A stretch of DNA of 35,176 bases from a virus. Position numbers and translations under genes: made by a program. The notes under the pieces are model-generated. The model did no database searches. It saw only the letters and a program-made list of their open reading frames with translations, and was not told the DNA's origin. Position 1 is the first letter of the stretch. Every line of letters begins with the position of its first letter. Shown here piece after piece: positions 1 to 35,176 of this stretch. Location: the IMG/VR virus record IMGVR_UViG_3300030451_001056, positions 1 to 35,176 of that record. The stretch is one strand, 5' to 3'.

Positions 1-690
1 AATGCTAAGTTCAAAACAGACAGACTACAGAACTATGACCACGAGTTTGAAAGTAGAGATGGTTACGCCTACCTTGTAAATAGGAACGATGCTATACCTA
101 TCAATGTATATATGGGTGTTGACTTGGCATACGAAGCTACAGAGTCAAGTGACTATCAAATAATAATGGTTATAGGTATAGACAGCGATAGAAATATTTA
201 TGTTATTGATTATATGAGAGAACATATACCCTTGTACGATATGCCAGAGCAGATACTGGAGTACGCTAGAGAGTTCTCTCCAGTAAAGCGTGTAAACGTA
301 GAACACGTTGGGGCTCAAGGTATTATAAAAGATGCTGTAAACAGTTTATCTAGTAAAGAAAGAAAGGTAGCACCCGGCATAGCTCTAGGTGTTCGACCTC
401 CTAGTGGTATAAAAAAAGAAGATAGGCTAGAGTCTTTACTAGCACCAATAGTAAATAGAAAGAAAATGTTTATAAAAAGGTCTCATACATCACTTGTAGA
501 TGAGATGTATCAGTTTCCAAAAGGTAAGAACGATGATATACTAGATGGTCTTTGGTATGCTATAAATAAAGCTAGACCCCCTGTTAGTAAGAGGTTTGAT
601 GCTACTGACTTCATAGAGAACAAGGTAGTAAAACCTGTAAGTGAAACAAAGAAAAGAGTTATCTCTTGGGTAACTGGACAAAAAATTTAA
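1..690 (+). CDS. terL: Terminase large subunit, C-terminal nuclease part (5' end outside window)
   Basis: The reading frame is open from base 1, so the gene begins before the window and 229 codons are visible; the ATG at 112 is internal. The visible part fits the RNase H-like nuclease domain of phage packaging terminases, which cuts concatemeric DNA during head filling. Putative metal-binding acids are the Asp in GVDLAYEATESSDYQ (residue 41 counted from base 1), the Glu in VEHVGAQG and the Asp cluster in KGKNDDILDGLWYA near the end, matching the D...E...D order of the family. The ATPase domain lies upstream. The portal gene follows, the usual packaging-head order. The family call is made from motifs, without a database comparison. 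Confidence 0.88.
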   Translation, partial: NAKFKTDRLQNYDHEFESRDGYAYLVNRNDAIPINVYMGVDLAYEATESSDYQIIMVIGIDSDRNIYVIDYMREHIPLYDMPEQILEYAREFSPVKRVNVEHVGAQGIIKDAVNSLSSKERKVAPGIALGVRPPSGIKKEDRLESLLAPIVNRKKMFIKRSHTSLVDEMYQFPKGKNDDILDGLWYAINKARPPVSKRFDATDFIENKVVKPVSETKKRVISWVTGQKI

Positions 691-697
691 AAAGTAC

Positions 698-727
698 TTG
701 CATTATATATGTATAGTTTATTATATT
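698..727 (+). promoter_or_regulatory. Possible sigma70-like promoter before the portal gene
   Basis: The 62-base gap between terminase and portal is very AT-rich. TTGCAT (698-703) and TATATT (722-727) are separated by 18 bases. The -10 box matches consensus at five of six positions and the -35 box at three of six. In such AT-rich DNA this may be chance. Confidence 0.3.
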
Positions 728-737
728 ACACACCAAA

Positions 738-745
738 AAGGAAGG
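738..745 (+). promoter_or_regulatory. Strong Shine-Dalgarno (AAGGAAGG) that points to an ATT start
   Basis: AAGGAAGG lies seven bases before the ATT codon at 753 and 76 bases before the first in-frame ATG at 822. No ATG, GTG or TTG in the portal frame lies at a workable distance from it. This is the main reason the portal start is placed at 753. Confidence 0.6.
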
Positions 746-752
746 TGTACCC

Positions 753-2720
753 ATTTCTAGTATTAGAGAGTTAGAAAAGAACGAAGCTCAACACTCAGAA
801 GTTAATAGACAGTTATGGAGAATGTGGAGGGATGCTCGTGCCGAATGGGATGTAGAGGCAAGAGATTCTATAGATTTCTTTCTAGGTAACCATTATTCTC
901 AAGAAGAGTCAGATGCTCTACGTGCAGTAGGGCAAGGTGACTTTGTTATTGATAGGGTGTATGCCGCTATAGAAAAACTAAAATCCCTACTTACTTCACG
1001 CTCACCTAAGTATAGTGCAGTTGGTAGAGAAGACTCTGATAGTAGAATATCCAATGTATGGAGAACTGTTCTTGAATACATATGGGATATATCTGATGGT
1101 GACACACAATTCAAGCAAGCAGTACACGATTATGCTACTGCAGGTATGGGTTACTTATATGCTTACATAGACCCAGAAGCTGATTACGGTAGAGGTGAGG
1201 TTAAGTATACCTACCTAGACCCATTCAGAGTTTATGTAGACCCAGCATCTAGGCATAGATATGCTGACGATGCGTCTGGTATTATATTATCTACCATACT
1301 TACAGAAGACCAACTTCTAAATATGTATCCTCAGGTAGAACCTTTTATAGAAGATATTGACAGTTATTACGATGAAGAAGATTATCCTGAGGGTGGTAGA
1401 AAAAATTCTTCACAATCTTTTACACCCGATGTAACATATGAATCAGAGTACAACAGGGTTAATAAGTACAGAATACTAGAAAGGTTTACAAAAGTAAAAG
1501 TTCCTTTCTATAGAATATTCAACAAACAGGATGGCTCAGAAGTTATCCTAGATATAGAAAAATATAATGACTTCATAGAATCTGAAAACGCAAAGCTTTT
1601 GATAGAAGCTGAAATGATTGAGATTGTTGAAGTAATGCAAACAAGAATTAAAGTCTCAGCAACAGCAGGTGATGTGTTGTTGTATGAGCAAATATTAAAT
1701 ACAGACATATATCCGATAATACCAGTTCCTAATATATGGACAGGAACTCCTTATCCAAAGTCTGATATCGCAAAAGTCAAAGACTCACAAAGACTTTTGA
1801 ACAAGCTTTTCTCTCTCACTCTCTCACACGCTCAGGCCTCTGCTGGATTGAAGTTGATGGTTCCAGAGGGGAGCGTAGATGATTTGGGGCAGTTGGAACA
1901 GGATTGGGCTAGACCTAATGCTGTTATACCTTATAACCCAGAGTTTGGTGCACCGCACTTCCCTGCCCCACAATCACTCTCAGGAGAGTTTTATAATTTA
2001 ATGAGTAGGATAGAGCACTATATAGATTTAAGTTTCGGTATCCCAGAACTAATGCAAGGCTTCAAGGAAGCCGCACCTGAAACAGTTCGTGGTACTGCGA
2101 TGCTTGCCGAGATGGGTGAGACTCGTGGTAAATCTAAATTAAGAGATATCGAAGGAAGTTTGACAAGGCTAGGTAAGAGTTTATATAATCTAGCTAAGGG
2201 TCATTATACTTACGCAAAGACGTTTAGAATCGTACAGCCAAATAACGACATTACGGAGTTTACGGTAAATATGTATGACGATAGACGCCAAGAGGTTAAT
2301 GCCATTACAAATGACATCACCGTAGGGCATTACGACGTGAGAATCATATCCGGTTCAACATTACCTTCTAATAGGGTAGCTGAATATCAGATGTACCTAG
2401 AAGCGTATAGAATGAATCTGGTAGACGATGTCGAGGTTTTAAAGAAAACTGAAATCTTTGACAAACAAGGTGTTTTACAGCGGAAAGGCCAAATGGCTCA
2501 GATGCAGTCTTATATCAAACAACTCGAAGCTCAGGTCAAGAAACTTAGTGGAGACCTTCAAACAGCAGAGCGTGAAACGCTCAACTCAAGAAAGAGGGCT
2601 GAAACTGAGAAGTTCAAGAGCAGGCTTAATGAGATTCAAAATGATACCAAGTTCAAGAGCAAGGTACAGGTTGATAATCTAAAACGAATTGTTGATTCAG
2701 AGACTCAGGCTGTAAGCTAA
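753..2720 (+). CDS. Portal protein (P22-like), probable ATT start
   Basis: Portal proteins form the dodecameric ring at one capsid vertex through which DNA enters and leaves. The product is about 655 residues, within the P22-like portal range. The N-terminal part (ARDSIDFFLGNHYS..., then an Asp-Pro-rich stretch DPFRVYVDPASRHRYADD) has the layout of that family, and the last ~90 residues are a charged coiled coil with long Gln/Lys/Glu heptads. The first ATG is at 822, but the frame is open back to 717. The 23 codons between 753 and 822 read as natural protein (SSIRELEKNEAQHSEVNRQL), and AAGGAAGG sits seven bases before ATT 753. A shorter product from 822 would lack a ribosome binding site. The portal call is secure; the ATT start is inference. 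Confidence 0.85.
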   Translation: MSSIRELEKNEAQHSEVNRQLWRMWRDARAEWDVEARDSIDFFLGNHYSQEESDALRAVGQGDFVIDRVYAAIEKLKSLLTSRSPKYSAVGREDSDSRISNVWRTVLEYIWDISDGDTQFKQAVHDYATAGMGYLYAYIDPEADYGRGEVKYTYLDPFRVYVDPASRHRYADDASGIILSTILTEDQLLNMYPQVEPFIEDIDSYYDEEDYPEGGRKNSSQSFTPDVTYESEYNRVNKYRILERFTKVKVPFYRIFNKQDGSEVILDIEKYNDFIESENAKLLIEAEMIEIVEVMQTRIKVSATAGDVLLYEQILNTDIYPIIPVPNIWTGTPYPKSDIAKVKDSQRLLNKLFSLTLSHAQASAGLKLMVPEGSVDDLGQLEQDWARPNAVIPYNPEFGAPHFPAPQSLSGEFYNLMSRIEHYIDLSFGIPELMQGFKEAAPETVRGTAMLAEMGETRGKSKLRDIEGSLTRLGKSLYNLAKGHYTYAKTFRIVQPNNDITEFTVNMYDDRRQEVNAITNDITVGHYDVRIISGSTLPSNRVAEYQMYLEAYRMNLVDDVEVLKKTEIFDKQGVLQRKGQMAQMQSYIKQLEAQVKKLSGDLQTAERETLNSRKRAETEKFKSRLNEIQNDTKFKSKVQVDNLKRIVDSETQAVS

Positions 2721-2779
2721 TGAAAACAGAAATAGTGGGAACGTTACCCGGTTCTGCTTTTATAGACATCTTTAAATAG
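2720..2779 (+). CDS. Possible 19-residue coupled micro-ORF
   Basis: The ATG overlaps the portal stop (TAATG), so terminating ribosomes could re-initiate and make MKTEIVGTLPGSAFIDIFK. It lies in the 92-base gap before the scaffold gene and has no Shine-Dalgarno of its own apart from coupling. It could be a spacer peptide keeping the transcript translated, or chance. Only the overlap supports it. Confidence 0.25.
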   Translation: MKTEIVGTLPGSAFIDIFK

Positions 2780-2812
2780 GTGATGCTAAATTAAAAGAAA
2801 TCGGAGAAGATA

Positions 2813-3565
2813 ATGCAAGACACTATGCACGAAAATACCACAATAGAAGGCGTGGAAGGCGAAGTTTTAGAACAAGTTGTTGAGCCTGAACAAGTCGGTG
2901 GAGAACCAGCACAACCTGCTGGCGAGGTCATTGATGATGCTAAAAAGTTTCAATCAATGTACGATAAGAAAGCCGCTGAGTATGACAAGCTTAATAATGA
3001 ACTCGAGGAGCTTCGTAAATACGAACAACTAGGAAGGGTTCTACAAGATAGACCTGACGTAGTTGAAGCGATGAGAAACACTTTGAGTGGTAATACGGCT
3101 AGTAAAGAAGAAGCCCCTAAGGTTACAGAAGATTCTTTTGACCCTTGGGAAGCTTATTACAAGCCGGGTTCACCTTCTTATGAGATGAGGGTGCAACAAG
3201 AAAAGGCTGTTGCTCAGCAAGCTGTTCAAGAACAGATGGCAGGGTTTCAGCAACAGATGGCGATAAATAACTTAAGACAGGATTTAGCTAGTAAGCACGG
3301 AATGACAGACCCTCAAATGGCTGATGACTTCATACAATTTGCAACTACACCTAGGGAAGACCTTCCTTTGGATATGTTAGTTGATGTGTATAGGAAGTAT
3401 AAAGGCGGTGAGGAAAAGGTATCTCCAAACTTAGAGGCTGTTCAGAAGACCAAGACAATTCCAACTACGGCTGGAGTAGTTCAAGGGTCTGCACCTGAGC
3501 AACCAAATGAACTAGATGATGTCTGGCAAGGAGTTATGAACTCGTCAAGAAATACTAAAATATAA
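2813..3565 (+). CDS. Putative scaffolding / capsid assembly protein
   Basis: This is a 250-residue, highly charged, Glu/Gln-rich protein between portal and major capsid, the standard place for an internal scaffold that guides prohead assembly and is then lost. Predicted features are an acidic disordered N-terminus (Glu/Val/Pro-rich, residues 1-40), a coiled-coil stretch (KAAEYDKLNNELEELRKYEQ, about 53-72), a Gln-rich middle (VAQQAVQEQMAGFQQQM) and a disordered tail. No enzyme motif is visible. The start has a GGAGA-type binding site (tcggagaagataATG). Function rests on position and composition. Confidence 0.65.
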   Translation: MQDTMHENTTIEGVEGEVLEQVVEPEQVGGEPAQPAGEVIDDAKKFQSMYDKKAAEYDKLNNELEELRKYEQLGRVLQDRPDVVEAMRNTLSGNTASKEEAPKVTEDSFDPWEAYYKPGSPSYEMRVQQEKAVAQQAVQEQMAGFQQQMAINNLRQDLASKHGMTDPQMADDFIQFATTPREDLPLDMLVDVYRKYKGGEEKVSPNLEAVQKTKTIPTTAGVVQGSAPEQPNELDDVWQGVMNSSRNTKI

Positions 3566-3579
3566 ACAAGGAGTCCTAA

Positions 3580-4959
3580 ATGTCGACTTACAATCAAGGA
3601 ATTGTAAATGTTGGTGACCCGGGTTCAGCCGCTTCTGGCTATCATACTCGTAGGTTATTCAACTTTAGTGACCGTGTGGCGGACTTGGCTCCAGATGAAT
3701 CACCATTTTTCGTGTATCTCTCAAAGGTAGCTAAAGTTCCTACGGATGACCCACAATTCCGATTTTTAGAAGATAGAACCAAAGTTTCTATGACAGACCG
3801 AAGCTTCGTGCTTGATGGTTCTCATAGTATACCTGCGTCTGGTTCTAGCATAACATACACAGTTGAAGAATCAGCAGGTAGTGAAACTTCAGTAGACTGG
3901 TTAATTAAGGGAATGGTTTTTGCTGTTGGTTATACAGAAAACGATTCTCCTGAAACAATCATAGTAAGAATAGAGTCAGCACCTGTAGACAATGGTGCTG
4001 ATACCAGCTTTGTTGGTAAAACTATTTCAGCTATTGATGGTGCAGAAACAGGAGCAGATGAAACAAAATGCCAAGTTATTGGTACATCTTTTGTTGAAGG
4101 TTCTGGAGCACCAGATGTATTCTCCGAAGAGCTGGATAATGATTTTGGTTTCACTCAAATCTTTAAAACAGCTTGTGAGATGTCTAATACTGCAAGAGCA
4201 ACTCGTTATCGTGGTTACGCAGATGAGTTCCAAAGAATTTGGAATCTTAAGTTACGTGAGCATAAGATTGATATTGAGCGTGCTATGCTTTTTGGTCAGC
4301 GTGCAAGTGTTGGTGGAATACAGTATAGTGAAGGTATCGCAGGTCATATCATTAAAAATGGAACATCAGTAGTAGATGACACAGCATTATCTTACAGTGC
4401 TGGTGCTCCGTACTTTCGTAGTTCAACTGCGGCACAACTAACATACGATAGGCTACTATCTGATTTTGAAGTTGTTTATGACCCAGCACGTGGTGGTACA
4501 GATTCTAAATTAGCACTAGCTAGTTTACCTGTAATTACATTCTTCAACAAGCTAGGCAGTGATGCTTTCTTAAGTGCTTCCCTTGCCTACTCGCAGAGTT
4601 CAACTGCATTAAGTAGTGGTGCAAACAATCCAAACCATTCACCATTAAGACTGAACATGGAAAGAACTGAAGGTTCTTTTGGACATACAGTTTTACAAGT
4701 TGAAACTATTCATGGTACAATGAATCTAGTTAAAGAGCCTCTGTTCAGAGGTTTTGCTTCTGGTTTCTTATGTATGGTTGATATGGATAATGTAGCTTAC
4801 AGACCATTGGTAGGTAACGGAGTTAATCGTGACACTCAAATCATGACTAACGTTCAGTCTGCTGACGAAGACCTTCGTAAAGATATGATTTTAACTGAGG
4901 CTGGATTGGAAGTTTCTCTTCCTGAAAGTCACTATTTAATCAACTTAGAAGGAGTTTAA
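3580..4959 (+). CDS. Major capsid protein
   Basis: The 459-residue product follows the scaffold gene by 14 bases, with AAGGAG seven bases before its ATG. Length, position and an N-terminus typical of tailed-phage shell proteins (DLAPDESPFFVYLSKV, then DPQFRFLEDR) support an HK97-fold shell subunit, possibly of the SU10/DUF5309 type. A beta-rich insertion around residues 90-180 (many Ser/Thr/Asp/Gly) may be a surface domain. The C-terminus (GLEVSLPESHYLINLEGV) is close to the usual end of such shell proteins. It is probably the most heavily expressed gene here. The exact family is not proven from sequence alone. Confidence 0.85.
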   Translation: MSTYNQGIVNVGDPGSAASGYHTRRLFNFSDRVADLAPDESPFFVYLSKVAKVPTDDPQFRFLEDRTKVSMTDRSFVLDGSHSIPASGSSITYTVEESAGSETSVDWLIKGMVFAVGYTENDSPETIIVRIESAPVDNGADTSFVGKTISAIDGAETGADETKCQVIGTSFVEGSGAPDVFSEELDNDFGFTQIFKTACEMSNTARATRYRGYADEFQRIWNLKLREHKIDIERAMLFGQRASVGGIQYSEGIAGHIIKNGTSVVDDTALSYSAGAPYFRSSTAAQLTYDRLLSDFEVVYDPARGGTDSKLALASLPVITFFNKLGSDAFLSASLAYSQSSTALSSGANNPNHSPLRLNMERTEGSFGHTVLQVETIHGTMNLVKEPLFRGFASGFLCMVDMDNVAYRPLVGNGVNRDTQIMTNVQSADEDLRKDMILTEAGLEVSLPESHYLINLEGV

Positions 4960-4961
4960 TA

Positions 4962-5426
4962 ATGGCTAGAGCAAGTTATTTAAATAAGAATAGCGGAGTA
5001 AGTGGTCTTCACTTAAAAGTAAAGAAGATAATTGCAGACTATGCATGTACAGCCGCAGATAGTGGCTCTGTACTATTAGTTAATCCTACAGCCACTACTG
5101 AAATTGACTTACCAGCTCTATCTAGTGTAGAAGCTGGTTGGAATGTCAAGATTGTTTTGACTGAGGATACAGATGGTTCAGACCAAGGTATGGGTCAAAA
5201 GGTCAATATTGACTTTGGCTCAGGTAACGATGTAGTTGGATTGATAGGTGGTATTGGTGATGGTGATGCCGGAGACCAAGCTGTTGACAATGATGACTAT
5301 ATTGCTTGTTCTGCTAATGCAAGTCCGGGAGATATGTTTGAATGTTTTACTGACGGAATGCGTTGGTATGTTCACGGGTTAGTAATGGATGCTTCAGAAA
5401 CACCATTTGCTACAGCCGCTGGATAA
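4962..5426 (+). CDS. Probable head decoration protein
   Basis: This 154-residue protein starts two bases after the capsid stop, with an AAGGAG sequence inside the capsid gene end. It is rich in Gly, Asp, Ala and Val and looks like a small beta-sandwich. It has no signal peptide or membrane segment. An acidic loop, about residues 63-105, contains repeated DG/GD turns (EDTDGSDQG, GGIGDGDAGD). Direct coupling to the capsid gene, small size and beta content fit a capsid-stabilising or decoration protein. A neck or fibre-base role is also possible. The assignment rests on context and composition. Confidence 0.5.
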   Translation: MARASYLNKNSGVSGLHLKVKKIIADYACTAADSGSVLLVNPTATTEIDLPALSSVEAGWNVKIVLTEDTDGSDQGMGQKVNIDFGSGNDVVGLIGGIGDGDAGDQAVDNDDYIACSANASPGDMFECFTDGMRWYVHGLVMDASETPFATAAG

Positions 5427-5461
5427 ACTGAATAAATAAAGTTAACAGTAATTAGAACTGT

Positions 5462-5489
5462 GGGGGTTATCGAATAAAGGGTAACCCCC
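5462..5489 (+). terminator. Hairpin after capsid/decoration genes
   Basis: GGGGGTTA (5462-5469) pairs perfectly with TAACCCCC (5482-5489), with a further G-T and C-G pair inside. No run of T follows; AAGGAG of the next gene comes about six bases later. It could be a partial or protein-assisted terminator that lowers expression of the genes after the capsid, or an RNA processing/stability element. Confidence 0.55.
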
Positions 5490-5506
5490 GAATCTAAGGA
5501 GAAAAT

Positions 5507-5758
5507 ATGAATTGTATACATTGTAAAACACCAAACCCAGAACAATGGTTCTACTGCAGAAGCTGTGGCAAGAAGGCTTCTGAGTCTGTTTATACTACTA
5601 ATTTATTTATGCAAAGTGAGATAGGTAAGAGAAGTGATATAGAATTTTCTACAGTTAGTATGGACAGTCATATAGATAAGATTAATAAAGATAAGATTGC
5701 AAAGAGTAATAAATTTTGGAAAGAAAAAGTAAGACAAGCAGGAATAGCAAATGGCTAA
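5507..5758 (+). CDS. Small zinc-ribbon protein inside the head module
   Basis: The 83-residue product begins with a compact zinc ribbon: C3-x2-C6 and C17-x2-C20 (MNCIHCKTPNPEQWFYCRSC). The remainder is a Lys/Ser-rich, probably helical tail. Zinc ribbons of this kind bind metal and often nucleic acid or protein, but nothing shows what this one does. The gene has a clear AAGGAG site, follows a hairpin that may set its expression apart from the capsid genes, and overlaps the next gene by eight bases. Its place among head genes suggests a virion assembly factor or a minor head component. Confidence 0.7.
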   Translation: MNCIHCKTPNPEQWFYCRSCGKKASESVYTTNLFMQSEIGKRSDIEFSTVSMDSHIDKINKDKIAKSNKFWKEKVRQAGIANG

Positions 5759-6473
5759 TTTTGATGTACAAATACAAGACTTAGTTGGTACATTTTCAGA
5801 CCAAACAGCTATGGATGATTTTATGACTGCTGGTGCTAAAGAAATTATAAACGCACTTCCTATGTCTATGCTCTACAAGTGTGCTGATAAAACAACTCTT
5901 AACAATTCTCCATCAACTTTAACAAGTATTGATACCAAGGGTAGAATAATAAGCGTACTTAGAGTTGATGCAGATAGTAGCGGAGTTCAAAGACCTTGTA
6001 GATATGTGGACAGTTTTAAAAGAGGTAGAATACAAGATAGTTCAGATATGGAATTTGCTACAGCTACAGACCCAGCCTATCTCTTGTACGATAATGTATT
6101 GGAAGTTTATCCTACACCTACAGCTAATCAAACAGCGGATGTGCAGTTTGTTGCATTCCCAACTGTTGATGCTAGTGCTGTAAGTACTATAGCAAACTTT
6201 CCAGATGAGGCAGAGCACTTGGTTGTGTTGTATGCCGCAATAAGAGCTTTGGATAATTTAATGGGAGATGTTTCTCCTATGACAAATGCATCAGCCGCAT
6301 TGACTAATTTAAAAACAAATGCAGGTAGAGAAGACTCTGAAATGGTTGCTAACTACGCTACAGAATCCAGTCAGAGAGTTTCCTATAATAGTGCAAAGTA
6401 TTCATTCTATGAGAAGAAACAAATTAAATTACAACAAGATTATGACAAAGGGCTAGCTAAGCTAGTAAACTAA
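5751..6473 (+). CDS. Head-tail adaptor-like protein
   Basis: The product has 240 residues: an N-terminal helical segment (about 1-45), a beta-rich middle (RIISVLRVDADSSG, then LYDNVLEVYPTP) and a C-terminal helix with DEAEHLVVLYAAIRALDNLM. This order (helix, beta, long helix) is what I associate with the adaptor proteins below the portal of short-tailed phages. The gene overlaps the zinc-ribbon gene by eight bases and is followed after one base by the next ORF, so all are probably co-translated. Exact family not identified. The following two ORFs share its layout. Confidence 0.55.
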   Translation: MANFDVQIQDLVGTFSDQTAMDDFMTAGAKEIINALPMSMLYKCADKTTLNNSPSTLTSIDTKGRIISVLRVDADSSGVQRPCRYVDSFKRGRIQDSSDMEFATATDPAYLLYDNVLEVYPTPTANQTADVQFVAFPTVDASAVSTIANFPDEAEHLVVLYAAIRALDNLMGDVSPMTNASAALTNLKTNAGREDSEMVANYATESSQRVSYNSAKYSFYEKKQIKLQQDYDKGLAKLVN

Positions 6474-6474
6474 T

Positions 6475-6825
6475 ATGGCAGTTCATTCCATAAGTGTAAA
6501 AGAATTAATAAGTAGAGTTAGGCAAGTATTCCCTAGTGCTCCAGAGACATATATAATGAATTTAATAAATGATGCTCTAGTAGAAATAGGAACTTATAAA
6601 GTAAAAGTTTCTCATGCAAAAATTAGTACAACCGCTGATGTAATGTATTACGATTTAGCAGACGGAGCTCAAGACTCTAGTAATAATAAGTTAGAAGTAA
6701 ATCAAGTATTAAGAGTTTACTTGATGGATAGTGATGGTGACTATATTAAGATACCTAGATTAGTTGATAAGGATTTACTACTAGCAGATATAACAAATGA
6801 AAGTAAAATAAATGTACCGGATTAA
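6475..6825 (+). CDS. Adaptor-like protein, N-terminal half
   Basis: The product is 116 residues. Residues 1-45 are helical (ISVKELISRVRQVFPSAPET) and the rest is beta-like, including LEVNQVLRVYLMDSDGDYIK. The last matches in kind the RIISVLRVDADSSG segment of the preceding adaptor. The protein stops just where the preceding homologue-like protein continues, and the next ORF seems to supply the missing part. It may work as a separate small neck protein or as one chain of a split adaptor. No motif gives a function independently. Confidence 0.5.
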   Translation: MAVHSISVKELISRVRQVFPSAPETYIMNLINDALVEIGTYKVKVSHAKISTTADVMYYDLADGAQDSSNNKLEVNQVLRVYLMDSDGDYIKIPRLVDKDLLLADITNESKINVPD

Positions 6826-6827
6826 TT

Positions 6828-7259
6828 ATGGCAAGTAGTATTAAATACCCAGACAGTCAAGCTATGTACTTTATAGAAGGTGACAAGCTTGCATTAATTA
6901 CTAGCGTTGATTCCAATGGAACAGCAAGAACTAGTTCTAGAAAAAAATTCAAAGCAATATCTGAAACTGTAACAGATGGAATACTTATTCAGTATTACTC
7001 AGAACCTAACTCAGTTACAGCAATTACGGATAATTTAGATATAGATAATACCTTAGAGTTAGCAGTAGTTGACTATGTTAAAAAGTGTTTATATATGGAT
7101 AGAGCAGGCACAGCTACAGATGCAGGTGCGATGCAAGCATCTATGGCTTTAGCCAATAAACACGAAAGAAGTTTTAAGCAATGCGTACAAAGGTACGGAG
7201 TAAGGAAAAAAGATAAAACAGGTGGAAGTAGAGTAGTAAAGGTTCCAACCTTAGTTTAA
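6828..7259 (+). CDS. Adaptor-like protein, C-terminal half
   Basis: The product is 143 residues and starts two bases after the previous stop, with no good Shine-Dalgarno, so translation probably depends on re-initiation. It opens with YPDSQAMYFIEGDKLALI, comparable to DPAYLLYDNVLEVYPTP of the 240-residue adaptor. It continues with a beta strand (ILIQYYSEP) and a helix (NTLELAVVDYVKKCLYMDRA), comparable to that protein's ending. A basic tail (VRKKDKTGGSRVVKV) follows. The frame differs from the preceding ORF, and I see no slippery heptamer at the junction. Function by analogy is a neck or adaptor component. Confidence 0.5.
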   Translation: MASSIKYPDSQAMYFIEGDKLALITSVDSNGTARTSSRKKFKAISETVTDGILIQYYSEPNSVTAITDNLDIDNTLELAVVDYVKKCLYMDRAGTATDAGAMQASMALANKHERSFKQCVQRYGVRKKDKTGGSRVVKVPTLV

Positions 7260-7306
7260 CCAATATAGATGCTTTTAAGCGGTGGTGGAGGAATATAGGA
7301 TAAACA

Positions 7307-10300
7307 ATGTCAGACATAAATAAATTTACAAGTAAGGAAGTACTAAATAAAGTACTTCTAGATTCTTCGGGAAATGCAGTAGAAGCATTTTCTCACACAA
7401 CACAAGAAGCCTTAAATGCGGCTTTAGATACTACAAATAATAGATTAAATGTAAGCCTAGCCGGAGGTACAATTTCTGGTGATGTAACTATATCTGGAGA
7501 CTTAACTGTTCAGGGCAGTGCGACCAATACTTACGATGAACAAATACAGGGGCAAGTGGATATTGTTGACGTTTACAGTACAGGTGGTTCATCAAATGAA
7601 GCTTTACAGTTATTAATTAGAGGCGGTAATGCAGACCTTAACCCAACTGGAGACTCTATTGGTCTTGGATTCGGCTATGGTTCTGCTGATAATTATGTAA
7701 AATCTGGAATAGTACACGAATTTACTAATGCAAACGGTACTGGAACTTTACATTTTTGTACCAGTGCAGTAGCTGGAGCAGACACAATAAACAAAGGCGA
7801 TGCAAAACTTTCCATTGATAGCTCTGGTAATGTCGGCATAGGAACGGCAACTCCATCATATAGCCTTGAAATTAATTCAAGTGACCAAATATTAGCAGAG
7901 TTTGCTGGTTCTAATGCAAGTTATAGTGCTATTAAAATTAATAATACAGCTACTGGTGGAGATGATTACTTTTTAATGTCTACTGCTGATTCAAATTCAC
8001 TTGGTGGTGGTGTTTTTTCTATCTACAATTCAGATACAACTACGCACATACTTAAATTGAGTTCTGATGGTTCGGCTACTTTTGCTGGTGATGTAACTAT
8101 ATCTAAAAGCGGTAATGCTTTTTTAAATCTTACTTCCACTGGTGGTGGTGCAAGGATGAAGCTAACTGGTCAAGCAAATGAAACCACTAATGGAATATTA
8201 TTTTATGAAAATGCCGATGTAAGAGGTCAAATTAATTACAATCACGCTGACCAAAAAATGGAGTTTAAAACTGGGGATAGCAACACTACTGCACTCACTA
8301 TAGACTCAAATCAAAATGTTGGTATAAGTGCAACACCACAATCAGGTTGGCAAAGTAGCTATACTGCATTACAATTATCTAATAGTGTATTATATAATAA
8401 TGGTGGTAATGATTTATTTCTTGGAGCAAACTTTTACTTTGATGGTTCAAATAATAAATATATCACTGCTAATGGAAGAGCATCTGCAATAGGTCTGGCT
8501 GATGGTGCATTAAAGTTCTTTGTAAGTTCAAGCACCACTCATTCTGCTGATGATAATGTTTCATTTAATCAAGCATTCACTATTGCTAATGATGGCAATG
8601 CTACTTTTTCTGGTGATGTATTTATTAGCAACTCAACACCACTTTTAAGATTAGATGATTCTGATGTAAGCACAAATGTTTCATTAGATGGTTCTGGTGG
8701 AATAGTAAAACTTGCAAGTCACACTGGTCAATCTGTTAGATTTTTAATTGGTAGCACAGAGGTTTCAAGGTTTAATTCGTCAGGTCAGATGGGTATAGGA
8801 GCATCAAACCCAGACAAAACCTTAGTTGTGCAAGCCAGTGGTGCTGAAGTTGTTATAGCTGATACTGGAACAATTCCTACTTTAAGGTTTAGAGAAGGTG
8901 GTGCTACTAAAGGCGTAGTAAGAACGTCAGGTGGTGATATGCAATTCTATAGTAATGGCAGTTCAGCATCCAATCTTAAATTTATACTCGATGACAACTC
9001 CAGAATCTCACTATCTAATAATGATAGTGGTACTGGGGGTGCAGATAGTACAAGTGGAACTACATTGTTTGGTTATATTGCTGGTGAGAATGTTACAAGT
9101 GGCAGTAAAAATAATTCTTTTATTGGACACGCATCTGGAAATCGAAACACAAGCGGAGAAGACAATACAGGCGTTGGAAGATATGCTGGTTTAGGAAACT
9201 ATACTGGTGATGGAAATACTTTTGTTGGTAGTAATGCTGGGTTATCAGATAATTCAGACAGCCACAGTTATAACACAGGTATAGGTTTTGAAGTTTTAAA
9301 AGACCTAACAACTGGCACACTTAACGAGGCGATGGGTAAACAAGCCCTACAAAATTTAACAACTGGAGATTCCAATATTGGGATTGGTACTGATGCTCTT
9401 GGAAGTGCTACTACTTCACATAACTTAATTGCTATTGGTAGAGGTGCTGGTTATGCAATAGATAATGAAACTGCTGACGGAACAATAGCTATTGGTAGGT
9501 CGGCTCTTGCATTGTTGACCTCTGGTTCTGGTAACTTGGCAGTCGGATATTTAAGTGGTAAAAATATTACTACAGGTGCAGACAATGTAGGAGTAGGTGA
9601 AAAAACAATAGGTGGAAATTCATCAACTGCTATAACTGGAGATGCTAATACTGCTGTTGGTTGGTCTTCTGGTTCTAACTTAGAAGGTGCGGCCGCTAAC
9701 AATACTTTAGTTGGAAAGAACTCTGGTTTTGCTATGACCACAGGCTCTAACAATGTAATTGTAGGAAAATCATCTGGGGATGCTATTACTACAACAAGCG
9801 ATTGTACTCTAGTTGGACACGAATCTGGCACAAGTATAAATCATACTGATGCAAATGGTACAACTGCAATCGGTACTGGTTCTTTAAAACTACTTACCAA
9901 TGGAAGACAAAATACAGCAGTTGGATATGGTGCTTTGGAAACTAGTGCAAATGGCGATAGAAATACAGCAGTTGGACATCTAGCACTTGGAAATGTAACT
10001 GGTGGTAATGATGGTGATAACACAGGTATCGGACATAACGCTGGACACGATGGAACTAATGATTTAACAAGTGGAACTGGTAATACACTTATTGGTTCAT
10101 CAACTCGTGTTAGTTCTGCAACAGGAGTGAATCAAACAGTAATAGGATATAATGCAGTAGGAACTGGTGATAATGAAATAGCATTAGGAGATACAAACAT
10201 AACAGCTATCAAAGCACAAGTTACAAGCATAACTGCATATTCTTCAGATGAAAGAACAAAGAAAGATATAACAGATTATGATTTAAAAGGTGTTGACTTT

Positions 10301-10624
10301 ATAAAAGAACTAAGCCTTAAAACATATATCTATAAAAACCCAGCAGATTTTCCAGATGAAATAAGAGATAGTAAATGGGATAAAAAAGACGAAGATGGAA
10401 ATCTTATACATAAAAAACCAGAAGACCCAACAGAAATACAAGTTGGATTAATTGCACAAGAGGTTGAATCAGCACTTGCAAAACATGGTGTTGGAAATTC
10501 AGAAACCTATGCACCTACTCAAGAAAGTGGCATAAAAACTTTAACGTATGGAAATCTTATTTTTCCTTTAATTAAAGCTGTACAGGAATTATCTGCAAGA
10601 GTAGAAGAATTAGAAAATAAATAA
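7307..10624 (+). CDS. Tail fibre / receptor-binding protein with S74 chaperone
   Basis: This 1105-residue protein is probably a homotrimeric fibre. Its N-terminus (residues 1-60) is the likely virion anchor and passes into a GGTISGDVTISGDLTVQG linker. The middle has repeated beta units with GNVGIGTATPS-like motifs and SGDVTIS/SGDVFIS repeats. Residues about 580-965 are many short repeats of the type NTAVGxxA / TTGxxNxxIG, like the left-handed parallel beta-roll of YadA-type adhesin heads. The C-terminus is a Peptidase_S74 intramolecular chaperone: SDERTKKDI from Ser980, then GLIAQEV and a final coiled coil (LIKAVQELSARVEELENK). In known members, cleavage just before this Ser removes the chaperone after trimer folding. 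It probably mediates host attachment; the receptor is unknown. Confidence 0.88.
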   Translation: MSDINKFTSKEVLNKVLLDSSGNAVEAFSHTTQEALNAALDTTNNRLNVSLAGGTISGDVTISGDLTVQGSATNTYDEQIQGQVDIVDVYSTGGSSNEALQLLIRGGNADLNPTGDSIGLGFGYGSADNYVKSGIVHEFTNANGTGTLHFCTSAVAGADTINKGDAKLSIDSSGNVGIGTATPSYSLEINSSDQILAEFAGSNASYSAIKINNTATGGDDYFLMSTADSNSLGGGVFSIYNSDTTTHILKLSSDGSATFAGDVTISKSGNAFLNLTSTGGGARMKLTGQANETTNGILFYENADVRGQINYNHADQKMEFKTGDSNTTALTIDSNQNVGISATPQSGWQSSYTALQLSNSVLYNNGGNDLFLGANFYFDGSNNKYITANGRASAIGLADGALKFFVSSSTTHSADDNVSFNQAFTIANDGNATFSGDVFISNSTPLLRLDDSDVSTNVSLDGSGGIVKLASHTGQSVRFLIGSTEVSRFNSSGQMGIGASNPDKTLVVQASGAEVVIADTGTIPTLRFREGGATKGVVRTSGGDMQFYSNGSSASNLKFILDDNSRISLSNNDSGTGGADSTSGTTLFGYIAGENVTSGSKNNSFIGHASGNRNTSGEDNTGVGRYAGLGNYTGDGNTFVGSNAGLSDNSDSHSYNTGIGFEVLKDLTTGTLNEAMGKQALQNLTTGDSNIGIGTDALGSATTSHNLIAIGRGAGYAIDNETADGTIAIGRSALALLTSGSGNLAVGYLSGKNITTGADNVGVGEKTIGGNSSTAITGDANTAVGWSSGSNLEGAAANNTLVGKNSGFAMTTGSNNVIVGKSSGDAITTTSDCTLVGHESGTSINHTDANGTTAIGTGSLKLLTNGRQNTAVGYGALETSANGDRNTAVGHLALGNVTGGNDGDNTGIGHNAGHDGTNDLTSGTGNTLIGSSTRVSSATGVNQTVIGYNAVGTGDNEIALGDTNITAIKAQVTSITAYSSDERTKKDITDYDLKGVDFIKELSLKTYIYKNPADFPDEIRDSKWDKKDEDGNLIHKKPEDPTEIQVGLIAQEVESALAKHGVGNSETYAPTQESGIKTLTYGNLIFPLIKAVQELSARVEELENK

Positions 10625-10646
10625 TTAACTAAACAAGGAGTCAATA

Positions 10647-10871
10647 ATGGCTAAAGAAAAAAAAGAAAAGCCAGTTATTAATCTTGATGGTAAAGAGTAT
10701 ATCATTGAGGACTTAACTGATGAACAGAAGATGATGGTAAATCATATAAACGACATACAAAACAAACAAGCATCTAATGGTTTTATTGCAGACCAACTTA
10801 GAGTAGGTCACGATGCATTTGTTAAGATGTTGAAAGAATCATTGGAATCTGAAGAGGTTAAAGAAGACTAA
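10647..10871 (+). CDS. Small phage protein, DUF6447-like
   Basis: The product has 74 residues: a basic start (MAKEKKEKPVINLDGKEY) and an amphipathic helical hairpin (IEDLTDEQKMMVNHINDIQN). The N-terminal LDGKEYxxEDLTDE pattern resembles short cyanophage proteins grouped, as I recall, as DUF6447; I cannot verify this here. The gene has AAGGAG nine bases before its ATG and ends overlapping the next start (TAATG). Placed right after the fibre, it might be a fibre-assembly partner, but nothing in the sequence shows that. Confidence 0.5.
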   Translation: MAKEKKEKPVINLDGKEYIIEDLTDEQKMMVNHINDIQNKQASNGFIADQLRVGHDAFVKMLKESLESEEVKED

Positions 10872-11320
10872 TGCTTATAAGGAAAAGTTCTCAGGGTCAT
10901 TACTTAAGACTATATAGGAATACAACTCCCGGTGCTACTAGGACAAAGACATATTCAGATGGCACGACTGAGACCCTGACTTATCCTTCTAGGTATAAAT
11001 ATTTTTTAGTTGTAGATGGCGAGGTTGTTCAGAGAAGCAATAGCTGGGCAACGATTGAACAGGCTTATGTTGATGAATGTGATGATAGTCATGGTGGCGG
11101 TCATGGAAGATTAGACCCCGGACATCATCATCTTATTAACTGCGTAGCTACATCTCAATCTGATTACCCTACAATGGACAATACAAAAGCAGAGATACAA
11201 GATTTCTACGACAAGAGAAATATTTCTTATTCTAGCTCAGAAACTAAGTCAGAGTTGTTATCTAGAATAGTTCCAATGATGGCTGGAGATGAAGAGGTTT
11301 CTAAACATTTAAAGGTTTAA
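10871..11320 (+). CDS. Protein with His-rich loop and C-terminal HeH-like domain
   Basis: This is a 149-residue protein of unknown function. Residues 1-65 look like a beta domain (HYLRLYRNTTPG, YKYFLVVDGEVVQRS). Residues 70-92 hold a striking His/Gly cluster (CDDSHGGGHGRLDPGHHH) that could bind metal. Residues about 104-135 (NTKAEIQDFYDKRNISYSSS, then ETKSELLSRI) have the pattern of HeH/LEM-like helix-extended-loop-helix motifs, which occur at the ends of many phage structural proteins. Start overlaps the previous stop by one base. It is likely a minor virion or tail-associated protein, judging by position. Confidence 0.5.
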   Translation: MLIRKSSQGHYLRLYRNTTPGATRTKTYSDGTTETLTYPSRYKYFLVVDGEVVQRSNSWATIEQAYVDECDDSHGGGHGRLDPGHHHLINCVATSQSDYPTMDNTKAEIQDFYDKRNISYSSSETKSELLSRIVPMMAGDEEVSKHLKV

Positions 11321-11321
11321 T

Positions 11322-11630
11322 ATGAGTTTATATAAATACACACAGAAAGAGGCCGCCAATCTATTGATAGGTCAGAACGGTTTCGATGTTATAGCGGAGC
11401 ACGATACCAATGTTGTGAATCCAGATACAGGTTCTTGGATTGCTATACAGGCACTAGGTAAAGATTCTAGTGGTACAACTGAATTTCTAAAAATAAAGGT
11501 TACGTCAAATATAGGTGACGATATTAGTTCTTTTGTTAATCTTATACCCGGAGAGATACTATATGGTAATTTTAGTGGTATTGTAAACCATACAGACTCT
11601 ACAGCAGTATGCATAGCTTACAGAGGGTAA
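11322..11630 (+). CDS. Small beta-rich phage protein, unknown
   Basis: This 102-residue protein starts one base after the previous stop (GTTTAATATG). The sequence alternates short beta strands and Gly/Asp turns (GSWIAIQALGKDSSGTTEF, EILYGNFSGIVNHTDSTAV) and has no signal peptide or membrane segment. Small proteins like this are common among fibre-adjacent genes of environmental phages. I do not recognise a family and no catalytic motif is visible; a minor capsid or tail decoration role is only a guess from position. Confidence 0.5.
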   Translation: MSLYKYTQKEAANLLIGQNGFDVIAEHDTNVVNPDTGSWIAIQALGKDSSGTTEFLKIKVTSNIGDDISSFVNLIPGEILYGNFSGIVNHTDSTAVCIAYRG

Positions 11631-11662
11631 GAAGGACAGAGAGGCTAAAGAGAAGAGCGAAA

Positions 11663-11953
11663 ATGAAAAGCCCATTAACTGATTTAGTAACTTGGCAAAA
11701 AGAAACAGGACAGCTTGATGGCTGGACAGCTTATCATATAGCGGCTGGTGCATTTCTTTGTAAAGTGTTTCAGTGGTGGGGATGGACTGATTTTTGGTGT
11801 GTGATGGGAGTCTTTATTGTTGGTGTTCTTTGGGAAGTATTTGAATACTACATAGAAAATTGGAAGCCTTATGGTAGTAAAAAGAAGTGGGCATATAATA
11901 CGATTGCTGACATCATTGTTGAAACTGCTATGGCTTGGTGGATGGTAATTTGA
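11663..11953 (+). CDS. Small membrane protein in the lysis/envelope cassette
   Basis: I choose the ATG at 11663 (MKSPLTDLVTWQKETGQLDG): the upstream ATG at 11609 lies inside the previous gene and adds a very basic, unlikely leader. The 96-residue product has two or three hydrophobic stretches (YHIAAGAFLCKVF, DFWCVMGVFIVGVLWEVFEY, and IIVETAMAWWMVI at the very end) and many Trp residues. It may be a holin-like or other inner-membrane protein. The WEVFEYYIENW and later AD motifs resemble loosely some VanZ/YfiM-type membrane proteins; this is weak. Confidence 0.55.
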   Translation: MKSPLTDLVTWQKETGQLDGWTAYHIAAGAFLCKVFQWWGWTDFWCVMGVFIVGVLWEVFEYYIENWKPYGSKKKWAYNTIADIIVETAMAWWMVI

Positions 11954-11986
11954 AACATAAAATAAAAAAATTAGATAACGGAGATT

Positions 11987-12220
11987 TTGAAGTTGTTAGT
12001 ACGAGTTATGATCATCCTGTTACTTATAACAATAACAGGATGCGGAAGAGGGTGGAGCGTAGGAGGCTACCAAATCACACCTCAGGATACTGTGTCGAAT
12101 ACAGTTTTTATAGAGATAATGGGGGCTGATTCAGTTGTTCATTATTATCACGGAAGAGTATACACAAAGTCAAATTGGTGTTGGTTGCATAATCAATTTG
12201 AAGACATAGAACATGACTGA
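11987..12220 (+). CDS. Small lipoprotein, candidate outer-membrane spanin
   Basis: The frame from a TTG start gives a lipoprotein signal: a basic start (MKLLVRV), a hydrophobic core (MIILLLIT) and a lipobox ITGC with Cys19, predicted to be lipid-modified by signal peptidase II. The mature part is only about 58 residues. Lying directly before a membrane-anchored coiled-coil protein, it could be the outer-membrane partner of a two-component spanin, which fuses inner and outer membranes at lysis. Known pairs often come in the opposite order, so this remains inference. GGAG lies close before TTG; an ATG at 12008 is an alternative start but would leave a signal peptide without positive charge. Confidence 0.5.
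   Translation: MKLLVRVMIILLLITITGCGRGWSVGGYQITPQDTVSNTVFIEIMGADSVVHYYHGRVYTKSNWCWLHNQFEDIEHD
12013..12042 (+). repeat. Perfect 10-bp inverted repeat inside the lipoprotein signal-peptide coding region
   Basis: CATCCTGTTA (12013-12022) and TAACAGGATG (12033-12042) are exact reverse complements with a 10-base loop. The element encodes the hydrophobic core and lipobox of the lipoprotein. It may slow translation or be chance in coding DNA. Confidence 0.5.
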
Positions 12221-12530
12221 TGTCAAAACTGCAAGGAGCTATCGTGGTCATTTGGTTGACGATAATATGGTTCTTAGCATTAACATCAAATGGATTATAC
12301 AGTTATGTGTTCTTGTGGGTGCTATTGTGTATGGGTACTATCGTATTGAGTCAAGATTGGGTAAACTTGAGTCGGAACTGGTCGAAGCAGATAGCACGAT
12401 TCGGAGTTTATTGCATAAACATAGCTTGGAAGAACAGCGGGAAAGGGCAGAATTGGAAAGTCGAATTTCATTCTATGAAAAAGAATTTAACATCAACCCA
12501 TTCAGTTGGGGAAAAAAGAAGCGGAAATGA
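12213..12530 (+). CDS. Membrane-anchored coiled-coil protein (inner-membrane spanin-like)
   Basis: The product is 105 residues. About 22 polar residues are followed by one transmembrane helix (INIKWIIQLCVLVGAIVYGY), then a long coiled coil rich in Glu, Leu and Arg (RIESRLGKLESELVEADSTI...), ending NPFSWGKKKRK. One membrane anchor plus a periplasmic coiled coil is the plan of inner-membrane spanins, and the lipoprotein gene upstream overlaps it by eight bases. A tail or envelope-associated scaffold is an alternative. An overlapping ORF in another frame (12220-12537) also looks hydrophobic but lacks the coherent coiled coil and is taken as a shadow. Confidence 0.6.
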   Translation: MTDVKTARSYRGHLVDDNMVLSINIKWIIQLCVLVGAIVYGYYRIESRLGKLESELVEADSTIRSLLHKHSLEEQRERAELESRISFYEKEFNINPFSWGKKKRK

Positions 12531-12895
12531 ATCATAATGAGTTTCAACACATTGCAGAAGAGTTATTCGGAAAGGCTGTATGGGTGGCTTTTGCATACTT
12601 GGGCGTATCTATCTTTAAGGGACTCATACTTAATGTCTACGAAGGGCTTATGGTTTTTATTGGGAATGATTTTAATCAAGATGACGTTGTATATTTGGGC
12701 CCAGAAGAACGGCCTGCTCGCATTGTTCGCATGGGAATTAGAAAAACGGTTTTCTATATGAAGGATGGAGACGGCAGGTGGACAATCAAAATGGCAGTTC
12801 CTAACGAGGCCTTGAAGACAATGGTCATTAAAAAAGAGTTACCGAAAAATGGTGGTAAGTTTCATAGCATAACAGGACAGGAAGATGGAAAATAA
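12527..12895 (+). CDS. MscS-like beta-domain membrane protein
   Basis: The ATG at 12527 overlaps the previous stop as ATGA, which decides the start. The product is 122 residues. A hydrophobic helix lies at about 14-45 (WVAFAYLGVSIFKGLILNVY, then GLMVFIGN). After it comes a beta segment NDFNQDDVVYLGPEERPARI, then MGIRKTVFYMKDGDGRW and MAVPNEALKTMVIKK. The order (F..DDVV..G....ARI....T....DG....VPN..L) recalls the cytoplasmic beta domain of small mechanosensitive channels, but with only one hydrophobic segment. It may be a pore-forming or envelope protein acting at lysis or during DNA entry. The resemblance is visual and needs a profile search. Confidence 0.5.
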   Translation: MNHNEFQHIAEELFGKAVWVAFAYLGVSIFKGLILNVYEGLMVFIGNDFNQDDVVYLGPEERPARIVRMGIRKTVFYMKDGDGRWTIKMAVPNEALKTMVIKKELPKNGGKFHSITGQEDGK

Positions 12896-13097
12896 AGATA
12901 TATATCAATTATTAGTAAAGCATGACGAAAGATTGAAAAACATTTATTCTAGTTTAGGTAGAATTGAAAACCATTTAGACAAATTAAATGGTAAAGTAGA
13001 AAGACACGATACAACCATCGCAAAGATGCAAGTCTGGGGTAGTATCGCCTTAGTCACTTTACCTATCGTAATCAACGCAATAATGAGGTTAATGTAA
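12885..13097 (+). CDS. XhlA-like holin/hemolysin-type membrane protein
   Basis: This 70-residue protein overlaps the preceding gene by 11 bases. It has an N-terminal coiled coil (YQLLVKHDERLKNIYSSLGR, ENHLDKLNGKVERHDTTI) and a C-terminal transmembrane helix (WGSIALVTLPIVINAIMRLM). That layout, coiled coil followed by a single terminal membrane span, is typical of XhlA-type proteins and some small holins, which localise to the inner membrane and help release lysis enzymes. It supports reading 11663-13097 as a lysis/envelope cassette. No separate endolysin gene is recognisable next to it. Confidence 0.6.
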   Translation: MENKDIYQLLVKHDERLKNIYSSLGRIENHLDKLNGKVERHDTTIAKMQVWGSIALVTLPIVINAIMRLM

Positions 13098-13324
13098 TGG
13101 ATATTAAATCAATGCTAGTAAAGCTTGCAGAAGAGCAAGCAGAAAAAATGCAAGAACAGGCTATGGAGCACTTAGCTTCAGATGATATGGCTGAGAAGAT
13201 TGCAAGTGCTATCAACAAACGAATTGACATTCCTTTCGTATCTGAAGAAAAAGAGCAGATATTCTTTGAAAAGGTTGTTGACGTAGTAACAGATATCCTA
13301 GAAGGCGTATTCAAAGGTAAATAG
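13097..13324 (+). CDS. Small acidic helical protein, unknown
   Basis: The product has 75 residues and is predicted to be almost all helix: an amphipathic stretch with Gln/Glu/Met repeats (KLAEEQAEKMQEQAMEHLAS) followed by a second helix (FEKVVDVVTDILEGVF). It starts overlapping the XhlA-like gene by one base and its TAG stop overlaps the GTG start of the next gene. It has no membrane segment or Cys. It could be a small assembly chaperone or a neck protein. I recognise no family. Confidence 0.5.
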   Translation: MDIKSMLVKLAEEQAEKMQEQAMEHLASDDMAEKIASAINKRIDIPFVSEEKEQIFFEKVVDVVTDILEGVFKGK

Positions 13325-16032
13325 TGCCTAAAAAACTGTACCAATTAAATGACTTTAGCGGTGGACTAAACACCGTTAAGGACATTGCTGACATTGCTGA
13401 CAATGAGGTAGGTGCGGCTAGAGCTGTCATGTTCAATGTATATGGTGGCATACAGCCATTCTACAGCATGACAGATGCTACAAACAATAAGGTATCTGCT
13501 TATGTTAATGATGAGATAGCTACGGTACAGCCCGGATATGGATTAGGTTATTTTGAAACAGATTATACTAGAGACCCTGTAACAGTTTCACAAACCAGCT
13601 CTATTGCAGGTGATGATGACAGTGAAGGTTCTGCTACTGGTTTCATAGCAAGAACGAATGGAGGCTCACTGAGAGAGTTGGAGTATAAGGTTAGTGGTAC
13701 TCAGCAGAATCTCGCATCTTCTTTTCCCGTTGGAACCTTGGTACACATGACTGCTAGTTCCTTTCCTGCAAATGGTATTGATAGGGCGGCTCAAGGACTT
13801 TATCGAGTAATAGATACAAATAGTAATAATATTGTTTTTGATAGAGCTATGCCTATTACTATTGAAACTCCTCCTCAAGTTTTTTGGGGGGCTACCTTAA
13901 AAGGTGTTTCCCTAGGTGATCAGGTTATATTATTAGCTAACCCTGCGGCACACGACATAGATGTTTTTTCTACAAATGCTAATAATTATACACACAATGT
14001 TATTACTTTAAGGTCTTCTGCTAGTAGTATTCCTTCAAAGGTAAAGTACTACAAGTCAGAGGAGTCTATAAGATGCTGTGATACTGCCGATACGAATGAT
14101 TGCACAATTCAATGGTACGGATGGATACAAAGAAGGCATTTTAATGGTGCTAATAATTCTGATGATAGCAATTCTTACATGAATTACTTTTCTAAAAATA
14201 ACGATCTTGCTCCCCCTACAGATGGCACTGTTGCTACAACGTCTTCGTCAACTGGAGTTTTAGCAAGTTATGAAAAGAATCAAGATGATGATAGTGCAAC
14301 TGCAACATCTCTTACTGCTGGTTCTGGTTTTAATATTGCTGTTACTACAGAAACGGATGAAGATGGGCTTGTTTCAAGCGGGGGTTATGAATTTGCTCAG
14401 ACATTTATTTATGATGGCAATCAAGAATCTTTACCATATAAATACTCTGAGACTTTAACTGTTTCTGATGCGAATGATTTAAGTTCTTTGTCTTTAAATG
14501 TTGCAACTATTGGGCCTTACGACCCTAGAATATCTGGCGGAAGAATATACATTAGAGAAATAGGGACAGATTCAGAATATATTATGTTGTTAGACATTGA
14601 CCTAGGAAAGGGCTGTAGAACAAAACTTTCAGAGGATTACACGGCATGGGTTAATCCAGCACTAACCTTAACGGGAACAATATCAAGTGGTACCACCTCT
14701 GTAACTAGCACCTCAAATGACCTTGCTATACCCGGAATGTCTGTTGCAGGATCGGGTATACCACTTGGAACGACTATTAGTGCGGCAAATAATCTAGCTA
14801 ATGTAATAACCCTTTCTCAAAATGCGACAGGGAACGGAGCCGTTACCCTTACTCTTACAGGTAGTTTTTATTCATGTCCCGATAGAGATGTAGCTAATAA
14901 CTTTAGAATTTCTGAGCTTGGTTTTATCACCTACGAAGTTATCAATGGATTTAGCTCCAGTATATTTAGCAATGCCTTGGGTGATTCTGGAGAGCATTGG
15001 AAAGATGCAGTAGTTGCAAACAATAGAGTGTTTGTGTGTAATGTAACAATGAAAGATGAGGATACTGGAGACACTAAGGCTGAGGCCACATTAAGATCTT
15101 ACCCGGATAGAATCATGTACTCCATGCCCAACAGGTACGATACATTTCCATCTACCAATTTTATAGAGGCGGCTAAGGGTGATGCAGATGTGTACGTTGC
15201 AATAGAAGCTTATGCAGATAGATTGTTAGCCTACAAGAATAAAAGTTTAGACATTATCAATATAGCCGGAGATGACCGTAATTGGTTCCTAGAAGACAGT
15301 AAAAAGTATCAGGGTGTGTTGCATCCAGAAGCAGTAAAAAGAACCCAATATGGCATAATATGGGCCAATAAACTTGGCTTGTATCTATATAACGGATCCT
15401 CTATAACCAACCTAAGAGAAAATAAAGTTAGCGACAGTGACTGGAGCGGTCATGTTGGTTCATTTACAGGAATCATATATGATGAGCAAGAGTCTATGGC
15501 CTTTGTAGTAAAGAGTCTTGACAATGATGGTGATGTATATATGTGCGATTTAAAGAAAGGCAACTTTACATTTACCAGAGATTTTGTTTTAGATACTAAT
15601 GACGGGCTCACTAATTCAGTAGATACAGAAAGCAACAATACACTAATAGCTCACGATAGTGATAGCCAGATTGACATTTATCAGATACATAGAACAGTAG
15701 TAGCTAGTCAGTTCACACAGTTTACAACAAGAGCGTTGAATTTTGGAAGTATACATCAGGTAAAGAAAGTGTATGCTGTACATATTACATATAAATCAGA
15801 TGTAGCACTAACAGGCATGTTTACTTTATTAGAAGAAGATGGCACCAGTACAGCGTTGAGTGGTACCATTGGTGCATCAACATCTAACTGGGCAAAGGTA
15901 AAGCTCACTCCATCATCGCCAGTAACGTGTAATAAAATTTCTTTAAAGTTTGAAAGTAGCACTACTGCTGTTAAAGCATACATTAATGACATTGCAATAG
16001 AACATCGAGTTCTTTACAGAAAAGGTTCTTAA
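13324..16032 (+). CDS. Large tail structural protein (tail hub / stabilisation-like)
   Basis: The GTG start overlaps the preceding stop codon. The 902-residue product opens with LYQLNDFSGGLNTVKDIADI and then NEVGAARAVMFNVYGGIQPF. This FSGGLN...N signature starts tail tubular or stabilisation proteins of many podoviruses. Residues about 445-515 form a Thr/Ser/Gly-rich inserted beta module (SGTTSVTSTSNDLAIPGMSV...). The later part has repeated beta motifs of the kind seen in beta-propellers (GIIYDEQESMAFVV, GDVYMCDLKKGNFTF) and a jelly-roll-like end. Position after the lysis-type genes and before the ejection proteins fits a hub or nozzle of a short tail. The family name is inferred. Confidence 0.65.
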   Translation: MPKKLYQLNDFSGGLNTVKDIADIADNEVGAARAVMFNVYGGIQPFYSMTDATNNKVSAYVNDEIATVQPGYGLGYFETDYTRDPVTVSQTSSIAGDDDSEGSATGFIARTNGGSLRELEYKVSGTQQNLASSFPVGTLVHMTASSFPANGIDRAAQGLYRVIDTNSNNIVFDRAMPITIETPPQVFWGATLKGVSLGDQVILLANPAAHDIDVFSTNANNYTHNVITLRSSASSIPSKVKYYKSEESIRCCDTADTNDCTIQWYGWIQRRHFNGANNSDDSNSYMNYFSKNNDLAPPTDGTVATTSSSTGVLASYEKNQDDDSATATSLTAGSGFNIAVTTETDEDGLVSSGGYEFAQTFIYDGNQESLPYKYSETLTVSDANDLSSLSLNVATIGPYDPRISGGRIYIREIGTDSEYIMLLDIDLGKGCRTKLSEDYTAWVNPALTLTGTISSGTTSVTSTSNDLAIPGMSVAGSGIPLGTTISAANNLANVITLSQNATGNGAVTLTLTGSFYSCPDRDVANNFRISELGFITYEVINGFSSSIFSNALGDSGEHWKDAVVANNRVFVCNVTMKDEDTGDTKAEATLRSYPDRIMYSMPNRYDTFPSTNFIEAAKGDADVYVAIEAYADRLLAYKNKSLDIINIAGDDRNWFLEDSKKYQGVLHPEAVKRTQYGIIWANKLGLYLYNGSSITNLRENKVSDSDWSGHVGSFTGIIYDEQESMAFVVKSLDNDGDVYMCDLKKGNFTFTRDFVLDTNDGLTNSVDTESNNTLIAHDSDSQIDIYQIHRTVVASQFTQFTTRALNFGSIHQVKKVYAVHITYKSDVALTGMFTLLEEDGTSTALSGTIGASTSNWAKVKLTPSSPVTCNKISLKFESSTTAVKAYINDIAIEHRVLYRKGS

Positions 16033-16712
16033 TGGATAGAGCTACTCGATTCATTGCCAACAGGAAACAGGATAAGATTAGAGTCGTAAGAGAACAGCCT
16101 TCTATTCAATCTATGAGAGAAGGTGAAGAGGTTCTATACTTTAGAAATCGTGGAACCCTTACAAGGTACAGAAAAGAACGTGGTAAGCTGTGGACTTCTG
16201 ATATGCACGGTGGTCGCAATAAACAGGAAGAGGGTACATTTACTGCATCAAGATTAGAATACAAATCATCATTTGTAGACTATAGAATGTTTTCCCACAA
16301 TTTTACAGATGACTTACCCGGAACAAAGATATATATACCTTGGCAGGGAACAGGAGAGCAGACATCAGTTCCAGAATCTAGGGCATCTTTCTTGGCTCCC
16401 TTTGACATGACCTGTCACAAAATTATGATTAAGATACCAGAGATCGCTACTGCGGCTACTGACATTGTATTTACTATTGAAAAGACAGCAGAGGGAGACC
16501 TTGCACCCAGTACCGTTTGCACATTTGACTTTACCGATAGTTTTGTAGATGATTCGGTTGTTACTATTAATAGGTCTGACTGGAGTGCTGATCCAACAGT
16601 GCCTGCTAAATCTATAATCTATATAGGAATGAATCCAGATAATGCTAACATTACAGATGCAGAGAGAGAGTTTATAATAACGTCAGTATGGAAGACAATC
16701 GTAACAATATAA
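16032..16712 (+). CDS. Tail-associated structural protein
   Basis: The 226-residue product overlaps the previous stop by one base (TAATG). Residues 20-60 contain a segment like those in tail-fibre anchoring proteins (PSIQSMREGEEVLYFRNRGT, then LTRYRKERGKLWTSDM). The remainder is a beta sandwich with conserved-looking strands (KIYIPWQGTGEQ, CHKIMIKIPEIATAATDIVF, IIYIGMNPD). This suggests a receptor-contact or fibre-like appendage protein with an N-terminal attachment module. No enzyme motif is visible. A 47-base gap with an AAAGGAA site separates it from the next gene. Confidence 0.5.
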   Translation: MDRATRFIANRKQDKIRVVREQPSIQSMREGEEVLYFRNRGTLTRYRKERGKLWTSDMHGGRNKQEEGTFTASRLEYKSSFVDYRMFSHNFTDDLPGTKIYIPWQGTGEQTSVPESRASFLAPFDMTCHKIMIKIPEIATAATDIVFTIEKTAEGDLAPSTVCTFDFTDSFVDDSVVTINRSDWSADPTVPAKSIIYIGMNPDNANITDAEREFIITSVWKTIVTI

Positions 16713-16759
16713 TCTTTATATTATGATAAAAGTTTTATTAAATTCAAAGGAATCACACC

Positions 16760-18463
16760 ATGTATAATAGCTCTGACAAATCAAAAGGTTATATGCCAGT
16801 TCCTTCTGGCCCAAACATGACTGGTTTTGATATGGGCAAAACATCCAGTCTAATGGAGATGATGCAGACTGGTGGACAGACTACTAGAGGTGGAGCCTTA
16901 CTGGCCCGTGCATTACAAATGCAGAGTGATCAAAGAAGGCTAGAAGAGGCACAAAGAGCAGAGGCTAAAAGGCAAAAAAGAGGTGGTCTGTTTGGTAGTA
17001 TTGGTGGCTTGGCTGGAGGTCTTTTAGGTGCGGCGTTAGCACCAGTTACGGGGGGTGCGAGTTTAGCATTAGCGGCCGGTCTTGGAACTGCTTTAGGAAA
17101 AAGAGCTGGTGAAGGATTGGGTGCCGGTAAGTCTAGGAGTGTTGATAGGTCTGGAACCGTATTTGGACAACAATCATTTAGGGATGTAGAAAAAGCAAGT
17201 CGTGATTATACAAGAGGTATGGGTGAAAGAGCTTTACTTTCAGGATTGCAAGCGGCGGCTACGGCGGGTTTTTCTCCGGGTGGAGGTATATATGGCAAGG
17301 TTGCAGGGAGGTTAAACCCTTCATCAATATCGTCCCTTACTGAATTTTCATCTGGTGTTGCCCCTACGGCATCAGGTTCTGTTATACCTGCTAGTGCCGA
17401 TGCAGAGATGTTAGGAGATGTAGTAGTTCCAGAATTTGATACTTCCTTAACAGATGTTTCAGATATGGTTCTACAGCCAACGGAAGATGCATATCAAGCA
17501 AGTTTGGCAAATGCTCTGTCGCTAGGTGAAGATAATACATTATTGGATGCGGCTCGCACAGCTCAAGCGGCACAGGCTACCGCAGAAGAGGCAAGTAGGT
17601 CAGCGGGTTCTCTAATAGGATATTTAGAAAGACAAGAATTAGGCCCACTTGCAGATTCACTTAGAATGGCCCCTGCTCCAAGCATGGATCCGTCATTAAC
17701 TGAGGTTGTTAGTCCTTACTTTAATTTACCAATGTCTCCAAATAGAGCTCCTTCTATGAATACTCCTAGTGATGCTAGTTTTATAGCTTCTTACTTAAAT
17801 AGACTTCCTAGATTTGAAGATGGTGGTCTTATTGGCTATAATATGGGTGGAAGTACTTCAGGAGGAGAAGGTGACGATGATACAGCAGAACAAACTGGAA
17901 CCGGGATCGTATATACTGATCCTGATGTTGATACAGGAGCAGGTGACGATGATACAGGAGTACAAACTGGTACCGGTACCAGTTCCACGAACGTACCTTT
18001 CATCGGAAGCTCTTTAACGGCAGAGGGGATTTTAGAACAGCAAGGCTTAGAGGCAACGCCTGAGCAGTTAGCATTATTTCAAAGGTTTGATCCTACTGGA
18101 ATACAAAGTGCCACACAGGCTACTGGTGAAAGTCTTCTTGGTATGACTGGAGGGCAGGGACTGGCGAGTGTTGGTGGTGGTTTTGGATCACAACAAATAG
18201 CAGTATCTCAAGCGGTAGGGCAAGCTCAACAGTCTCTTGAAGGACAAATAGAAGCAGAGCAAAGAGGATTTGAGTCACAAACCTTGGGAACTGCGGCAGA
18301 CATTCTTGCAGGTGGTGGAGAATTTTCAGTAGCTGAATCTGTTCCTATGCAACCTCCAACTAGCCCGCCATCATCTCCTCTCGCTAATCATACATGGATT
18401 CAAACCGGCCCAGATGGCAGAACATATCTTTGGACTGGTAGTCAGTGGGTACCTAGGGGATAA
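16760..18463 (+). CDS. Internal virion / ejection-type protein with Gly-rich membrane segment
   Basis: The product is 567 residues. After a polar start comes a charged helix (LQMQSDQRRLEEAQRAEAKR). A Gly/Ala/Leu-rich hydrophobic stretch follows at about 77-113 (GGLFGSIGGLAGGLLGAALA...), of the kind that can insert into membranes. The rest is Ser/Ala/Gly-rich and low in structure, with a short acidic repeat (GDDDT..QTGTG twice) and a final Trp-rich tag (TYLWTGSQWVPRG). Along with the next two genes it resembles the three-protein internal core of T7-like and related podoviruses, which is ejected to build a channel across the cell envelope. No direct homology is claimed. Confidence 0.55.
   Translation: MYNSSDKSKGYMPVPSGPNMTGFDMGKTSSLMEMMQTGGQTTRGGALLARALQMQSDQRRLEEAQRAEAKRQKRGGLFGSIGGLAGGLLGAALAPVTGGASLALAAGLGTALGKRAGEGLGAGKSRSVDRSGTVFGQQSFRDVEKASRDYTRGMGERALLSGLQAAATAGFSPGGGIYGKVAGRLNPSSISSLTEFSSGVAPTASGSVIPASADAEMLGDVVVPEFDTSLTDVSDMVLQPTEDAYQASLANALSLGEDNTLLDAARTAQAAQATAEEASRSAGSLIGYLERQELGPLADSLRMAPAPSMDPSLTEVVSPYFNLPMSPNRAPSMNTPSDASFIASYLNRLPRFEDGGLIGYNMGGSTSGGEGDDDTAEQTGTGIVYTDPDVDTGAGDDDTGVQTGTGTSSTNVPFIGSSLTAEGILEQQGLEATPEQLALFQRFDPTGIQSATQATGESLLGMTGGQGLASVGGGFGSQQIAVSQAVGQAQQSLEGQIEAEQRGFESQTLGTAADILAGGGEFSVAESVPMQPPTSPPSSPLANHTWIQTGPDGRTYLWTGSQWVPRG
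17871..17973 (+). repeat. Imperfect 31-bp direct repeat within the ejection-type gene
   Basis: 17871-17901 and 17943-17973 agree at 28 of 31 positions and lie 72 bases apart in the same frame. Each encodes GDDDT..QTGTG. It is an internal duplication in an acidic linker, probably flexible protein. Confidence 0.6.
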
Positions 18464-18465
18464 CA

Positions 18466-19434
18466 ATGGCTAACGGCCCTAGAAGTATATATAGCAGAAG
18501 ACAGCGTTTGGGCCCTGCCCGATACGATAATCCTCTTGCAGACTTTTTAGACAGGTTGCCTGATTATTTTAATCAGTATCAGCAAAATCAATTAGTGCTT
18601 GAAAGACAAAAGCTACAAACTAAAAGATATGAGGATGCACAGAAACAGCAAGAATTTACAAATGAATTAAACTTGATTAAGCTTTTGCCTGAAGAAGCTC
18701 AAGCTGATGCATTTGCTACTTCTAAAATACCAAGAGTTAAGTCTGCTGGTATTCAATTACAAGGAGCTAAACAAGCATTTACAGATAGATTAAATTCAAT
18801 TTACACAGAAAATGTTGGAGACCCTTCTGCGATAAAAACAGGATTGGAGAATTTGCTATCAGAACCTGATATTATAAATAATTCGTCTTATGTTCAAAAA
18901 GTACAAGACAGAATAAAAATAGAAAATCCAAAAGTTGCCAAGCAACAAGTGGATAGTTGGGCAACAGACAATCAAAACAACCCAAGGGTTAATGAAATAG
19001 TTGCTATGGCTAAGCTAGACCCAGAAAAAGCATTGGGCCTTATTGTCCCTCAGAGAACATCTATATCTACAAGTCAAAAACAGGTGTACAACCCCACCAC
19101 TAAAGAATATGGCTATGCGACAGATGAAGAAATTGCCAAAGCAAAACAAACAGATACGACAGAAGATGATGTCATTCCAATATCTGGTGCTCCTAGAATG
19201 GGTGGAAGAGGAAGCACTATGAGCCTTACACAAGTAAACAAAGCAATTTCAGACGTGACCAAAGCCTTGAGTCCAAGACAAAGAAAGCGGGCAGGCTTAC
19301 CTGCATTAACTGAAGAACAGGAAGCTAAGCTAAAATCAAGGCTACAAGCGTTTGAGCGTGAAAGAGACAACCTTTTTAATGTAAATATTGCACCAAGGCA
19401 AAATGAACCTATTGAAATTGAAATTGACTACTAA
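18466..19434 (+). CDS. Internal virion / ejection-type protein, helical
   Basis: This 322-residue protein starts two bases after the previous stop. It is strongly helical and rich in Gln, Lys and Glu, with an extended helix at about 35-70 (YFNQYQQNQLVLERQKLQTK...). A short Gly/Ser linker occurs near 245 (SGAPRMGGRGSTMS) and a charged C-terminal helix near 280-305 (LTEEQEAKLKSRLQAFERER). It has no signal peptide. Its location between two other ejection-type genes and its helical composition fit an internal core protein. The stop overlaps the start of the next gene by one base. Confidence 0.55.
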   Translation: MANGPRSIYSRRQRLGPARYDNPLADFLDRLPDYFNQYQQNQLVLERQKLQTKRYEDAQKQQEFTNELNLIKLLPEEAQADAFATSKIPRVKSAGIQLQGAKQAFTDRLNSIYTENVGDPSAIKTGLENLLSEPDIINNSSYVQKVQDRIKIENPKVAKQQVDSWATDNQNNPRVNEIVAMAKLDPEKALGLIVPQRTSISTSQKQVYNPTTKEYGYATDEEIAKAKQTDTTEDDVIPISGAPRMGGRGSTMSLTQVNKAISDVTKALSPRQRKRAGLPALTEEQEAKLKSRLQAFERERDNLFNVNIAPRQNEPIEIEIDY

Positions 19435-22400
19435 TGCCACTAGAATCACTTCAAAAATTATATGATGGAGTAACCTCTCAGAACGTAAAAATAGGTGACT
19501 TCGACACCTTTAAAACAAAAATGCAAAACCCTGAATCTAGACGTAAGTTTTACGATCAAGTTTCTGCATTAAATATAAAGCTAGGTGAATACGAAACATT
19601 TGAAGCGAAGGTAAGTACATCTGCACCTGCTATAAACCCTCAAGATGTTTTTATTGATCCCGATGAGCCATTGATTGAAGGTGTTAATTTTAAACAAACT
19701 ATATACGACTCTGTAAAGCAACAAGAAAACAGCATTGCTAAAAACAATCCTTATGGTGTTAACCTACCTAGAAAACAAGAGAATATAGATAAAATAAGAG
19801 GCATGGGTGGAAGGGTAATGGAAGGAAGTAACACGTTGCTTGAATTTGATAGCCTTGATAACGGAATAAAAGCTGGGGAAGATATTATTGATAATATTCT
19901 TGATGTTTCTAAAAATGATCCTGCCACTTTTTATTCTAATTATTCAGGATTGCCAAAAGAAAGCCCTGAAGTAAAGTCTTTTTTACAAATATACAATCAA
20001 AAAATTAAGGGTAGCCAACCTAAAGAAGAGACCAATTTAGAAAAGGTTATAAAAGCTTTAAGTCAAAGCAAAGATAATCCACAGTATATAATGAAAGCAT
20101 CTTCTTCTCCTGATCCTGTAAAAGCTTTAGTTGATAACCTTCCAAAAACTGTAATGGGGATACCTACATCTGAAATTTTAGGAGATCAAAGACAAGGCAT
20201 TGCTCCAGACGGCGTTTCTAATAAAAAAGCACAAGAAGAATTAGACAAAAGAAGAAGAGAGCTAGGTCTTCCATTTAAACCTACAGAAGAAGATTTTCAA
20301 AGACAGTATAATAATAGGCTCTTTCTTAAAGAAGTCGCAAAGCTACAAAAAAAGGGACTGACCAAACGTGATGCCTACAGAAAGGCCTCTGTAAATATGG
20401 GTGGAACCCCTCCAAGTGTTATAGACCTTGCAATGGAGAAGTCTATTACAGGTGCGGCTTTTAGAATTGCTGGTTTAGAGCAAACAACAATGCTAGATGA
20501 ATACCCCCCAAATCAACTTGAAGAAATTGTATCTGGCGTGTTTTCAATGGTTATGCCTTTAGATGCGGCCCTTTTTAAAGGTGGTGGTAGTTTAGGTAGA
20601 ATAAAAAAAGTTGGTCAAGCCGCAGAGAAGTCTGCCATGTTATTGGCTAAAACTACAAAAATGCCATTAAGAACTGCTCGTGTTTACATGAAAAGCATTA
20701 TTCCAAGGGTTACTGGAGGTGCAGGTGGATTTACCGCTTTTGATTCCGGCAGAAGCATTGTTGATCAAATAGAATTTACTGGAACGGTTGACCCGATTGA
20801 AGTTGCAGAGCATGCAATGAAAGGCTTTATCACTGGTGGCTCTGTTGGATTTCTTGGTGGAGCTGGTTCATTTGCTGGAAAAAAATTACAAAAAGTAGTA
20901 GGAGCCCCTGTTTCCAAGCAAGCCACAGCAAAAGAAACTTTAGGATTTGTTAGTGAGGTTTTTGGACTTGGCAAGGTTCCGGCCTTACTAGAGGGTAAAG
21001 AGGCAACCAAAGAAGATTATCTGAATGCGGCTCAAATGATAATAGGATTAAAGCTTTTAAAGCACATGGAGCCAAAAGCAGGAACCGCATTAAGAAGTAA
21101 TGTTGCTACTGAAATAGAAAGAATTGTAACAGAAACAGGAAAGCCTTTAGACGTTGTTGCAAATGAAGTAGTAGGTCGTCCTTTAAGAACGGCTATGGAA
21201 CTTGCGATGGAGGGTAAAACACCTGAAAAATCGGTTAGGCAACAGATTACAGAATATGAAGTTGTTGAGGGGACAAAAGATCCTTCACAAATGAGGCAAA
21301 CAGCAGAGCAATTACGAAAACAAGGTTTAGAGTCAACTGCCGAATCTGTTGAACAAACAAGATTACAAGAAGCTTTAGTTTCTTTAAGACAAACGGCAGA
21401 AGGTAAAAGAGAAGGGGTCACAGCAGAACAATCAGAGGTTTTAGCTACTGAGCAACCAAATATATTAACGACTATTGAGTCTTTGAAGAGACAAGGTTTT
21501 TCTCAAGTAGAAGCAGAGCAAAGGGCCAAAACAGTATTAAGGGATGCCGGAGTAAAAACAGAAACAGAAGCTCCAGTAATAATAAATGAAAGAGTTCAAT
21601 TAGAATCACAGATTAAAAGACTATCAGAAAAAATGAGTGATTTTGAAAAATCTGGAACTGAACAAAGAATACTAGACAATCTTCAAATTGAAATAGATGC
21701 AAAAGTTGCAAGACTTAATGAGTTTGATGGTGTAACAGAAAGGACTATCAATGAATTATATTTTCCTGAAGAACCATTAAGGCCAAAGAAAACAGGCCCT
21801 ACTTCTCGTCAAGAGCCAGTAAGTAGAGAGCGTGTAGGAGAAATTGTTAACCTTAGAAGGCAATCTTTTAAAGAAAGAACAGAGGCGTTAGAATCACAAT
21901 TAAAAGAAAGGGACATAGCAGAGCAACAAAGACTTGACAAAACACTTCAAGAGAGAGATATATTTAATCGTCCCTTTGAGTCAAATCCTATGCTTGAGGT
22001 TCCTTTGCATCCGGCAGATGCAGGCAGAAGAGCAGTGGCAGAAATACAAGCAATAGAAACGGCACCACCCACCCCTAAAACAAGACCTACTGGCCCGACA
22101 GTTAAAAAGAAAAAACTAACCGGATTAGACTCGAAAGGCAACGCTAAAGACCACGATATAAAAACTGGTGATCAGGTATATGTAAATGAATCTGGTTATC
22201 TTGGGACTGTTAAAGGATTTAAGCGTGGAAAAGATTCTAATATAGTGACCATTGAAAATGAAAGAGGAAGAGAAAATTTAACAGATAGAAACCTATTTAC
22301 CCCTAAAAAGGTATATGAGGAACGAGTCAATAGAAGAAATACAAAACCGGTATCTGAGCTACAGGGTCAAAAGAGAGTACAAGGATTTTTATTGCAAAAA

Positions 22401-25208
22401 GAATTTTCTGATTTTGATGCTACTTTAAAAGCTAATCAGGCAAGGTTAAATAATCCAAATTTAACAGAGACTGAAATCATAAGAACGGAAAAGTCTATTC
22501 AAAGATTAAATGAGTTAAAAAGAGATACTCAGGATCGTGCTCGGTCACAAGGCATTGAATTGCAAGCGTTTATGGGCATACCTAGTCTAAGACAATTAAG
22601 ACAGTTGTTTGGGTCGGAAAGGTCAAGACCTAGGACGTTAAGAGATGTTGAGTTAGACAGATTGTATAATAATGCAATGCAAAGACTTGATAAAGAAGCA
22701 CCTAAAGAAGAAGTGCAGATTGTTAAAACTGAATCTGAGCAACCCGTTAAAGAAAGAAGTGATGTTTCAAAAGCTTTTAGTTGGTTTTCTGGTGACATGG
22801 TTCAGCGTGTAAGGGATATGGGAACCGAAACATCTCAGAGGGCGGCTGATTTAGCAAGAAAGTCAATAGACACTGAAAAGAAAGTTTATGGAGAAATAAC
22901 ACCAGAGCTAGACATTGTTTTAAAATCAGCGGGTAGTCCATTTTTTACACAAAAAGGAAGGGCAATTAAAGAACTTCAAAAGTTTGTAGATTTAACAATA
23001 GACGGAAAGGAAGTTAAAATGTCTCGCTTGCACGCCGCAATAGAGGGAAAGATACAAGTTAGCGGTAAGGAGATAGAAATAGTTAATGAGTTTAAAGACC
23101 TCATTGAAAAAAGAGGTTTAATATTTGAAAAAAATAATATAATGCAAGAAGGCCCAGACGGAGAGGTGAGACCATTTAAAGTTATGGGTAGAAACATAGC
23201 ACCTAGAATTATGACAGGTGATTTTTATAGAATACTAGAACGTGGTGAGTCAAGTTCTGATTTTAAAAAATTGGTTAAAAAATTTGAAGATGCTACAGGT
23301 CAATCAGAACAGTCCGTTAAAGAGTATTTTGCAGAGCTTTCTCAAAATATAAAAGGGTCAGATTTTGTAGGGAATCAACTACCGACTAGAACAACTCAGG
23401 CAGAACACAGTCGTAAATGGAAAAACATACCACATGCTATTAAAATAGGTAATGATATTGTCCCTTTGGTTGAATATCGTCCTTATGAATATGCTAAAAG
23501 ATTAGCAGAAACTGGAGCAAGTCGTGTTGGAGTTGCAACAACCTTTGGTCAAGAGATAGCAGGAACAAGTATTATTAATGAGATGAAAACTCAAATATCG
23601 AGAGAGGGCGGTGATCCTATTGTGTTTCACGAGTTGATTAGGTCGTTAAGTAGTACACCGGTTGAGCCCTCTTTTAGGCAATCAGGAATAGGAACTACTG
23701 GATATGCAAGTAGAATCACAAGGGGTTTGAATACGTCATTAAACATTTTAAAAACAACTACGTTGTCTCAGTCTATATTTCCAAATATAACAGAACCTCT
23801 TGGTAACATTAGAAAGCATGTAGGGATGCCTACATTAGCAAAAAGCATTTTTAAATTAACCACTAGCCCAAAAGCCATTCAGTCAGCCTTAGAAGCAAAA
23901 GGTGCTATAACAGTAGATATTGCCAATTTGTCTATTGATCCTCAAAGGCCATTGGAATCTTTGGGAAGGGGAACTGAGAATATTTTAAGAAGAGGGTTTG
24001 GATTTCACTACATTAACGAATTTCAAGAAGTGTTAGCGGCAGAAAGCTACAGGCAAAAGACTGAGAGATTTAAAAAAGGAAAAGGTAAGAGTAAGGACAT
24101 TCAGTTGTTACGAGAGATGGATTATTCTGAGGCAGATGCGATACTTATGGTTTCTGGAAAAGCACCGCAACAAATGTATGATGCTATCATAAGGCGTGCT
24201 TCGGCATATATGACTGGAGGTGCCCAAAGAAAAGGTGAGCAGTCTCGGATAGAGCATAGTAGGTGGTATAACAGCTTAACAGCTTTCCAAACTTATGCAA
24301 ATATGAAAAACAGATCCTTAATGAGTGCGGCCAGATTATCTATTCAATCTGGTGCTAAAGAGGCTTGGCAAGAAGGGAATCATAAAAAGTTTACAGATGC
24401 TAGTAGGTTGGCACTGAGCGAGGTTTTAGGAACTGCTGTAGCTGGTATGACAACACAATTTATATTAGCAGGTGTCTACGGCGGTGGAGACAATATGAAA
24501 ATTAAGTGGAATGAAGTTGTCGAAAATCCTTGGGAGTTTTTATTTGAGTCGTATATGTACTCTGCTGTTGGTGGCGTTATGGGGTCAATAATTCAATCAA
24601 CTGTTGATGGTAAGCTTAAAGATAATTTTTTAGAACTGTCTTACCCTGTTTCCGTTGTGTTAGAAATAGAAAAGGCAGTAAATGAAAAAGGCAAGTATAG
24701 CTACCTCGAAGGAATGGATAAAGCCATTGAAGTTGCTAAAAGATATTTCCCAGCCAATAGAGCATATAATACCTTATTGGTGGCTACTGGATTTGGAAAT
24801 GAACAATCTCAAAAAGACGAAAATGCCATCAGGGCTTACTACAGATGGAGATTTAAGAATAAATATGGTGGATCATATACAGGTAATTTAGACGAAGAAC
24901 AAAAAACTTTTCGTATAAATATGAAAAAAGCATACGAGTCACTAAAAAATCAGGAAGAGTATACCGCAGTTGACGATCATGTTATGAGAGCGTTAGAACT
25001 AACTGGTAGAGATGATAAGAGTGCTCTTAGTTCTATACTTGGAAAAAGATTACTCACAAAATCTAAAATTGCACCGGGAAAAAGTGAAGAAGTTTATGAA
25101 GAAAGAATAGATGAACTTATAAGAACTATTGGTGAAGAAGCATATCAAAGACTAGAACTCCATGATAACCTATTAAAAGAATATGCTGAGTTTTGGAAAG
25201 AAGATTAG
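19434..25208 (+). CDS. Giant internal virion protein with putative peptidoglycan hydrolase domain
   Basis: The product is 1924 residues, the largest gene here and last of the rightward unit. Residues 8-60 hold a two-copy motif (LYDG..SQNVKIGDFDTFKTKM / FYDQVSALNIKLGEYETFEA). Residues about 88-192 resemble a muramidase-type domain: VKQQENSIAKNNPYG with candidate catalytic Glu98, LLEFDSLDNGIKAGEDI, then DPATFYSNYSG. Gly/Ala-rich possible membrane stretches lie near 370-480, charged coiled coils near 720-830, and an SH3/KOW-like patch near 902-955 (DQVYVNESGYLGTVKGFKRG). Near 1592-1636 is a segment like the LPD38 domain of large polyvalent proteins, followed by hydrophobic stretches at about 1665 and 1705. 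It probably is ejected with the DNA and locally opens the cell wall. The start overlaps the upstream stop. Confidence 0.65.
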   Translation: MPLESLQKLYDGVTSQNVKIGDFDTFKTKMQNPESRRKFYDQVSALNIKLGEYETFEAKVSTSAPAINPQDVFIDPDEPLIEGVNFKQTIYDSVKQQENSIAKNNPYGVNLPRKQENIDKIRGMGGRVMEGSNTLLEFDSLDNGIKAGEDIIDNILDVSKNDPATFYSNYSGLPKESPEVKSFLQIYNQKIKGSQPKEETNLEKVIKALSQSKDNPQYIMKASSSPDPVKALVDNLPKTVMGIPTSEILGDQRQGIAPDGVSNKKAQEELDKRRRELGLPFKPTEEDFQRQYNNRLFLKEVAKLQKKGLTKRDAYRKASVNMGGTPPSVIDLAMEKSITGAAFRIAGLEQTTMLDEYPPNQLEEIVSGVFSMVMPLDAALFKGGGSLGRIKKVGQAAEKSAMLLAKTTKMPLRTARVYMKSIIPRVTGGAGGFTAFDSGRSIVDQIEFTGTVDPIEVAEHAMKGFITGGSVGFLGGAGSFAGKKLQKVVGAPVSKQATAKETLGFVSEVFGLGKVPALLEGKEATKEDYLNAAQMIIGLKLLKHMEPKAGTALRSNVATEIERIVTETGKPLDVVANEVVGRPLRTAMELAMEGKTPEKSVRQQITEYEVVEGTKDPSQMRQTAEQLRKQGLESTAESVEQTRLQEALVSLRQTAEGKREGVTAEQSEVLATEQPNILTTIESLKRQGFSQVEAEQRAKTVLRDAGVKTETEAPVIINERVQLESQIKRLSEKMSDFEKSGTEQRILDNLQIEIDAKVARLNEFDGVTERTINELYFPEEPLRPKKTGPTSRQEPVSRERVGEIVNLRRQSFKERTEALESQLKERDIAEQQRLDKTLQERDIFNRPFESNPMLEVPLHPADAGRRAVAEIQAIETAPPTPKTRPTGPTVKKKKLTGLDSKGNAKDHDIKTGDQVYVNESGYLGTVKGFKRGKDSNIVTIENERGRENLTDRNLFTPKKVYEERVNRRNTKPVSELQGQKRVQGFLLQKEFSDFDATLKANQARLNNPNLTETEIIRTEKSIQRLNELKRDTQDRARSQGIELQAFMGIPSLRQLRQLFGSERSRPRTLRDVELDRLYNNAMQRLDKEAPKEEVQIVKTESEQPVKERSDVSKAFSWFSGDMVQRVRDMGTETSQRAADLARKSIDTEKKVYGEITPELDIVLKSAGSPFFTQKGRAIKELQKFVDLTIDGKEVKMSRLHAAIEGKIQVSGKEIEIVNEFKDLIEKRGLIFEKNNIMQEGPDGEVRPFKVMGRNIAPRIMTGDFYRILERGESSSDFKKLVKKFEDATGQSEQSVKEYFAELSQNIKGSDFVGNQLPTRTTQAEHSRKWKNIPHAIKIGNDIVPLVEYRPYEYAKRLAETGASRVGVATTFGQEIAGTSIINEMKTQISREGGDPIVFHELIRSLSSTPVEPSFRQSGIGTTGYASRITRGLNTSLNILKTTTLSQSIFPNITEPLGNIRKHVGMPTLAKSIFKLTTSPKAIQSALEAKGAITVDIANLSIDPQRPLESLGRGTENILRRGFGFHYINEFQEVLAAESYRQKTERFKKGKGKSKDIQLLREMDYSEADAILMVSGKAPQQMYDAIIRRASAYMTGGAQRKGEQSRIEHSRWYNSLTAFQTYANMKNRSLMSAARLSIQSGAKEAWQEGNHKKFTDASRLALSEVLGTAVAGMTTQFILAGVYGGGDNMKIKWNEVVENPWEFLFESYMYSAVGGVMGSIIQSTVDGKLKDNFLELSYPVSVVLEIEKAVNEKGKYSYLEGMDKAIEVAKRYFPANRAYNTLLVATGFGNEQSQKDENAIRAYYRWRFKNKYGGSYTGNLDEEQKTFRINMKKAYESLKNQEEYTAVDDHVMRALELTGRDDKSALSSILGKRLLTKSKIAPGKSEEVYEERIDELIRTIGEEAYQRLELHDNLLKEYAEFWKED

Positions 25209-25214
25209 CTATCA

Positions 25215-25412
25215 TTAACTTTTAGCCCTTTCATAAAACTCTTCAGCCCATTCTGGAAACCCATGCTTTTTCCAGAAGTCACCTAGATTCTCCCAGTACA
25301 CATTAAGAGGTACAACTTTATTTTGTAAGTCTCTCATAATCTTAGTGATTTCGTCAGCCTGTTCTTTTGTCAGTTCTCGCTGTTCTTTTGGAAACTCATC
25401 TAATATATCCAT
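25215..25412 (-). CDS. Small unknown protein at the arm junction
   Basis: The product is 65 residues, acidic and helical (LTKEQADEITKIMRDLQNKV), with an aromatic C-terminal part (NVYWENLGDFWKKHGFPEWA). Its start overlaps the upstream stop by one base and has AAGGAG in front, which supports real translation. The stop is six bases from the stop of the convergent giant virion gene. I do not recognise a family. As the last gene of the leftward unit it could be made late or early; nothing in the sequence shows which. Confidence 0.6.
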   Translation of the reverse strand: MDILDEFPKEQRELTKEQADEITKIMRDLQNKVVPLNVYWENLGDFWKKHGFPEWAEEFYERAKS

Positions 25413-25711
25413 TACTTACTCCTTATCTCTAATGCTTGTAGTTCTAATCTTTTATTTTTTGTATATGTTGACTGTTGACTCTTTGTCATTTCAAGCCAAC
25501 AGTCTGGAAGCGAAGAAACTCTAGTATCATAACCACTTGCTATGCCACAAAATTCTCTTTGCTCACCATCAAAATCTCTAATTTCTGGATTGTAAGTTGT
25601 AAAACCACAAAAACCACAGCTTTTTCCTGTCTTGCTACAAATTTCAAACATTGGTGTTAAAAAACCCCCTCTATTTTCCCGTATTTCGCTGTAAAATAAA
25701 TTCTTTGACAT
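25412..25711 (-). CDS. Small Cys-rich protein, possibly metal-binding
   Basis: The product is 99 residues with Cys at 25, 32, 35, 55 and 71 (FEICSKTGKSCGFCGF, REFCGIASG, LPDCWLEM). C32-x2-C35 plus C25 and C55 could hold a metal, in a pattern unlike a standard zinc ribbon. The C-terminal third is Ser/Lys-rich helix. A hairpin at 25738-25763 lies just upstream, so this gene and 25215-25412 may form a separate transcript or depend on read-through. Family unknown. Confidence 0.55.
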   Translation of the reverse strand: MSKNLFYSEIRENRGGFLTPMFEICSKTGKSCGFCGFTTYNPEIRDFDGEQREFCGIASGYDTRVSSLPDCWLEMTKSQQSTYTKNKRLELQALEIRSK

Positions 25712-25737
25712 AAGTATCGCCTATTTAAAAGACATTG

Positions 25738-25763
25738 AATAAGGGGGCCGTAGCCCCCTTATT
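25738..25763. terminator. Perfect 11-bp hairpin, likely two-way terminator
   Basis: AATAAGGGGGC (25738-25748) pairs fully with GCCCCCTTATT (25753-25763) around a CGTA loop. The symmetric T-rich ends give TTATT tracts on both strands. It lies 11 bases beyond the stop of the leftward gene 25775-25987 and can also stop rightward read-through from the late genes about 530 bases downstream of their end. It is the strongest terminator-like element in the window. Confidence 0.7.
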
Positions 25764-25774
25764 ATTAATCAGCA

Positions 25775-25987
25775 CTAAAAAGGGCTATCTTTCTTTTTGT
25801 ATGGGTCTTTGAACTGACCAGAAAGGTATCTATCGCCTTTCTCGTCCTCATTGATCCACAAAGAGAACTGTTGCTTCTTGCCATTGACCATTCCGTTACC
25901 GGTGTAGTCAGGCTTTTTGTCGCCGTCTTCTTTGTACTTATTTTTCCACAGTTTAAAACTGCCGTCTTTTTGTTTGTATTCAGCCAT
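25775..25987 (-). CDS. Small phage protein, unknown (lysine-rich)
   Basis: This 70-residue protein starts MAEYKQKDGSFKLWKNKYKE and continues with DYTGNGMVNGKKQQFSLWIN and DEKGDRYLSGQFKDPYKKKD. The pattern (tag, Gly turn, strand W-N, strand YLSG) suggests a small beta barrel and looks loosely like DUF736-type or single-strand DNA-binding small phage proteins. The start has GGAG nine bases before the ATG. It lies at the end of a nuclease-containing gene string and before a strong hairpin. A shadow ORF in another frame (25765-26037) is rejected. Confidence 0.55.
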   Translation of the reverse strand: MAEYKQKDGSFKLWKNKYKEDGDKKPDYTGNGMVNGKKQQFSLWINEDEKGDRYLSGQFKDPYKKKDSPF

Positions 25988-26012
25988 GCTGATCTCCTAT
26001 TTATGAGATGAC

Positions 26013-26222
26013 TCAGTTTAGACTCTCGTTTAGCCAACTGAAGGAAACACTTTCATCATCCTTTAGTCTACTTCTGAGCCACCTCGTTTCTCTAATATAA
26101 TTTTTTTCTAGTTGTCTCATTCTTCTGTAAGCCGGCCCATTTTGCTGAACCCGATTATCTTTCATAAGTCGCTTATAGAAAGAAATGATTGCTCTTTTCT
26201 TTAACTGTTCGTTACTTGCCAT
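26013..26222 (-). CDS. Small basic helical protein, unknown
   Basis: The product has 69 residues and is Arg/Lys-rich and helical throughout (KKRAIISFYKRLMKDNRVQQ, RRMRQLEKNYIRETRWLRSR). It overlaps the preceding nuclease-like gene by 11 bases, so it is probably co-translated with it. The high positive charge could mean nucleic-acid binding, but there is no recognisable DNA-binding fold. It has no Cys, signal peptide or membrane segment. Confidence 0.55.
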   Translation of the reverse strand: MASNEQLKKRAIISFYKRLMKDNRVQQNGPAYRRMRQLEKNYIRETRWLRSRLKDDESVSFSWLNESLN

Positions 26223-26547
26223 TCTTTGCCAGTTCCTTCATTATTGATAATAGATTTACAAAGTATTCGTAGTCTAAGACAATATAGGGTTTACCCCTGT
26301 CTTCTCTTACGACTACTCCTTCTTCTTCTTTCTCAGGCTTTAACCATTGTGCAATGCGAGTCCTTCTCTTGCACCCATAGTAATGACCTTCTATTTCTAT
26401 ATCTCCCTGTTCATGCTGTGCTCCACCTCTATCTCTGTTGTATGCCTCAAGACCTGCATCCTTTGCCATACGTACAGCCTGTCTTTGTAATTCTGCACCA
26501 CGTTGTCGTGCTCTCCTACCACGTTTCACATTCTTTGGATTTTTCAT
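26212..26547 (-). CDS. PD-(D/E)XK nuclease-like protein with replaced catalytic Glu
   Basis: This 111-residue protein has the layout of small Holliday-junction-resolvase or restriction-like nucleases. There is a basic start with Glu19 (RGAELQRQAVRMAKDAGLEA), then YNRDRGGAQHEQGDIEIEG with Asp49, then YYGCKRR. In the usual motif the residue two before Lys60 is Glu (ECK or EVK), but here codon 58 is GGG (Gly). It may therefore be inactive, use another acid, or act as a DNA-binding subunit. The ATG overlaps the stop of the upstream zinc-ribbon gene (ATGA). The fold call is from motif order. Confidence 0.6.
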   Translation of the reverse strand: MKNPKNVKRGRRARQRGAELQRQAVRMAKDAGLEAYNRDRGGAQHEQGDIEIEGHYYGCKRRTRIAQWLKPEKEEEGVVVREDRGKPYIVLDYEYFVNLLSIMKELAKNGK

Positions 26548-26714
26548 AATGCAAGCCTCATTCTGCTATTGATTCTTTTTACAAAACATTTAGGACAGCG
26601 TTTAAACAGTTTCTTTGAATCGCTCCAGTAGACATGATCACACTCTGGACATTCATATAGATACTCAACAAACTCATATCCTTCTTTTATTTTCTTTCGT
26701 GTAGTTTTACGCAT
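26544..26714 (-). CDS. 56-residue zinc-ribbon protein
   Basis: Reading the minus strand from the ATG at 26714 gives 56 residues with two Cys pairs, C22-x2-C25 (YECPECDHVYW) and C40-x2-C43 (FKRCPKCF), a typical zinc ribbon, flanked by basic ends (MRKTTRKKIKEG and KRINSRMRLAL). The gene overlaps the upstream gene by eight bases and its TGA overlaps the ATG of the nuclease-like gene. These overlaps and the Cys pattern make it a real gene despite its size. It probably binds nucleic acid or a protein partner; its coupling to the nuclease suggests a shared process. Confidence 0.75.
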   Translation of the reverse strand: MRKTTRKKIKEGYEFVEYLYECPECDHVYWSDSKKLFKRCPKCFVKRINSRMRLAL

Positions 26715-26949
26715 CTTGTACTACTGTAGATTCTAATTCTTCTTTGTGCCTGTATCCGTTCAACAAAGCATCACTTTCTTTATCAAGCATTTCGTTATTG
26801 ATTCTTTTCATATCCTTCAACAGCTTCTCGTATCTACCACGATAATTTGTCAATGCAGGGTTAGTCAAAGCCATCTTTAGTGCATTGATATGTAGCTCTA
26901 CTTCTTGCCTTGTATATTTTATTTTGGCAGTACATATATATTTAGTCAT
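26707..26949 (-). CDS. Small helical protein, unknown
   Basis: The product has 80 residues, starting MTKYICTAKIKYTRQEVELH and continuing in helices (LHINALKMALTNPALTNYRG, EKLLKDMKRINNEMLDKESD). It overlaps the nuclease gene upstream by four bases (ATGA type) and the zinc-ribbon gene downstream by eight. No metal-binding set, membrane segment or known motif is visible. It is probably a small accessory protein of the replication/recombination gene string. Confidence 0.55.
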   Translation of the reverse strand: MTKYICTAKIKYTRQEVELHINALKMALTNPALTNYRGRYEKLLKDMKRINNEMLDKESDALLNGYRHKEELESTVVQDA

Positions 26950-27428
26950 AATAGTTCTATTCCTCTTTTAAATGGCAAGTATGCATTGGTTCTTTTGATC
27001 TTGCCTCCATTGATTGTTTTTTGTGTTGTTGTATTTTTAACGTCAAAGTCAAACAAAAAGTTCCCATAACTATCTGTTATTTTCCAATACATGACTATCT
27101 GATCTTTGATTAGATACAGGAAACCAAGATAGGGAACTCGTAGCATTTCTGAAAGTCGCTTGCCGTCCATAATTTTATCAAACGTCACAAGCCAAGAGCC
27201 AAAGTTTCTTAACTCCATCAAGCTCAAGTCTCTACATTTAGATTCAAAGATGCCTGACAACTCATTGTTTTTTATGATGATACCGTCCACCTTAGCATCC
27301 ATATCTTTCTTGGTCTCCACCAATGTAGAGTCGCTTTTGTGTTTCTCACAGATACTGTGCCTGATTCTGTCTAGCATTTCTCTTTCATACTCTAATGACT
27401 TCTGTCCTTTCTTTGTAAGTATATCCAT
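26946..27428 (-). CDS. PD-(D/E)XK nuclease-like protein
   Basis: The product is 160 residues. Residues 45-66 (AKVDGIIIKNNELSGIFESK) give Asp48 and Glu62-x-Lys64, the D...ExK core of restriction-like nucleases. An upstream Glu-rich helix (GQKSLEYEREMLDRIRHSIC) fits the first helix of that fold. The C-terminal part is beta-rich (YLGFLYLIKDQIVMYWKITD). It may degrade or nick DNA during replication, recombination or host takeover; the target is unknown. Start overlaps the upstream stop by one base (TAATG). Confidence 0.65.
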   Translation of the reverse strand: MDILTKKGQKSLEYEREMLDRIRHSICEKHKSDSTLVETKKDMDAKVDGIIIKNNELSGIFESKCRDLSLMELRNFGSWLVTFDKIMDGKRLSEMLRVPYLGFLYLIKDQIVMYWKITDSYGNFLFDFDVKNTTTQKTINGGKIKRTNAYLPFKRGIELL

Positions 27429-27904
27429 TAGAATGGTACCTCCGCAGATTCAATTAGTTGTATTGTTCTTGCTACTGGATACCTGACCTCTGAGTCTAAG
27501 TCATTGTAAAATGTTTTCATGGTTACATCTATCAATACCTTAGCTCCTTTTATATCAGGCAGATAAAGGAAGGGCAGTTGCCCACCCTGTCCTTTATCCT
27601 TGCGGAGTTGCATAATAGATAGGAACTGAGCAAAGCCCCAGTTCTTTCTATGTTCGTATAATTGACCTTCTACCTTTTTGTAGCGAAACACACCATTGTC
27701 TTTAACAACACATGATTCATACTCAGGATGTTCCTTTCCATCAACTTCGTATTCGGGTTTGAATACATCTGCCACATACCTACCAAACCTAACGTTTTCA
27801 GATGTGTCCATTCCTACGATACTAGCTGTGTATCTACCAGTAGGTACCGATCTTGTAAACTGACTCTCGTCAGCGGGGTAATATGCATCTCCTATGTCTA
27901 CCAT
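27428..27904 (-). CDS. Conserved-looking phage protein, possible DUF669-like ssDNA-binding protein
   Basis: The product is 158 residues, mostly beta. It includes SVPTGRYTASIVGMDTSENV, RFGRYVADVFKPEYEV, KNWGFAQFLSIMQL and GGQLPFLYLPDIKGAKVLID. The start (P.GRY.A.I) and the sequence of strands recall, loosely, phage proteins encoded with recombination nucleases and thought to bind single-stranded DNA. The gene lies between a PD-(D/E)XK nuclease and a Cas4-like nuclease, which supports a recombination or replication role. The family match is uncertain. Confidence 0.45.
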   Translation of the reverse strand: MVDIGDAYYPADESQFTRSVPTGRYTASIVGMDTSENVRFGRYVADVFKPEYEVDGKEHPEYESCVVKDNGVFRYKKVEGQLYEHRKNWGFAQFLSIMQLRKDKGQGGQLPFLYLPDIKGAKVLIDVTMKTFYNDLDSEVRYPVARTIQLIESAEVPF

Positions 27905-27906
27905 GC

Positions 27907-28314
27907 TTAGAAGTGTTTCATTACCGCAATTTTATCTAAGCAAGCCTGAAGGTTGTCAACAGTGATGTTGCCTTGTTTCAGTTGGTATAGGACTTTGTTC
28001 TTGTCCTTCTGTCCCAATGTCTTCACAGCTTTATTGATTTCGTTCTTCACATAATCTTCATCTGTTTCATCTACTATCTCTCCACCAAACTGATCAACAA
28101 GGTCTTTTAAAAACTGTTGATCTTTAAGATTCTGCTTTTGCTCCAGTATGTCTTTGATACCATCGTAGCCATAAATGATAAACTGCACCCACTTCTCTAT
28201 CAATCGCATGTTCTCTTCATTAAGTTCCATGCCTTTGCTAAAGGCTTCTACTGCAATACCATGCCGTATCTTACCTTCGGTTATCTTATCCCAATCGGGT
28301 TGTTGATCGCTCAT
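27907..28314 (-). CDS. Helical protein coupled to the Cas4-like nuclease, unknown
   Basis: The product is 135 residues, acidic and helical. It begins DWDKITEGKIRHGIAVEAFS, has a helix KWVQFIIYGYDGIKDILEQK and ends with a helical hairpin (GNITVDNLQACLDKIAVMKH). The start overlaps the stop of the Cas4-like gene (ATGA) and its own stop is two bases before the next start, so these genes are translated as a unit. It may be a partner of the nuclease. Without a recognisable domain, function is open. Confidence 0.55.
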   Translation of the reverse strand: MSDQQPDWDKITEGKIRHGIAVEAFSKGMELNEENMRLIEKWVQFIIYGYDGIKDILEQKQNLKDQQFLKDLVDQFGGEIVDETDEDYVKNEINKAVKTLGQKDKNKVLYQLKQGNITVDNLQACLDKIAVMKHF

Positions 28315-29039
28315 AGATCATCTCCTTTCTCTTTTAGTCCTCCACCACATACCTGATAGAAGTTGCAGTACTTGGGATTACATTCCCATTTGTACACTGG
28401 TGCAACTCCCAGTTCCAGTGGTGGATTTCCTTTTTCAAATATCTTGTTGACATCGTGCCAGTATTCTTTGGCCTTGTCTATGTATGAGGTAGGTATAACC
28501 TTCTCCTTCATCCTTGAATTATCTTTGTTATAATATAGTAACGCCAGTTTCTTCAATCGGTTCCCAAATTCTTTTTCATACCACCATCCGTAAGTACCAA
28601 GCTGTAAGTTGTAATTAACTGGTTGGTCAGGGTCAGGGTTGCGACCAAACAAACCTTTCCACTTCCAAGCATTACAGGTCTTGATATCATACAATGCACC
28701 ATCCTCTACGATGATTACATCTAAGAACCCCCTGACGTTTACCTCAGGTATTTGTATCTCACGTTCTATCATTATCTGAGAACCATTGAGACTTGCATAA
28801 TCTATTAAAGCTTCCTGAATATCATTGTGTACCAAGTCTCCAAGCCTGAATAGTCTCAGGGTATCATCATCTACTTCTTTAGGTTCTACTTCTGCAACGT
28901 GTTGAAAGTAATGTTTCCGCATGCACATTCCTGAAGCTGAACCATGAAACCACTTCTCGTTACCCTGATACCTTTTCTTGTAATGAAGGTCATTGCCTTT
29001 GCGTAACCAGTCGTGGTATATCTTTTGTATGTTTAGCAT
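28311..29039 (-). CDS. Cas4/RecB-like Fe-S nuclease
   Basis: The 242-residue product has the marks of Cas4-type PD-(D/E)XK exonucleases. A first Cys (SASGMCMRKHYF, Cys39) and a C-terminal cluster (WECNPKYCNFYQVCG, Cys220, 225 and 231) together would hold a 4Fe-4S cluster. The nuclease motifs include His71 (GDLVHND), Asp107 (RGFLDVII), Asp118-x-Lys120 (ALYDIKTC) and Gln146 with Tyr150 (YNLQLGTYGWW). Phage enzymes of this kind process DNA ends in replication or recombination. No cas1 or cas2 and no CRISPR array is present, so it is not a CRISPR locus. It is preceded by AAAGGA and a structured gap. Confidence 0.85.
   Translation of the reverse strand: MLNIQKIYHDWLRKGNDLHYKKRYQGNEKWFHGSASGMCMRKHYFQHVAEVEPKEVDDDTLRLFRLGDLVHNDIQEALIDYASLNGSQIMIEREIQIPEVNVRGFLDVIIVEDGALYDIKTCNAWKWKGLFGRNPDPDQPVNYNLQLGTYGWWYEKEFGNRLKKLALLYYNKDNSRMKEKVIPTSYIDKAKEYWHDVNKIFEKGNPPLELGVAPVYKWECNPKYCNFYQVCGGGLKEKGDDL
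28536..28564 (-). promoter_or_regulatory. Weaker copy of the GGAAC-N17-GTTA motif inside the Cas4-like gene
   Basis: On the minus strand GGAAC (28564-28560) is preceded by AATTTG and followed, after 17 bases, by GTTACTA. This matches the spacing of the intergenic copies, but the site lies within coding sequence about 220 bases before the next start. It may be chance. Confidence 0.25.
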
Positions 29040-29065
29040 ATTGTTTCCTTTAGTATGTAGGGAGG

Positions 29066-29144
29066 ACGGGGCAAGTAAGATGTGTAGTTGTGGTTGGTCG
29101 GAAACAAATGGAGTAAAATATAACCGACCTTGTACCTGCCCCGT
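29066..29144 (-). other. Structured intergenic RNA element before the Cas4-like gene
   Basis: The 113-base gap 29040-29152 folds as two nested stems: 29066-29077 with 29133-29144 (12 positions, one mismatch) and 29096-29101 with 29124-29129 (GGTCGG/CCGACC). No ORF fills it. It may be a leader, an RNA processing site, a terminator, or a small RNA. Confidence 0.45.
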
Positions 29145-29152
29145 GTCATCAA

Positions 29153-29353
29153 TTAATCTTTATATTCTAGTACGTCTTTGTCTTTAGAGAATAGTGTAAT
29201 CTCGATAGTCTCACCAGACTCTGTTTTGACATGCATCGTTCTAAAGTATTTATTATTAGGGTTTAGAGAATCTAACTTGGTAGTCTCTTCTATCTCCACA
29301 GACTCTACCTTGTGTATACTAACCTCTTGCCCTGTTCCTAGTTGTAAGTTCAT
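29153..29353 (-). CDS. Small beta-rich protein, unknown
   Basis: This is a 66-residue acidic protein with alternating strands (QLGTGQEVSIHKVESVEIEE, YFRTMHVKTESGETIEITLF) and a charged end. It starts within the preceding gene (35-base overlap), which is common in this gene string. The compact beta pattern could be a small barrel. No motif suggests an activity. After its stop comes the structured gap before the Cas4-like gene. Confidence 0.5.
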   Translation of the reverse strand: MNLQLGTGQEVSIHKVESVEIEETTKLDSLNPNNKYFRTMHVKTESGETIEITLFSKDKDVLEYKD

Positions 29354-29567
29354 TCCTTTCCTCTTTTTGGTTTTGTGTAGCCCACTTATCTAACTCTGTT
29401 AATTCCTCTGCCTCTGCTCTTGCAATGTGATCTAAAGCAGACCTTAGTCCACATATCTCTGCAAAGTAATAGTCATTGCTAGGGTTAGTCTCCCAGTGTT
29501 CTTCCACACGTTTAATATCCTGTTTAATCCTGTACTTTAACTTGTTCAGTGTTGCGAACATCATCAT
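29319..29567 (-). CDS. Small helical protein, unknown
   Basis: The product has 82 residues, with a triple ATG start (MMMFATLNKLKYRIKQDIKR) placed after AAAGGAG. Residues 5-65 are helical (DIKRVEEHWETNPSND, ICGLRSALDHIARAEAEELT) and the C-terminal end is charged and Asn/Arg-rich. It overlaps both neighbours (44 bases upstream, 35 downstream). I recognise no family. The SD placement makes one of the three Met codons at 29561-29567 the start. Confidence 0.5.
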   Translation of the reverse strand: MMMFATLNKLKYRIKQDIKRVEEHWETNPSNDYYFAEICGLRSALDHIARAEAEELTELDKWATQNQKEERNELTTRNRARG

Positions 29568-29727
29568 CTCCTTTTATGTCGTATATGTCTCCAATGTCGT
29601 ATGTGTATCCCGTATCCGGATCATACATTACAGGTACCTTGATGTATCTCTCGCCGTTGAATCCATGATACTCATAACGTATTTTAAGTTTTTCTTGAAG
29701 TTTTTTATTTATTGTTGTTTCTTTCAT
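29524..29727 (-). CDS. Small Tyr-rich protein, unknown
   Basis: The ATG at 29727 overlaps the stop of the HNH gene (ATGA), so I prefer it to the GTG at 29736. The product has 67 residues: a short helix (KETTINKKLQEKLKIRYEYH) and beta strands with many Tyr and Asp (RYIKVPVMYDPDTGYTYDIG). There is no Cys and no membrane segment. A GGAAC-type promoter-like site lies about 35 bases upstream inside the HNH gene, so it could have its own transcript. Confidence 0.5.
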   Translation of the reverse strand: MKETTINKKLQEKLKIRYEYHGFNGERYIKVPVMYDPDTGYTYDIGDIYDIKGDDDVRNTEQVKVQD

Positions 29728-30254
29728 ACTATACACCTGTAACGCTCATCCTTATTGAAAAGTTCCAAATTTTCTTCATATTCTTTTATGATATCTTGAA
29801 CGTCTGCATGGTACTTAAAATCTTTAAATGTTTTTATCTGATGACAGTTGCGACACCTGACCACACACTTCTCTATCTCTCTCTTGATCGTACTCCATTT
29901 GTATCCGTTGCGAACTAGGTATCCAACTCCTGCACCTCTTTGATGTTTGACGCTACGCTTGACTCCTGTAACGTGATCAAACTCCAGAACTCGTGGGTCT
30001 TGTGTACCACAATCCACACATCCTTTTGAGAAGTACATCTCTAGTATTTTTTTGAAGTTGGCTCGTTTCACTTTTGCTTTTCTAATATGATTCTTTTCTA
30101 TGATTCGTTTCTTGTTCTTCTTGTACCAGTTACGATTGTGGTATTTCTTTTGACACTTCTTACACTTTGCTTGTCTACCATCTTTCTTTTGCCGATTCTT
30201 ATAGAAGTCGCTTATTGGTTTTTTGGTTTTGCATTTTCCACATCTTTTTAACAT
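29724..30254 (-). CDS. HNH endonuclease with N-terminal zinc knuckle
   Basis: Starting at ATG 30254 (a TTG lies one codon earlier), the product is 176 residues. An N-terminal Cys4 element (C-x2-C at RCGKCK and KCKKC, with SDFYKNRQKKDGRQ between) is followed by a basic region. The HNH core has CVDCG, then LEFDHV with Asp-His, and CVVRCRNCH with the last Cys and His; the Cys pairs also bind structural zinc. HNH proteins of this kind act as homing or nicking endonucleases or in packaging. Its location as a free-standing gene among small early genes fits a mobile homing endonuclease or a DNA-processing role. Confidence 0.8.
   Translation of the reverse strand: MLKRCGKCKTKKPISDFYKNRQKKDGRQAKCKKCQKKYHNRNWYKKNKKRIIEKNHIRKAKVKRANFKKILEMYFSKGCVDCGTQDPRVLEFDHVTGVKRSVKHQRGAGVGYLVRNGYKWSTIKREIEKCVVRCRNCHQIKTFKDFKYHADVQDIIKEYEENLELFNKDERYRCIV
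29738..29771 (-). promoter_or_regulatory. AATTTGGAACTTTT motif before the 29524-29727 gene
   Basis: The 14-base sequence AATTTGGAACTTTT (29771-29758, minus strand) is identical to two intergenic copies near 30940 and 34576. Here it lies in the last codons of the HNH gene. A GTTACA follows at 29743-29738. The downstream box is weak, so the site may be a promoter or just shared by chance. Confidence 0.35.
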
Positions 30255-30311
30255 CAACTACCCCGCAAGTTATTGATTATTAGGATTATATGCTACCTAA
30301 AATTTTAAAGC

Positions 30312-30515
30312 CTACTCCTCCTCATCTGCAACATCCCAAAGTGTTTGCTTGTCCAGTACCTCTTCCACAGTTTCATCCTGTACGTCAAACTCCCAGTACT
30401 TCTCATCATCTATGATATACCCAATGGCGTTCTCTTTCAGAAGCTCTTCAGCTTCCTTAACTGAGTGTGCTTCTATAAAGCCACTCGATGTTATTGTCCA
30501 ATGATATGTTTTCAT
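30312..30515 (-). CDS. Small acidic protein, unknown
   Basis: This 67-residue protein has the start MKTYHWTITSSGFIEAHSVK and then EAEELLKENAIGYII, ending in an acidic tail (EEVLDKQTLWDVADEEE). The pattern strand - S..EA.E helix - strand is a small alpha-beta fold seen in many short phage proteins. A GC-rich hairpin lies 18 bases upstream of the start and AAAGGAC serves as ribosome binding site. No function can be given. Confidence 0.5.
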   Translation of the reverse strand: MKTYHWTITSSGFIEAHSVKEAEELLKENAIGYIIDDEKYWEFDVQDETVEEVLDKQTLWDVADEEE

Positions 30516-30532
30516 TTTATGTCCTTTGTTAT

Positions 30533-30552
30533 GGGGCGGGTTGCCCCGCCCC
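30533..30552 (-). terminator. GC-only hairpin between two small genes
   Basis: GGGGCGGG (30533-30540) pairs perfectly with CCCGCCCC (30545-30552), with an extra T-A pair outside and a four-base loop. On the minus strand no T-tract follows; the next gene's AAAGGA site comes within ten bases. It may terminate, be processed, or protect the downstream message. Confidence 0.5.
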
Positions 30553-30560
30553 AGTTCAAT

Positions 30561-30869
30561 TTAGCTATAGTACTTCTTGTATCTTCTTTTCATGTATGCA
30601 ACAACTTTCCTCAGCTCATTCCGTTCTTGAATAGCCGACTCGCTTCCATCCAGTATCTCATCGTAATGCACCCAACCACTTCCTTCTGAGTATCTATCCC
30701 TAATCTCCTCAACCTCCCGTATAACTTGTTCTGGTGTCATCCTCTCCCACCAACCAATACCATCTTTAGATTCCATATCTACACTAAACTGGTATTCTAA
30801 CTCCGATGAACTAGGCGATCCCTCTAACAATACTTGATAAGGATATTTATTTTTTACTTCTTGTTTCAT
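30561..30869 (-). CDS. Small protein, unknown
   Basis: The product has 102 residues. Residues 10-35 are beta-like (YPYQVLLEGSPSSSELEYQF), then a helical part (RMTPEQVIREVEEIRDRYSE) and a basic helical C-terminus (RNELRKVVAYMKRRYKKYYS). The ribosome site is ACAAAGGAG, seven bases before the ATG, and a promoter-like GGAAC-N17-GTATAAG site lies about 45-80 bases upstream. It looks like the first gene of a transcript. No family recognised. Confidence 0.5.
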   Translation of the reverse strand: MKQEVKNKYPYQVLLEGSPSSSELEYQFSVDMESKDGIGWWERMTPEQVIREVEEIRDRYSEGSGWVHYDEILDGSESAIQERNELRKVVAYMKRRYKKYYS

Positions 30870-30913
30870 TTTAACTCCTTTGTTTGTGGCACTTTTTTTG
30901 TGTGCCGTTTCCT

Positions 30914-30947
30914 CTTATACGCTCTAGGTTTCAAAAAGTTCCAAATT
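30914..30947 (-). promoter_or_regulatory. Promoter-like motif, copy A (AATTTGGAAC-N17-GTATAAG)
   Basis: On the minus strand AATTTGGAAC is followed after 17 bases by GTATAAG (TATAAG at 30919-30914), then 44 bases to the ATG of 30561-30869. It is intergenic apart from touching the stop of the upstream gene. TTGGAA-19-TATAAG could also be read as a sigma70-like promoter with a long spacer. Confidence 0.5.
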
Positions 30948-31230
30948 ATTTTTTTAGAGGGGCGATAATATACTTGTATATCCTACCTCCAAGTGCGTTC
31001 TCATACCTAAATTCAGAAAATTTCAGAGGTTGATTGTGTTCTGCAACAAAAACCATTCTCACATAATCCCTGACTTTCTTATTTATTCTCCTCCCTTCTT
31101 TCCATTGCAATGTTCTGTTATCTCCCCAGTCATCGTAGCTAAACTCACTAGCCCTTGCACCACACATGCCCAGTAACAGCATTATTTTAGCCTCTATGGG
31201 ACTTTTGTGGTTGTGGGTATATGTTACCAT
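30946..31230 (-). CDS. Small basic protein, unknown
   Basis: The product has 94 residues, with a His-rich start (MVTYTHNHKSPIEAKIMLLL) and a mixed aromatic/basic body (KEGRRINKKVRDYVRMVFVA, FRYENALGGRIYKYIIAPLK). The SPIEAK.....G start recalls the opening helix of some PD-(D/E)XK proteins, but the D...ExK core is absent, so I do not call a nuclease. The stop overlaps promoter-like site A. Its start is three bases after the stop of the zinc-ribbon gene. Confidence 0.5.
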   Translation of the reverse strand: MVTYTHNHKSPIEAKIMLLLGMCGARASEFSYDDWGDNRTLQWKEGRRINKKVRDYVRMVFVAEHNQPLKFSEFRYENALGGRIYKYIIAPLKK

Positions 31231-31233
31231 GCC

Positions 31234-31527
31234 TTACTCCTCTTCTTCTATAAAATGGTACACTTCTACATGGGTGTTGCAGTCGTAGTTAGAACAAGAA
31301 AAGTTGGATGCGATACCTTCCTTATCCTCTTCTAGCATGACTTCCTGTATGTCGTGGTCTCCACCCCAAATCAACTCAGAATCACAATGCCAACATCTAA
31401 ATCTGTGTAAATCATTTGGATCCTGTGATGCGATTATGTTCTGTAACTTCTTTATCTTCTCCTCTCTTCGTTCCACCATCTGTTCATACTTCAGAACTTC
31501 CAACTGCAACTCCATGTACTCTTTCAC
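31234..31527 (-). CDS. Coiled-coil protein with C-terminal zinc ribbon, GTG start
   Basis: I place the start at GTG 31527, which overlaps the TGA of the small membrane gene upstream and follows GGAGAGGAAA. An earlier ATG at 31638 lies inside that gene and adds 37 improbable residues. The product has 97 residues: a coiled coil (VKEYMELQLEVLKYEQMVER, REEKIKKLQNIIAS) and a zinc ribbon with C45-x2-C48 (FRCWHCDSEL) and C78-x4-C83 (FSCSNYDCNTHVEVY). The fold suggests a small metal-binding dimer. It may interact with the membrane peptide encoded just before it. Confidence 0.65.
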   Translation of the reverse strand: MKEYMELQLEVLKYEQMVERREEKIKKLQNIIASQDPNDLHRFRCWHCDSELIWGGDHDIQEVMLEEDKEGIASNFSCSNYDCNTHVEVYHFIEEEE

Positions 31528-31655
31528 TTTCCTCTCCAGTCCTGTATTGAATAAATAACCAAGCAAACTACAAATAATACCATTGTCAAAGTTATTAAAC
31601 TCATGGAGAATACGAACAGGTTTATTACCCATTCCCATAAATCTACCAGTATCAT
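31524..31655 (-). CDS. 43-residue membrane protein
   Basis: Reading from ATG 31655 gives 43 residues with a long hydrophobic segment (WVINLFVFSMSLITLTMVLF, then VVCLVIYSI), a polar start (MILVDLWE) and a positively charged end (QDWRGK). GGAG precedes the ATG at the proper distance, its ATG overlaps the upstream stop (ATGA), and its TGA overlaps the next gene's GTG. This chaining makes it a credible gene. Possible roles are a holin-like early protein, a superinfection-exclusion peptide, or an inhibitor of a host membrane protein. Confidence 0.7.
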   Translation of the reverse strand: MILVDLWEWVINLFVFSMSLITLTMVLFVVCLVIYSIQDWRGK

Positions 31656-31915
31656 TTGTTCTCCTCTACATATTTACTAAACTCAATAAATTTCTCCCAT
31701 TGAGCTATGGCATATATTCCATCAGAAGCGATCCACTCACCCTCAACAAGCATAATAAGTTGCCCATCAGATAATTCATAAAGTTCTTTATGTATCCTTG
31801 ACGTATAATCTTCTAATATTTCGCCTATTCCTTTTGTATGTACAATCATATCAACATAGCGATCTTGAAAGTCTATTCGCTCTTTAGAATGTGATTCTTC
31901 TTTTGTCTTTTTCAT
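31652..31915 (-). CDS. Small protein, unknown
   Basis: The product has 87 residues: a charged N-terminus (MKKTKEESHSKERIDFQDRY), then YELSDGQLIMLVEGEWIASD and a C-terminal helix (AIAQWEKFIEFSKYVEENK). It starts on the stop codon of the 58-residue gene (TAATG) and its stop overlaps the membrane-peptide start. No domain is recognised. Confidence 0.5.
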   Translation of the reverse strand: MKKTKEESHSKERIDFQDRYVDMIVHTKGIGEILEDYTSRIHKELYELSDGQLIMLVEGEWIASDGIYAIAQWEKFIEFSKYVEENK

Positions 31916-32091
31916 TATTGCTCCACCTGTTTTGCTCTCTTATATAAGAAAGCCTCTATGATTTGTATCATCAAATCGTGATTGATGTTATGCTCATCCA
32001 TCAGATGTTCTGCCTCTCTGTCTATTGCCTCGTCAAACTCAGGGAATAAGACCTCACATAGCTTGTCAAATACTAATTCGTTATCGTTCAT
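31915..32091 (-). CDS. 58-residue acidic helical protein
   Basis: Reading from ATG 32091 gives 58 residues, entirely helical and acidic (MNDNELVFDKLCEVLFPEFD, EAIDREAEHLMDEHNINHDL, MIQIIEAFLYKRAKQVEQ). GAGGAG lies about a dozen bases before the ATG. The ATG overlaps the stop of the 33-residue gene upstream (ATGA) and its TAA overlaps the next ATG. It has no recognisable family; small acidic early phage proteins are often inhibitors or antirepressors, but that is only general knowledge. Confidence 0.65.
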   Translation of the reverse strand: MNDNELVFDKLCEVLFPEFDEAIDREAEHLMDEHNINHDLMIQIIEAFLYKRAKQVEQ

Positions 32092-32189
32092 TTCTTTGCT
32101 CTCCTCTTGTATTTTCTTTTTGGTTTCGGTGGCTCATAACCCAAGATCACTTGCCTTACCAGTTCCATTGTTTTTATGAACTTGTTCAT
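32088..32189 (-). CDS. 33-residue basic micro-ORF
   Basis: From ATG 32189 the strand encodes MNKFIKTMELVRQVILGY followed by a strongly basic end (EPPKPKRKYKRRAKK). AAAGGAAAGGAC lies just before the ATG and its TGA overlaps the ATG of the 58-residue gene. It overlaps the end of the DUF1599-like gene in another frame by 56 bases. The clustered Lys/Arg tail could bind nucleic acid. Coupling signals at both ends are the evidence. Confidence 0.55.
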   Translation of the reverse strand: MNKFIKTMELVRQVILGYEPPKPKRKYKRRAKK

Positions 32190-32508
32190 TGTCCTTTCCT
32201 TTGTATTTATGTAGCATAGCTACCATTAGTAGAAGATAGTTGATGATGTCGCTCATCCTACCCTCTATTGGTTCTGCATACTCCTTACCAGTTTTAAAGT
32301 AACTGAATAAACTGGACGTATGCTTTTGTAAATATACAGATAGAACTTGCATAGGTGTAAGGTTCAATGTGTTGGCTATGTTCTCAAAGTTCCACAGTAC
32401 GTTTGTTTCGTGATTGCCTTCTGTATACTCAATTCGTTTCTCGTCTGAAAGTTTCAAGGTTTCTGTAAGGAACTTGTTTCTCAGAACTTCATATTCTTTA
32501 GCTGTCAT
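32134..32508 (-). CDS. DUF1599-like protein (nucleotide-modification-associated family?)
   Basis: This 124-residue, mainly helical protein includes TLKLSDEKRIEYTEGNHETN, LWNFENIANTLNLTPMQVLS and PIEGRMSDIINYLLLMVAML. The order R..Y....N....F.NI, then a long helix, a Lys-x-Glu/Pro segment and D..NYL resembles the DUF1599 family, associated in some phages with modified-nucleotide metabolism and related in fold to MazG-type enzymes. Whether this one hydrolyses nucleotides is not evident from sequence. Its start overlaps the upstream gene's stop by one base. Confidence 0.5.
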   Translation of the reverse strand: MTAKEYEVLRNKFLTETLKLSDEKRIEYTEGNHETNVLWNFENIANTLNLTPMQVLSVYLQKHTSSLFSYFKTGKEYAEPIEGRMSDIINYLLLMVAMLHKYKGKDNEQVHKNNGTGKASDLGL

Positions 32509-32801
32509 TATCCCGCCTCACTATCTTTTCTTTCCCACTCTAGTGCTTCTTGGTCTAGCTCTTCCTCTAGTTTCATTAACTCCCTTTCCTCTATTAGCTT
32601 TTTTGCTGACTCTAGTTTCTCTTCTTCTGTTCCATCCCAACCTTCTAGGTGGTCATCCTCAATGCACCTCAATGCCCATTGAATATCAATGTCGGTGTCT
32701 ATTTCTTCTAACCTACTCTCCAGTTCAGCAAGTTTCTCAAAGTGTCCAGTTTCTGTAATGTTACCCATTTGTTTCTCCTTCTTTTTCATTGGATATGGCA
32801 T
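32508..32801 (-). CDS. Charged coiled-coil protein, unknown
   Basis: The 97-residue frame from ATG 32801 (MPYPMKKKEKQMGNITETGH) has AAGGAG seven bases before it. A second start, ATG 32768 (MGNITETGHFEK), also has AAGGAG at a good distance. The upstream frame reaching 32930 is inside the nuclease gene and is rejected. The body is Glu/Leu/Lys-rich and helical (FEKLAELESRLEEIDTDIDI, EREL MKLEEELDQ, with EEKLESAKKLIEE). A coiled coil is likely; the acidic nature suggests protein rather than DNA binding. Confidence 0.5.
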   Translation of the reverse strand: MPYPMKKKEKQMGNITETGHFEKLAELESRLEEIDTDIDIQWALRCIEDDHLEGWDGTEEEKLESAKKLIEERELMKLEEELDQEALEWERKDSEAG

Positions 32802-32834
32802 GTATACGCTCCTTGTTGTTATAAGTTCCCATTT
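32801..32834 (-). promoter_or_regulatory. Promoter-like motif, copy D
   Basis: GGGAACTTAT... with GGAAC, 17 bases, then GTATACA on the minus strand, at the end of the 32833-33309 gene. The spacing equals copies A and C. The box overlaps the ATG at 32801; if used as a promoter the product would start at the ATG 32768 instead. The AAGGAG site inside the spacer argues for mere coincidence. Confidence 0.3.
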
Positions 32835-33309
32835 AGTTTGGCAACTCGTAAAAATCTTTTGCCCATCTTCTTTTGTTCTGATTCTGAAAGTTACCATTTT
32901 TCTGTGCCTTGACTGGATCGTAGAAAGCAAACTCTCTGTGGTACTCCTTCCCTTTTAGTTCTTTGGGTTGTGGGTAGAAGATGACATTCTCTGTATCCCC
33001 TTCAAGTGGTACTGCAATATAATCACAATGATTCGGTGTAATCTTCACCCGTAGCGATGTCCCGTAGCTAGTCTCTGATACTCGTGTATTGTACTTGACT
33101 TGTATGGTTCTCCACCTGTTCATTAACATTCTTTGTCCCCACCTCTTTGGTTTGCATACGACCATATCTACTCCGAGGTCTACTTCAGGTCGGGTAACAA
33201 TAAATCCGTTCTTCAGGAAGAGATTAGAGACGTTATTCTCTCCAATCATTCCTTGTACCATTGTGCCTACGTCTAAGGTAGTGGTGCTTTTATATCGTTG
33301 TTTCTTCAA
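32833..33309 (-). CDS. PD-(D/E)XK nuclease-like protein (PDDEXK_5-like)
   Basis: The product has 158 residues. Residues 20-75 (GMIGENNVSNLFLKNGFIVT, then RPEVDLGVDMVVCKP and TIQVKYN) have the pattern of small restriction-like nucleases related to intron endonuclease types: an N-terminal Glu helix, Asp48, then Gln70-x-Lys72 in the place of Glu-x-Lys. The Gln variant is tolerated in some members of the fold. The ribosome site is AAAGGAG, seven bases before the start, after promoter-like copy C. It may cleave host or competing DNA, or take part in recombination. Confidence 0.6.
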   Translation of the reverse strand: MKKQRYKSTTTLDVGTMVQGMIGENNVSNLFLKNGFIVTRPEVDLGVDMVVCKPKRWGQRMLMNRWRTIQVKYNTRVSETSYGTSLRVKITPNHCDYIAVPLEGDTENVIFYPQPKELKGKEYHREFAFYDPVKAQKNGNFQNQNKRRWAKDFYELPN

Positions 33310-33330
33310 TTTTAACTCCTTTGTTTATTA

Positions 33331-33365
33331 CTTATACTACGTTGTGTTTGATTGGTTCCAATTTA
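33331..33365 (-). promoter_or_regulatory. Promoter-like motif, copy C (AATTGGAAC-N17-GTATAAG)
   Basis: TTGGAA (33361-33356) and TATAAG (33336-33331) on the minus strand are 19 bases apart, just as in copy A. The site is intergenic, about 22-50 bases before the nuclease-like gene 32833-33309. AAAATAA precedes it as in the other copies. Confidence 0.5.
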
Positions 33366-33367
33366 TT

Positions 33368-33862
33368 TTAATAATGCACATCTGCGGGTACTACATACAC
33401 ATTCAAGTCTTTGTAGTGTTTGTTTCCCCACTTGTTAAGTACGTTGTCTAAATGTTCTCTATCTTTTATTCCTTCTCCATCTCCATCGTACAACCAAACA
33501 CTATCTCCATAATAATCTCCCACAGATTTGTAGTGATACTGAAGCCAATCTTTTCTGATACCTCGCATGATTTCTGTAACACTCTTACCTTCTGTAACTT
33601 CCTTTATCTTTCGTAAGTGGTACCGCATATCTCGTAGTGTGGCACTCCATCCTTCTACCACCATCTTACGCCCTATCTTGCTTTTTATGTCTGCCACTGC
33701 GGGATACTTACCTCCCCAGTATGACGTGCCACCATTGTCAAACATATCGTAGTAATCAAATGGTCTCTGTCCTTCACATAAGTTCTGAAAGGTATCCTCT
33801 GCTTTAGAAAGTGCTTCCTTCTCAGAATTAGCGTAGACTATGTTTCTTATTATCATATGCAT
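33368..33862 (-). CDS. Conserved-looking protein, unknown
   Basis: This 164-residue protein is rich in aromatic residues, Gly and Asp. It begins MHMIIRNIVYANSEKEALSK, a small alpha-beta motif (strand, S..EA..KAE), followed by a Tyr/Gly-rich region (GGTSYWGGKYPAVADIKSKI), a basic helix (RYHLRKIKEVTEGKSVTEIM) and a C-terminal motif (LDNVLNKWGNKHYKDLNVYV ending VPADVHY). The YANSEKEAL start is like those of several small phage proteins here. SD is AAAAAGGAG. I recognise no family. Confidence 0.55.
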   Translation of the reverse strand: MHMIIRNIVYANSEKEALSKAEDTFQNLCEGQRPFDYYDMFDNGGTSYWGGKYPAVADIKSKIGRKMVVEGWSATLRDMRYHLRKIKEVTEGKSVTEIMRGIRKDWLQYHYKSVGDYYGDSVWLYDGDGEGIKDREHLDNVLNKWGNKHYKDLNVYVVPADVHY

Positions 33863-33863
33863 T

Positions 33864-34022
33864 TTATTTACTCCTTTTTGTTATTGTAATATCCTTTAAT
33901 AATTTTTTACATATCCAAGCATACAGTACCTGAGAATCTATTTTGCTGTTCTTTAGTCTTTTATGTTCTGTATTTAGATACAATACAAATTCATTACGAT
34001 TCATATCTTTTACTTTCTTCAT
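33864..34022 (-). CDS. Small basic protein, unknown
   Basis: ATG 34022 overlaps the upstream stop (TAATG) and gives 52 residues, MKKVKDMNRNEFVLYLNTEH then KRLKNSKIDSQVLYAWICKK. The longer frame to 34073 lies within the previous gene and is rejected. The protein is helical and basic with a single Cys. No family or motif is visible. Confidence 0.5.
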   Translation of the reverse strand: MKKVKDMNRNEFVLYLNTEHKRLKNSKIDSQVLYAWICKKLLKDITITKRSK

Positions 34023-34324
34023 TAGACCACCTCCCCATCGTGTTCTCGTATTGCCTCTTGTCGCTCCTCCCACAGATGTGTAGCCACTTCGTAGAAGTTG
34101 ACCTCTTTTATAGAACTGTTCACCATGTCTCCTATAAAGCCATGTGTGTCATACACACTAGCCATATCACACGCCCACTCTTCTAGTCTTTTACTGAGTT
34201 CGTACTCATCTAGGGAATCAAACGCCATTTCTAAAGCGTGGCTGTGATCCTCCTCTTCGTTTGTAATCCACAAATTAAAGTTCCATGTCTCATAATTTGT
34301 CCATCCGTTGTATTTGTTACTCAT
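34022..34324 (-). CDS. DUF7249-like protein
   Basis: The 100-residue product starts MSNKYNGWTNYETWNFNLWI. The NGWTNYETWN..LW motif is a hallmark I associate with DUF7249, a widespread small phage/plasmid family of unknown function. The rest is acidic and helical (HSHALEMAFDSLDEYELSKR, VATHLWEERQEAIREH). The start has GGGAG in front and overlaps the upstream stop by one base. Occurrence in many early phage regions suggests a role in host interaction or defence escape, but that is not established. Confidence 0.7.
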   Translation of the reverse strand: MSNKYNGWTNYETWNFNLWITNEEEDHSHALEMAFDSLDEYELSKRLEEWACDMASVYDTHGFIGDMVNSSIKEVNFYEVATHLWEERQEAIREHDGEVV

Positions 34325-34527
34325 TATTTACTCCCTTGTTTATTTAACTTTAAAAACCTTTTACCCAAAAATCTACAAACCAAAACATCCCCATCTACTA
34401 CAAGTTGTTTGGTAGCTGTTACAATATCCTCTCTTGACTCCCCTAAATCTCTCGCTACTTGCAACATACTTATACTGCCATTGTTGTCTGTTTGTTTTTT
34501 ATACATTCCCAATAATATTCTTTTCAC
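34324..34527 (-). CDS. Small winged-helix-like protein, GTG start
   Basis: The 67-residue product from GTG 34527 has GGGAG six to eight bases before it. Residues 17-60 (GSISMLQVARDLGESREDIV, then TATKQLVVDGDVLVCRFLGK) have the pattern of a winged helix-turn-helix: helix, turn helix with Glu-Ser-Arg, then a two-strand wing. It may be a DNA-binding regulator of early transcription. Promoter-like copy B lies 23-56 bases upstream, making it the first gene of a unit. Confidence 0.55.
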   Translation of the reverse strand: MKRILLGMYKKQTDNNGSISMLQVARDLGESREDIVTATKQLVVDGDVLVCRFLGKRFLKLNKQGSK

Positions 34528-34549
34528 TTTTTTACTCCCTTGTTTACTT

Positions 34550-34583
34550 ATCTAACTACACTATTTGTTAAAAGTTCCAAATT
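34550..34583 (-). promoter_or_regulatory. Promoter-like motif, copy B
   Basis: The minus strand has AATTTGGAAC (34583-34574), then 17 bases, then GTTAGAT at 34556-34550. The upstream 14-base AATTTGGAACTTTT is identical to copies near 30940 and 29764; the -10 box is weaker than in A and C. It is intergenic, before the winged-helix gene. Confidence 0.45.
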
Positions 34584-34595
34584 ATTTTTCTGTGC

Positions 34596-34844
34596 TTATC
34601 GCCTATCTATTTTATAATCAATTTCAAACTTTAAACACTTTTGTTCACGCTCTACACTATCGCTATGTTTTGATATGTTTATTAAGCTATGATGTACTAT
34701 CTTAACATCGTCCTCTATATTCCAACTAAAAGAAAATTTATATAAATCCTCTTCTTTGTGCTTGTCCATTAACAAGCAAGTAACAAGACTATCCATTGTG
34801 TTACTGTATAAATCGTTTATGCTTATTATAATTGTTTCTTTCAT
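34596..34844 (-). CDS. Small protein, unknown
   Basis: The product has 82 residues: a hydrophobic strand and helix (MKETIIISINDLYSNTMDSL, TCLLMDKHKEEDLYKFSFSW), then SLINISKHSDSVEREQKCLK. It is preceded by a hairpin and GGGAGAAATAAA, the same leader as the gene at 34904. There is no membrane segment or Cys cluster. No family is recognised. Confidence 0.5.
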   Translation of the reverse strand: MKETIIISINDLYSNTMDSLVTCLLMDKHKEEDLYKFSFSWNIEDDVKIVHHSLINISKHSDSVEREQKCLKFEIDYKIDRR

Positions 34845-34856
34845 TTTATTTCTCCC

Positions 34857-34883
34857 AAAGGGGATGCATTACACACCCCCTTT
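34857..34883 (-). other. Hairpin upstream of ribosome site of 34596-34844
   Basis: AAAGGGG (34857-34863) pairs with CCCCTTT (34877-34883) around a 13-base loop. GGGAGAAATAAAATG of the gene follows at once on the minus strand. Same arrangement as at 35111-35138. Confidence 0.55.
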
Positions 34884-34903
34884 AATTTCTGTAAGTTAGT
34901 TTA

Positions 34904-35098
34904 TTATCTTTTAAAATAAGAAAGGTCTTCTGTAATTCTTGAGTACAATGTATTTCTTTTTATACTTGTTTCCCACTTCTTACTTAAATCTAAATTATCA
35001 ACTACCCACCAATAACAATCTTTATAGGTGTCAAAAGTTTTATAATACCTTTCATCATCAGATTTATTATAGATGTAATATGTTTGTATTTTATGCAT
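34904..35098 (-). CDS. Small Tyr/Trp-rich protein, unknown
   Basis: The product has 64 residues (MHKIQTYYIYNKSDDERYYK, TFDTYKDCYWWVVDNLDLSK, KWETSIKRNTLYSRITEDLS). It is rich in aromatic and charged residues and has an alpha-beta look. The leader is a hairpin then GGGAGAAATAAAATG. No family is recognised. Confidence 0.5.
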   Translation of the reverse strand: MHKIQTYYIYNKSDDERYYKTFDTYKDCYWWVVDNLDLSKKWETSIKRNTLYSRITEDLSYFKR

Positions 35099-35110
35099 TT
35101 TATTTCTCCC

Positions 35111-35138
35111 AAATGGGAGCGTTTAAACACTCCCATTT
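35111..35138 (-). other. Hairpin upstream of ribosome site of 34904-35098
   Basis: AAATGGGAG (35111-35119) pairs perfectly with CTCCCATTT (35130-35138) around a 10-base loop that contains the palindrome GTTTAAAC. GGGAGAAATAAAATG follows on the minus strand. The final 38 bases of the window hold no gene that I can support. Confidence 0.6.
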
Positions 35139-35176
35139 ATATTATTTATTGTTAGGCTATCTCCATTTGAGATACA

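Follow-up and report, generated by a model that had tools for sequence, protein, structure and literature searches.

A giant late gene of an uncultured short-tailed phage appears to carry, near its N-terminus, a compact cell-wall-enzyme domain that related phages may gain, lose and exchange as a cassette. The gene lies in a virus record of 35,176 bases (hereafter the window). Our preferred reading, to which we give a probability of about 0.7, is that residues about 83–196 of the giant protein form a glycosidase of the lysozyme superfamily with Glu98 as proton donor, that they are borne on an ejected protein of a P22/SU10-like phage and would cut the cell wall at DNA entry, and that they constitute an accessory, exchanged cassette. 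The argument starts from the domain itself, its conservation, its predicted fold and its presence or absence in relatives, and extends from these to a putative catalysis, a probable place in the virion, a proposed action at entry and a conjectured mechanism of exchange. Apart from the window, 22 IMG/VR contigs contain the same domain, and BLAST separates its carrier proteins into three types (A, B and C, the window's being type A). Coordinates are collected in Table 1.

Table 1. Features of the window, with positions counted from its first base.
Feature	Position	Strand	Basis and remarks
567-aa glycine/alanine-rich protein with hydrophobic stretch, candidate ejection partner	16760..18463	+	Putative function, from sequence and from the order of genes at six loci
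322-aa protein, candidate ejection partner	18466..19434	+	Putative function; all six type A loci listed have a similar gene 5' of the giant gene
Giant ORF	19434..25208	+	1924 aa; final gene of the late (virion) cluster; portal, major capsid, adaptor and spike genes upstream
Two-fold N-terminal motif, residues 1–63	19434..19622	+	PHROG 24532; model shows two helical hairpins
DNA island, 92% identical to type B giant gene, flanks unmatched	19673..20018	+	blastn; seen base by base in DNA alignment
Lysozyme-like cassette, residues about 83–196	19680..20021	+	Model pLDDT 84.9, pTM 0.76; fold rows; presence/absence in relatives
Codon of Glu98, candidate catalytic acid	19725..19727	+	End of first model helix; 16/16 rows; in register with SpFlgJ E185 and MltF E316
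Conserved C-terminal part, residues 979–1924	22368..25205	+	Common to type A giants, cassette-bearing and cassette-less alike

Predicted fold and conservation of the domain

A sequence-only reading of this DNA had picked out the segment QENSIAKNNPYG...LLEFDSLDNGIKAG as resembling peptidoglycan hydrolases, with Glu98 as candidate acid. The segment is real and belongs to a separate, strongly conserved domain, in which Glu98 is invariant in all 16 distinct rows of the alignment, together with Y91, Q97, N99, N104, N105, Y107, N110, R113 and N117. Nei–Gojobori dN/dS ratios between the window's domain and 17 rows were finite in 16 cases and fell between 0.09 and 0.20 in 15 of them, which indicates that the domain is under purifying selection; the remaining finite value (0.48) came from a pair with only three differences, and in the comparison with L017 dS was saturated.

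Curated profiles gave this domain no name. Scanning nine members against Pfam at E <= 5 returned nothing but Zn_peptidase (E 0.024, in one member) and no match to an SLT or GH73 family, in keeping with the earlier view that this is not a normal SLT domain. NCBIfam matched neither the whole giant protein nor its residues 1–255, PDB sequence searches with the domain named no family, and PHROGs likewise named none, the best profile being phrog_31645 (E 0.0059, four of nine members), of unknown function. A tblastn search of 50,697 phage records with the domain gave only four weak matches, all at E >= 0.8, and no relative turned up when genomes were scanned with the domain alignment or the C-terminal alignment. 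The domain is likely to represent a cell-wall-enzyme family that the curated profiles searched do not recognise.

The predicted structure favours a cell-wall enzyme. An AlphaFold2 model of the domain, built on an 18-row alignment, consists of two helices, a small beta hairpin and three helices. The top row in VIA-align was 3vwo, which we take, from its title, to be the GH73 domain of SpFlgJ (Z 6.4, 102 residues aligned, rmsd 3.7). Further rows included the T6SS protein Tge (4kt3, Z 6.2), a GH19 chitinase (3hbd, 6.1), LytB (7pj3, 6.0), the Ecd09610 GH73 domain (8yxk, 5.3), MltF (4.9), Auto (3fi7, 4.7), T4 lysozyme (4.5) and MltD (4.4); solved GH73 domains are represented by 3vwo, LytB, 8yxk and Auto, and every VIA score lies below 8, a range that VIA-align calls common and that is no proof. 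Judged by title, and with some family assignments presumed, 15 of the 18 rows at Z >= 4.1 are cell-wall or chitin glycosidases or T4 lysozyme. The other three are a phosphatase (4ex7, Z 6.1, with only 74 residues aligned), an amidase (5t1q) and a receptor entry (6lry), and bromodomains come next, at Z about 3. Foldseek returned nothing significant for the domain model against the PDB (best E 1.7; 8yxk at E 2.3), and against BFVD it returned three viral proteins with probabilities of 1.00, 1.00 and 0.99 (E 0.0025, 0.021 and 0.097), the third of which is named 'Peptidoglycan binding-like'. By these 15 rows the predicted fold appears lysozyme-like, and the muramidase-like reading of the domain is supported as a prediction. 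Neither of the two outcomes that the sequence-only reading had named as fatal to its idea, a predicted fold unlike lysozyme or transglycosylase and a lack of a conserved Glu among relatives, was observed.

We examined the register of Glu98 on SpFlgJ, MltF, T4 lysozyme, Auto and LytB. Glu98 is residue 21 of the model and the last residue of its first helix (9–21). Counted from the first aligned pair, with the helix ungapped, it falls on residue 11 of T4 lysozyme (11 on 1), which we take to be the catalytic glutamate, as well as on E185 of SpFlgJ (8 on 172) and E316 of MltF (8 on 303). On Auto it lies two positions off E122, and on LytB no fit was obtained without a gap of several residues, given a presumed offset between the Glu585 numbering and that of 7pj3. 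A conserved candidate catalytic glutamate stands at the end of the central helix, in register with SpFlgJ and MltF and not, ungapped, with Auto or LytB. E185 is described as the putative general acid/base of SpFlgJ (PMC4752226) and E316 as the catalytic glutamate of MltF (PMC10746161); Glu585 is the catalytic residue of LytB in that paper's own numbering, which differs from that of 7pj3 (PMC4633669). The parts of the literature looked through gave no catalytic residues for 8yxk or 4kt3.

One alternative, which we consider unlikely, is that the domain has a lysozyme-like fold and is catalytically dead, serving in the ejected protein as a binding or spacer module for peptidoglycan or another glycan. 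Inactive lysozyme-fold domains do exist, and this one is dispensable in many relatives; yet Glu98, Q97, N99, N104, N105, Y107, N110 and R113 are invariant in all 16 rows, as in an active site. No second acidic residue of the domain could be given a firm role (the Glu of its LLEF motif is replaced by Gln in one row, L037), which would suit an inert module, but GH73 enzymes are described as having a conserved Glu near a helix end as proton donor and not always needing a second acid (PMC4633669), the second carboxylate being dispensable in some of them (PMC4752226, PMC4633669).

Less probable again, in our judgement, is a chance likeness of fold in a small alpha-rich domain with some other role at entry, for example in channel or DNA contacts. 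VIA scores below 8, Foldseek E values above 1 against the PDB and the lack of a profile match would all agree with chance, which would nevertheless have to account for glycosidases and T4 lysozyme in 15 of the 18 leading rows with bromodomains following only at Z about 3, for the high BFVD probabilities and the peptidoglycan-related name of the third match, and for an invariant Glu at the expected place in three of the proteins checked.

A shared cassette in three kinds of giant protein

From this predicted glycosidase, with Glu98 as its candidate proton donor, we turn to its distribution. Type A carriers comprise the window and, among others, L013, L017, L024, L035 and L037; type B carriers are L022/L045 and L023, with an ORF of 1390 residues; and type C carriers, of up to 1678 residues, are L030–L034 and L036, with L034, a fragment, placed here on the strength of its N-terminus. 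The first residue of the domain is about 83 in type A, 44 in type B and 53 in type C, and the domain is 65–90% identical across three giant proteins that hardly match otherwise. In protein BLAST, types B and C match the window's giant only in residues 82–243 and 85–196, with the exception of one 64-residue patch of type C (E 6e-4). At the DNA level, the window shares 346 bp at 92% identity with the type B giant gene, the rest of which is unmatched by blastn at E 1e-5, and 282 bp at 75% identity with type C. A tree of the module with 17 of the 18 rows, built without the truncated L038, puts the type B and window modules side by side, at weak support (80/74), and unites the type C copies in one clade. 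The shared DNA islands indicate that the predicted cell-wall domain has moved between unrelated giant proteins.

Presence and absence were surveyed with the rest of each giant protein, without the domain, as query. Among 21 type A loci, 19 reach the N-terminus, and the domain is present in 8 of these and absent from 11; it is present in 2 of 3 type B loci (absent from 1) and in 5 of 17 type C loci (absent from 12). The type A relatives were fetched with five proteins that all bear the cassette, and some contigs are near-copies, so the ratio of loci with and without it is no population estimate. All three types show clean insertion or deletion with continuous flanks. L032 and L054 are near-identical in DNA directly before and after the insertion, their whole C-terminal parts being 72% identical. 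The proteins of L045 and L075 continue from the same residues on both sides of the cassette (a continuity read from protein, as the DNA aligner misplaced the shared 5' part), and the giants of L088 (1648 residues) and L086 (1766 residues) are 118 residues apart in length, roughly one cassette.

We also mapped presence onto a tree of the type A C-terminus, made by a quick method with SH-aLRT support only. The tree covers 18 of the 19 N-terminus-complete loci (L078, a near-copy of L079, was left out, and the window's row stands for L076), and its well-supported branches force at least five changes of presence. Against shuffled labels, presence showed no excess of clustering (108 and 119 of 500 shuffles were as low), which fits frequent turnover and tells nothing of function. 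By eye, no other cell-wall enzyme was recognised in the same slot of the cassette-less phages, over the first 260–420 residues of 11 type A, 1 type B and 12 type C proteins, nor in neighbouring ORFs, as judged from the first 110 residues at five cassette-less type A loci and from seven neighbouring proteins in full.

Tentatively, and at a little short of even odds, we propose that these patterns reflect a mobile, in-frame peptidoglycan-hydrolase cassette, for which each of the unrelated giant ejection proteins has one N-terminal site. Short-tailed phages would repeatedly insert it, delete it and pass it from one such protein to another; it would tune entry to differences between host walls and would be no fixed part of the machine.

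The giant gene, its neighbours and lysis functions

The frame of 1924 residues that the sequence-only reading had reported is a real ORF with an ATG start, and it is the last gene in the late module of a short-tailed phage. Pfam identified nearby a P22-type portal (PF16510, E 8e-52), an SU10-type major capsid protein (PF17236, E 3e-26) and an SU10-type adaptor (PF24175, E 2e-7), accompanied by a terminase fragment (a weak match, E 0.003) and by a tail spike that includes an S74 chaperone. From this gene order we infer that the giant is an ejection-type protein. As side observations, one record (G001, 56,959 bp; L070–L072, L048) has two portal-, two major-capsid- and two terminase-like genes by eye, and is either a joined assembly or an odd tandem, and the early region of a type A relative contains a 303-residue ORF (L071:9309–10217, minus strand) with a likeness, by eye, to ArdC-type antirestriction proteins.

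The two-fold motif described in the N-terminal 60 residues proved to be a true repeat: its halves, compared ungapped, score 75, which none of 20,000 shuffles reached (shuffle maximum 49). It could be aligned across 14 type A proteins, matches the PHROG 24532 profile (E 5e-7, residues 7–64) and is modelled as H3–15/H23–31 plus H33–45/H53–61 (pLDDT 74.7). This model gave no row at Z >= 2 among the four PDB chains compared, and one BFVD match, of probability 0.96 but E 1.2. The same motif is found in Cellulophaga phages phi18:3, phi46:3 and phi19:3 (34.8% identity over 66 residues). In phi18:3 it forms a separate 103-residue ORF (gp122, L039:7965–8273) directly 5' of the 1935-residue gp123 (L039:8288–14095), which is annotated as a virion structural protein from MS/MS, and in phi46:3 a small motif ORF and then a giant protein follow in the same order. 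The motif thus precedes a giant protein as a stand-alone ORF in these two phages and is fused in type A phages, a case of gene fission or fusion. BLASTP found no likeness between gp123 and the window's giant (best E 0.28), and the virion location of the latter is therefore an analogy; tblastn with the lysozyme-like domain alone likewise matched no Cellulophaga phage.

An LPD38-like segment proposed near the C-terminus was not borne out, there being no Pfam match to LPD38 in the window's giant at E <= 1. Pfam does place LPD38 (PF18857) in two other, unrelated carriers, L022 (type B, E 8e-14) and L032 (type C, E 4e-26). Profile comparison of the window's C-terminal 946 residues with the C-termini of types C and B gave probabilities of 0.8% and 0.1%, a weak comparison because the control of B against C, both with Pfam LPD38, reached only 33%. 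Type C giants also contain a metallopeptidase-like stretch, HEVAHF ... EGFAEF (L032:6455–11488, residues about 743–811), whose Pfam match is weak and below cut-off, and which agrees with the MPTase domains of polyvalent proteins.

We also sought other cell-wall enzymes. None was found with Pfam among the 28 window proteins scanned, the giant included, and a profile of the domain matched only the giant ORF among window frames of at least 40 residues. The assertion that the window holds no endolysin elsewhere therefore stands for those 28 proteins, which are part of the ORFs of a window that is itself a fragment. Three overlapping small ORFs at 12008–12537 (12008–12220, 12213–12530 and 12220–12537) may be a lysis cassette, the one at 12213–12530 having a weak match to an Rz-like spanin profile (E 0.024). 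By eye, a lysozyme-looking ORF of 165 residues occurs in 4 of 20 records, namely the type B record G006, which bears the cassette, and three type C records without it; its absence from the remaining records says little, these being fragments. This ORF has no Pfam match at E <= 1 (L055:14591–15085, plus strand), and its protein is 100% identical there, in a type C phage without the cassette, and at G006:5895–6389 (minus strand); it is probably an endolysin. The suggestion that the giant's domain may be the only cell-wall enzyme is accordingly weakened, both by the separate ORF in G006 and by the 11 of 19 type A relatives that lack the domain.

That the domain, produced within the giant protein, is itself the endolysin that lyses the host when infection ends seems very improbable: no other such enzyme appeared among the 28 scanned proteins, nor by eye in ORF lists covering about 42 kb of a 57-kb relative, but the window is a fragment, the domain is fused to a late protein of 1390 to 1924 residues in the gene-complete carriers, the module-bearing G006 has its own lysozyme-looking ORF, and sister phages without the domain must lyse too.

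Known entry enzymes and the meaning of an optional domain

Under our preferred reading of a glycosidase acting at entry, the giant protein would probably travel inside the head of a short-tailed phage of P22/SU10-like type and be ejected together with the DNA. Once in the periplasm, its compact domain would cut peptidoglycan locally, allowing ejected proteins and DNA to pass, as T7 gp16 does, and related phages would gain, lose and exchange the cassette at one N-terminal site per giant protein type. By analogy with such systems, packaging and ejection into the periplasm with local opening of the wall are likely, and action of the domain at DNA entry is plausible.

The N-terminal lytic transglycosylase domain of T7 gp16, an ejection protein, is described as serving DNA entry and as needed only under certain conditions (PMC8954989). 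Like gp16, the window's giant is a large late protein with a predicted cell-wall enzyme domain near its N-terminus; unlike gp16, its domain has no SLT profile match, follows a two-fold helical motif and is present in some relatives and absent from others. The likeness is one of description, no profile having named gp16 for the window's giant. SU10 gp20 is likewise reported as an ejection protein with a cell-wall enzyme domain (PMC9509320), and Pectobacterium phage PhiM1 as having ejection proteins with such domains located inside the proteins (PMC11440229). These are also short-tailed phages, and the window has an SU10-type capsid and adaptor, so far as descriptions can be compared; in contrast to the internal domains of PhiM1, the window's lies near the N-terminus. 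Polyvalent phage proteins are giant and multidomain, and their lysozyme domains have been postulated to breach peptidoglycan at invasion (PMC5512222). Two carriers of the cassette resemble them in having Pfam LPD38, whereas the window's giant does not. The domain resembles GH73/FlgJ, T6SS Tge and MltF in its predicted fold and, for FlgJ and MltF, in the position of its candidate catalytic Glu, but it differs from them in having no sequence-profile match and no second acid identified.

What is most likely new is a sequence family that the searched profiles do not recognise, together with the way in which it comes, goes and is swapped as an optional cassette; a cell-wall enzyme of this kind is already known in ejection proteins, and it is the mobility that is unusual. 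The portions of the literature looked through contained no cassette of this kind, the nearest described case found being domain swapping between K1E and T7. Descriptions of entry enzymes usually treat them as domains fixed within a particular group of phages, whereas here the domain is optional and thus not required in all relatives, and its repeated loss and gain fits a conditional need for opening the wall. Natural pairs of otherwise homologous giant genes with and without the cassette (L086/L088, L093/L087, L045/L075 and L032/L054) exist, with substitutions elsewhere too, and through them the need for an entry hydrolase becomes testable.
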